From Robiginitomaculum sp. (GTDB lineage Bacteria; Pseudomonadota; Alphaproteobacteria; Caulobacterales; Maricaulaceae), in contig JAESQN010000007.1 of assembly GCA_016765135.1 (NCBI GenBank), positions 1 to 44,754 on the forward strand: a stretch of DNA of 44,754 bases, written 5' to 3'. The translations under genes and the position numbers were made by a program. Below the pieces are notes generated by a model. It was not told where the DNA came from, searched no databases, and saw nothing but the letters and a program-made list of their open reading frames with translations. Each line of letters starts with the position of its first letter. Positions within the stretch are counted from its first letter, which is position 1. Shown in pieces: positions 1 through 44,754 of the stretch.

Positions 1-129
1 CTGCGTTCCCCCAAGGGCTGGACCGGCCCGAAAGAAGTGGATGGCAAAAAGGCCGAGGGGTCCTGGCGCTCTCGCTACGCTCACGCGGCCTCTCCCCAAG
101 GAGAGGTAAAAAAATCAAGGTTTTTTTGA
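1..129 (+). pseudogene. xpk: Phosphoketolase fragment, truncated at a REP-like repeat
   Basis: The frame entering from the left edge reads [24 protein letters not shown], in which the first 20 residues match the strongly conserved mid-protein segment of xylulose-5-P/fructose-6-P phosphoketolases (LRTPKGWTGP...EGTFRAHQVP in the family). Phosphoketolases are thiamine-diphosphate enzymes that make acetyl phosphate and are about 800 residues long; this segment normally lies near residue 300. Here homology stops after WRS, exactly where a REP-like palindrome begins. The frame then reads through the repeat and stops at TGA 127-129. No later phosphoketolase sequence was seen in the window, so more than half the protein appears lost. 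The upstream part lies outside the window. Identification is good; whether the fragment is expressed is unknown. Confidence 0.75.
72..107 (-). repeat. REP-like palindromic repeat, copy A
   Basis: Bases 84-107 are the exact reverse complement of bases 199-222 (copy B). The core is a stem around cctctccttggggagagg. The copy starts inside the phosphoketolase reading frame and ends its homology. With copy B it forms an inverted pair about 90 bases apart. Confidence 0.8.
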
Positions 130-198
130 AAAGAAACACTAAAACATCAGGTTTAATAGGGAAGATAAGAAGTCCAGCACTTTTCCTCTCCTTTTCTC

Positions 199-258
199 AC
201 CTCTCCTTGGGGAGAGGCCGCGTTCGCTCTTGCGAACTGCGGGTGAGGGGAAATGATG
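199..258 (+). repeat. REP-like palindromic repeat, copy B
   Basis: Contains the core acctctccttggggagagg, then the inner palindrome gttcgctcttgcgaac and a tail reading gggtgaggggaaatgatg. The same layout occurs near 6660 and 6758-6811. It is opposite in orientation to copy A, so transcripts through 84-222 could fold into a long hairpin and may act as a transcript end for the broken phosphoketolase. Confidence 0.8.
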
Positions 259-316
259 CTAGGATATTTCGTCCATATGCAATTGCCCTGCCCACTCCCC
301 CCATTTCCACCACCCA

Positions 317-334
317 AAAAATCTAATCCACGGT
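317..334 (+). repeat. 18-base repeat, copy 1 (second copy at 44527)
   Basis: The sequence aaaaatctaatccacggt is identical at 44527-44544. In both places exactly 26 bases separate its last base from an ATG (361 and 44571), and a tatat(t)ggtg motif lies in that gap. The function is unknown; a shared promoter or regulatory element, or a mobile repeat end, would fit. Confidence 0.6.
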
Positions 335-1109
335 TTTCGCTCCTAGTTTATATTGGTGGCATGAATTTAGAATTTGCGCATACATCCGGGCTTAAAGCAC
401 ATTATTTACAAGGCGTGTCCTTGGGTGTTGTTATGTTTGTCCAACGGGACGGATATGCGGATGCTCCTGTTTGTGGACGAGCCAGCGGGGTTTCGGTGTT
501 TTTTATCTGGCTTAATATTTGTTTTAGTGTTTGGCTCAACAGGTGTCTGGATGTTTGGTTGGGCGAGGCAGGTACACTGCTCGCTCCCGAGCAGGCGGGT
601 GTTGGCAATCGGTACAGGCGCCGCATGGTTCGCCGGATTGCCCGTTGTACTTTGCCGCCCGTGCGTAATTTTTCCTCTTTTTATCAACTTGGCCCAAAGG
701 GGATTAGCCCTACGCAGTTTATGGAACGCTTGTGTGCGCTGTCGCCTCTGGGGCGGGTGCGTATATATGGGATGTGCTGTTTTGGCTCGGTCTTGCAAAG
801 GCGGGCTTTGCTCGTCTGCTATGATCATGGTTGGTGGCGTGCGCCGCCCGGCGCAATGGGGCGCTTGGGCTGCGGCGTGTGCATTTGTGGCCCAGCTAGG
901 TCTTGAAAAAACCTGCCTGAAATAATTAAACCTAAAAACCCCGCGTCAGCGGCTATTACGCCTGGGCGCATCTGGGTGCACCTCAATATTAACGACAGGT
1001 GTCGTAAATTTAATCCAAAACCGCCCAAGAATTAAGTACTCTTTAACGTAGGCGAGGGCAATTTGGGGGCCAGTCTTTATGAGGCTGTTTTTATGGACTG
1101 GTTTTGGAA
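335..1109. other. Stretch without a confident gene
   Basis: Two plus-strand frames are open here. One begins at ATG 361 (MNLEFAHTSGLK...) and runs to 906. The other runs from 374 to 925 and is rich in hydrophobic and cysteine residues (for example GLIFVLVFGSTGVWMFGWA). Neither resembles a family I recognise, neither has a clear ribosome binding site apart from ggtgg before ATG 361, and a minus-strand frame (406-828) is open as well. The sequence may be a decayed membrane-protein gene. Bases 926-1109 contain no gene and should hold the promoter of the CAP-domain gene. Confidence 0.3.
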
Positions 1110-1853
1110 ATGAGCATGTTGCGCCGCACATGGATATTTGGAATTCTGCTGACTGCTTTGGCGGTGGGTGTTTCGGTGTCTTTATATGTCGGGGCATCTG
1201 CGACCAACAAGCCGTCGGCGGACGATGGCACTTACCGTGAAACCATTGTGAAATCTTTCGAAGAATGCACGGCCTTGTGCAAGGCTGATAGCCCGACATG
1301 CCGGGCTGTCGTGTCAGTACAGCCGGACAGAAGTAAACCGCTCATGATCTGCCGACTTAACAACGGGTTTGGAGCTAATCCTCTATTTCCTTCAACACCG
1401 CCAATACCCCTTGATGTGAATATTGCCGTTGCGGATCTCAATGCCTATCGCCGTTTGCACGGTCTTGGCCCAATGGTGCTTAATAACAAACTCACCGCTG
1501 CGTCGCAAGCTCATGCCAAAGATTTGGCTGTCCACGGAACGATTTCCCACTCGGGTACTGACGGATCCAACTTCGGTGAGCGGATGCAGCGACAAGGTTA
1601 CTATTCTAGTGTTGCCGCCGAGAATGTGGCAACCGGACAAAAGAGCTGGGCGAAAGTATTTCAGGCTTGGAAGGACAGCCCCGGTCATAACGTAAATTTG
1701 TTGCGAGATGATGTGACGGATTTCGGGATTGCTTTGGTATATGAACCTAAAACTACCTATCAGACCTATTGGGCTATGGTGGTGGCCGCGCCGTTTAAGG
1801 ACATGTCCCGCTATCCATATCCCATATCTGCGCCAACTGGCAAAACCAATTAA
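1110..1853 (+). CDS. Secreted CAP-domain protein with N-terminal PAN-like module
   Basis: A 247-residue predicted exported protein. Residues about 1-30 form a signal peptide or anchor (RRTWIFGILLTALAVGVSVSLYV). A cysteine-rich segment follows (ECTALCKADSPTCR ... ICRL) that fits a PAN/Apple-type fold. The C-terminal 140 residues are a CAP/SCP domain: LNAYRRLHGLGP at its start, and the usual pocket residues in ISHSG, AENVA and SPGHNVNLL. Bacterial CAP proteins are mostly of unknown activity; some bind lipids. The start is ATG 1110; a TTG six bases upstream is open but less likely. The gene lies just before a second PAN-like protein, suggesting a linked cell-surface role. The CAP assignment is firm, the PAN assignment fair. 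Confidence 0.8.
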   Translation: MSMLRRTWIFGILLTALAVGVSVSLYVGASATNKPSADDGTYRETIVKSFEECTALCKADSPTCRAVVSVQPDRSKPLMICRLNNGFGANPLFPSTPPIPLDVNIAVADLNAYRRLHGLGPMVLNNKLTAASQAHAKDLAVHGTISHSGTDGSNFGERMQRQGYYSSVAAENVATGQKSWAKVFQAWKDSPGHNVNLLRDDVTDFGIALVYEPKTTYQTYWAMVVAAPFKDMSRYPYPISAPTGKTN

Positions 1854-1921
1854 AACGTTAACACATCCCTAAGAAATCGGGCGCACTCTTGGCCCTAGTG
1901 ATTCGTTTTAAGGGCTTTTGG

Positions 1922-3022
1922 ATGTTCCGTATTTCTATTTTCGTTTCGGTATTTGTTACGGCTTTTTGGGGCGTGGCGACAAACAGTTATGGGGCAGATC
2001 AGAATACCTATCGTGCTGGCCAGGCTTATCTGAAAACGGCGGCGGCAAACCATGTGCAATGTGAACAACAATGTCGTGGTGACGCCGGGTGCAGGGGCTG
2101 GAATTTCATTCGGCCCAACCCAGGGAGCCGTACTGGTATTTGCGAATTTAACGCCCGCAAAGCCCGCGCCCAATCCAGCCCGGTCAGCATCAGCGGCGAG
2201 ATTAATACGGGCGTTGATGCCCTGCTTAGTCAGACTGTACCAACGCAAGGTCGCACCGTGCGGGTCGGCACACCGATAGTGCCTAGCAGACAAACTCCAA
2301 GCCGAAATTTAACCGCCGAACGACCTCAAATAAAACTGCAAAATCTGGCACGGCTTAGGTCGCCCAAACCCGAAGTCAAGCAAGGGGTTAAACACATGCC
2401 AACCCCCGCCAACCACCCGGCACCACATTTTTTTCAACAGCCGCAAGCTTCACCCCAAACACAAATTACGCCTGCCAATACGGAAACGCAAAGCCTGGCC
2501 AACAGGCAAAACCTGGAACGGCAATTTTATCGTCAGCAAATGCTAGCGGCACAAAGGCGTGCAGCCGAGCAGGCCTATGCTCGTAATTTTGGACAACGCT
2601 CGGAACAACAAAATTATGGGCCGCGCCCAGTCCGGCAATATACCCCACCGCAGTTCCAACAGGGAAATTATCCCCCGCAACCTCAAGCGCCGCAACCTCA
2701 GCCGCAGCAAAACCCGGTCCCGGTAAGGATGGCCCCGCCGCCCATGAAGCAAATGAATAGACCACAAGCTTATGGTCCCCAGCCGCAATCCCTTTATGGT
2801 TCTTTGCATGCCGATATGGCCGACTTGACCAAGAACATGACCCCTGTACCGCGACCGCAAACCGCACCTGATTTTATTGATAACCCGGACGCGCCTCTGT
2901 CTACTAGTCGATCTTTAAGCCGTTCTTTAAGTCGTTCTGGCAGCCGGGCAGCACCAACGGCACCAGTTGAAACGGCACCGCTTGAACGTCCGACATTTGC
3001 GGAATTGGCTGGCGGGCGTTAG
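1922..3022 (+). CDS. Secreted PAN-like protein with long Pro/Gln-rich tail
   Basis: A 366-residue predicted exported protein. A signal peptide (MFRISIFVSVFVTAFWGVATNSYGA) is followed by a PAN_4-like module with cysteine pattern QCEQQCRGDAGCRGW ... GICEF at residues about 40-80. The rest is low-complexity, with a Pro/Gln-rich stretch (PPQPQAPQPQPQQNP) and an Arg/Ser repeat (SRSLSRSLSRSGSR) near the C-terminus, probably disordered. It shares its N-terminal module with the CAP protein upstream and probably its transcript (68-base gap). The start chosen is ATG 1922; a TTG at 1889 is in frame but would weaken the signal peptide. The function is unknown; carbohydrate or protein binding at the cell surface is the usual role of PAN modules. 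Confidence 0.7.
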   Translation: MFRISIFVSVFVTAFWGVATNSYGADQNTYRAGQAYLKTAAANHVQCEQQCRGDAGCRGWNFIRPNPGSRTGICEFNARKARAQSSPVSISGEINTGVDALLSQTVPTQGRTVRVGTPIVPSRQTPSRNLTAERPQIKLQNLARLRSPKPEVKQGVKHMPTPANHPAPHFFQQPQASPQTQITPANTETQSLANRQNLERQFYRQQMLAAQRRAAEQAYARNFGQRSEQQNYGPRPVRQYTPPQFQQGNYPPQPQAPQPQPQQNPVPVRMAPPPMKQMNRPQAYGPQPQSLYGSLHADMADLTKNMTPVPRPQTAPDFIDNPDAPLSTSRSLSRSLSRSGSRAAPTAPVETAPLERPTFAELAGGR

Positions 3023-3025
3023 TCG

Positions 3026-3346
3026 TTATTTGGATTTTATCAAAACTGTGGTCGCACCTTTAAGAGCGAGCCGGGCCCAGGCGAACATGACAAAAACTAT
3101 AAATGCCGCCGTGACGCCGAACAATATAGCAGAGGCAACACGGTCTACATCCTGCCCCAATATATTCAATATGGTTTGCGCACCTGCAAAGGCCATAATG
3201 GTCGCCAAAAACGCCCAAAACCCGGTCCAGTAAAAACGCACCAATTGGTTTTTCTGGCGAAATTTTATCGCCGGAAGACAAAACAGGGCTGTGAATCCAA
3301 CGGTGGTAAAAAACAAAATAGCGGCTCCAATATATTGTCCCGACAT
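3026..3346 (-). CDS. Small three-helix membrane protein
   Basis: A 106-residue protein with three clear hydrophobic segments (YIGAAILFFTTVGFTALFCL, FYWTGFWAFLATIMAFAGA, and ILFGVTAAFIVFVMFAWARL). A good ribosome binding site, GGGAG, lies six bases before ATG 3346 on the minus strand, which supports it as a real gene. It converges on the PAN protein with only three bases between stop codons. I do not recognise the family. It ends in basic residues (LIKSK), so the tail is probably cytoplasmic. Confidence 0.65.
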   Translation of the reverse strand: MSGQYIGAAILFFTTVGFTALFCLPAIKFRQKNQLVRFYWTGFWAFLATIMAFAGAQTILNILGQDVDRVASAILFGVTAAFIVFVMFAWARLALKGATTVLIKSK

Positions 3347-3655
3347 GACACACTCCCAAGATGAATTTAACTTTCAAAGTTCACTTCGCAAGAACGGAGC
3401 CAATATTATCCCTAAACGCGAAAAACCTTAGAAGCGCCTTTGCTTGGGGGGTTGGAGACAAGTAGTATCCAATTCAATACAAAACCTGCTGGCTCATGAT
3501 TGACCGCTTGTTTGGTGCGCTTGGATGTGTTAGCTAGCGGTTATGAAATTTGGACATTATATGGGCATACGAATTATGCGAATTATTGGCCCGGCCTCTT
3601 GAGAGCGCCGGGATATTTGTGCTTTGTTTAATACTTCCATTTTAAAGATTTTTCC
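3347..3655. promoter_or_regulatory. Divergent intergenic region with hairpin before ileS
   Basis: No gene is seen in these 309 bases, which must carry promoters for the minus-strand membrane gene and for ileS. Bases 3590-3612 form a strong hairpin: cccggc pairs with gccggg and, inside it, ctct pairs with agag around TG, with one bulged C. It lies 43 bases before the ileS start and is not followed by a T tract, so a leader RNA structure is more likely than a terminator. No T-box specifier was recognised. Confidence 0.4.
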
Positions 3656-6625
3656 ATGACTGATACAAATGATATGCGCGATTACCGCGACACTTTATTC
3701 TTACCAAAAACTGATTTTCCCATGCGGGCGGGTCTGCCTAAAAAGGAACCTGAATGGCTGGCCCATTGGGATAAAATCGATTTGTATAATAGCCTGCGCA
3801 AGCAGAGCGCCGCCAAGCCTGAATATGTGCTGCACGACGGCCCGCCCTATGCCAATGGTCACATCCATATGGGTACGGCCATGAACAAAATCCTCAAGGA
3901 CATGGTGGTCAAGGCCCACCAGATGATGGGCTATAATGCCAATTATGTACCGGGTTGGGATTGCCACGGGCTTCCTATTGAATGGAAGGTCGAAGAAGAA
4001 TTTCGCTCTAAGGGCCGCAACAAAGACGATGTACCGGGCGCAGAATTTCGCACACGGTGCCGCGAATATGCAGCACACTGGCTCGACATCCAGCGCGAAG
4101 AGTTCAAACGCCTCGGCGTCATAGGCGATTGGGACAATCCCTACATGACCATGAAGTTTGAGTCTGAGGCCATCATCTGCGCAGAGCTTCTAAAAATCGC
4201 CGCGTCCGGGCAGTTATACCGAGGCTCCAAACCCATCATGTGGTCGCCGGTTGAGCGCACGGCATTGGCGGAAGCTGAAGTGGAATACGCGGACAGGCGA
4301 GCGACGCAGATTTATGTTAAGTTTCCGGTGCGGGAGGCTAATAATTTGGCAAGGGATATAGAAACAAGCCAGGTTGGAGATGGCACCCAAATACACAATG
4401 CTAGTATTATTATTTGGACAACCACGCCTTGGACGATTCCTGCTAATCGCGCTGTAAGCTTTTCAAAACAAATACAGTATGGATTGTATGAGGTAACAGA
4501 AATGGAAGAGGCTGAATTTGAACCTTGGTCGAAAATGGGTGATTTTTTAGTAGTTGCAGAAGACCTTTGGCCTGCTGTTGCAAAAGCTGGTTTAATTAAA
4601 TCGTCACGACGGATCACGGATGTTCCATCTTTTGCACTAAATAATATGATCCTAGATCACCCCTTAAAAAACATGGAAGGTGCGGACGGAAAATTTGATT
4701 TCCCTGTACCGATGCTCGAAGGTGATCACGTCACCGCTGAGGCGGGTACGGGGTTTGTGCATACTGCTCCCTCCCACGGTGAAGATGATTATGTGGCCTG
4801 GATTTCCAATCAACAGAAATTGGAGGGCTTGGGTATTGATCCGGTCGTGCCTATGACCCTAGACGACGATGGTTGTTACACCGACATTATGCCTACCCGT
4901 TTTCAGGGTCTCGATGTTATTCGCACCAGCGGCAAGAAACGCGGGCAGGACGGTAAGGCTAACCCTGAAGTTCTCAAGGCGCTCATGGAATGCGGCAACT
5001 TGCTGGCGCGGGGCATTACCAAACTGCGTGATGCTCATAGTTGGCGTTCCAAAGCTCCGGTAATTCGCCGGGCCACACCGCAATGGTTTGTGTCCATGAG
5101 TAAAGGCGGCCTTCGCGACAAAGCCGTGGCGGAAATTGAGAAGACTGAATTTATTCCGCCTCGCGGTAAAAACCGCTTGCTGGCTATGGTCAAGGACAGG
5201 CCGGACTGGCTGATTTCGCGCCAGCGCAATTGGGGTGTGCCGATCACTTTGATGGTGCACGCGGATGGGCGTTCGCATACGGAACTGCCCGAAGCGGACG
5301 CGATCAACGCGCGTATAATTGCCGCCGTTAAAGCCGTAGGCGTGGACGGTTGGTTTGATGCGAATATCCAGGATTTGATGGGTGATGTGTCTGCGGACGG
5401 CTGGGAGAAAGTCACTGATATTCTTGATGTTTGGTTTGACAGCGGTAGCACCCATGCCTTTTGTCTCAAGCAAAGGGATGACCTAAAAGACCGGGCTGAT
5501 CTCTACTTGGAAGGTTCCGACCAACACCGGGGCTGGTTCCAAAGCTCATTACTAGAGAGCTGCGCCAATTACGGCGAAGCGCCCTATGATGCGGTTCTGA
5601 CCCACGGGTTTGTGGTCGACGAAAAGGGCATTAAAATGTCCAAATCTCTGGGCAATACCATAGCTCCAGAGAAAATCATCCGCCAATACGGGGCCGATAT
5701 TCTGCGCCTGTGGGTGGCCTCGTCCGACTTTACAGATGACCTTAGAATCGGCGACGAAATCATCAAAACCGCCGCCGATGCCTACCGCAAACTGCGCAAC
5801 ACTTTGCGCTATATGGTCGGGGCTTTGGACGGGTACGGCCCGGCGGACGAGGTGGCGTATGATGATATGCCCGCTTTGGAAAAATGGGTGCTGCACAGAT
5901 TGTCCGAGCTGGATGTGCTGGTCAAAGACGCTTATAAAAAGCACGATTTTAAAAAGGTCTATGCGGCCTTGTTCAATTTTTGCACCAATGATTTGTCGGC
6001 ATTTTATTTCGATGTGCGCAAGGACGCGCTCTATTGCGACCCTCTGGACAGCAATAGACGCCGGGCGTGCCGCACCGTTTTGGATAAAATCTGGGGTCGT
6101 TTGACCTTGTGGTTGGCCCCTGTACTTAGCTTTACAATGGAAGAAGTTTGGCAAACGCGCTACGGCGGTGAAGGCTCTGTGCATTTGCACGAGTTTCCGG
6201 AAAGTGTCGCGGCCTGGAACAATGATGCTTTGGCCAAATACATGGACGCACTGATTAGATTCAGGAGCGCAACGGCTGAAGCCATTGAACCTTTGCGCAA
6301 GGAGGGTGTCATTAAATCCAGCCTCGAAGCCCGCGTCATTGCGCCAGCTTCAGAGCCGCTTGTGGCGGCCCTCACCGCGCTTAATATCACCCGCAAAGAT
6401 GTTTACCCCGACCCGGCCAATCCGGTCGATACGCTGGCCGATTATCTGATCGTCAGCGAATGCGATTTGTCGGCCAAAGCGGACGGCGTACAGATTGAGG
6501 ATTTGAAAACGAAAGGCTTCGTTAAATGCCAACGCTCATGGAAATATTTCAAGGTTGCGGACGGAGCAACGATTACACCCCGTGATAGGATAGCCATAGA
6601 GCAATGGGATGTAAGAAATGGGTAA
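3656..6625 (+). CDS. ileS: Isoleucyl-tRNA synthetase
   Basis: Charges tRNA-Ile with isoleucine in the cytoplasm; 989 residues, slightly long for the family. The class I signatures are HIHMG at residues 69-73 and KMSKS at 660-664. The CP1 editing domain lies between them, with WTTTPWTIPANRA and the conserved GTGFVHTAPSHGEDD. The C-terminal segment reads KCQRSWKYF ... TPRD, so the zinc-knuckle cysteines of many IleRS proteins are missing; I believe this is common in alphaproteobacteria. The start ATG 3656 gives the expected N-terminus. The part of the editing domain at about 4310-4690 is visibly richer in A and T and uses different synonymous codons from the rest (see findings). lspA follows after a repeat-filled gap. 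Confidence 0.97.
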   Translation: MTDTNDMRDYRDTLFLPKTDFPMRAGLPKKEPEWLAHWDKIDLYNSLRKQSAAKPEYVLHDGPPYANGHIHMGTAMNKILKDMVVKAHQMMGYNANYVPGWDCHGLPIEWKVEEEFRSKGRNKDDVPGAEFRTRCREYAAHWLDIQREEFKRLGVIGDWDNPYMTMKFESEAIICAELLKIAASGQLYRGSKPIMWSPVERTALAEAEVEYADRRATQIYVKFPVREANNLARDIETSQVGDGTQIHNASIIIWTTTPWTIPANRAVSFSKQIQYGLYEVTEMEEAEFEPWSKMGDFLVVAEDLWPAVAKAGLIKSSRRITDVPSFALNNMILDHPLKNMEGADGKFDFPVPMLEGDHVTAEAGTGFVHTAPSHGEDDYVAWISNQQKLEGLGIDPVVPMTLDDDGCYTDIMPTRFQGLDVIRTSGKKRGQDGKANPEVLKALMECGNLLARGITKLRDAHSWRSKAPVIRRATPQWFVSMSKGGLRDKAVAEIEKTEFIPPRGKNRLLAMVKDRPDWLISRQRNWGVPITLMVHADGRSHTELPEADAINARIIAAVKAVGVDGWFDANIQDLMGDVSADGWEKVTDILDVWFDSGSTHAFCLKQRDDLKDRADLYLEGSDQHRGWFQSSLLESCANYGEAPYDAVLTHGFVVDEKGIKMSKSLGNTIAPEKIIRQYGADILRLWVASSDFTDDLRIGDEIIKTAADAYRKLRNTLRYMVGALDGYGPADEVAYDDMPALEKWVLHRLSELDVLVKDAYKKHDFKKVYAALFNFCTNDLSAFYFDVRKDALYCDPLDSNRRRACRTVLDKIWGRLTLWLAPVLSFTMEEVWQTRYGGEGSVHLHEFPESVAAWNNDALAKYMDALIRFRSATAEAIEPLRKEGVIKSSLEARVIAPASEPLVAALTALNITRKDVYPDPANPVDTLADYLIVSECDLSAKADGVQIEDLKTKGFVKCQRSWKYFKVADGATITPRDRIAIEQWDVRNG

Positions 6626-6659
6626 TTTCTCTATTTTACCAATGAAAACTTGTTTTCAT

Positions 6660-6709
6660 TACCTCTTCTTGGGGAGAGGTCGAGCGCAGCGAGGGTGAGG
6701 GGAAATAAT
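6660..6709 (+). repeat. REP-like palindromic repeat, copy C
   Basis: Starts acctcttcttggggagagg (one mismatch to copy B). Its middle is variant (tcgagcgcagcg in place of ccgcgttcgctcttgcgaactg), and it ends with the same gggtgaggggaaataatg. It faces copy D across about 50 bases, forming an inverted pair between ileS and lspA. Confidence 0.75.
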
Positions 6710-6757
6710 GAGCAGTAAATTACTTAACATTGTGTTTGATGCAACATCTTACATAAT

Positions 6758-6811
6758 TTCCCCTCACCCGCAGTTCGCAAGAGCGAACGCGGCCTCTCCC
6801 CAAGGAGAGGT
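6758..6811 (-). repeat. REP-like palindromic repeat, copy D
   Basis: Near-identical reverse complement of copy B, including the inner palindrome gttcgcaagagcgaac and the core ggcctctccccaaggagagg. It ends 33 bases before the lspA start, so the C/D hairpin may separate ileS and lspA messages. Confidence 0.8.
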
Positions 6812-6844
6812 GTGGTTGAGGTTGGGTATGAGAGGGCTATCAGA

Positions 6845-7429
6845 ATGACTAAATTCCGTAAAAACTTCCACCTGAGGCGGCGCATGTGGCTTTGGGGCGG
6901 GGTATTGCCTGCATCTATTGTGGTGTTTGACCAATTGACCAAACTTTGGGCCACCAATAAATTTGGTGTGCCGCAAAATATTTGCGCGATAAATCCTTAT
7001 CCGGGCCTAGAGATTGAAGTTAGCCCGGTGTTTGATCTGGCCCTGGTGTGTAACCGTGGGGTTAGCTTCGGGATGTTTTCAGGCAGCCCGGAAATCTCGC
7101 GCATTGTGTTTTCCGTGTTTGCCGCCGTCATGGTGGTTGTTCTGTTGGTCTGGCTTAACCGCGAAAAAGACAAGCTGACGTCCTTGGCATTGGCCTTGAT
7201 TATGGCGGGCGCCATTGGCAACGGTATCGACCGGGTGCTGTACGGCGCAGTGACGGATTTCCTCAATTTTTCGGACATTGGTTTTAAATGGGTGTTCAAT
7301 GTCGCCGACAGTGCCATAAGTATTGGCGTTGCGGGTTTGTTATTGGCCATGTTTTTGCAAGGGCGAGCTGAGAAAGCCGCAAAGCAAACGGCTGATAATA
7401 ATACTACAAGAGGCGAAGAGGAGCGTTAG
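6845..7429 (+). CDS. lspA: Lipoprotein signal peptidase II
   Basis: Inner-membrane aspartyl protease that removes signal peptides from diacylglyceryl-modified prolipoproteins; 194 residues. Family signatures in order are FDQLTK, NRGVSFGMF, and the two catalytic-aspartate motifs GNGIDRVLYGAVTDFLNF and FNVADSAISIG. Four membrane segments are visible. ATG 6845 is preferred, with GAGAGG eight bases upstream; an in-frame GTG at 6812 begins right after repeat D and is less likely. The hydrophilic C-terminus (TTRGEEER) is encoded by a short repeat also found inside mutL. It could process the BamF-like lipoprotein encoded next, among others. Confidence 0.95.
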   Translation: MTKFRKNFHLRRRMWLWGGVLPASIVVFDQLTKLWATNKFGVPQNICAINPYPGLEIEVSPVFDLALVCNRGVSFGMFSGSPEISRIVFSVFAAVMVVVLLVWLNREKDKLTSLALALIMAGAIGNGIDRVLYGAVTDFLNFSDIGFKWVFNVADSAISIGVAGLLLAMFLQGRAEKAAKQTADNNTTRGEEER

Positions 7430-7446
7430 CGACGATCGGGAAAATA
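7407..7446 (+). repeat. Short dispersed repeat at the 3' end of lspA
   Basis: Bases 7407-7425 (caagaggcgaagaggagcg) are identical to 8791-8809 inside mutL. The similarity continues imperfectly for about 20 bases (agcgacga, cgggaaa). It supplies the last codons and stop of lspA. Confidence 0.7.
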
Positions 7447-7521
7447 AAAGAAAATAAGCATAAGTTAACTTGGCTTTGTGGATTTAATTGGCTAGAAGCG
7501 ATCCATATCATGGAGACTTCA

Positions 7522-8058
7522 ATGACATCTCGTAATTTTTTATTTGCCGCGCTTGTTGGCGGTGCGCTTTTGAGTACAAGCTGTGCCTCAGCCGGGCGTG
7601 CCCTCGGTGCGAAAAGAAACACACCCAACGAATTTAATATCCTGACCAAGCCGCCTTTGGTGGTGCCACCGGAATATAATTTACGTCCGCCCAGAACGGG
7701 TGAGCTTAATGTCGAAGAAAAATATGCTACAGTTGCGGCTCGTAAAGCTTTGCTGGGTGAAATCGATCCGGCCAAGCCGAGCCAGGGTGAAGCGGTGCTG
7801 ATCGCCAAAGCTGGCGGCGGTCGTGCTGACCCAGCCGTGCGGGTGATTATTGACGGGCAAAATTCCATTGAGCGTAAAAACCGTGGTTTTGCTGACCGTA
7901 TTTTGTTTTGGCGCGACGGCAAAGCGATTGGCCCCGACGGTCAACCCCTCGACCCTGATCAGGAAGCCCGCCGTCAACGGGCCGTGCAATCGGCCACAGG
8001 CGGTAATCCGGTAGAGATTAGCCGCCGCCCCGGTGGTGCGAAGCTACCGGGTTTATAA
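7522..8058 (+). CDS. bamF: DUF3035 lipoprotein, BamF-like outer-membrane assembly subunit
   Basis: A 178-residue predicted lipoprotein with signal peptide NFLFAALVGGALLSTSC; the lipobox is loose, with Ser at -3. It carries the family signature TPNEFNILTKPPLVVPPEYNLRPP, typical of DUF3035, which has been described in Caulobacter as BamF, a lipoprotein of the BAM complex that inserts outer-membrane barrels. ATG 7522 is chosen over 7510 because GGAG lies six bases before it. The place after ileS-lspA is conserved in alphaproteobacteria. The family call is firm; the BAM role rests on published knowledge of relatives. Confidence 0.85.
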   Translation: MTSRNFLFAALVGGALLSTSCASAGRALGAKRNTPNEFNILTKPPLVVPPEYNLRPPRTGELNVEEKYATVAARKALLGEIDPAKPSQGEAVLIAKAGGGRADPAVRVIIDGQNSIERKNRGFADRILFWRDGKAIGPDGQPLDPDQEARRQRAVQSATGGNPVEISRRPGGAKLPGL

Positions 8059-8087
8059 TTAAACCCTTGTAATTAGCCTCAAGTATA

Positions 8088-8115
8088 ACATTTTTATCGA
8101 CACATTTTTATCGAC
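8088..8115 (+). repeat. Perfect 14-base tandem duplication
   Basis: The unit acatttttatcgac occurs twice without a gap, at 8088-8101 and 8102-8115, just before the hairpin that precedes mutL. It looks like a recent slippage duplication. Confidence 0.8.
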
Positions 8116-8144
8116 CCTGGTGCTGGTTGGCGCTAGGGTCTTTT
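8113..8144 (+). terminator. Hairpin plus T tract abutting the mutL start
   Basis: gaccct (8113-8118) pairs with agggtc (8135-8140), followed at once by TTTT and one C, then the mutL ATG at 8146. It fits a weak intrinsic terminator for the bamF message, but it leaves no room for a ribosome binding site for mutL. Confidence 0.5.
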
Positions 8145-8145
8145 C

Positions 8146-10017
8146 ATGTCCAACTCGACCCCAACGATTCGCCGTCTGCCCCAGCACACCATCAACCGCA
8201 TTGCGGCGGGTGAGGTCGTTGAGCGTCCGGCCAGTGTGATTAAGGAACTAGTTGAAAACGCTCTGGACGCGGGGGCGACGCAAATTGATGTGCGCTTTGA
8301 GGCGGGCGGGCGGCGCAGCCTTACGGTGAGTGACGACGGCAAAGGCATGACCAAGGACGAATTATTATTATCCATAGAGCGCCATGCTACATCTAAATTA
8401 TCTCCAGACGACGACGGCAAATGGGATTTACTCAATATCGCGTCTATGGGATTTCGCGGCGAGGCTTTGCCGTCCATCGGTTCGGTGTCGCGCCTGAACA
8501 TCACCACGCAAATATTGAGCAGTGATGCGGCCTGGGAATTATCGGTTGAGGGCGGGGAGTTATCGGGGCCAAAACCCGCGCCGCGCTTTGGCCTGTCGGG
8601 CACGCGGGTTTCGGTGCGGGATTTGTTTTATGCCACCCCGGCGCGGCTTAAATTTCTAAAGACTGAACGCTCCGAAAGCATGGCCATATCCGACACATTA
8701 AAACGCTTGGCTATGGCGCGGGCTGATGTTGGGTTTAGCTTGCATAACGGGGTCAGGGCGAGCCTTAATTTGCCGGCGGAACAGGGTAATCAAGAGGCGA
8801 AGAGGAGCGAAGCGACGACCGGGAAATATAATGAAGGAAGGTTAAAACGGCTTGCCGACATAATCGGGCATGACTTTCGTGACAATGCTTTGGCTATAGA
8901 TGCCGAACGCGACGGTATAAAGCTTACGGGTTTCGCCGGATTGCCGACATTTTCACGCGGATCAAGCACCCATCAATATTTGTTCATCAATGACCGCCCG
9001 GTGCGCGATAAATTATTATACGGCGCGGTGCGCGGTGCTTATCAGGATTTTCTAGCGCGGGGTCGCCATCCAGTGGTGGCGCTTTATGTGGATATTGATC
9101 CGCAATATGTGGACGTCAATGTGCATCCGGCCAAGACCGAAGTGCGGTTCCGCGACCCGGCGGTGGTGCGCGGGTTGATCGTCGGGGCTTTGCGTCATGC
9201 ACTGGCCGGGGCCGGGCACCGGGCTTCAACCACCACAAGTGCTTATGCATTAGGTAAAGCGCAGGTGGGCGGCGGCGCTTATCGCTCCCATGCATTTGGA
9301 TCGTATCAAGCCCCGCCAATAGCGGACGCCGGGACCCAGCCGCTAATCGACGGGTTTTCCGCCAAAGTGGAAGAAGCCCCTGAGTATTATTCCGATGCAC
9401 AACAAAGTGACCAACCTGCCCCACAAGATTTCTCTGACCGCCCCCTCGGCGCGGCGCGGGCGCAATTGCACGAGACCTATATCGTGGCCCAAACCGCGGA
9501 CGGTATGGTGATCGTCGACCAACACGCCGCCCACGAAAGACTGGTTTATGAGCGCATGAAAACCGCTATGGCCGACAAAGGTGTCGAGCGCCAGGCCTTG
9601 TTGATCCCCGATATTGTTGATCTGGGCGAGGCGGACGCCGGACGGGTATTGTCCCGTGCTGATGAACTTGCGACAATGGGCTTGGTGATAGAGCCGTTTG
9701 GTGTTGGCGCGGTTTGTGTACGCGAAACCCCGGCTCTGCTCGGCGAAATGGATGTGCAAGGTCTATTACGTGATTTGGCTGATGATCTGCGCGATACGGA
9801 CGAAACTTTGAGCCTTAACGAGCGGTTTGAACATGTGTGCGGTACCATGGCTTGTCACGGTTCCGTGCGGGCCGGGCGACGTCTAACCGCCCAGGAAATG
9901 AACGCGCTGCTAAGACAGATGGAATCCACTCCCCATTCGGGCCAATGCAATCACGGAAGACCTACCTATGTGGAATTGAAACTCGCGGATATTGAGCGTT
10001 TGTTCGGCAGGCGCTAG
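8146..10017 (+). CDS. mutL: DNA mismatch repair protein MutL (endonuclease type)
   Basis: Couples MutS mismatch recognition to strand nicking and excision; 623 residues. The N-terminal GHKL ATPase shows [11 protein letters not shown] (Glu37, Asn38), DDGKGM and [10 protein letters not shown]. The C-terminal domain has the endonuclease metal motif [12 protein letters not shown] (458-469) and the QCNHGRP motif near 600, so this is a nicking MutL, unlike that of E. coli. Residues about 216-229 ([14 protein letters not shown]) are an extra loop encoded by a short repeat shared with lspA. No ribosome binding site is visible: a hairpin with T tract touches the ATG. The N-terminus is nevertheless right for the family. 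Confidence 0.97.
8791..8829 (+). repeat. Short dispersed repeat inserted in frame in mutL
   Basis: Nineteen bases (8791-8809) are identical to 7407-7425 at the end of lspA, with weaker similarity to 8829. It keeps the mutL frame open and adds about 12 residues to a loop of the ATPase domain where relatives run straight from the ..LPAE.. strand to RLxRLxxxxG. Confidence 0.7.
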
Positions 10018-10226
10018 CGTCTGCCACCTGTTTCCACGCCCAGCAAATTGACCAAATGCACCACCAGCATAAAGCCGGTTGCCAGGCAGGCCATAGCGAT
10101 GATGATCCACGGTATCATGCGCGGACTTAACTTGTTGTGTTCGCGGGCATGTAGATGATAGCTCAATACGCCTATACCAATGCATGCAATAAGAGCGATA
10201 AGTGTTGTGGTAATTTCTGGTGTCAT
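10014..10226 (-). CDS. Small two-helix membrane protein
   Basis: A 70-residue protein with two hydrophobic helices ([20 protein letters not shown] and [20 protein letters not shown]) joined by a basic, His-containing loop ([11 protein letters not shown]). It converges on mutL and overlaps its last four bases. I do not recognise a named family; the regular helix pattern and tidy fit between mutL and the glycosyltransferase gene argue that it is real. Confidence 0.55.
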
Positions 10227-10232
10227 AGGTTT

Positions 10233-11774
10233 CTATATAAGCGGTGCATTTACCGGTTCAAGAGTTTGCTCTTTTGTTCGTTTAGGTATCGGATTTGTGC
10301 CTTTATGGGTCGTTTTGCGCCAATAATCAGGTGCGACCAATATCTCGCGGCTCGCCATAAGAACGGGTATAAAATGCATCAGCCAGTAGAAAGGCATGAG
10401 GACGGAGAATTTTACCAAATGCAATTTTCCAGCGCGGCGGGCGCCAATCATAGCACTGAGAATAGCCGCACCATATCCACCCAATAACACTGACAGGAAC
10501 AACAAAGGATGCTGTAACGAGTAAGCACTGGTCAGGCTGGTGATATAGAGCATGGTCATGATAATGAGGCTGGGCACATGCAGGTAAGCCGACAATAATG
10601 TGGCACCAACGGTGATTTGTAATGAGAACATGTTTCTTATGCGGTTGGCCATGTGAAAATGCCCGCCGTCCGGAGCAGTTTTGTAATGGCGCATATGCAC
10701 GCGCCAGGTCTGCATAAAGCCTTTGAGCCAACGTGAGCGTTGGGCCGTCCAATTTTTGTATGAGCTGACGGCTTCTTCATTTGTGGGCAATGATATGATG
10801 CCAATTTTAAGCCCCTGTCTTTGCCTCTGTTCTTGTCCCTGTCCCCGTCCCCGTCCCCGTCCCCGTCCCTGGTAATTCATGGCCGTGATGCGGAAACTTA
10901 AATCTGCATCTTCTGTTACATTACAGGCATCCCAACCGCCAACGGCTTCCAGTACGGTTTTGCGAATATGATTGCTGGTGCCACCGAAGGTGAATGGCAG
11001 GCCAAGCTTGGCTAAGGCTGGGTTCCAGACATGAAACAGAGCCGCATATTCGAGGCCGAAAAATGTGGTGAGCAAATTGTCCCGGTCATTATAATACCCA
11101 AGCGGGGCCTGGACGGCGGCGAGGCCGGGGTCAGCCATTAAAGCCAAAGCAGCCTGTTTTAATTGCCCAGGGTGAGGGCGGTCTTCCGCATCGTAAACGG
11201 TTATGATGTCACCGCGTTTTTGCGGCGGGATAGCAGCAAGCGCCGCGTTGAGAGCTTTGGGTTTGGTGCGTGGTTGGCTTGGCGGCACTTCGAATATCTG
11301 AAAGGGAGGGCGTAAATTGTGCTTTACGGCCCGGCATGTGGCTATATCATCCGCTTCGGTGACAAGTATAATGTCGATCCGGTCTTCGGGATAATCAATT
11401 TTGGATAAATTATCCATAAGGCTTTTGACCATATGGGCTTCACGAAAAAGCGGGACAAGTACAGTGAAGCGCGGCCACTGTGTAGGCTGTGTAGGCGGGT
11501 CGGCTGATAAATCCAAGTCGGCGTGTGAATGGTCATGGGCGGTTATCAAAATTGCGGTCAACCGCAACCCCGCCATAAAGACGACAAATGTGCTGGACAG
11601 TAACAAGGCAATATCCAATGCCGTACGCGGGAAAACCAAAAATACGGCGCAAGGTATGAGAATTAACAATGCCCATTTAAGCAAGCGGAAGCGCGATTTT
11701 TGGGCATTCGTCCACATCCATGCCTGAAATGGTTCAGACCCACGGCTATGTGCAGATACACCCCTTAACCCCAT
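10233..11774 (-). CDS. Membrane glycosyltransferase, family GT2
   Basis: A processive-type GT2 enzyme of 513 residues that would transfer sugars from a nucleotide donor at the inner membrane; product unknown. Two N-terminal helices (residues 30-75) precede the GT-A domain with TEADD (about 138), YDAED (192), TEDADLSFR (286) and the QxxRW motif QRSRW (344). Several membrane helices follow. Between TEDAD and QRSRW lies a Gln/Arg/Gly-only stretch of about 20 residues encoded by hexanucleotide repeats. ATG at 11774 is chosen over the upstream TTG; a start some 20 codons later (MWTNAQKS) is also possible. It lies downstream of lepA on the same strand with a 146-base gap. Confidence 0.85.
   Translation of the reverse strand: MGLRGVSAHSRGSEPFQAWMWTNAQKSRFRLLKWALLILIPCAVFLVFPRTALDIALLLSSTFVVFMAGLRLTAILITAHDHSHADLDLSADPPTQPTQWPRFTVLVPLFREAHMVKSLMDNLSKIDYPEDRIDIILVTEADDIATCRAVKHNLRPPFQIFEVPPSQPRTKPKALNAALAAIPPQKRGDIITVYDAEDRPHPGQLKQAALALMADPGLAAVQAPLGYYNDRDNLLTTFFGLEYAALFHVWNPALAKLGLPFTFGGTSNHIRKTVLEAVGGWDACNVTEDADLSFRITAMNYQGRGRGRGRGQGQEQRQRQGLKIGIISLPTNEEAVSSYKNWTAQRSRWLKGFMQTWRVHMRHYKTAPDGGHFHMANRIRNMFSLQITVGATLLSAYLHVPSLIIMTMLYITSLTSAYSLQHPLLFLSVLLGGYGAAILSAMIGARRAGKLHLVKFSVLMPFYWLMHFIPVLMASREILVAPDYWRKTTHKGTNPIPKRTKEQTLEPVNAPLI
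10836..10871 (+). repeat. Hexanucleotide tandem repeat within GT2 gene
   Basis: Six consecutive units of tccc(c/t)g, flanked on the left by degenerate relatives (ctgtctttgcctctgttcttg). On the coding strand it encodes GQGRGRGRGRGQ-type sequence. The unit is a multiple of three, so slippage changes protein length without breaking the frame. Confidence 0.85.
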
Positions 11775-11920
11775 ACAGCATCCCAATGCGTTTGTTATCT
11801 GACGTCATTATACGTTATCCCAATGCGCCACGCTTAGATTGTAAATACAGGGTTATGCCCAAAAATGATAGTGTAAAGTTGTAAGTGTGGTAAAGTATTC
11901 ACTACAGCTTGCTCTTGAGC

Positions 11921-13729
11921 CTACCCATCATCCATTTTCAGCGCGGCGATAAATGCTTCTTGGGGGATTTCTACGCGGCCGAATTGGCGCATTTTCTTTT
12001 TGCCCTTCTTTTGCTTGTCGAGCAATTTGCGTTTCCGCGACGCGTCGCCGCCGTAACATTTGGCCGTGACGTCTTTGCGCATGGCGGCGATGGTTTCGCG
12101 GGCAATGACCTTGCCGCCAATAGCCGCCTGGATCGGGATTTTGAACAAGTGACGCGGGATCAGATCTTTGAGCCGTTCGCACATCATCCGGCCCCGGCTT
12201 TCGGCGCGTGAACGGTGAACCAACATGGACAAAGCGTCCACCGGATCTCCGTTGACCAGAATGCTCATTTTAACCAGATCCCCAAGCTTGACGTCAATAG
12301 GCTGATAATCAAAACTGGCATAACCTTTGGAGATAGATTTGAGCCGGTCATAAAAATCAAACACCACTTCGTTGAGCGGCAGCTCATAGACAATCATGGC
12401 GCGGCTACCCACATAGCTCAGCTCTTTTTGCACGCCGCGCCTGTCCTGGCACAGCTTGATAATGCCGCCGAGATATTCGTCCGGTGACATTATGGTTGCT
12501 GTAATCCAAGGCTCGTGAATTTCCTCGATCTTCATGACATCGGGCATGTCGGCTGGATTGTGCAGCAATTCCTCGGTGCCGTCGTTAAGCTTGAGCGTAT
12601 AAACGACAGACGGGGCGGTGGTGATCAGGTCTAGATCAAATTCGCGCTCCAGCCGTTCCTGGATGATCTCCAAATGCAACAGTCCGAGGAAGCCGCAGCG
12701 AAATCCAAAACCAAGCGCCGCACTGGTTTCCATCTCAAAGCTAAAGCTGGCATCATTAAGCCTGAGGCGGCCTACGGCAGCCCGCAAGTCTTCAAAATCC
12801 GCCGCATCAACCGGAAAAATTCCGCAAAACACCACTGGTTGAACCGGTTTAAATCCGGGCAGTTTTTCGGCACAAGGCCGCTTGTCGTCGGTGATGGTAT
12901 CGCCAACGGCGGCGTCGGCCACCTCTTTGATGCTGGCGGTGAAAAACCCAACTTCGCCGGGGCCAAGCACGGTTTTGTCTTCAGGCTTGGGCCTAAACAC
13001 ACCGACTTTATCAACCGTGTAAGTGGCGCCGAAATTCATCATGCGGATGCGCTGACCTTTTTTAATCTGACCGTCCACAACCCGGAACAATACGATAACC
13101 CCCATATAGGTGTCGTACCAGGCGTCCACCAACAGGGCTTTGAGCGGCGCATCAATATCCCCTTCGCTCGGGGCAGGCAGACGAGTGACAATGGCCTCAA
13201 GCGTCTCCTTGATGCCTATGCCGGACTTGGCAGACGCTTCAATAGCGTCCGATGCATCCAGGCCGATAACATTTTCAATTTGGTCGCGTACCCGCTCCAC
13301 ATCGGCCGCCGGCAAGTCGATTTTGTTGAGCACGGTGATAATCTCGTGGTCATGCTCCATGGCCTGATAGACATTGGCCAGAGTTTGTGCCTCGACCCCC
13401 TGGGAGGCATCCACAACCAATATAGAGCCTTCACAGGCTGATAAAGAGCGCGAAACTTCATAAGCAAAATCCACATGCCCCGGTGTGTCCATCAAATTCA
13501 GCACATAATCTTCGCCGTCGTCGGCTTTGTATTCCAACCGCACGGTCTGGGCTTTAATGGTGATACCGCGCTCTTTCTCGATATCCATATTATCAAGCAC
13601 CTGATCGCTCATTTCGCGGTCACTAAGCCCGCCCGTAAAATGGATAAGCCGGTCCGCCAAGGTCGATTTACCGTGGTCAATATGGGCAACAATGGAAAAG
13701 TTGCGAATATGGGAAAGCGGTGTTGTCAT
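11921..13729 (-). CDS. lepA: Elongation factor 4 (LepA) GTPase
   Basis: Ribosome-associated translational GTPase of 602 residues, the usual length. It begins [27 protein letters not shown] (P-loop AHIDHGKS), with G2/G3 motifs RGITIK and DTPGHVDF and G4 NKIDLP. The C-terminal LepA domain ends [21 protein letters not shown], the family hallmark. ATG 13729 gives the standard N-terminus; another ATG four codons upstream (13741) is in frame. It is divergent from the ribonuclease D gene. Confidence 0.97.
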
Positions 13730-13859
13730 AATAATTTTCACATGAAAGTAACTGTTGGCGATTTTCTATAGACTTACGGGCTATGTGCAAGGGGGGTTGT
13801 GCGTTATATTTAAAGCGTAATTACATGAATTATGACGCAACCCCTTGTTATATATAGAG

Positions 13860-13875
13860 AGCTTGCGTACAAGCT
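13860..13875. promoter_or_regulatory. Palindrome between lepA and the exonuclease gene
   Basis: AGCTTG-CGTA-CAAGCT is a perfect 6-base inverted repeat 27 bases before the exonuclease start. A longer imperfect inverted repeat (caaggggggttgtgcgt against acgcaaccccttg, 13787-13845) lies just upstream. Both could be operators or RNA hairpins in this divergent promoter region. Confidence 0.3.
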
Positions 13876-13902
13876 GGGCAAAACAATTTGAATGAGGATA
13901 AT

Positions 13903-14523
13903 ATGGCCATACATTTACACAAGGGTGATTTACCCGAAGGGCTTGATTTTGGTGCATCTGTAGCAGTGGATACGGAGACCCAGGGGCTGTCTTTGATGCG
14001 CGATAAATTGTGCCTGGTGCAGTTATCCGCAGGCGACGGCAATGCTCATATTGTCCAGCTTGACAGGGACAAGTATGACTGCCCAAACTTGAAAGCACTG
14101 TTGGCGGATGTAAAAATTGAGAAAATCTTTCATTTCGCCCGTTTTGATGTGGCTATGCTTAAGCAAAATCTGGATATTGATGTAGCGCCCATATATTGCA
14201 CCAAAATAGCTTCGGCACTCATACGCACATACACAGATGCTCACGGGCTGAAAAATTTGTGCAAGGAGCTTCTGAACATAGATCTATCCAAGCAGCAACA
14301 ATCCTCCGACTGGGCTACGGAAAGCTTGACCAAAGCCCAGCAAGAATATGCGGCGTCTGATGTTTTGTATTTACACCAGCTCCAACGCATATTAACCGCT
14401 CGTCTAATGCGCGAAAATCGTTTTGATATGGCTAAATCTTGTTTTGACTTTATGCCCACGCGGGCCGCACTGGATTTGGCAGGTTGGAACGAAATTGATA
14501 TTTTTTCCCACAATTTTCGCTAA
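13903..14523 (+). CDS. rnd: Ribonuclease D-like 3'-5' exonuclease
   Basis: A 206-residue DEDD exonuclease consisting only of the catalytic domain, without the HRDC domains of E. coli RNase D (about 375 residues). Motifs are VDTETQGL (ExoI, DxE), FHFARFDVAML (ExoII) and EYAASDVLYL (ExoIII, YxxxD). Such short forms are common before the lpt genes in alphaproteobacteria and probably trim structured RNAs. ATG 13903 has GAGG six bases upstream, better than the upstream TTG at 13888. Confidence 0.88.
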   Translation: MAIHLHKGDLPEGLDFGASVAVDTETQGLSLMRDKLCLVQLSAGDGNAHIVQLDRDKYDCPNLKALLADVKIEKIFHFARFDVAMLKQNLDIDVAPIYCTKIASALIRTYTDAHGLKNLCKELLNIDLSKQQQSSDWATESLTKAQQEYAASDVLYLHQLQRILTARLMRENRFDMAKSCFDFMPTRAALDLAGWNEIDIFSHNFR

Positions 14524-14610
14524 CGAACCTGTAATCAATTTAATGCATTCCGGTATCGCCTAAAGCACGTAAATGGGCTATAAAACCTAAATTTTAGCAT
14601 TGTGATCAAT

Positions 14611-15306
14611 ATGACATCAGTCAGCGCAGATACATCATCCGCCCCTATACCTGCAGGGGGTGGTCATGCGCTTGCGTTTTGGGAGCCGCGCCGGGCATTG
14701 ACCCTGGAAGCTGCACGCCGTCATTCCAGCTTTATCCGCACCGCACGCTTTGTGCTGATCGGGTTTGCTGGCCTGCTTATGATCTTGCTTCTATGGTATT
14801 TTATCAATGCGCCCAAAAGCATGCCGTCTGAAGATAATCCTGACGAAACGGTGAAAATGATCCGACCTGTCTATAAAGGCAGAACCGAGGATAATTTACC
14901 TTACCGGATCACGGCGGACGAGGCCGTCCGGTTCATACAAAACCCCGACGAGACAAAACTTGTAAACCCGGTGCTTAACTTTCTACGCTCAAGCGGGGCG
15001 AAGGAAAGTATCGTATTGGCCGCAAGCGGGCTTTATAATGCAGAAACCCAAGTGCTTGAATTGCGCACGGATGTAAATCTGAATACCGATGATGGCACGG
15101 ACTGTAAAACCACACATGCGCGGATATTCGTCAAAGCCAAACGTATTGAAGGTGATGAACCTATTGATTGCACGGGTGGATTTGGCCGGGCAGGGGGTAA
15201 TGCTTACGAAATAAATGATGGTTATACGGAGCTGGTGTTTAAGCAGGGTATGACCGCTCATATAGTACCGGAAAAAACACCTGAACTTCGCGGAGTGCAA
15301 GAATGA
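14611..15306 (+). CDS. lptC: LPS export protein LptC
   Basis: Bitopic inner-membrane component of the Lpt bridge that passes lipopolysaccharide from LptB2FG to LptA; 231 residues. A long cytoplasmic N-terminus (including AFWEPRRALTLEAARRHS) precedes a single membrane helix (FVLIGFAGLLMILLLWYFI), then the periplasmic beta domain with RPVYKGRTEDNLPYRITADEAV, typical of alphaproteobacterial LptC. Its stop overlaps the start of the next gene (ATGA), implying coupled translation. An in-frame GTG at 14602 is the alternative start. Confidence 0.88.
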   Translation: MTSVSADTSSAPIPAGGGHALAFWEPRRALTLEAARRHSSFIRTARFVLIGFAGLLMILLLWYFINAPKSMPSEDNPDETVKMIRPVYKGRTEDNLPYRITADEAVRFIQNPDETKLVNPVLNFLRSSGAKESIVLAASGLYNAETQVLELRTDVNLNTDDGTDCKTTHARIFVKAKRIEGDEPIDCTGGFGRAGGNAYEINDGYTELVFKQGMTAHIVPEKTPELRGVQE

Positions 15307-15833
15307 GTATTATCCGAATATCGTTGAGCACCATATTTATGCTGGGTTTGCTCTTGAACTGGTCTTCACCCGCATCAGCGCAAATTTCGTTTGGTGGTGA
15401 CGATCCAATTGATGTCAAAGCGGAACGGGCTACATATAAGGGAGCCAAAACGGTGTTAAGTGGCGGTGTCAGGATCGAGCAAGCAGGCTCGATCATATGG
15501 GCTGACAGAATGGATTTGTTTCGGGCGCAAAGAGAGCAGACCGAGGGAAGTTTCGTACAATTGGGCAATATCAACCGCATTGTCGCCGTTGGAAATTTCA
15601 AATATATAACGCCACAAAACAACGTAATTGGCGATAAAGGGGTTTACGAGCGGGATAAAAATATTATCACTGTAACGGGAAATGTAAAGTTTACGCAAGA
15701 CAATGGTAATACGGTCACTGGCAACAAGATGATCTATGATCTAACAACCAGCCGCGCTAGAGTAGACGGTACTTGTAGTGGTCGGGATTGCGAACAAGAC
15801 GAACGGGTTGTTATAAAAATCGGTGGAAACTAA
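15303..15833 (+). CDS. lptA: LptA-like periplasmic LPS transport protein, copy 1
   Basis: A 176-residue OstA/LptA-type protein: signal peptide ending SPASAQ, then the beta-jellyroll repeats (DPIDVKAERATYKGAKTVLSGGVRI ... NVIGDKGVYERDKNIITVTGNVKF ... VTGNKMIYDL). It would form part of the periplasmic bridge. It is followed at once by a second gene of the same fold, with which it shares the order ITVTGNV, VTGNKMIYDLTT and a C-terminal pair of cysteines (CSGRDC). It overlaps lptC by four bases. Confidence 0.85.
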   Translation: MSIIRISLSTIFMLGLLLNWSSPASAQISFGGDDPIDVKAERATYKGAKTVLSGGVRIEQAGSIIWADRMDLFRAQREQTEGSFVQLGNINRIVAVGNFKYITPQNNVIGDKGVYERDKNIITVTGNVKFTQDNGNTVTGNKMIYDLTTSRARVDGTCSGRDCEQDERVVIKIGGN

Positions 15834-15843
15834 AGGACAGGGT

Positions 15844-16449
15844 ATGAAAACTCTAAGATTAAACACAAAACTGGTTGCTCTGGGCATAAGTGTGATCGCT
15901 CCGGTGTTGTTGGCGCCAATGGCTCACGCGCAGTTCGCGGGTAGCTCTGCGCCTGTCGATATTACGTCGGATAAAGTTAGTTACCAAGGAGAGACCACAC
16001 TATTAACTGGTGGTGTTGATGTCCGCCAAGGGGATGTGCGCGTGTTGGCTGATAGAATGACTATACTCACCACATCGGCTGGTTCGTTGTCCCAAGACGG
16101 TATTTCGCGCATTGTTGCAGAGGGCAGCTTTTATTATCTGACCCAGGAACAGGATGTTCGCGGAGATAAAGGTGTTTACACCCGAACGGATGACACTTTT
16201 GTTGTTACGGGAAATGTAATTATGAAACAGGCGGACGGGAATGTGATTACCGGAGATAAGTTGATCTATAATCTGACCACGAAAAATGCAGTTGTCATCG
16301 GCAATTGCAAGGGCCGTAAATGTGGCTCCAGGGGTCGGGTTAACATTCTGATCAAAAACAGCTCAACCGCGCCAGAGAATGCATCTGGGAATGCATCTGG
16401 GAATGCATCTGGGAATGCATCTGGGAATGCATCTGGGGGCGATTCTTAA
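15844..16449 (+). CDS. lptA: LptA-like periplasmic LPS transport protein, copy 2
   Basis: A 201-residue protein paralogous to its upstream neighbour: signal peptide ending MAHAQ, then APVDITSDKVSYQGETTLLTGGVDV, DVRGDKGVYTRTDDTFVVTGNVIM and ITGDKLIYNLTT, plus a cysteine pair (CKGRKC). The C-terminus is a low-complexity tail of NASG repeats encoded by a 12-base tandem repeat. ATG 15844 has AAGGA nearby and fits the signal peptide. It is probably co-translated with lptB, four bases downstream. Which of the two copies is the main LptA cannot be told from sequence alone. Confidence 0.85.
   Translation: MKTLRLNTKLVALGISVIAPVLLAPMAHAQFAGSSAPVDITSDKVSYQGETTLLTGGVDVRQGDVRVLADRMTILTTSAGSLSQDGISRIVAEGSFYYLTQEQDVRGDKGVYTRTDDTFVVTGNVIMKQADGNVITGDKLIYNLTTKNAVVIGNCKGRKCGSRGRVNILIKNSSTAPENASGNASGNASGNASGNASGGDS
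16379..16437 (+). repeat. 12-base tandem repeat in lptA copy 2
   Basis: Four full units of gcatctgggaat followed by a partial fifth, in frame, encoding (ASGN)4-ASG. The units are perfect, suggesting recent or ongoing slippage. Confidence 0.9.
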
Positions 16450-16452
16450 TCA

Positions 16453-17199
16453 ATGCCAAAACACGAACAAAATACGCCTTCAGAAGGTTTAGCAGCCATA
16501 GAAATAGGTAAGTCCTATAAAGGCCGGGCTGTGGTCAAGGGCATTACCCTCACCGTACAGCGCGGGGAAATCGTGGCACTTATGGGGCCAAATGGGGCTG
16601 GAAAAACCACTAGTTTTTATATGATAATGGGGCTGATAGAGGCTGATAGAGGCCGTATTTCACTAGACGGGCAGGATATTACAGATCTGCCCATGTACCA
16701 ACGCGCCCGGCTCGGGGTTGGATATTTGCCCCAAGAAGAAAGCATTTTTCGCGGGCTTACCGTCGAAGAAAACATCCGCGCCGTTGTTGAACTAACCGAA
16801 AAAGACCGCTCCAAAAGGGACGACAATGTCAACGCATTGTTGGACGAACTTAATATCGGCCATATCCGCAAAAGCCCCGCTTTGGCTCTGTCAGGCGGGG
16901 AGCGCAGGCGGGTCGAAATCGCTCGTGCTCTTGCTTCGCGCCCGTCCTTTATTTTGCTGGACGAACCGTTTACGGGTATCGACCCCATCGCTATCAACGA
17001 TATTTCAGACCTGATCCGCTATCTTAAAAAACGCGGTATCGGGATTTTGATCACCGATCACCGGGTACGCGAAACCCTTGATATTGTCGACCGGGCCTCC
17101 ATCATGTTCCAAGGTGATGTGTTGTTTGAAGGCACCCCCGACGAAATTCGCGCCAACAAAGATGTGCGCCGGGTCTATCTGGGCGAAAAATATGCTTAG
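16453..17199 (+). CDS. lptB: LPS export ABC transporter ATPase LptB
   Basis: Cytoplasmic ATPase that powers LPS extraction with LptFG; 248 residues. Walker A is GPNGAGKTT, the Q-loop region YLPQEESIF, the ABC signature LSGGERRRVEIARAL, Walker B FILLDEPF, and the switch histidine lies in ITDHRVRETL, all typical of LptB. It follows the two lptA genes closely. lptF and lptG are not in the window, as is usual. The final residues (GEKYA) lie ten bases from the convergent protease gene. Confidence 0.96.
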   Translation: MPKHEQNTPSEGLAAIEIGKSYKGRAVVKGITLTVQRGEIVALMGPNGAGKTTSFYMIMGLIEADRGRISLDGQDITDLPMYQRARLGVGYLPQEESIFRGLTVEENIRAVVELTEKDRSKRDDNVNALLDELNIGHIRKSPALALSGGERRRVEIARALASRPSFILLDEPFTGIDPIAINDISDLIRYLKKRGIGILITDHRVRETLDIVDRASIMFQGDVLFEGTPDEIRANKDVRRVYLGEKYA

Positions 17200-17208
17200 A
17201 TATTCTGT

Positions 17209-17934
17209 CTATTTTTTGTAGTGTTGTACGGCGGATTTGGCCGCATTGTGCAACACTATGGCTATGAAGAACAGCCATAGACCATCAAAATAAAACCCTC
17301 GGATCAGTTGCCAGCTGCCGTAAGCCATAAGGGCGTAGCTGAACAACATGCCAATGCGTGCTGCAATTCTGGTTGCCTTGGCGTAGTTGCGCAATATTTT
17401 CCACAAAGCCGCTTGCAATATTTTCCCCCCGTCCAACGGGAAGGCGGGGATGATATTTATAACGGCAAGCAGGAAGTTCATATAGGAGAGAAAACCGACC
17501 ACGGCTACTATAGGCAGGCCTAACTCAAGATTTATGGCCAAGCCCTTCAAGCCGAGAAAGAGGAAACCCAACAGGAAATTGACGAACGGGCCTGCCGCTG
17601 CAATCAAGAAAGCTTGCTTGGGGGTTTGTGGCCCGCGTGTAAACTCTGTAACGCCGCCAAACATCAACAAGGTTACACTTATGACCGGGATGCCAAACCG
17701 TCTGGCCGTCACGGCATGGCCAAGCTCGTGCAGTAAAATAGAGAAGAAAAATCCCGCCGCGCCTATAATGGCCAAAACCCAATAAAACAAAACGGTTTGG
17801 CCGGGAAGCGCATGCCTGAAATAACCACTGGCCAGCCACCAGACTATAAGCGCGGCAATGAAAATCCAGCTGGTATCCAGCTTGATGTCAAATCCCAACA
17901 TACGAAAGCGAAATAATTCCTGGCCGCCAAACAT
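17209..17934 (-). CDS. Site-2-type membrane metalloprotease (M50)
   Basis: A 241-residue polytopic protein with the zinc motif HELGH at 69-73 inside a membrane helix and the third ligand motif NIIPAFPLDGG in a later helix. Such proteases cut substrates within the membrane; the substrate is unknown. CBS domains present in some relatives are absent. A ribosome binding site (AGGA) lies seven bases before the ATG. The gene begins 27 bases after the lpd stop and is probably the last gene of the branched-chain dehydrogenase operon. Confidence 0.88.
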   Translation of the reverse strand: MFGGQELFRFRMLGFDIKLDTSWIFIAALIVWWLASGYFRHALPGQTVLFYWVLAIIGAAGFFFSILLHELGHAVTARRFGIPVISVTLLMFGGVTEFTRGPQTPKQAFLIAAAGPFVNFLLGFLFLGLKGLAINLELGLPIVAVVGFLSYMNFLLAVINIIPAFPLDGGKILQAALWKILRNYAKATRIAARIGMLFSYALMAYGSWQLIRGFYFDGLWLFFIAIVLHNAAKSAVQHYKK

Positions 17935-17961
17935 CTGGTTATCCTTTTGTTTCAGCTTTGC

Positions 17962-19377
17962 TTACACTGAATGTAACGGATGTCCAAGAGCTGAAAGTGC
18001 GGCTTCCATTGTGGCTTCGGACAGGGTCGGGTGGGCGTGGATGGTGCTGGCCATATCCTGAAGCGTGGCGTTCATTTCCATGGCCAGAACAAACTCGCCG
18101 GACAGTTCGGAAATATGCTTGCCGACCGCTTGGATGCCTAATATCAATCCGGTGTCTTTGCGGGCTAAAATTCGCACAAAGCCGCCGCCCTCTGCCGTGC
18201 CCGTTGTCAAAGCCCGGCCATTGGCGACCCAGTGAAACTTGCCCTCCACGGTTTCCAGCCCGGCGGTTTTGGCTTCGGCGGGTGTCATGCCGACCGAGAT
18301 AATTTCCGGGTCCGTAAAGCAAACTGCCGGAATGGCGGCAGGCGCAAATGTGCGGCGTTTGCCGGCAATAATCTCTGCGACCATTTCACCTTGCGCGGAG
18401 GCTTTGTGGGCCAGCATGGGTTCGCCGACCAGATCGCCAATGGCGTAAACACCGCGCATGGCGGTGCGGCATTTATTATCAACTTTGACAAAAACACCGT
18501 CCATGTCCACGGCCATATTTTCAAGACCCCAGCCGTCCGTATTGGGCTTGCGGCCCACCGTAACCAGGATTTTGTCGCAAGCCAATTTGACCTCGACTCC
18601 GGTTTTGTCGGTGTAGGTCAAGGTATGTTTGGCCCCTTTGGACGCCACGGATTTGGCAAAACTGCCCGTTTGTACCGAGACTTTATGATCCCTTAACCAT
18701 TTGGAGACGGGCGCTGATAACTGCTTGTCAAAGCCTGGTAAAATGGTTTTTTCCGCTTCGATAAACGTCACATCACTGCCTAGTTTACGGTAGGCAATCC
18801 CCAATTCCATACCGATATATCCGGCCCCGACAACGGCGAGTTTTTTTGGGACTTCGGCCAAGTCTAGAGCTTCGGTTGATGAAATTACAGGGCCATCTCC
18901 GTTCTTGGCAAACGATAGACCTTTAAGCTCCACACTTTTGGAACCCGTGGCCAAAATAACATTGGTCGCGGTGATTTTATCTTTGCCCACACTACATGTT
19001 TTTGCATTTTCAAACACGGCCCAACCGGAGACCACGCGTACACCTGCCGCTTTCAAAAGTCCGGCAACGCCAGAACTTAGCTTGTCAGTAATACCGTCTT
19101 TCCACGCTATGGTTTTGGCAAAATCCAGCTTTGGTTTTTCCGCCACCAGCCCGATTTCAGACTTGCCACTGGCGTTTATTCCAGCCTGCTCAAATTTTTC
19201 AGCCGCTTCAATCAATGCTTTGGAGGGGATACAGCCACGTATCAAACATGTACCGCCCAGCCGCCCGTCCTCAACCAATATGGTATTCAACCCCAATTGC
19301 CCGGCGCGGATAGCCGCCACATATCCCCCCGGCCCGGAGCCAACAACAAGCACATCACAGGTAAAATGTTCAGCCAT
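17962..19377 (-). CDS. lpdA: Dihydrolipoyl dehydrogenase (E3)
   Basis: FAD flavoprotein of 471 residues that reoxidises the lipoyl group of E2 with NAD+. The FAD-binding GSGPGG is at residues 13-18, the redox disulfide CLIRGC at Cys44/Cys49, the NAD-binding motif VVGAGYIGMELG follows, and the catalytic His-Glu lies in HAHPTLSEA near the C-terminus. It lies three bases after the E2 stop, so it is the E3 of the branched-chain complex (often called lpdV). Confidence 0.96.
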   Translation of the reverse strand: MAEHFTCDVLVVGSGPGGYVAAIRAGQLGLNTILVEDGRLGGTCLIRGCIPSKALIEAAEKFEQAGINASGKSEIGLVAEKPKLDFAKTIAWKDGITDKLSSGVAGLLKAAGVRVVSGWAVFENAKTCSVGKDKITATNVILATGSKSVELKGLSFAKNGDGPVISSTEALDLAEVPKKLAVVGAGYIGMELGIAYRKLGSDVTFIEAEKTILPGFDKQLSAPVSKWLRDHKVSVQTGSFAKSVASKGAKHTLTYTDKTGVEVKLACDKILVTVGRKPNTDGWGLENMAVDMDGVFVKVDNKCRTAMRGVYAIGDLVGEPMLAHKASAQGEMVAEIIAGKRRTFAPAAIPAVCFTDPEIISVGMTPAEAKTAGLETVEGKFHWVANGRALTTGTAEGGGFVRILARKDTGLILGIQAVGKHISELSGEFVLAMEMNATLQDMASTIHAHPTLSEATMEAALSALGHPLHSV

Positions 19378-19380
19378 TAC

Positions 19381-20637
19381 TTAATCCAAAAACAGTGTTG
19401 CAGGATGCTCCAACAGCCCCTTTATATACGCCACCATTTCTGCGGCGTGGAAACCGTCCACGACGCGGTGGTCGAAGCTGGTGGAGAAATTCATCATTTT
19501 ACGCACCACCATTTGTCCGTTTTCGATCACAGGTGTATCGACAATTTTATTGGGGCATAGAATGGCCACCTCCGGACGATTGATTACGGGTGTAGCCATA
19601 ATGCCTGCCAACTTGCCCAAGGAGGTCAGGGAGATGGTCGAGCCAGATAATTCCGCTGGTGCAATACTGCCAGTTTTGGCCGCTTCGCCAATGCGGGCGA
19701 TCTCAACGGCCAATTGCCAAATGTCCAGGCTTTCCGCGTGGCGGATAACTGGCACCATAAGACCACCCGGCGTCTGCGCCGCCATGCCGATATGTACGGA
19801 ATTATGCTGGGTGATAATCCCAGGCCCCCCATTGGCATCATCATCAAATGTCGCATTGCATTGGGGCCAAAGCTTAACAGCTTTGACTATAGCGCGCATG
19901 AAAAACGGCATCAGGGTCAGTTTGGGTTGGTGCCCAGCCTGAATAGAATTGGCCCGAATAGAGTTGAGGTGCACGCGGGTGCGCTCAATCTCGGTCATGT
20001 CAATGGCTTCAACATAAGAGAAATGCGGAATGCGGCGTTTGCTCTCGCTCATACGCTCGGCAATAATCCGGCGCATACCCGTGACTTTAATCTCGGTGCC
20101 GCCCGCTAGCTTTTGCAAGCTGGAGCCGCTGCCTTTGGCGTAGGCGTCCAGGTCTTTATGAGTGATTTGCCCGGCTTTGCCGGATGCAGGCACCAGGCTT
20201 AAATCAATGTCTTGATCCTCCGCCCGCCGCCTGACCGCCGGGGACGCCAATGGTTTGGACGATGGGGCCGAGGCAATTACAGGGGCAGGTGCCGTCTTAG
20301 TTTTTGGCTTGGTTTTTGGCTTTGGCGCAGGCTTTGGTTTTTCTTTTTTCGGGACTTCCATCTTGATCGGCGTCGGGATTGGGCTTTCTACATTGCCGTC
20401 CGTTTCGAAAATTATTAAATCGCCGCCAATGGCCATAATTTCGCCTGCGGCGCAACCGACAGATGTTACCACCCCCGTGGCTGGCGCGGTCAGCTCGACC
20501 GTGGCCTTGTCAGTCATGGCATCACAAACCGGGTCGTCTTCTTCGACCTTGTCACCAACTTTGACATGCCATTCGGTGATTTCAGCTTCGGTCACACCCT
20601 CGCCAATGTCTGGCATTTTAAAAATATACTGACCCAT
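19381..20637 (-). CDS. bkdB: Branched-chain 2-oxoacid dehydrogenase E2 (lipoyl acyltransferase)
   Basis: A 418-residue acyltransferase core of the complex. It has one N-terminal lipoyl domain with the modified lysine in MTDKATVEL, then an Ala/Pro/Lys linker (PKPAPKPKTKPKTKTAPAP). An E3/E1-binding segment (SPAVRRRAEDQDIDLS) follows, then the catalytic domain with FDHRVVDG. ATG 20637 has GGAGAA upstream; the longer open frame is rejected. The single MTDKA-type lipoyl domain and neighbours point to branched-chain rather than pyruvate dehydrogenase. A 138-base gap with a degenerate REP-like repeat separates it from E1 beta. Confidence 0.93.
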   Translation of the reverse strand: MGQYIFKMPDIGEGVTEAEITEWHVKVGDKVEEDDPVCDAMTDKATVELTAPATGVVTSVGCAAGEIMAIGGDLIIFETDGNVESPIPTPIKMEVPKKEKPKPAPKPKTKPKTKTAPAPVIASAPSSKPLASPAVRRRAEDQDIDLSLVPASGKAGQITHKDLDAYAKGSGSSLQKLAGGTEIKVTGMRRIIAERMSESKRRIPHFSYVEAIDMTEIERTRVHLNSIRANSIQAGHQPKLTLMPFFMRAIVKAVKLWPQCNATFDDDANGGPGIITQHNSVHIGMAAQTPGGLMVPVIRHAESLDIWQLAVEIARIGEAAKTGSIAPAELSGSTISLTSLGKLAGIMATPVINRPEVAILCPNKIVDTPVIENGQMVVRKMMNFSTSFDHRVVDGFHAAEMVAYIKGLLEHPATLFLD

Positions 20638-20645
20638 CTTAATTC

Positions 20646-20765
20646 TCCATTTTATTTCGCTCACGGCAGTGCGCAAGAGCGCACGCCTCCGCGTGGGCGC
20701 GCCATGGGGCGCGACGGGCGGTCACCCTTGCCTCGCTTTGCTCGGTACCGATCCTAATAAGATCA
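20646..20765 (-). repeat. Degenerate REP-like region between E1 beta and E2 genes
   Basis: Contains the perfect hairpin gtgcgc-aaga-gcgcac, a GC variant of the gttcgcaagagcgaac palindrome of copies B and D, plus gagcaaagcgaggcaagggtg, which resembles the gagcgcagcgagggtgagg end of copy C. It interrupts an otherwise tight operon and may influence mRNA stability between E1 beta and E2. Confidence 0.5.
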
Positions 20766-20775
20766 TTTTGCCCAT

Positions 20776-21801
20776 CTAATCCTCCATAATCCGGACTATG
20801 GCACCCGAAACCCGTTCCAGTCCGGGAAAATACTCCCATTCCAGCGCGTGGGGGTAGGGGGTGTCCCATCCCGTAACGCGAACGATAGGCGTTTCCAAGG
20901 CATAGAAACAATGTTGTTGCACTTCTGCAATCAATTCCGCCCCAAACCCGGATGTGCGTGTGGCTTCGTGCAAGACCAAACAGCGCCCGGTCTTGTTTAC
21001 CGATTTGACAATAGCGTCCAGATCCAGAGGCATTAAGGAGCGCAAATCGACAATATCAGCATCTACACCCGTAGCTTCCACCGCCGCTTCGGCCACCCAA
21101 ACCATAGTGCCGTAGCAAAGTATGGTCAGGTCTGCGCCCTCGCGGTGCAAACGGGCTTTTTCGAAATCAATGGTGTAATGACCTTCTGGCACTTCGCCCA
21201 GTTCATGTTTCGACCAATTTCGCGCAGGCATGTGTGGGTCGCCCGAAAACGGGCCGTTATACAAACGTTTGGGTTCCAAAAACAGCACCGGATCATTGTC
21301 CTCTATGGCCTTGATCAGCAAGCCTTTGGCATCATATGGATTGGACGGGATGATGGTTTTCAGCCCGGCAATATGGGTGAACAAAGCTTCGGGACTTTGG
21401 GAGTGGGTTTGCCCGCCGTGAATGCCGCCGCCAACCGGGGTGCGGATGGTCATGGGTGCGGTAAATTCACCGTTAGAGCGGTAACGCAAGCGGGCCGCTT
21501 CGGAAGCAATCTGGTCATAGCCGGGATAGATATAATCGGCGAACTGGATTTCCGCAACGGGACGCAAGCCGTAAGCCGCCATGCCGACGGCCACGCCAAT
21601 AATGCCGCCTTCGGCAATGGGCGTATCGAAGCATCTGTGTAAGCCGTGCTTTTCTTGCAAGCCAGCCGTACAGCGAAACACCCCGCCAAAATAACCGACA
21701 TCTTCGCCGAACACCAACACGTCCGGGTCTTGGCTCATTTTGATGTCCAAAGCCGAGTTGATGGCTTGTATCATATTCATCTGTTTCATTGTCTCGGCCA
21801 T
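20776..21801 (-). CDS. bkdA2: Branched-chain 2-oxoacid dehydrogenase E1 beta
   Basis: A 341-residue beta subunit of the thiamine-diphosphate E1 that decarboxylates oxoacids from valine, leucine and isoleucine. Typical features are FGEDVGYFGGVFRCTAGLQEKHG, TPIAEGGIIGVAVGMAAYG and the C-terminal half with VDADIVDLRSLMPLD and HEATRTSGFGAEL. It starts two bases after the E1 alpha stop, so the two chains are made together. Confidence 0.95.
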   Translation of the reverse strand: MAETMKQMNMIQAINSALDIKMSQDPDVLVFGEDVGYFGGVFRCTAGLQEKHGLHRCFDTPIAEGGIIGVAVGMAAYGLRPVAEIQFADYIYPGYDQIASEAARLRYRSNGEFTAPMTIRTPVGGGIHGGQTHSQSPEALFTHIAGLKTIIPSNPYDAKGLLIKAIEDNDPVLFLEPKRLYNGPFSGDPHMPARNWSKHELGEVPEGHYTIDFEKARLHREGADLTILCYGTMVWVAEAAVEATGVDADIVDLRSLMPLDLDAIVKSVNKTGRCLVLHEATRTSGFGAELIAEVQQHCFYALETPIVRVTGWDTPYPHALEWEYFPGLERVSGAIVRIMED

Positions 21802-21803
21802 GA

Positions 21804-23039
21804 TTATATCCCCAATTCTTGGCGCTGTCGGCGCAAATGTGTTGGTACTTCCTCGAACACTTGTTCAAACATGGTGGCCGGGTTTATTTCGGTCGGGCTG
21901 GCCAAAGTACCCAGGGCTTCCGCCTTTTTATAGGATTCGCGCACATGGGCTTTCAACTCGGCGATTAAAGCGTCTTGCCGTTCCTGGTCCCACTCACCCA
22001 ATTTAATCAAATGCTCTTTCAAACGGTCAATAGGGTCGCCGAATGGCCAGGCTTCGGCTTCGCCCTTGGCGCGGTAGGCGGACGGATCATCCGAGGTTGA
22101 ATGCCCTTCCTTGCGGTAGGTGAAATGCTCGATAACTGTGGCCCCACCGCCGGTTCTGGCGCGTTCAGCTGCCCATTTAACGGCGGCATAAACGGCTAGA
22201 AAATCATTGCCGTCGACCCGTAAACTGGCCAGGCCAAAACCAAGGCCCCTGGATGCAAAGGAACGGCTCTGGCCCGCTGCGATGCCCTGGAATGTGGAGA
22301 TTGCCCACTGGTTATTGACTACATTTATGATGACGGGCGCACGGTAGGTAGAGGCGAAATTAAGCGCGTAATGAAAATCACCTTCGGCCGTCGCTCCTTC
22401 GCCAGTAAAGGCGGAGGCAACTTCGTTTGTCCCTTTATAGGCACAGGCCATAGCCCAGCCAACCGCCTGGATCATCTGGGTGCCAAGGTTGCCGGAAATG
22501 GAGTAAAAGCCTTTGTCGCGCACGGAGTAACAAATGGGAATGGCTTTGCCCTCCAACTTGTCGGCTTTGTTGGACAGGCATTGGTTCATCAAATCCACTA
22601 CGGGCCAACCGCGTGTCATCAAAATGCCCTGTTGGCGGTAAGAGGGGAATACCATATCCGTATCTTCAAGAGCCATGGCGGTTGCCACTGCGATGGCTTC
22701 TTCGCCGATGCTTTTCATATAAAATGACAATTTGCCCTGGCGCTGCATGGCAAACATGCGTTTGTCCACAACCCGCGTCAAGAGCATATGGCGTAACGCT
22801 TGCCTCAATATATCGGGTGATAATTTTGGGTCCCATTCCCCATAAGCTTCGCCGTTAAGTTTCATAGCCCGCACCAGACCGGTGGCATGTGGCTCGGTAT
22901 CATAGGCGTCCACAAGCGGCTCTGGCCTGCCTGGCCATTCTTCCTTGTTGAGATTGACATTGGAATAATCCGGCAAATCACCAGGGCGGAACTCTGGTTC
23001 TGGCACATGGAGATTTGACGTATTTTTACGGCTAGTCAT
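21804..23039 (-). CDS. bkdA1: Branched-chain 2-oxoacid dehydrogenase E1 alpha
   Basis: A 411-residue alpha subunit. The thiamine-diphosphate motif is GEGATAEGDFHYALNFASTYRAPVIINVVNNQW (GxG...NN), with FPSYRQQG and the regulatory-loop sequence YRKEGHSTSDDPSAYR. The N-terminal extension (PEPEFRPGDLPDYSNV) is usual for bacterial branched-chain E1 alpha. It is the first gene of the minus-strand operon, divergent from an Lrp-type regulator across 131 bases. Confidence 0.95.
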   Translation of the reverse strand: MTSRKNTSNLHVPEPEFRPGDLPDYSNVNLNKEEWPGRPEPLVDAYDTEPHATGLVRAMKLNGEAYGEWDPKLSPDILRQALRHMLLTRVVDKRMFAMQRQGKLSFYMKSIGEEAIAVATAMALEDTDMVFPSYRQQGILMTRGWPVVDLMNQCLSNKADKLEGKAIPICYSVRDKGFYSISGNLGTQMIQAVGWAMACAYKGTNEVASAFTGEGATAEGDFHYALNFASTYRAPVIINVVNNQWAISTFQGIAAGQSRSFASRGLGFGLASLRVDGNDFLAVYAAVKWAAERARTGGGATVIEHFTYRKEGHSTSDDPSAYRAKGEAEAWPFGDPIDRLKEHLIKLGEWDQERQDALIAELKAHVRESYKKAEALGTLASPTEINPATMFEQVFEEVPTHLRRQRQELGI

Positions 23040-23170
23040 AAATAATATCCTGATTGGGCAATGGTTTAGGCAATATTACCTGACTTTAGCTCAATTTAGT
23101 TTGCAAATAATCTCGAAATTGCATATAGATAGGCACAAATTTACAAAATATTGCAAATAAGAGAAATATT
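23040..23170. promoter_or_regulatory. Divergent promoter region of bkd operon and Lrp regulator
   Basis: This AT-rich gap holds two exact copies of ttgcaaataa (23101-23110 and 23151-23160), exactly 50 bases apart, about five helical turns. Related pieces (aaattgcatat, acaaaatattgcaaat) lie between. Phased AT-rich repeats are typical of Lrp/AsnC operators. The region probably controls both the operon and the regulator gene. Confidence 0.45.
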
Positions 23171-23665
23171 ATGTCCTATAAGCTTGATAATATAGATGCG
23201 AAAATCCTGCATGTCATTCAAAACGATGCGGCTTTGTCAGTTGCGGAGATTGCTGAGCAAGTCGGGTTATCGTCCTCGCCGTGTTGGCGCCGGATCAAAC
23301 GTATGGAAGAAGACGGCATTATCAAACAGCGTGTGACGCGTCTGTCGCGCCAAAAGCTAGGCCTGGATTTTGAAGTGTTTGTCGCAGTCAAACTGGCCAT
23401 GCCCAACAAAGAGAACATGGAAAAATTTGAGCGGGCTATCCAATCCATGCCCGAAGTGGTGCAATGTGCCGTGGTGACGGGTGCAGTTGATTATATGTTG
23501 CGTATCGTCACATCTGACATGCATGCCTATGACCGATTTTTGCGCGAAAAACTGTTGTCTTTCTCATTGGTGATAGACGTGCAATCGCGTATCGCCCTGC
23601 GCCAGGCCAAAGACACCACGGCTTTGCCGCTCAATCTCATCAGCTCAGCCGTACCTGCAATATAA
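23171..23665 (+). CDS. bkdR: Lrp/AsnC family regulator, likely of the bkd operon
   Basis: A 164-residue regulator with an N-terminal winged helix (LDNIDAKILHVIQNDAALSVAEIAEQVGLSSSPCWRRIKRMEEDGII) and a C-terminal RAM/AsnC ligand domain (PEVVQCAVVTGAVDYMLRIVTSDMHAYDRFLREKL). Its divergent position next to the branched-chain dehydrogenase operon matches BkdR-type regulators, which respond to branched-chain amino acids. The family is certain; the target is inferred from position. Confidence 0.93.
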   Translation: MSYKLDNIDAKILHVIQNDAALSVAEIAEQVGLSSSPCWRRIKRMEEDGIIKQRVTRLSRQKLGLDFEVFVAVKLAMPNKENMEKFERAIQSMPEVVQCAVVTGAVDYMLRIVTSDMHAYDRFLREKLLSFSLVIDVQSRIALRQAKDTTALPLNLISSAVPAI

Positions 23666-24110
23666 TAAATCCTGATAATAAACCCTGCGCCTGAACAAAA
23701 AACTTACTCTACGTTCCTGCTTAACGTTATTCAGCGAATAAACCTTGCGGTGAAGCCTTTCAAATGCACTGCTTCATTTAAGTAAGCGAGTGCTCGGCTG
23801 TGTATGACAATGTGAAGATGGTCATTTTTAAGAACTGGGTTTTTGGCGCAAAATGCTGTTTCAGTATTGGTGTGAATAATAACGAAATGGATGATGAACT
23901 TTCTGACTTTCACAGCGTTTACCAATGATGGCTGCTGATATTGATAATGAGCCGCCCCGGGTTTGTAGGCACTCTTTTTGTTACTAGAAAGGCAAATAAG
24001 TAAACCCCCGCCCTAATTTAACCATAAAGTTCATAACAAATAATTACCCTTGTCATTAGAATAAATATGGTTAATAAATATTCATAACTTTGGGTGCGGT
24101 GGAGATTTTT
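23666..24110. other. Low-information gap at the left side of the accessory region
   Basis: No convincing gene is seen. On the minus strand a frame is open from about 24015 down to 23731 without a good start (it contains NKKSAYKPGAAHYQYQQPS ... LKNDHLHIVIHSRALAYLNEAV); it may be the decayed end of a gene I cannot name. Bases 24018-24025 read TTAACCAT, the consensus half-site for the alphaproteobacterial regulator CtrA, about 90 bases before the RHS start. This may be chance in AT-rich DNA. The rest is the AT-rich leader of the RHS gene. Confidence 0.35.
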
Positions 24111-27100
24111 ATGATGGAGTTTAGTGGGTTAGCGCAACAACGTAGAGGTTTATCCGGGGTGTTTGTTCGAAGTTTAGTGCTTTTGCTGGTTTGGTTGGGG
24201 CTTTGTGGGGTGTTGCTTGCACCGCTCGCGCAGGCGCAAGACTTTGCAATTGATGTCGAATATATCAAGCGACAAAATGTTGATGAACGGCTGAAGTCCT
24301 ACGGTGTTGGACTGCTGGGTGATAATATTGATTTGAACACTGGTTCTGTACAATTTGAACATGTGGACATATCCTTGCCAGGCAATTCAGGGCTTGAGGT
24401 TGCGATCCGCAGAACGCGGGGCCAAGGGTTTGTGTTCCCCCATAAGGATGCCACGAGTTATGGCAGTTCAAAATCGTCCAACCCGTTTTCTGACTGGACC
24501 CTTGAAGTGCCTAGAATAGCCATGATTTTTGAGCAAGGTGGTGATGGCAAGGAAATGTGCGATTTTGATAGGTTCGGCGGGAATTTTATAAACAACCCTA
24601 ATCCTCCTAATTATGGTGGCAATGGATTTGAGATTGGCGGAAACGAATCAGTTTGGGTCAATGATTATGATATCTCCAACGGAACCGATTTGATTGTGCC
24701 GGGACGCGGATCACAAAAATTACTGTCCTCGCCGCAAGGTCTAAACTGGCCTGCGGGGACAATCCGGGTTACAAAAAACAATTGGGCGGTTAAATGCGGC
24801 CCGGCTGACAATGGCGCGCAAGGGTTTGTTGCAACGGCCCCTAACGGCGATGTTTACAAATTTGACACCTACCGGACCCGCTATGTGGTCGCGATGCCCA
24901 TAGATGGCAAGACACCTAATCTAAGCGGTTTGGGGGTTAGTGTGTGGAGTACGGTAATTCCCCGGGCTGAAGCAAATTTACTCGCGAGTGAGGTTACGGA
25001 TGTCAATGGAAATTGGGTGCGGTATACTTATAATACCCAAGGCTGGTTAACCCGCATTCATAGTAATGATGGCCGCGATATACAGATAAATTACGACGCG
25101 AACGACTTGATACAAACGATTACCGCACATGGCCGCACATGGAGCTATGCTTACTCATCTCCACAGCCGGGTACTAGCCTGCTTTCATCGGTTACTTTGC
25201 CGGATGGGCGGCAATGGATGATGGATCTCATTAATTATACCGTTACGCCCAATAATTGCATTGAACTATCCGTTCCAGATGCAACATGGAAAATCACCCA
25301 TCCTAGTGGGGTGGAAGGGACATTTATTTTCTCGGAAACGCGGCATTTAAAAGGCAAATCACCAACGGGTAACAACAGATCCAGAAATTGCACCACCGGG
25401 GTCATGACATTTACACCCTATTTTGATTTCATGTCCGTGAAATCCAAAACCCTCTCCGGGCCCGGTTATCCATCTGCCACATGGAATTACACCTATTCGG
25501 GCTATAATGGCGGTGGTCTACCCGTGACAAAATGGGGTCAGGTGGTGGGGCCTTTGGGGCGCAAGACCAAAAGCCATTATCACCGGGCGACGGACTTGGA
25601 GGGGTTGGAGCAACAACAGCAAATCTATGACAGCGGCGGCGCGCTTATGCAAACCACCAATTACACCTATGTTGTAGAAAACCCGGTGGGCACCACCTGG
25701 CTTGAAAATGAAAACCCCGGCAAGCTGACACGCCCGCGCTATCAGAGCGCGGTGGTCACAACCCGAAACGGTGATACATTCACGACCAATAATAGTTACA
25801 ACAACACCCAATCCTCCTCCGCCTACTCCTACGGCAACCCCATATCCACCAGTGTCTCCTCCAACGTCTCCACCACCCCGCGTACTACGGTCACGACCTA
25901 TGAGCATAACACCGCCAAATGGATACTCGGCCTGCCCAAAACCATGACCACCAACGGCCGCAATATGTCGAGCTATGTCTATGATTCCAAAGGCCGCAAA
26001 ACGTCCCAGACCCGCTACGGGGCCGCCCATGCCACCTACAGTTATAACAGCGACGGCACCATACTTTGGGGCCGCGACGCCCTGGGCCGCCAAACCACGC
26101 TCTATGACTGGAAGCGCGGCACGCCCCAGCGTATTAAACGCGCCGACAATGTCTCGACCTACCAATATGTGGACGATAATGGCTGGCTGACCAGCTCGAA
26201 AGACGCGCGCGGCTACACCACCAGCTATGAACGCGACACCATGGGGCGCTTGACCAAATACATCCCACCCAGCCCGTGGACAGCCACGGATATCGCCTAT
26301 GATTTCGGCGCAGACATCAGCCAAACCATCACCAAGGGCAATGCCGAAACCACCATCAATTATGACAACATGTTCCGGCCCATTCTCGTCCAAACGGCGG
26401 ATTTGCTCACCGGCCAGTCCACCTATGTTAAATCCAGCTATAACGGCGCCGGGCAGACCGTGTTTACCTCTTTCCCCTCGGCGAACAGCAACCCAACCGA
26501 CGGCACCAATATGACATATGACGGGCTGGGGCGGATCCTTGACAGTACGGAAAATGTTGCACCTTATGCGCAGACAAAAACCCGGTATTACGGCTCTCAC
26601 CGCACCCGTGTCCACGACCCGGCGGGTAAATTCTCGGATTATTACTATACCGGTTACGACGGCCCGAACGGCAAGACAATACGCGGCCTCTATCAGTCGA
26701 ACGACGGCACATTTACCTATACCTATATGACCCGCAATGACTGGGGCGAGATGACGAATATGACCCAATACGGTAATTCGGGTGGTGTGAGCGTTGTTGA
26801 GTACCGCTATTATTATTATGACGCCCAGCGCCGTTTGTGCCGTTACCGCGAGAACGAAGGCGGCGACACACTCTATAAATATGACGTGGCCGGGCAGATG
26901 ACCTCTTACCAAAAAGGCCTGGCGGCTGGCTCGGCCTGTCCTGCGCCTGCGGGCAGTGACAAGGTCAGCCTGTCTTACGATGTTCTCGGGCGGCCCACCA
27001 CCACCAATTACGCCGACGCGGCCACGCCGGATATCGCCCGCAGTTATGATAACAACGGCAATGTGCTTGGCGTTAATCGTGGCCCAAATGGTGGATCGGG

Positions 27101-28817
27101 CAGCACGGCGGTCAACTGGGCCTATGCTTATGACAGCGCCAACAACCTGACCTCTGAAAACCTGAGCCTTGACGGGCGCATCTTTCCTATGTCTTACGGT
27201 TATGATACGTCCGGGTTTATGGTTTCGCGCAGCTTGCCGTCCGGGCGGAGTTTGGCTATCAGTAATGACGGGCTTGGGCGCTTGGTTGGGGTCAGTAGCG
27301 GCGGCACCAATTATGCATCTGGCACCAGCTATCACGCTTCCGGGGCCATAGCGGGCATGGTTTACGGCAATGGCCAGGTGTTCAGCCAGACTTTAACCGC
27401 GCGGCTCCAGCCTTACCGCCTGCTGTCACAAAAAGGCGCCAGCAAGGCGCTGGATTTGACCTATACTTACGACGTGCGCGGCAAAGTGACCAATATCCTC
27501 AACGGAGCTATGACCGGTGATGACCGGACTTACGCCTATGATGCCCTCGGGCGGATGATCAGCTCAAGCGGGCCTTGGGGCAACGGGTCTTATACCTATG
27601 ACAGCCTTGGTAATATCCGCACAAAGACCGAAGGCAGCCGTTCGCTTGTGATGAATTATGACAGCCGTAACCGGTTGTGGTGGCATACGGATACGGGCGG
27701 GCCGCTGCGGGTATTTTCCTATGATAACCGGGGCAATGTCACGGGGATTACCGGGCAGTCATTTTTATATGACAAATCCAACCAGCCGGTACAGATCTCC
27801 GGCATTGCGGGCGGACACTATAAATATGACGGTAATAAACGCCGGGTGAAAAGTATTGTAGACGGTAAGACGATTTACAATGTTTACGACGCGTCGGGCA
27901 CGTTGGTGCACATCGATAAAGTCACAGACAACAAAAAGATCGATTACATCGGCAAATTCGTCCGCATAGAAAACAACGTCCCAACCTACCTGCACATGGA
28001 CCATCTAGGCTCCGCCCAAACTGGGAGCAGTGTGAACGGCACAGTAGCCTGGCGAGAACAATACACCCCGTTCGGCGAAACCCTAACCAACCCCCTAAGC
28101 AACGCGGACCAGGCCGGGTACACAGGGCATATTAAGGATTCCGCCACGGGTTTGAACTATATGCAAGCAAGGTACTATGATCCGCTGATCGGGAGGTTCC
28201 TAAGCATAGACCCGATAGGCTTCAGCCCGGAAATGCCGTTCATGTTTAATCGGTATACTTATGTCAACAATGATCCGCTGAATAATTGGGATCCGTTTGG
28301 AGAGCAGGTTGAAGAATTAGAAAAGGGTAAAGAGTTTTCATTTACCGCTAAAATCCAAAATGAGAGTAGTAAAGATTTATCTGATGAGCAACTACAGTCT
28401 ATGGGGGATGAAATAGGCACGGTGATTGATGGTGCTTTTTCAGGGAGTAAAGGGATATTTCGCGGAGATGTTACTATGACGAGTGATATAAGTGGTGGTG
28501 AAGCAGGGGAAGGTGAGACTACTATTTCGATAGTAGATGAAATTATAGGTTCTGATGGCAAAGCTATTCCGAACGTTTTAGGAGCTTTTGAAGGTGACTT
28601 CGGCGAAGGCGGAAATATTAAGATTACCACTTTTGCAATTGAGAAGGGTATGGTAGGGAAAACAGGCGGTCATGAGTTTGGTCATTCCTTTGGCAATTTG
28701 AAGCATCCAAGGGGAACGTCCTTTACTTTAATGGATCAAAGTAATCGTTCTAATTTAACGCCTCTACGACCTGATCAACGTCGACGAGCTATCAGGAGTT
28801 TTCAGAAAAATGATTAA
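24111..28817 (+). CDS. Secreted RHS/YD-repeat toxin with metzincin-like C-terminal domain
   Basis: A 1568-residue polymorphic toxin. An N-terminal signal peptide (VLLLVWLGLCGVLLAPLAQAQ) is followed by a beta-rich region and many YD repeats (YDALGR, YTYDSLGN, YDNRGN) between about residues 300 and 1310. The conserved RHS core end follows (GLNYMQARYYDPLIGRFLS, then NRYTYVNNDPLN and WDPFG at about 1395). The last 170 residues are AT-rich in DNA and unlike the core. They hold HEFGHSFGNLKH (His1521, Glu1522, His1525, Gly1528, His1532), an exact HExxHxxGxxH zinc motif, and LMD with Met1541 as a possible Met-turn. No PAAR or T6SS part is visible. ATG 24111 has GGAG seven bases upstream. The RHS call is certain; protease activity is inferred from the motif. 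Confidence 0.93.
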   Translation: MMEFSGLAQQRRGLSGVFVRSLVLLLVWLGLCGVLLAPLAQAQDFAIDVEYIKRQNVDERLKSYGVGLLGDNIDLNTGSVQFEHVDISLPGNSGLEVAIRRTRGQGFVFPHKDATSYGSSKSSNPFSDWTLEVPRIAMIFEQGGDGKEMCDFDRFGGNFINNPNPPNYGGNGFEIGGNESVWVNDYDISNGTDLIVPGRGSQKLLSSPQGLNWPAGTIRVTKNNWAVKCGPADNGAQGFVATAPNGDVYKFDTYRTRYVVAMPIDGKTPNLSGLGVSVWSTVIPRAEANLLASEVTDVNGNWVRYTYNTQGWLTRIHSNDGRDIQINYDANDLIQTITAHGRTWSYAYSSPQPGTSLLSSVTLPDGRQWMMDLINYTVTPNNCIELSVPDATWKITHPSGVEGTFIFSETRHLKGKSPTGNNRSRNCTTGVMTFTPYFDFMSVKSKTLSGPGYPSATWNYTYSGYNGGGLPVTKWGQVVGPLGRKTKSHYHRATDLEGLEQQQQIYDSGGALMQTTNYTYVVENPVGTTWLENENPGKLTRPRYQSAVVTTRNGDTFTTNNSYNNTQSSSAYSYGNPISTSVSSNVSTTPRTTVTTYEHNTAKWILGLPKTMTTNGRNMSSYVYDSKGRKTSQTRYGAAHATYSYNSDGTILWGRDALGRQTTLYDWKRGTPQRIKRADNVSTYQYVDDNGWLTSSKDARGYTTSYERDTMGRLTKYIPPSPWTATDIAYDFGADISQTITKGNAETTINYDNMFRPILVQTADLLTGQSTYVKSSYNGAGQTVFTSFPSANSNPTDGTNMTYDGLGRILDSTENVAPYAQTKTRYYGSHRTRVHDPAGKFSDYYYTGYDGPNGKTIRGLYQSNDGTFTYTYMTRNDWGEMTNMTQYGNSGGVSVVEYRYYYYDAQRRLCRYRENEGGDTLYKYDVAGQMTSYQKGLAAGSACPAPAGSDKVSLSYDVLGRPTTTNYADAATPDIARSYDNNGNVLGVNRGPNGGSGSTAVNWAYAYDSANNLTSENLSLDGRIFPMSYGYDTSGFMVSRSLPSGRSLAISNDGLGRLVGVSSGGTNYASGTSYHASGAIAGMVYGNGQVFSQTLTARLQPYRLLSQKGASKALDLTYTYDVRGKVTNILNGAMTGDDRTYAYDALGRMISSSGPWGNGSYTYDSLGNIRTKTEGSRSLVMNYDSRNRLWWHTDTGGPLRVFSYDNRGNVTGITGQSFLYDKSNQPVQISGIAGGHYKYDGNKRRVKSIVDGKTIYNVYDASGTLVHIDKVTDNKKIDYIGKFVRIENNVPTYLHMDHLGSAQTGSSVNGTVAWREQYTPFGETLTNPLSNADQAGYTGHIKDSATGLNYMQARYYDPLIGRFLSIDPIGFSPEMPFMFNRYTYVNNDPLNNWDPFGEQVEELEKGKEFSFTAKIQNESSKDLSDEQLQSMGDEIGTVIDGAFSGSKGIFRGDVTMTSDISGGEAGEGETTISIVDEIIGSDGKAIPNVLGAFEGDFGEGGNIKITTFAIEKGMVGKTGGHEFGHSFGNLKHPRGTSFTLMDQSNRSNLTPLRPDQRRRAIRSFQKND

Positions 28818-29184
28818 ACCAGCCATGTTTTTAGGCCTTTTCTTGAGTGCTCTTTCATTAAATGGATGTGAATTTTCAACTCAAGCTACTCCGCAAAAAT
28901 GTGACTTCAAATTTACTGTTTTGGGGTATGATTCTCAACGTATTGTAGTCAATGATCGCTCAGAAATTATTTATGATGCTATCAGTGCAATACCAGAGAA
29001 AGCAACAGAAATTAGTGCTTTCTCGAATTTTACTATCGACATTCCAACAAAACTCTTTTTTGTTGTGGGAGAAAAGTACAGATATACTCTGAAAGTTCCA
29101 GATTGTACGAAGCTCGGTATAGTATTGAGTAAGCGTGACCGTGAAGCCTACCTTGTTCACTTGGATAATTACTTCTTTGAATGA
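28810..29184 (+). CDS. Candidate immunity lipoprotein for the RHS metzincin toxin
   Basis: A 124-residue predicted lipoprotein: signal peptide MIKPAMFLGLFLSALSLNGC with a good lipobox (LNGC), then an acidic, beta-rich domain of unknown family with two more cysteines (KCDF and PDCTKLG). It overlaps the last eight bases of the RHS gene and shares the AT-rich composition of the toxin tail, the usual position and signature of an immunity gene. A periplasmic lipoprotein would suit a toxin that itself carries a Sec signal. The function is inferred from position only. Confidence 0.7.
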   Translation: MIKPAMFLGLFLSALSLNGCEFSTQATPQKCDFKFTVLGYDSQRIVVNDRSEIIYDAISAIPEKATEISAFSNFTIDIPTKLFFVVGEKYRYTLKVPDCTKLGIVLSKRDREAYLVHLDNYFFE

Positions 29185-29197
29185 GGCTAAAGCGCCT

Positions 29198-29226
29198 GGA
29201 CTGACATCAGTCCATATCGGTTTTTT
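29198..29226 (+). terminator. Likely terminator after toxin/immunity pair
   Basis: GGACTGA-CA-TCAGTCC (29198-29213) is a perfect 7-base stem, followed seven bases later by TTTTTT. The gap between stem and T tract makes it a moderate rather than strong intrinsic terminator, but the position 14 bases after the immunity stop is right. Confidence 0.5.
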
Positions 29227-29300
29227 CCTGTTCCGTAAGTTTCGAGGTTGAAAAGAAGCGAATTTGGAGTGTAGAGGATGTTTCGCAAGATAAAGCGAAA

Positions 29301-29415
29301 CGCCATTCTGGCCCATCTCGCGGCTAAGCCTTTGTTTTTCACCCCAAGGGCATTTCCTCGCTTCGCTCAGGGCACGATTGAAATTAGAGTCCAGGGTGGG
29401 CCACGCGAAATGGCG
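29301..29415. repeat. Imperfect inverted repeat between RHS locus and ICE remnant
   Basis: cgccattctggccca (29301-29315) is matched in reverse complement by tgggccacgcgaaatggcg (29397-29415) with a 4-base insertion. Between them lies cctcgcttcgctcagggcac, resembling REP-like ends. This non-coding 280-base stretch (29185-29464) has no gene; the repeat may be the relic of a small mobile element. Confidence 0.35.
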
Positions 29416-29464
29416 ATTTTTAGTCCGAAATCTCCCTCATTTTAGCGGCTAAGAAAACGTCCCA

Positions 29465-29848
29465 ATGTCCCGCTATGTCCCTCTACTGCCTAATTTACTC
29501 AGATTTATCTTTCCCAATGGGAACTCAATCCAGCTTGACAACCTGCCTGCCGTAGACGGCCAGGGCTTTGCAGGCCTGAAAGACAAGGTAGATCGCCATA
29601 CTTGGCAATTCATGAAAGGCGCGGTGTTATCGTCGCTATTGAGTGTCGCTTCAGAACTCTCATCAGATGATGAAGGCCGTCTAGCCCGCGCTCTGCAAAA
29701 CGCAGGGCAGGATACAGCCAATATCGCAGGTCAACGGATTATCGAACGTAGCCTAAATATCCAGCCAACAATAAGCGTCCGTCCCGGCTGGCGGTTCTCA
29801 ATCATCGTCAGCAAGGATTTAACCCTCAAACCATATGGAGAAAAATAG
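29465..29848 (+). pseudogene. trbI: TrbI (VirB10-like) conjugal transfer protein, C-terminal fragment
   Basis: The frame encodes about 120 residues matching the end of TrbI, the channel scaffold of conjugative type IV secretion. The matches are FIFPNGNSIQLDNLPAVDGQGFAGLKDKVD, HTWQFMKGAVLSSLLSVASEL and the terminal LNIQPTISVRPGWRFSIIVSKDLTLKPY. Intact TrbI is some 400 residues; the membrane helix and most of the beta-barrel are missing, and an in-frame stop lies at 29450. Homology begins about ten residues after the ATG, so the start is fortuitous. The 3' end runs into the DUF2274 remnant. Confidence 0.85.
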
Positions 29849-29900
29849 TGACCACGGGTTTAAGAAAGCCAAGCGCGAGCTTGCTTTAACTGTTTCATAA
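29847..29900 (+). pseudogene. DUF2274 tail fused behind trbI
   Basis: In a frame shifted relative to trbI, the sequence reads SDHGFKKAKRELALTVS then stop. This resembles the C-terminus of the small DUF2274 protein that normally follows trbI in these elements (ends such as DRGFxKAR). Its first 60 or so residues are missing, so a deletion seems to have joined the end of trbI to the end of the next gene. The match is short and rests on memory of the family. Confidence 0.5.
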
Positions 29901-29924
29901 ACCCCAACATACGGAGAAATAACT

Positions 29925-30305
29925 ATGCCTACAATTGGAACATTCAAACAAACAAAAACCAGCTATGAAGGCACAATCGCCACCCTAAGCATGGCCCACA
30001 AAGTCAAATTCGTCACCAACAAAAACAAAAAGAATGAAGATAGCCCTGACTTTTTCATCAAATCAGGCCGCAGCGACTTCGGCGTAGCCTGGAAAGAAAC
30101 CAAAGATGGCGGTCTCTTTCTTTTGAACGACCAATCAAACCTAGTCGCCTTAGCGCTACTCTTGCTAGGTTTACTTGTTCCGTCGATATTTTTACGCCGT
30201 GGACGGCAGCCGCATGGGTCAGAACGGTATGAATGTAGGAGATATCGGCGGCGAGTGTTGCCGGGCCTGCGCCTTCTTTCGCGCGCATACGCCCGAATTC
30301 GATAA
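29925..30305 (+). pseudogene. DUF736 protein fused to antisense integrase sequence
   Basis: The first 62 residues (TIGTFKQTKTSYEGTIATL ... KVKFVTNKNKKNEDSPDFFI ... DFGVAWKET) are typical of DUF736, a small protein of conjugative elements of unknown function, normally about 100 residues. After WKETKDGG (base 30110) the frame continues only because it runs antisense through the integrase fragment, giving an unrelated Arg-rich tail. A ribosome binding site (GGAG) precedes the ATG, so the chimeric protein could still be made. Confidence 0.8.
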
Positions 30306-30640
30306 TACTAGCTCGCGTTAAGTGAGGGGTTTTTACTTGCCCCAGATGTTTATTGAGAGTGCGAAGTGCAAAATCTTTGGAGCGGCCTAAAGGCTTGTTT
30401 ACCTCGACCATATCAGCGATGTGTAGTTCGATCAGTTGTCCGAATGTATTGAACCCAATAATTCTTGGAGAAATTAATTTTTGGAGCAATTATACCTCGT
30501 CCTTGATCGGAACGGCGGTCAGCTTCAAACAACCAAGACAACGCATCAGATTTATTTGAAAAGGTCTTTGACGCGTACTGTCCCTTACGTCTAATCTGGA
30601 CGCGGTAATTACCTGATTTGAGTTTTACTATTGTTGCCAT
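30109..30640 (-). pseudogene. int: Tyrosine integrase, frameshifted and lacking the catalytic domain
   Basis: The N-terminus MATIVKLKSGNYRVQIRRKGQYASKTFSNKSDALSWLFE is a phage-type integrase arm-binding domain. The frame fails near 30440-30470 and resumes one frame over as FGQLIELHIADMVEVNKPLGRSKDFALRTLNKHLG ... ISYIHTVLTHAAAVHG ... LRRLGLIGRSKERDR, the core-binding domain. It then stops matching at 30109, where DUF736 sequence begins on the other strand. The Arg-His-Arg-Tyr catalytic half is absent, so the protein is dead. The gene start lies 105 bases from the dusA start, pointing the other way. Confidence 0.85.
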
Positions 30641-30744
30641 ATCGTGTGCAATTTGTGTGCAGTACTACAGAGAATCGGGGTGATTTCCAATGAATTTAAG
30701 TGCACACGCGTCCTTTCTAACTGTTTGTATTATAAAGAAAAGCT

Positions 30745-31731
30745 ATGATAAATCAAGGGTTTACATTCGCTATTGCACCCATGATGGATTGGACGGATCG
30801 GCATTGTCGGGGGTTTCACCGGATGCTGTCGGGGCGGGCGCTTTTATATTCAGAGATGGTGGTGGCGGACGCTGTAATCCACGGTAATCGGGAATATTTG
30901 CTTGGCTTTCATGAAGGTGAGCATCCCGTGGCTTTGCAGATCGGGGGGTCTGATCCGAGCAAATTGGCGCAGGCTTCGCGCATCGGGGCAGATTACGGAT
31001 ATGCGGAGATCAATCTGAATGTTGGGTGTCCATCTGACCGGGTGCAGTCGGGGCGGTTCGGGGCTTGTTTGATGGCCGAGCCGGATTTGGTGGCGGAATG
31101 TTTTGTCGCCATGCAAGAGGCCGTGGATATTCCCGTTACAGTCAAATGCCGCATTGGTATTGACGAGCAAGAGCCGCATGAGGCTTTGCCACAATTTTTG
31201 CGCACGGTAAGCGCGGCTGGGTGTGAGCGGTTCATTATTCATGCCCGCAAGGCGTGGCTTAAAGGTTTAAGCCCCAAGGAGAACCGCAGCGTACCACCTC
31301 TGGATTATGGTTTGGTGCGGATTATGAAAACCGAATTTCCGGATTTGAGTATAATCCTAAACGGAGGTTTACAGACGCTTGAACAGGGGCAGGCCGAGTT
31401 GGGCAATCTCGACGGGCTGATGTATGGCCGCGCCGCCTATCATAATCCGTGGATTTTAAGCAAGGTGGACGAGGTGTTTTTCGGGGCCGCCCCCAACACC
31501 AAAACCCGCGAAGACATTGTGCATGAGTTGATCGAATATGCAAAGAGCGCCCAAGACACCGACCCGACGGTCAAAGCTTTGAGCCGCCATATCATGGGTC
31601 TGTTTCACGGCGAAAAAGGTGCGCGTTTATGGCGGCGCAGTCTAAGCGATGGCGACAGATCACTCTCCCCATCGCGGAGGATTTCCGCTGCCCTTGATGC
31701 CTTGCAAAAAGCTCGCGAGCAGACCAGATAA
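30745..31731 (+). CDS. dusA: tRNA-dihydrouridine(20/20a) synthase DusA
   Basis: FMN enzyme that reduces uridines 20/20a in the tRNA D-loop; 328 residues. DusA-type motifs are APMMDWTDRHCRGFHR at residues 11-26, the catalytic Cys95 in LNVGCPSDRV, then VKCRIGID, FIIHARKAWLKGLSPKENR and NGGL. The first motif region is the usual integration target for dusA-specific elements, and an integrase remnant lies immediately upstream, yet the gene is intact. Its start context may therefore have been rebuilt by the element. It overlaps the next gene by one base (TAATG). Confidence 0.95.
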   Translation: MINQGFTFAIAPMMDWTDRHCRGFHRMLSGRALLYSEMVVADAVIHGNREYLLGFHEGEHPVALQIGGSDPSKLAQASRIGADYGYAEINLNVGCPSDRVQSGRFGACLMAEPDLVAECFVAMQEAVDIPVTVKCRIGIDEQEPHEALPQFLRTVSAAGCERFIIHARKAWLKGLSPKENRSVPPLDYGLVRIMKTEFPDLSIILNGGLQTLEQGQAELGNLDGLMYGRAAYHNPWILSKVDEVFFGAAPNTKTREDIVHELIEYAKSAQDTDPTVKALSRHIMGLFHGEKGARLWRRSLSDGDRSLSPSRRISAALDALQKAREQTR

Positions 31732-32570
31732 TGGACCTGCAAATAATATATATGGTTGTGGGATTGTTAATCCTTGGCGCAGCGGCGGGGTATAGCGCGG
31801 GCCTGTTTGGGGTTGGCGGCGGCGCGATTATCGTGCCAGCGCTTTTTTACACATATATTTCCCTTGGTTTTGAACAAGATATCGCCATGCGCACGGCCAT
31901 TGCCACATCTGCGGCAACCATTATTGTGACCTCGTTGCGCTCGGCCTGGTCACATCATCAGCGCGGGGCGGTGGATTGGCAATTGGTTTGGCCGCGAAAC
32001 CCATTACGGAGCTGGGGTGTTTGGATTGGCGTAGGCTCGCTGTTGGCGGCCTTATTCGTTTCAAATTGGCTGTCCGGGGATGCTTTAGTCCTTATTTTTG
32101 GTGTATTCATAGCAGGGATTGCCCTGCAATTTATCTTTGGGCGCCCGGATTGGAAAATAGCGCAGCAGGTGCCTGGCGGGATTGCGCCGCCTCTCGCAGG
32201 GACGGTGCTTGGCGGGCTGTGTTCGCTCATGGGGATCGGGTTTGGTTCTATTGGCGTGACGCTGATGGTGCTGTGCGGAAAACGAATTCACAGGGCGGTG
32301 GGGACTGCATCTGCGCTTGGGTTTTTCATCGGTGTTCCGGCGACCATTGGTTACATCATTAGCGGATATGGCGCGCCGGGGCGACCCATTTATTCGCTCG
32401 GGTATGTCAGTATTATTGGCTTTGTGTTGATCTCGGCGAGTAGTTATCTCTTCGCGCCGCTTGGCGTGAAAACCGCTCATAGCCTTAGCCAGGGAAAACT
32501 GCGTATGGTATTAGGGATTGCGCTCTTATTGGTGGCGCTTAACATGCTGCGCAAAGCTTTATTGGCGTAA
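31731..32570 (+). CDS. TSUP family (TauE/SafE) membrane permease
   Basis: A 279-residue polytopic protein with eight predicted helices in two repeats. The family hallmarks are AGLFGVGGGAIIVPALFY near the N-terminus and LCSLMGIGFGSIGVTLMV in the second half. The family exports or imports sulfite, sulfonates and other organic anions; the substrate here is unknown, though a sulfur locus lies 4 kb away. Its start overlaps the dusA stop, so the two are probably co-transcribed. The 3' end overlaps the convergent protease gene by 12 bases. Confidence 0.9.
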   Translation: MDLQIIYMVVGLLILGAAAGYSAGLFGVGGGAIIVPALFYTYISLGFEQDIAMRTAIATSAATIIVTSLRSAWSHHQRGAVDWQLVWPRNPLRSWGVWIGVGSLLAALFVSNWLSGDALVLIFGVFIAGIALQFIFGRPDWKIAQQVPGGIAPPLAGTVLGGLCSLMGIGFGSIGVTLMVLCGKRIHRAVGTASALGFFIGVPATIGYIISGYGAPGRPIYSLGYVSIIGFVLISASSYLFAPLGVKTAHSLSQGKLRMVLGIALLLVALNMLRKALLA

Positions 32571-33119
32571 AATCATCATGTTCTTGCTGACTTCTACCTT
32601 TTGTAATTCCCCCAGATAACTCATGCCCAGAAGTGACTGCGGCAAGCCTTCACGGATAACAACGGCGCGGACATTGCGCACCGTAACATTGCCCACAGAA
32701 ACCAGATCAAGGGTGAGAGGTGCTGCCATAACCCGGCCTGCCGCCGTGTCGATCGGCGAAGTGTATCTCAGGGTTTGCAGGTTGACACCAGCCTTTTGCG
32801 CATCATGAGGCGTAAGAGCTATTATGCTGGCGCCTGTGTCTACCAAAAACCGGACACTGCCGGAGTTTACCCGCGCCTCGGCCCAAAAATGGCTGTCGGC
32901 CGCTTTGTTGATGGAGGTGGAGGAGCCACTTATGAGCATGGTCGCATCTATCCGGTCTGTTTGATCGGTTTCTTCCAATCGGTTGGCGCGGGCATCGACT
33001 ATGTCGCTGGGATGAATACCAATAAATTCGTAAATGGCCTCGCGCTGGGTCAGCGCGAAAAAACCGCCGCCAACAACTATGCTCACCAAAACAGCATCGC
33101 GTAACAATTTAGAGCTCAT
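32559..33119 (-). CDS. Membrane-anchored retropepsin-like aspartic protease (TIGR02281)
   Basis: A 186-residue protein: a single N-terminal helix (AVLVSIVVGGGFFAL), a spacer, then a retropepsin-like domain with active-site VDTGAS (Asp94) and the later LLGMSYLGEL segment conserved in the family. Such one-domain proteases act as homodimers. They are common in alphaproteobacteria, probably facing the periplasm; their substrates are unknown. Confidence 0.85.
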   Translation of the reverse strand: MSSKLLRDAVLVSIVVGGGFFALTQREAIYEFIGIHPSDIVDARANRLEETDQTDRIDATMLISGSSTSINKAADSHFWAEARVNSGSVRFLVDTGASIIALTPHDAQKAGVNLQTLRYTSPIDTAAGRVMAAPLTLDLVSVGNVTVRNVRAVVIREGLPQSLLGMSYLGELQKVEVSKNMMILRQ

Positions 33120-33257
33120 AGCGCTTTCTCCTCTGGATTATGATTCGCAAACTAGGTAAATCTGGTTACGGCTTTATGAAAATTTCTCTGTATAGTTATT
33201 ATATCCTGATTATTATGTTGATTGGTGGAAGGATAAGCTTACATACGAGTTGGGAAT

Positions 33258-34232
33258 ATGACGCAACAAACAGCACATCCTTTTGACGACATCAGAGAGC
33301 TGGCACAAGGCTTGCCAACTGGCGATATAGATGTGGGCGAACGTGTCGCAAGCAAGTTACAACAAAGTTTAGGCGGGCTACAGCCTTTGGGATGTTTAAG
33401 CGGCGCCGTGGCATGGTTGGCGCGGTGGCAAGGTACGCAAACCCCATCTATCGCAAAACCTTTGGTCTGTGTCTTTATTGGTAGCCACCAGGTGGCCGCA
33501 AACACGATCGGCACTGATGTTGTTGAAGGCGGCAAGGCCCGTATGGCGTCTATAGCAAAGGGCAGTGCCGGGGTGCGCGGCATTGCAGGCAATGTATCCG
33601 CATTGTTTAAAGTTTTCGATATGGGCATCGAGGCACCGGCCGCAGACATGTGTAAGGAGCCATCTTTATCCGAGCGGGAGTGTGCCGGGGCAATTGCTTA
33701 CGGCATGGAAGTCGTAGCCGAAGAAGCGGACATGATCATTTTGGGAAATGCCGGGTTTGGCAGTGCCACTGCGGCGGCGGGAATTGCACGAGGGCTTTAC
33801 GGCGGAGCGGCTGGCTATTGGGCGGGCGGCAACGGGGAAACGGCGGTGCGGCGCATCAAAGCCGTTGAGCTAGCCACCAAAACCCACAAGGATAAATTGG
33901 ACGATCCTTTGGAAATATTACGCTGTTTCGGAGGCCGCGATATTGCGGGCATGGTCGGCGCAATATTGGCGGCCCGCCACCAAGGGATCCCGGTTTTGCT
34001 CGATGGATACACAGTCTGCGCGGCAGCGGCAATCGTACATGCCCTTAATCCGGCCGGGCTTGATCATTGTCTGGCAGCCCATAAAACCACCGAGCCAGCC
34101 CACGGCGCATTGTTAGAGCGCATCGGAAAAAAGCCCCTGCTTGATTACGGGCTTGGTATTGGCGACGGGAGTGGTGCGGCTTTGACAATCGGTGTATTAA
34201 GAGCGGCGGCGGCGGGCAGTAAAGAGTTGTAG
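33258..34232 (+). CDS. cobT: CobT-like nicotinate-nucleotide:base phosphoribosyltransferase
   Basis: Activates the lower ligand base of cobalamin (dimethylbenzimidazole) using nicotinate mononucleotide; 324 residues, slightly shorter than the usual 340-350. Recognisable parts are FIGSHQVAANTIG, ILGNAGFGSATAAAGIARGLYG, LRCFGGRDIAGMVGA and LLDGYTVCAAAAI. In most CobT proteins the end carries a GEG motif with the catalytic glutamate; here it is GIGDGSGAAL with Asp303 in that place. No other cobalamin genes are near. A salvage role or a divergent activity are both possible. Confidence 0.8.
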   Translation: MTQQTAHPFDDIRELAQGLPTGDIDVGERVASKLQQSLGGLQPLGCLSGAVAWLARWQGTQTPSIAKPLVCVFIGSHQVAANTIGTDVVEGGKARMASIAKGSAGVRGIAGNVSALFKVFDMGIEAPAADMCKEPSLSERECAGAIAYGMEVVAEEADMIILGNAGFGSATAAAGIARGLYGGAAGYWAGGNGETAVRRIKAVELATKTHKDKLDDPLEILRCFGGRDIAGMVGAILAARHQGIPVLLDGYTVCAAAAIVHALNPAGLDHCLAAHKTTEPAHGALLERIGKKPLLDYGLGIGDGSGAALTIGVLRAAAAGSKEL

Positions 34233-34340
34233 TTTGGCACAAAGCTCTATATAGGAATATTTTTCAATTTTACCCCCATAACCACACGCTAATTGCCAAT
34301 TTTCTCAATTTTCACAATTTAATTGCCCGGTTTTGGCCAT

Positions 34341-34357
34341 AATATGCGTAACATATT
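34341..34357. promoter_or_regulatory. Perfect palindrome before the leucine dehydrogenase gene
   Basis: AATATG-CGTAA-CATATT has 6-base arms and a 5-base spacer and ends 44 bases before the ATG at 34402. Upstream lie repeated caatttt and aattgcc elements (34265-34328). This could be an operator; the binding protein is unknown. Confidence 0.35.
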
Positions 34358-34401
34358 CTAACGGAATTTCCATACTAAAATGGATAACAAAGTACAAACA
34401 C

Positions 34402-35436
34402 ATGGCCATTTTTGAACATCCATCTTTTGACGCCCACGAAAGCGTCCATAGTTTCTACGACGAGGCAACAGGGCTAAGAGCGTTTATCGCCGTGCATTCG
34501 ACCCATTTGGGGCCGTCAGCGGGCGGGACACGGTTTTGGAGCTATGCCAATTCGGGTGACGCGCTTAGGGATGTTTTGCGTTTGTCGCGGGGTATGAGTT
34601 ACAAAAACGCTATGGCCGGGCTAAATTTGGGCGGTGGTAAGGCCGTGGTTATGAAGCCGGACGGTGATTATGACCGCACCGCCCTTTTCACCAAGTTCGG
34701 CGAATTTATCAATACGGTCGGCGGTCAATATTACACCGCCGAGGACGTCGGTATGACCACGGACGATATGCGCACTATCCGCACGCAGACCAAATATGTG
34801 GCGGGGCTAGACGAGGGCGATGCGGCGTCCGGTGATCCGTCTCCGGTAACGGCGGACGGTGTGTTTCGGTGTATTAAGCTGGCCGCTGACAAGCGCGGAC
34901 TTGCCCTCAAAGGCGCACGTGTGGCCGTACAAGGGCTTGGTCATGTGGGCTTTACGGTGTGTAAATTGTTAGACGAGGCGGGTGCCAAATTGGTGGTGAC
35001 GGATGTAAATACGGACGCGCTCAAAAAAACCTGCTCAGAGTTTGACGCAAAGGCAGTCGCGCCAGACGACATTTACACCCAGGACGTAGATATTTTTTCG
35101 CCGTGTGCTTTGGGTGCAATCCTTAACCCGGACACCATAGATCAACTCAGGGCAAAAATCATTGCCGGGGCTGCAAATAACCAGCTCAGCGTTCCGGGGA
35201 TGGGGCAGGAGCTGCAAGACCGGGGTATTCTGTATTGCCCAGACTATGTGGTCAATGCGGGCGGCATCATCAACATCGCCGGAGAGATTGAAGGTAATTA
35301 CTCGAAGGATTGGGTCGAAGAAAAACTGCAAGGCGTAGAAAAAACCCTAAGCGATATCATAGACCAGGCCACCAGGACGGGCCGCACAACGGACACAATC
35401 GCCGACGAAATGGCGCGGGCGCGCATTGGGCGTTAA
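34402..35436 (+). CDS. ldh: Leucine/valine/phenylalanine-type amino acid dehydrogenase
   Basis: NAD-dependent oxidative deaminase of 344 residues that converts branched-chain amino acids to 2-oxoacids. The substrate-binding lysine lies in LNLGGGKAVV (Lys80, the same position as in Bacillus leucine dehydrogenase). GGQYYTAEDVGM follows, and the NAD fold has VAVQGLGHVGFTV. The C-terminal part shows GAANNQL and PDYVVNAGGIINIAGE. Its product would be the substrate of the branched-chain dehydrogenase complex at 19-23 kb. Which amino acid is preferred cannot be told from the sequence. An earlier in-frame opening is rejected in favour of the family start MAIFEHPSFD. Confidence 0.92.
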   Translation: MAIFEHPSFDAHESVHSFYDEATGLRAFIAVHSTHLGPSAGGTRFWSYANSGDALRDVLRLSRGMSYKNAMAGLNLGGGKAVVMKPDGDYDRTALFTKFGEFINTVGGQYYTAEDVGMTTDDMRTIRTQTKYVAGLDEGDAASGDPSPVTADGVFRCIKLAADKRGLALKGARVAVQGLGHVGFTVCKLLDEAGAKLVVTDVNTDALKKTCSEFDAKAVAPDDIYTQDVDIFSPCALGAILNPDTIDQLRAKIIAGAANNQLSVPGMGQELQDRGILYCPDYVVNAGGIINIAGEIEGNYSKDWVEEKLQGVEKTLSDIIDQATRTGRTTDTIADEMARARIGR

Positions 35437-35524
35437 GGCAATCCTACTATAGCGGTGTCAATAAAATCGCCCGTAGACGCAGCTTGTCTCAAAAGTTGGG
35501 AAAATGCTATAGCTATAAAACCAT

Positions 35525-36163
35525 CTACGCCACGACCAATTTATATACGGTCTCATTGGCAGCAATATCGCGAAAGTCGGTTAGGGCGGTGGTTTTTAGC
35601 ATTTTTATTTGGCTCCAGGATGCGAAATGGGCCTGAACTTCTGGCGCTTTTGTGCTAAAGGGTGGGCCGTCCATTTCAGACGGGTCATATTCCAGGGTGA
35701 CGAGCAGGATTTGTGTTTTGGGGGCTAAAATGCTTTTGATATGTGCCACATATTTTTCTTGCATGGCCGGCGGTAGAGCGATCAATGCGGCGCGGTCATA
35801 GACAGCTTTTACATTGGCAGTTTCAGTTTTGGTCAGGTCGAAAATATCGCCGACCAAAATTGTGAAGCCGTCACCTGAAAAGCTTTGAAACTTGCCGCGC
35901 TTGGTGGTTTCGTATGCAATTTTGTTTTCAGCGAAAAATTCTTTGGCGGCTATGGGGCTTAACTCGACCCCCAAAACTGTGTGACCTTGCTGGCGCAACC
36001 ACAGCATATCAAGGCTTTTGCCGCACAAGGGCACCAGCACTTCACAAGCCCCATCAATATCCAGACCGGGCCAGTATTTCGCCAATGCGGCATTGGTGTC
36101 CTCAAGATGAAAGCCAAGCTCTCCTGATTGCCATTTGTTATGCCAAAATTGCGGGTTTTCCAT
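35525..36163 (-). CDS. tpm: Thiopurine S-methyltransferase-like protein
   Basis: SAM-dependent methyltransferase of 212 residues. Family features are ENPQFWHNKWQSGELGFH at the start, the SAM motif VLVPLCGKSLDMLWL, VLGVELSPIA and VYDRAALIALPP. In bacteria these enzymes methylate tellurite, selenite or small thiols; in this sulfur operon a thiol or sulfide substrate is plausible. ATG 36163 lies two bases after the preceding gene's stop; the longer frame has no support. Confidence 0.9.
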   Translation of the reverse strand: MENPQFWHNKWQSGELGFHLEDTNAALAKYWPGLDIDGACEVLVPLCGKSLDMLWLRQQGHTVLGVELSPIAAKEFFAENKIAYETTKRGKFQSFSGDGFTILVGDIFDLTKTETANVKAVYDRAALIALPPAMQEKYVAHIKSILAPKTQILLVTLEYDPSEMDGPPFSTKAPEVQAHFASWSQIKMLKTTALTDFRDIAANETVYKLVVA

Positions 36164-36165
36164 GA

Positions 36166-36534
36166 TTAACGCCCAAACAGGCGGGCGAAAAATCCTGGTG
36201 CTTTTGTGACGGATTTGTAGATTGATTGGGCGCGCATACCCGTGCGGCAAAATGCGAGCACAGGGCCAGCGCTTTGCTCTAAGGCCGCTTTAAACTGCGC
36301 TTGGTCATCAGGTGTAAAACGACCCGGTTTGAATGGGATATGGTGATAAGTCATGCCCGCCCGCTTTGCAGTTTTTGCAATAGCTTTGGATAAAGGCTGG
36401 GCCGCATCTTCACCGTCGGGGCGGTTGCTGATGATGGTTTTATAGCCTGCATCTGCCAGTTTTTTTATATCATCAAAGGCGATTTGCGGCGAGACAGAAA
36501 ACCCGACTGTAATTTTCGTGATCTGCATAGTCAT
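36166..36534 (-). CDS. DUF442/TIGR01244 sulfurtransferase-phosphatase-like protein
   Basis: A 122-residue protein with the active-site loop FCRTGMRA and family landmarks FSVSPQIAFDDIKKLADAGYKTIISNRPDGED and FKPGRFTPDD. Related domains are fused to persulfide dioxygenases in the Blh proteins of other bacteria; here the two are separate neighbouring genes. It probably handles sulfane sulfur. The start may be ATG 36534 or ATG 36528; the latter has the better-spaced AGG. It begins four bases after the dioxygenase stop. Confidence 0.85.
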   Translation of the reverse strand: MTMQITKITVGFSVSPQIAFDDIKKLADAGYKTIISNRPDGEDAAQPLSKAIAKTAKRAGMTYHHIPFKPGRFTPDDQAQFKAALEQSAGPVLAFCRTGMRAQSIYKSVTKAPGFFARLFGR

Positions 36535-36538
36535 CTGC

Positions 36539-37405
36539 CTATAATGCGTTGAGGGGGATTTTGAGATATGTGGTGCCATTGTCGTCGGCAGGCGGAAATT
36601 CTCCGGCGCGCATATTGACCTGCACCGAGGGCAGGATCAGTTTGGGCATGTCAAGCCCGGCGTCGCGCTCGGTACGCATTTTGACAAAGCTGTCCATATC
36701 CGCGCCCTTGCCCACATGTTTGTTGTTGCGTTTCTCTTCGCCGATCGTGGTCTCCCAGACAAATTCGTCGCGCCCAGGGGCTTTGTAATCATGGCACAAA
36801 AACACACGGGTTTCGTCCGGCAGGGTGAACAATTTTTGGATAGATTTATAAAGCGTCTCGGCGCTGCCGCCGGGGAAATCACACCGGGCCGTGCCGTAGT
36901 CCGGCATGAACAACGTATCGCCTACAAACACCGCATCCCCGATCAGCCAGGACATACAAGCCGGGGTGTGACCCGGCGTGTGTATGGCGGTGATTTCGAT
37001 AGCGCCGAGGGTGAATTTTTGTCCGTCCTTTACCAGGACATCAAACTGGCTACCGTCCGTGGCAAATTCGTCTTCGGCGTTAAATACATCACCAAACACT
37101 TTTTGCACCGCGTCAATATGGGTGCCGATGACGGTCTGCCCGCCCAATTTTTCTTTCAAATAAGGGGCCGAAGACAAATGGTCGGCATGGGCATGGGTTT
37201 CGATAATATATTTGGTTGTCAGGTCGTTCGCCACAATGAATTCTATGAGCTGGTCTGCCAAAGCCGTATTTGTCCGCCCCGAAGCTTCGCAATACCCCAG
37301 CACCGGATCCAGAATAACCGCTTCTTTGCTGGCCTGGTCATAGGCAATATGGGTTATGGTGTTTGTGGCCGGGTCAAAAAAAGATTTCACAATAGGTTTT
37401 GTCAT
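36539..37405 (-). CDS. Persulfide dioxygenase-like metallo-beta-lactamase protein
   Basis: An iron-dependent MBL-fold enzyme of 288 residues, ETHE1/Blh type, expected to oxidise glutathione persulfide to sulfite. The metal motif is THAHADH, then HTPGHTPACMSW, VGDTLFMPDYGTARCDFPGG and FLCHDYKAPGRDEF, all typical of persulfide dioxygenases rather than glyoxalase II. It is the first gene of a three-gene minus-strand operon, divergent from a Crp/Fnr-type regulator. Confidence 0.92.
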   Translation of the reverse strand: MTKPIVKSFFDPATNTITHIAYDQASKEAVILDPVLGYCEASGRTNTALADQLIEFIVANDLTTKYIIETHAHADHLSSAPYLKEKLGGQTVIGTHIDAVQKVFGDVFNAEDEFATDGSQFDVLVKDGQKFTLGAIEITAIHTPGHTPACMSWLIGDAVFVGDTLFMPDYGTARCDFPGGSAETLYKSIQKLFTLPDETRVFLCHDYKAPGRDEFVWETTIGEEKRNNKHVGKGADMDSFVKMRTERDAGLDMPKLILPSVQVNMRAGEFPPADDNGTTYLKIPLNAL

Positions 37406-37563
37406 TTTTTCCTCCTGTAATTGACTCTTGTATATATATTAGCAAATACTTATATACATAGATAAGGACTTTACATTACAAGTTCAAGAGCGGTCTTGCT
37501 GATTAGTATTTTTGGCCTATGTTGAGGCATTATTTGAGTTTAAAATACTTCTAAAGGGATAAA
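37406..37563. promoter_or_regulatory. Divergent promoter with inverted repeat
   Basis: tgtatata (37429-37436) and tatataca (37451-37458) form a perfect 8-base inverted repeat with a 14-base spacer. TTGACT (37421-37426) and AATACT (37445-37450), 18 bases apart, are a plausible -35/-10 pair pointing towards the regulator gene, with the inverted repeat overlapping them. This is the natural site for autoregulation and control of the persulfide operon. Confidence 0.45.
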
Positions 37564-38220
37564 ATGTCACATATCATTGCCGGAGCGTTTTCAATTGAAG
37601 AATTGCAAACGCTAAAATCTATCGGTATTGAGGACTTATCCTGTCTGGGTCGCTTGTCCAGAATTAAAGTCGGGGCCGGCAATGTGATTTTTCAACCTGG
37701 TGATGAAAGTAAAACATTTTTGGTTTTGCTACAGGGACAGATACGGGTTGATCTTATCAGCAAATCGGATCGTGAAACAGTTTTATACCGAATGCATGCG
37801 GCGGAAATCTGTATTATCACCGCAACTACGCTTTTACAATCTGGTACATATTTTGCCCGAGGTGTAGCAGAGACAGACATTATTGTCCTGGCAATACCTC
37901 AGCATACCTTTGAACAGCTCATGAAAAATTCGGCGGATTTTAGCCATTTCGTCTTGCAAGATTACGCCAACCGGGTTGCGTCTTTGGTTAAGCTGGTTAG
38001 TCGGCTGACCGACAAAAATATATTGGCAGATCTGGGTGGTTATCTGCGGGAAAAAATGGACGCCAAAGGATGTGTTCTCGCTACACAAGCTGATATTGCA
38101 CGCACTATTGGTACGGCCCGTGAAGTGGTGTCGCGTAAGCTTGCCGAGTTGGAGAAACAAGGAATTGTTCGGCGAGAGCGTGGACGCATTATTGTGACAG
38201 ACAAACTAAAACTGCCGTGA
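37564..38220 (+). CDS. Crp/Fnr family regulator of the sulfur locus
   Basis: A 218-residue regulator with a cyclic-nucleotide-like sensor domain (GNVIFQPGDESKTFLVLLQGQIRV) and a C-terminal winged helix (TQADIARTIGTAREVVSRKLAELEKQGIVRRERGRIIV). It lacks the Fnr iron-sulfur cysteine cluster. Cys27 and Cys83 (AEICIITATTLL, a motif typical of this subfamily) lie in the sensor domain, and Cys170 is near the DNA-binding part. The position between the persulfide dioxygenase operon and DUF2892/rhodanese genes suggests a thiol or persulfide sensor. That role is inferred. Confidence 0.88.
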   Translation: MSHIIAGAFSIEELQTLKSIGIEDLSCLGRLSRIKVGAGNVIFQPGDESKTFLVLLQGQIRVDLISKSDRETVLYRMHAAEICIITATTLLQSGTYFARGVAETDIIVLAIPQHTFEQLMKNSADFSHFVLQDYANRVASLVKLVSRLTDKNILADLGGYLREKMDAKGCVLATQADIARTIGTAREVVSRKLAELEKQGIVRRERGRIIVTDKLKLP

Positions 38221-38297
38221 CTTAGTCACATTGAAACTGGCGATAGTTGAGCTATTATGTGGTGTAGCTTGAGTTACACAAATGAAATTGGAGAGAA

Positions 38298-38489
38298 ATG
38301 ATGACTAAAAATGTTAGAAACGCAGAACGTATTATCCGTATATTGGTGGGAATTGCCTTGATCGCCACTGTATTTGTCGGCCCACAATGGGTCTGGGGCT
38401 GGATTGGTGTGGTTCTTTTGTTGACCGGGTTAATCGGATGGTGCCCGCCTTATCAAATTTTGGGAATTAATACGTGCGCAAAAAAATAA
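38298..38489 (+). CDS. DUF2892 inner-membrane protein
   Basis: A 63-residue protein with an N-terminal RNAERIIRILVG motif and two hydrophobic helices ending GWCPPYQILGINTCAKK, the standard DUF2892 layout, also found fused to rhodanese in YgaP. The two cysteines near the C-terminus are conserved in the family. A ribosome binding site (GGAG) precedes ATG 38298. It is probably part of a plus-strand sulfur operon with the rhodaneses downstream. Confidence 0.9.
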   Translation: MMTKNVRNAERIIRILVGIALIATVFVGPQWVWGWIGVVLLLTGLIGWCPPYQILGINTCAKK

Positions 38490-38517
38490 TAACGTTGGAA
38501 ATATCCCGGCGAAGCTT

Positions 38518-39330
38518 ATGAACGATTTTGTTGGATCTTATGAAACGGTTATCCGCCTGAGCATGTTTGCGGGGGTGTTTGCGCTTATGGGCGCGTTGGA
38601 AGCCTTGTTTCCGCGTAAATCCCGCACCCAGTCACGCTTGAAACGCTGGGCTACCAATCTTGGTATTGTGGTGACATATTCGGTATTTGTACGGATTTTA
38701 TTCCCGGTCGCTGCGATGGGAACCGCTTTGTTTGCCATGTCAAAGGGCTGGGGCTTGCTGAATCTGCTTGATTTGCCTCTCTGGGCCAATTTGGTTATTT
38801 CCGTTATCTTGCTGGATTTTGCCATATATTGGCAGCATGTGGCGTCGCACAAAATTCCGTTGATTTGGGTGTTTCACAAAATGCATCATGCCGACCGGGA
38901 TATAGATGTCAGCACCGGAGCGCGTTTTCACCCCGTCGAAATTGTCGCTTCCATGCTCTATAAAATGCTGGTCATCCTTTTGGTCGGCCCGGCGGTGATT
39001 GCCGTATTTGTGTTCGAGTTGATCCTCAGCGCCTCGGCCATGTTCAACCATGCCAATGTTAAATTGCCACTATGGCTGGATAAGGTCGTGCGGGTTTTGT
39101 TCGTGACGCCCGATATGCACCGTGTTCACCATAGCGTGATCCACAAGGAAACCGATAGCAATTACGGTTTTTTTCTGGCACTATGGGATAAAATGTTCGG
39201 TACATATATTGACCAACCCAAGGGTGGGCATGATGGTGTCGTTATCGGGCTGACCCCGCACCAAAACAACAAGCCGTCAAATATCCTTTGGTGTTTGTGG
39301 TTACCGTTCATAAAGAAATATTGGAGATGA
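38518..39330 (+). CDS. Sterol desaturase/fatty acid hydroxylase family membrane protein
   Basis: A 270-residue membrane di-iron enzyme with four or five helices and the histidine boxes HVASHK, HKMHHAD, MFNHANVK and MHRVHHS. The family hydroxylates or desaturates lipids; the substrate is unknown. Members of this type are often found in sulfide-response clusters with DUF2892 and persulfide dioxygenase genes. Its stop overlaps the upstream in-frame ATG of the next gene. Confidence 0.9.
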   Translation: MNDFVGSYETVIRLSMFAGVFALMGALEALFPRKSRTQSRLKRWATNLGIVVTYSVFVRILFPVAAMGTALFAMSKGWGLLNLLDLPLWANLVISVILLDFAIYWQHVASHKIPLIWVFHKMHHADRDIDVSTGARFHPVEIVASMLYKMLVILLVGPAVIAVFVFELILSASAMFNHANVKLPLWLDKVVRVLFVTPDMHRVHHSVIHKETDSNYGFFLALWDKMFGTYIDQPKGGHDGVVIGLTPHQNNKPSNILWCLWLPFIKKYWR

Positions 39331-39332
39331 TT

Positions 39333-39779
39333 ATGTTTAGAAATTTGTTTATCGCTTTTGCGGTTGGTCTGTTGGGGGCTTGCTCCCAGGGCGAGTCCGG
39401 GGCGCAATCTGCGCAACAAGAATCTTCGCAGACAGATGTGGTGGAAGCCCAAGAAACGCAAATCACAAATGTCAGTGCTACAGAAGCGGCGGCTCTCCTT
39501 AAAGCCCGCCCGGAAGTCGTGATCCTTGATGTGCGCACACCAGCAGAATTTGCCACCAAGCATATTGAGGGTGCGCTTAACTTTGATGTGAAAAGCGCGG
39601 ATTTCGCCGCGCAGATTAGTAAATTGGATACCTCCAAGACCTATCTCGTCCATTGCCGTTCCGGTGCGCGCTCAACCCGTTCCCTTGCCGTGTTCAAGGA
39701 AAAGGGCTTCACAAACATCATCCATATGAACGGCGGCTTTATTGATTGGAATAATTCCGGTCTCCCGAGTGTACAATGA
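39333..39779 (+). CDS. Rhodanese lipoprotein
   Basis: A 148-residue predicted lipoprotein: NLFIAFAVGLLGAC (lipobox LGAC), a Gln/Ser-rich linker, then a rhodanese domain (VVILDVRTPAEFATKHIEGALNFD) with the persulfide-carrying cysteine in VHCRSGARST and the closing NGGFIDWNNSG. It would move sulfane sulfur in the periplasm. ATG 39333 is chosen because GGAG lies six bases upstream; ATG 39327 is the alternative. It overlaps the next gene by four bases (ATGA). Confidence 0.9.
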   Translation: MFRNLFIAFAVGLLGACSQGESGAQSAQQESSQTDVVEAQETQITNVSATEAAALLKARPEVVILDVRTPAEFATKHIEGALNFDVKSADFAAQISKLDTSKTYLVHCRSGARSTRSLAVFKEKGFTNIIHMNGGFIDWNNSGLPSVQ

Positions 39780-40246
39780 TTGGTAAGTTCATTACGGCAA
39801 GTGTGGCGGTGGCTAGTCTGGTCGCGTGCACACCACCGCAAGACCCTGCTCTTAATGATAGCATTGTTACCATTAAAAGCAATTTTGATGTAGAGACGAC
39901 GATGGACAGGCTGGAACAAGCCGTGCAAGATAAAAGCCTGCGGATTTTTGCCCGCATTGATCATGCCGCCAACGCCAAGGCGATGGATTTGCAAATGCGG
40001 CCTAGCACATTATTAATTTTTGGTTCACCCAAAATTGGATCGCCCTTGATGCGTGAAGCCCCGACCATGGGGCTTGATCTACCCGTCAAGGCGCTGGTCT
40101 ATGAGGGTACGGATGGCCAAGTGTATTTGTCCTACAATAATCCTGCCTATCTCAAACAGCGCCACAATGTTGTGACGAACACCGCCCCTCTCGATAAAAT
40201 GACCAAGGCATTGGCCGGTCTGTCAACACAAGCCACGTCAGAATAA
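39776..40246 (+). CDS. DUF302 lipoprotein
   Basis: A 156-residue predicted lipoprotein (KFITASVAVASLVAC) with a DUF302 domain (SNFDVETTMDRLEQAVQDKSLRIFARIDHA ... LLIFGSPKIGSPLM ... LPVKALVYEGTDGQVYLSYNNPAYL). The biochemical function of DUF302 is unknown, but the domain recurs in sulfur and redox clusters. It is translationally coupled to the rhodanese before it. Confidence 0.88.
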   Translation: MIGKFITASVAVASLVACTPPQDPALNDSIVTIKSNFDVETTMDRLEQAVQDKSLRIFARIDHAANAKAMDLQMRPSTLLIFGSPKIGSPLMREAPTMGLDLPVKALVYEGTDGQVYLSYNNPAYLKQRHNVVTNTAPLDKMTKALAGLSTQATSE

Positions 40247-40251
40247 TCATT

Positions 40252-40271
40252 CGGGTGCTTGAGTGCACCCG
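40252..40271 (+). promoter_or_regulatory. Hairpin between DUF302 and second rhodanese
   Basis: cgggtgc (40252-40258) pairs perfectly with gcacccg (40265-40271) across a 6-base loop. No T tract follows, so it is more likely an mRNA-stability or Rho-related element than an intrinsic terminator. It lies 38 bases before the next start. Confidence 0.45.
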
Positions 40272-40309
40272 TTAACACCCTATATATCAGGTTTGTAACT
40301 AGGCCCGAT

Positions 40310-40645
40310 ATGACCATCACCCATGTAAACGCCCAGCAAGCCCACGCGCTCCTTAAAGCCCGCCCTGAAACGGTAGTGCTGGATTTACGCACGGGGGAAG
40401 AGTTCGAGATGTTCTATATCAAGGACGCGGTCAATCTCGATTGCCAGAGCGATTTTTTTGCGCGGCGGCTCAAGGCCTTGAGACGCACCGTCGCCTATTT
40501 AGTCCATTGTCATTCAGGCGACCGTAGCACCAAGGCGCTGGCGCAGTTCAAAGCCCTGGGTTTTACCAACATCACCCATATGGACGGCGGTCTACGCGCC
40601 TGGATGCACGCCGACCTGCCGCTCATCAGCAATTGGTCGATTTAG
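40310..40645 (+). CDS. Cytoplasmic rhodanese-like sulfurtransferase
   Basis: A 111-residue single-domain rhodanese without a signal peptide: TVVLDLRTGEEFEMFYIKDAVNLD, active site VHCHSGDRST and DGGLRAWMHADLPL. It closely parallels the lipoprotein rhodanese two genes upstream (shared AHALLKARPE and FTNITHMDGG), so the pair looks like a periplasmic and a cytoplasmic version from a duplication. ATG 40310 is the natural start; the upstream TTG opening runs through the hairpin. Confidence 0.9.
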   Translation: MTITHVNAQQAHALLKARPETVVLDLRTGEEFEMFYIKDAVNLDCQSDFFARRLKALRRTVAYLVHCHSGDRSTKALAQFKALGFTNITHMDGGLRAWMHADLPLISNWSI

Positions 40646-40764
40646 GCTCAGGACCTTTAGGTGCAAAATGTGAATTTGTTATCTACATATACTAGTTCTT
40701 CTCTGTTCAAGCGCGAAAAATGGCGTTAGGAAGCATATGTCAACCGCACAAAACGAGGACTTAT

Positions 40765-43050
40765 ATGTCACAGGATCCGTCGAACAAATATATTACAGAC
40801 CAACAAGCTTTGGATTTTCATTCGAAACCCACACCAGGTAAATTGGCCATGCAGCCAACCAAGCCTATGGCGACCCAGCGGGATTTGTCTTTGGCTTATT
40901 CGCCGGGTGTGGCCATTCCCGTACAGGCCATCGCAGATGACCCTGAAACGGTTTATGATTATACCTCAAAGGGTAATATGGTTGCGGTCATTTCCAACGG
41001 TACGGCTATTCTTGGCATGGGCAATCTCGGCGCTATGGCCTCCAAGCCCGTCATGGAAGGCAAATCGGTTTTGTTCAAACGCTTCGCTGACATTGACAGC
41101 TTTGACATAGAGGTCGAGGAGGAAGACCCCGAAGCATTTATTGAATGCGTCAAGCGCTTTGGCAATACATTTGGCGGCATTAACCTGGAAGATATAGGCT
41201 CGCCGGAATGCTATATTATCGAGCAAACCTTACGCGACAAACTGGACATCCCCGTATTTCACGACGACCAGCACGGCACGGCGATTATTGCTACGGCCGG
41301 ATTGATAAATGCTTGCCAGCTCACGGGCCGCAAATTTGAAGACATCAAAGTGGTATTGTCCGGGGCGGGGGCTGCGGGCATTTCCGTTTTGTCATTGATA
41401 AAAAGCCTCGGCGTTAAAGACGAAAATGCCATAGCACTGGACTCGGATGGGGTCATTTACCAAGGCCGCGACAATGTTGACCAATGGAAAGCCCCCCACG
41501 CCATCAACACAAAAATACGAACAAGAGAAGAAGCTATCAAAGGCGCAGATGTGTTTTTGGGCCTGTCGGCGCCTGGTGCAATGACCAAAGAAATGGTCGC
41601 CGATATGGCCCCCAACCCGATTATATTTGTCATGGCGAACCCAATACCCGAGATCACGCCCGAAGAAATTAGAGCCGTTCGGGACGATGCGATTATCGCC
41701 ACGGGGCGTAGTGATTACCCCAACCAGGTCAATAATGTGCTTGGCTTTCCCTATATTTTCAGGGGTGCACTAGACGTCCGGGCGCGCAATGTTAATGAGG
41801 AAATGAAACTGGCCTGTGCAAAGGCTTTGGCGGAACTGGCCCGCGAAGATGTACCCGAAGAAGTGGCCGCCGCCTATCACGGTAACCGCCCGAAATATGG
41901 CCGGGATTATATTATCCCGGCTCCGTTCGACCCGCGTCTTATTTCAAAAATCCCGCCCGCCGTCGCCCAAGCCGCTATGGATACTGGCGTGGCCCGCAAG
42001 CCCATTGAATGCATGGAAGCTTACATCAAAACCCTGGCCCAACGCCAAGACCCCACGGCGTCCTTGCTACAAGGTATCAGCGCCAGCGTGGCCGACAATC
42101 CGCGCACCATTGTGTTCGCCGAGGGGGAAGAGCCAGCCGTCATCCGCGCAGCCCAAGGATTTGTGCAACGCGGCATGGGTAAGGCCATTCTCATTGGCCG
42201 CGAAAAACCCATACGCGGTAATATGGAGCTATTGGGAATAGAGCCTGATGACAGTCTGGAAATCCTCAATGCGCGCCTGTTTGACCGCAATGCAGAATTT
42301 GCTGACCATCTTTACAAACGCTTGCGCCGCAAAGGTTTCTTGCGCCGCGATGTGCAGCGCCTGGTCAATAATGACCGCAATGTATTTTCCGCACTTCTGC
42401 TCAATCACGGGTTGGCGGACGGTATGGTCACGGGGGTGACGCGAGCCTATGACAAAGCCCTGCGTGATGTGCGTTTGGTGATGGATCACACCAAAAAGCA
42501 CCGGACAATGGGGGTCTCGGTTGTGGTCAATAAATCCCAGACATTGTTCATCTCGGACACCAGTATCACCGAATTTCCGGATGCGCAGGAGTTGGCCGAC
42601 ATTGCCGAATGCACGGCCCATTTTGCCCGCTCATTCGGGTTTACACCACGTGTGGCTTTGATCTCCTATTCGACATTTGGCAATCCGAGGGGCGAGCGTA
42701 TGGAGAAGGTGCGCGACGCAGTTAAAATCCTGGATGAGCGGGGTGTGGATTTCGATTATGAGGGGGATATTGCCGCCGATGTGGCCCTAAACCCGAACCA
42801 CACTTTGACCTATCCGTTCTCGCGCCTTGGCGGTGCGGCCAATGTGTTGGTTATGCCCGCCATTCATTCCGCCAGTATATCGACAAAACTTCTAAAAGCC
42901 GTAGGCGACAGCACCGTGCTCGGGCCGTTTCTGACCGGCCTGGATAAACCCGTGCAAATATGTGCTTTGGGTGCGCCCGCATCTGAAATCACCCGCATGG
43001 CCGCACTGGCCGCCTATATGTCGATCACGCCAGATGCGGCTGGAGACTAG
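40765..43050 (+). CDS. maeB: NADP-dependent malic enzyme with phosphotransacetylase-like domain
   Basis: A 761-residue enzyme that decarboxylates malate to pyruvate with NADP. Residues 1-430 are the malic enzyme part (LAYSPGVAIPVQAI, SNGTAILGMGNLG, PVFHDDQHGTAII, VLSGAGAAGISVL and MANPIPEITPEE). Residues 440-761 resemble phosphate acetyltransferase (FAEGEEPAVIRAAQGF ... DGMVTGVTRAYDKALRDV ... ALISYSTFGNPRGERMEKVRDAV), which in MaeB-type enzymes is regulatory rather than catalytic. ATG 40765 has GAGG seven bases upstream. The MATE gene begins directly after the stop. Confidence 0.96.
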   Translation: MSQDPSNKYITDQQALDFHSKPTPGKLAMQPTKPMATQRDLSLAYSPGVAIPVQAIADDPETVYDYTSKGNMVAVISNGTAILGMGNLGAMASKPVMEGKSVLFKRFADIDSFDIEVEEEDPEAFIECVKRFGNTFGGINLEDIGSPECYIIEQTLRDKLDIPVFHDDQHGTAIIATAGLINACQLTGRKFEDIKVVLSGAGAAGISVLSLIKSLGVKDENAIALDSDGVIYQGRDNVDQWKAPHAINTKIRTREEAIKGADVFLGLSAPGAMTKEMVADMAPNPIIFVMANPIPEITPEEIRAVRDDAIIATGRSDYPNQVNNVLGFPYIFRGALDVRARNVNEEMKLACAKALAELAREDVPEEVAAAYHGNRPKYGRDYIIPAPFDPRLISKIPPAVAQAAMDTGVARKPIECMEAYIKTLAQRQDPTASLLQGISASVADNPRTIVFAEGEEPAVIRAAQGFVQRGMGKAILIGREKPIRGNMELLGIEPDDSLEILNARLFDRNAEFADHLYKRLRRKGFLRRDVQRLVNNDRNVFSALLLNHGLADGMVTGVTRAYDKALRDVRLVMDHTKKHRTMGVSVVVNKSQTLFISDTSITEFPDAQELADIAECTAHFARSFGFTPRVALISYSTFGNPRGERMEKVRDAVKILDERGVDFDYEGDIAADVALNPNHTLTYPFSRLGGAANVLVMPAIHSASISTKLLKAVGDSTVLGPFLTGLDKPVQICALGAPASEITRMAALAAYMSITPDAAGD

Positions 43051-44397
43051 GTGGCTAGAACTGCCATAGACCTCACCAAGGGCTCGACTTCAAGGCATAT
43101 CCTTAGAATGGTCGGCCCGTTTTGGCTTGCTATTTTAGCGCTGACGTCTGCAAGCGTCGTCGATACCATATATTTAGGGCATTATTCGACCAATGCCTTG
43201 GCGGCTGTCGGGTTTTGTGCCTTGATTATTTTCTTTGGCAATAGTGTTAATATTGGCTTGGGGGCGGGCACATTATCGGCAATTTCCAGAGCTATAGGTC
43301 GCAAAGACCGTAAGTTATCCTCCGCCCACGGAGCCAGTGCGCTTTTGCTGGCTTTTATGATCATGATCGTGATTTGTATTGCGAGTTTTTTGGTCATATC
43401 GCCCGTACTTGATTTGCTTGGGGCTAATGCCGAAACAAAACCACTGGCCCTCGATTATCTGAAATTTGGCCTGCCTGCCCTCATTGTTATGGGTCTGGCT
43501 ATGATGAGCAATAATGTTTTACGCGCCGGAGGTGAGGCTTTATTGCCCAGCACGATCATGATCAGCGGCGCGGTTCTAAACATCATTATCGACCCGTTTC
43601 TTATATTCGGCCTTGGCCCGTTTCCGCGTATGGGTGTGCAAGGTGCATCTCTCGCGACCTTGATTGCCAACGGATTTGCAGCAGGTTTTGGCCTTTATGT
43701 GGTCTTTTTCCATCGCCGGGCCGTTACATTTGCAGGTTTGACATTTGCCCGCATCAAAGCCTCATGGGCGGCGATCTTGCGGGTTGGTCTGCCAGCCATA
43801 GGCACGAATACAATCGTGCCAATAACCGGGCTTGTGGCCATAGCCATTGTGGCACGCAATCTTGGCACCACGGAGGTCGCGGCCTTTACCTTGACGAGCC
43901 GGGCCGAGATGCTAGCTTTGACGGTGCTGTACGCTTTATCCGCTTGTATCGGCGCGGTCACGGGGCAAAACGGCGGCGCAGGATTGACGGACAGGGTGCG
44001 CGAGACCTTTATATTTAGTATCAAAATTTGTTTTGTTTGGGGCGCATTTATTGGCTTGGTCATGGGATTGCTCGCCACGGTCATCCCGCAAATTTTCACC
44101 AAAGATGCGGCCGTGATTGCCGCTGCTACGCCGTATTTCTGGATTGTGCCCGTAACATTCGCCGGATACGGCGTAGTGTTTGTCGCCGCTGCCGGATTGA
44201 ACGCCTTGGGCCGTCCCAGTTACGGTTTGACATTCACCATAATCCGCTCCGTATTCATGTATCTGCCGTTGGTCTGGCTTGGTGTACATTTTTACGGCCT
44301 CACCGGCGCCTATGCAGGCATAGCCGCCGCCAACCTGATGTCCGGAGCCATAGCCCTCTACACAACCCTGAAAAAAGCCCCGATGGAAGCCGTGTAG
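43051..44397 (+). CDS. MATE family multidrug/sodium efflux transporter
   Basis: A 448-residue protein with about twelve helices in two repeats, beginning TKGSTSRHILRMVGPFWLAILALTSASVVDTIYLGHYSTNALAAVGF, a typical MATE N-terminus, and FGLGPFPRMGVQGASLATLIAN at the end of the first half. It expels cationic compounds using proton or sodium gradients. The start is GTG immediately after the maeB stop, with GGAG inside the maeB end, so the two are coupled. Confidence 0.93.
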   Translation: MARTAIDLTKGSTSRHILRMVGPFWLAILALTSASVVDTIYLGHYSTNALAAVGFCALIIFFGNSVNIGLGAGTLSAISRAIGRKDRKLSSAHGASALLLAFMIMIVICIASFLVISPVLDLLGANAETKPLALDYLKFGLPALIVMGLAMMSNNVLRAGGEALLPSTIMISGAVLNIIIDPFLIFGLGPFPRMGVQGASLATLIANGFAAGFGLYVVFFHRRAVTFAGLTFARIKASWAAILRVGLPAIGTNTIVPITGLVAIAIVARNLGTTEVAAFTLTSRAEMLALTVLYALSACIGAVTGQNGGAGLTDRVRETFIFSIKICFVWGAFIGLVMGLLATVIPQIFTKDAAVIAAATPYFWIVPVTFAGYGVVFVAAAGLNALGRPSYGLTFTIIRSVFMYLPLVWLGVHFYGLTGAYAGIAAANLMSGAIALYTTLKKAPMEAV

Positions 44398-44526
44398 TAT
44401 TAAAACACAGGCCCTAACAAACGGCCTCCCACTTCACGCCGAAGTTTGCGGGCTATATTTGTTTTATTGCGGGTGGCCATAGGGGTTACGGGCTGTCGGG
44501 GAAACACGGAGTTTTACCACCTTTCC

Positions 44527-44544
44527 AAAAATCTAATCCACGGT
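44527..44544 (+). repeat. 18-base repeat, copy 2 (first copy at 317)
   Basis: aaaaatctaatccacggt, identical to 317-334, ends 26 bases before the ATG at 44571. The flanks share ttcg and tatat(t)ggtg at nearly the same spacing. The surrounding gap (44398-44570) contains no gene and no obvious terminator for the MATE gene. Confidence 0.6.
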
Positions 44545-44570
44545 GCTTCGGGGGCGTATATGGTGCGTCT

Positions 44571-44754
44571 ATGAAACTTGATTTGACCGCTATTGAGAAA
44601 CTTTGTCCGGCCGGGATTACGCCTTTGGCGGAGTTGCGGGCGTTTGTTTTGGTGTTGGTGCGGGTGCTTGAACTCGGGATTGGCGGCGCCAGGGACGTTA
44701 AATCTTACGCCCACATGTTGGCGCAACATAGCCAAGAATTGCGCACAAAAACCC
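44571..44754 (+). CDS. Unrecognised protein, N-terminal part cut by window end
   Basis: An open frame from ATG 44571 to the last base: MKLDLTAIEKLCPAGITPLA, then ELRAFVLVLVRVLELGIGGA and a hydrophilic segment ending HSQELRTKT. No stop is reached in 61 codons. The sequence looks protein-like (amphipathic helices), but I do not recognise a family and no clear ribosome binding site is visible. The upstream 18-base repeat links it to position 317. Confidence 0.4.
   Translation, partial: MKLDLTAIEKLCPAGITPLAELRAFVLVLVRVLELGIGGARDVKSYAHMLAQHSQELRTKT

Follow-up and report, generated by a model that had tools for sequence, protein, structure and literature searches.

The window, a stretch of 44,754 nucleotides of a contig from Robiginitomaculum sp. 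(JAESQN010000007.1), carries on its forward strand a long gene for an RHS protein, followed by a small overlapping gene and a hairpin (Table 1). The open reading frame encoding the RHS protein ends with a stop at 28817. Its start is TTG 24090 according to the program-made listing of open reading frames; the ATG at 24111 is preceded by GGAG and fits the residue numbering of the original prediction (His1521, His1532 and Met1541). By eye, the N-terminus runs from two arginines through a hydrophobic stretch to A-Q-A-Q, and is probably a Sec signal. RHS repeats were recovered with Pfam (RHS_repeat, E 2.4e-23) and the RHS-associated core with NCBIfam (Rhs_assc_core TIGR03696, E 8.4e-22), while a Pfam search of the protein found neither a PAAR nor a VgrG domain. 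Antisense to the core runs a 605-aa open frame (25518-27335), which is probably a shadow of the core's composition.

Table 1. Features of the RHS locus, in positions of the window
Feature	Position	Strand	Remark
Probable Sec signal peptide of the RHS protein	24111..24239	+	ends in LAPLAQAQ; by eye
RHS/YD-repeat shell and RHS-associated core	24240..28298	+	C-terminal end WDPF(G)
Variable C-terminal domain (tail), 172 aa, predicted zincin-type metallopeptidase toxin	28299..28817	+	follows DPF
HEFGHSFGNLKH = HExxHxxGxxxH, candidate zinc site (His, His, His) and general base Glu	28671..28706	+	pattern test
LMD, candidate Met-turn	28728..28736	+	Met (28731-28733) nine residues past the third His
Lipoprotein-like protein, 124 aa, candidate immunity protein	28810..29184	+	N-terminal hydrophobic stretch, SLNGC
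Terminator-like hairpin	29197..29214	+	just 3' of the candidate immunity gene

The two genes overlap by 8 nt: the downstream gene begins with an ATG inside the final codons of its neighbour, and an AGGAG (28794-28798) is located 11 nt 5' of this ATG. In the putative lipobox SLNGC, the Asn at position -2 is off the usual consensus. The product of the downstream gene gave no significant family match in Pfam, NCBIfam, PHROG or PADLOC (best PHROG E 0.35). Homologues were detected in two of the 137 genomes of the family, namely the own genome and G351, and in none of the plasmids (E<=10) or viral contigs searched. The core has a G+C content of 52.6%, compared with 40.7% for the tail, 36.0% for the downstream gene and 50.9% for the window as a whole. 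Tail and downstream gene are A+T-rich relative to the core and resemble a cassette in this respect. Two terminator-like sites were found within 28600-29500, versus 0.9 expected from shuffled sequences, which is a weak excess.

Further downstream, the region 29465-30305 contains pieces of conjugation genes, among them a 127-aa ORF that corresponds to the C-terminal part of TrbI (Pfam 7.7e-29; found with NCBIfam as well) and another that matches DUF736 (Pfam, 5.7e-14); the RHS locus may lie in the remains of a mobile element. On the minus strand, two overlapping ORFs (30058-30640) resemble, by eye, fragments of a disrupted integrase and matched nothing in Pfam or NCBIfam.

Tail swapping among related RHS loci and a candidate export route

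We searched 14 genomes of the genus with the RHS core and obtained matches at E<=1e-5 in eight of them, the own genome included; genome G000 yielded one such match. The related RHS loci numbered 18 (L030-L047) and came from seven other genomes, an identical copy (L029) being excluded. All 18 matched the last 420 residues of the core, versus none that matched the tail at E<=1e-3. When core and tail were joined in one query and composition adjustment was turned off, the alignment ended at residue 421-429 in 13 of the 18 loci, DPFG occupying residues 418-421. Four further alignments reached residues 472-543 under this setting and ended at 422-446 once the adjustment was turned on, while that of L032 stopped at 261. 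Searched alone against the related loci, the tail gave a best E of 6.8 (1.7 with composition adjustment off). That is, related loci keep the core and carry other tails.

A Pfam scan of nine of these tails gave three matches above the cut-off, Ntox10 (L030), Ribonuclease PF00545 (L034) and DUF6973 (L043). Tox-REase-7 in the L038 tail fell just under it, L047 gave a weak match to DUF5643, and the tails of L031, L036, L042 and L046 had no Pfam match. The text consulted of PMC3482391 lists Ntox10 among predicted RNases, and two further named tail domains of the genus are nuclease families by name. Cytoplasmic targets are therefore common in the genus, and envelope action at our locus has the lipoprotein-like partner as its single pointer. 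HExxH was absent from all 14 other tails that were read, L045 being truncated by the end of its locus. Small ORFs lie behind most of these tails, and in two of the 14 cases, the second tail of L043 and that of L046, the gene behind looked lipoprotein-like by eye. With DUF6973 in L043 and no Pfam match in L046, a lipoprotein partner may be a recurrent theme in the genus. A row of several RHS-core matches on contig 1 of genome G321 (about 48509-57889) could be an array of spare tails.

We assign the protein to the RHS polymorphic toxins with high confidence, and the locus shows a family of such toxins in a Robiginitomaculum-like lineage. As to delivery, three secretins were detected in the own genome, one of which is GspD (TIGR02517, 480 bits versus a cut-off of 351). 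The T6SS sheath protein VipB had no match in the own genome, with a positive E. coli control. Since no T6SS sheath was matched, export through a T2SS is the obvious candidate route; judged from the secretin GspD, we infer that T2SS passage after Sec export is the likeliest one.

The HExxH motif of the tail

The tail had originally been described as carrying an exact HExxHxxGxxH. A pattern test was negative for this signature and positive for HExxHxxGxxxH, which is one residue longer and sets the first and third His 11 instead of 10 positions apart. The predicted LMD nine residues after the last motif His was borne out. The tail has three His in total, and all of them are within the motif, which is located at the toxic-domain position of RHS proteins. 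When the residues of the tail were shuffled 200,000 times, 635 shuffles contained HExxH, 86 contained HExxHxxG, and two contained HExxHxxG followed by a His after two or three further residues, so that a chance origin of the motif is unlikely. Inspection of the translation revealed no Glu C-terminal of HExxH, and the sequence therefore excludes a third ligand of the gluzincin type, as in VgrG2b. As the tail has no other His to offer, the final one of the motif is the natural candidate for the third zinc ligand. The term HExxHxxGxxxH did not occur in the literature searched. Core, tail swapping and motif together support the prediction of an RHS polymorphic toxin with a zinc-peptidase-like tail, and from its sequence we consider the tail to be, with good probability, a zinc peptidase.

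Homologues of the tail were sought widely. Pfam, NCBIfam, PHROG and PADLOC gave no match, a PDB sequence search gave nothing significant (no hit better than E 0.8), and no confident match to a non-protease family was seen. There were no homologues in viral contigs, nor in plasmids and phages at E<=1. Among genome contigs a single locus was found, L002 (NVVO01000027.1, Robiginitomaculum sp. isolate NORP61), which seems to belong to G351, a genome of the same genus. It is identical to window positions 27009-30367 at 3338 of 3338 non-N positions (of 3359), while its flanking matches to the window are only about 76-85% identical, which points to a very recent transfer or an assembly mis-join. L002 was not accepted as an independent second copy that could attest conservation of the motif.

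Searches of broader taxonomic scope gave similar outcomes. In 398 genomes of the order, 18 were matched at E<=0.01, including the own genome and G351 with the same copy. We rejected the hits in the 16 others (19 loci, L004-L022), none of which contained HExxHxxGx(2,3)H/D in any frame; HExxH occurred in L014 only, at its very edge, and many of these loci look flagellin-like. Five of 398 genomes of the phylum were matched, the own genome among them, and the three new loci were discarded as lacking the motif. With the last 80 residues of the tail as query, 29 of 385 genomes of the class were matched at E<=0.1, again including the own genome. HExxHxxGx(2,3)H/D was present in none of the 29 loci L081-L109, which were likewise set aside, and HExxH occurred somewhere in 11 of them. 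A 67-residue tail query against plasmids (E<=10) returned 12 weak records, the best at E 0.3. Three plasmid records were fetched, and two of them were dismissed for want of HExxH. The Rhizobium plasmid locus L027 encodes a serralysin-like peptidase with HEFGHQFGLNHP, and was rejected as well, its likeness being taken as one of motif only. An independent tail homologue showing conservation of the motif was found in none of the genomes, plasmids, phages and viral contigs searched.

Comparison with Peptidase_M10 domains

For comparison with metzincins we used 30 Peptidase_M10 (PF00413) loci, taken from 35 listed places that were spread over 25 of the 100 phylum genomes. The gap between the Gly and the first His behind it is two residues in 27 of the 30 loci and three in none, versus three in the tail. 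L049 and L069 have no His at that position, and a doubled His reduces the gap of L057 to a reading of one. The His-to-Met value, taken as the distance to the first xM past the motif and hence not always that of the true Met-turn, was obtained for 26 of the 30 loci: it is 8 in four, 6 in one, 11-13 in four and 20-32 in 17. The four loci with a value of 8 are matrixin-like (L048, L050, L051 and L052), and the tail has 9. The original prediction had held the His-to-Met spacing to be unusually short for metzincins; in view of the four matrixin-like domains, a Met at this distance is nothing unusual for a matrixin, and it is the His spacing that is odd, which is the reverse of that remark.

We then compared the tail with these sequences by hhalign, using shuffles of the tail that retained the 12-residue motif alone as a reference. 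Against the four matrixin-like sequences, 48 of 100 such shuffles reached the observed score. Against a set of 22 M10 sequences, from which the divergent L057, L061, L064, L070 and L072 had been dropped by hand and L049, L056 and L069 left out, 9 of 100 did. As motif-keeping shuffles match the observed score, the similarity to the M10 profile is explained by the 12-residue motif, and we do not take metzincin identity as proven by profile. Pfam gave no Peptidase_M10 match for the tail at E<=5, and AlphaFold2 run on the single tail sequence reached a mean pLDDT of 37.3 and a pTM of 0.25, too low to place the three His.

In sum, the tail resembles matrixin-like metzincins in having HExxHxxG, a third His and, shortly after it, a Met, but differs from them in the gap between Gly and third His (three versus two residues), and no likeness beyond the motif was shown. 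It departs by the same token from the metzincin clan signature, HExxHxxGxxH/D. If the tail is active, a metzincin-type zinc loop would tolerate one extra residue.

Proposed mode of action and known systems

In the model that explains the locus best, the Sec signal would export the RHS protein, whose RHS shell would enclose and then release the 172-aa C-terminal domain. This domain would fold as a small zincin peptidase, in which the three His of HExxHxxGxxxH coordinate zinc and the Glu acts as general base, and would cut cell-envelope proteins of competing bacteria, resulting in their killing or inhibition. The lipoprotein encoded at 28810-29184 would reside on the periplasmic side, where it would protect the producer and its kin by binding and blocking the peptidase. 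Action in the periplasm or on surface proteins had been suggested originally, and the overlapping lipoprotein-like gene, which has a published parallel in peptidases of the VgrG2b type with exported immunity proteins, makes an envelope site of action more likely. On balance we lean slightly towards the full model of an exported RHS toxin with an envelope-acting zincin tail and lipoprotein immunity. Whether the tail also stands for a new zincin family, defined as three-His peptidases whose loop from the helix Gly to the third His is one residue longer and which serve as envelope toxins of T2SS-exported RHS proteins and are neutralised by a lipoprotein, is a tentative proposal that we are inclined to doubt. 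Protease tails are a minority among RHS toxins, and the targets of the envelope-acting ones are little known.

The same observations can be read differently. The extra residue in the Gly-to-His gap (three in place of two), a similarity to M10 profiles that motif-keeping shuffles equal, the lack of a peptidase-family profile match in Pfam or NCBIfam and the nuclease families among related tails would all suit a motif that is incidental or degenerate, in a tail that is a different orphan toxin, for example a membrane-active one or a nuclease. However, HExxHxxG followed by His is very rare by chance (2/200,000), and all three His of the tail fall inside the motif; we regard such an orphan toxin as unlikely. 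The idea that the tail serves, as a processing peptidase, to release or mature the RHS protein, and is not itself the toxin, fares far worse. Releasing metallopeptidases are described for other systems, such as the PVC-metallopeptidase in the text consulted of PMC3482391, but our tail is the last domain of the protein, lies at its very C-terminal end where toxins are swapped, and comes with an overlapping partner gene of its own, which leaves this reading highly improbable.

A further possibility is that the tail is indeed a zinc peptidase, but one directed against eukaryotic grazers or extracellular proteins, and that the gene behind it has nothing to do with immunity. A protein exported by a T2SS would end up in the medium, some peptidase effectors, such as Tpe2, have been predicted to target eukaryotes and to come without immunity proteins (PMC9846239, in the part consulted), and many PVC toxins are described without immunity genes (PMC3482391, likewise in part). 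That the partner gene overlaps the toxin gene, is A+T-rich and lipoprotein-like and is followed by a terminator-like hairpin argues against this reading, as do the toxin-named families among related tails and the small ORFs behind most tails read. We therefore think an anti-grazer or extracellular peptidase distinctly unlikely and prefer the envelope-acting toxin with its candidate lipoprotein immunity.

A protease as RHS tail is already known, while the sequence type of this tail and its loop are unmatched in the libraries searched. Tox-MPTase1-5 are zincin toxin domains on RHS polymorphic toxins, with alphaproteobacteria listed for two of the five (both from the consulted part of PMC3482391), and like the tail they are small HExxH domains associated with RHS repeats. 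The Tox-MPTase table of that paper gives HExxH (HEELH for one) and a few other residues, with no third His. The tail differs from them in having no Pfam-A match at E<=5, Tox-MPTase4 (PF15640) having been confirmed among the Pfam-A models. A search with PF15640 matched 0 of 14 genomes of the genus and 0 of 14 controls, counts from which absence is not provable.

As far as the consulted parts of the respective papers go, the C-terminal metallopeptidase of VgrG2b shows a periplasmic toxicity that two His mutations in its HExxH abolish, and its immunity protein requires its own signal peptide (PMC6899460). The peptidase SARI_02727 has a Sec/SPII lipoprotein as immunity protein, and a protein bearing the name Type VI Rhs protein shares 95.24% identity with the S. 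arizonae peptidase (PMC12992299, in part); the text seen of PMC9846239 cites an Rhs-MPTase from E. coli. With VgrG2b/Tpe1 effectors our locus shares a zinc-peptidase motif and an adjoining gene with a periplasmic or lipoprotein signal, which encodes immunity there and a candidate for it here. In contrast, according to the same partial sources (PMC6899460, PMC12992299), these effectors are HExxH+E gluzincins delivered by a T6SS, whereas the tail lacks a Glu after HExxH and the own genome a VipB match. On the best reading the tail may be likened in action to VgrG2b or the Tox-MPTases, and the tests made place it in neither group. Among systems worked out so far, VgrG2b and its relatives offer the closest parallels, with their periplasmic toxicity, dependence on HExxH and exported or lipoprotein immunity.
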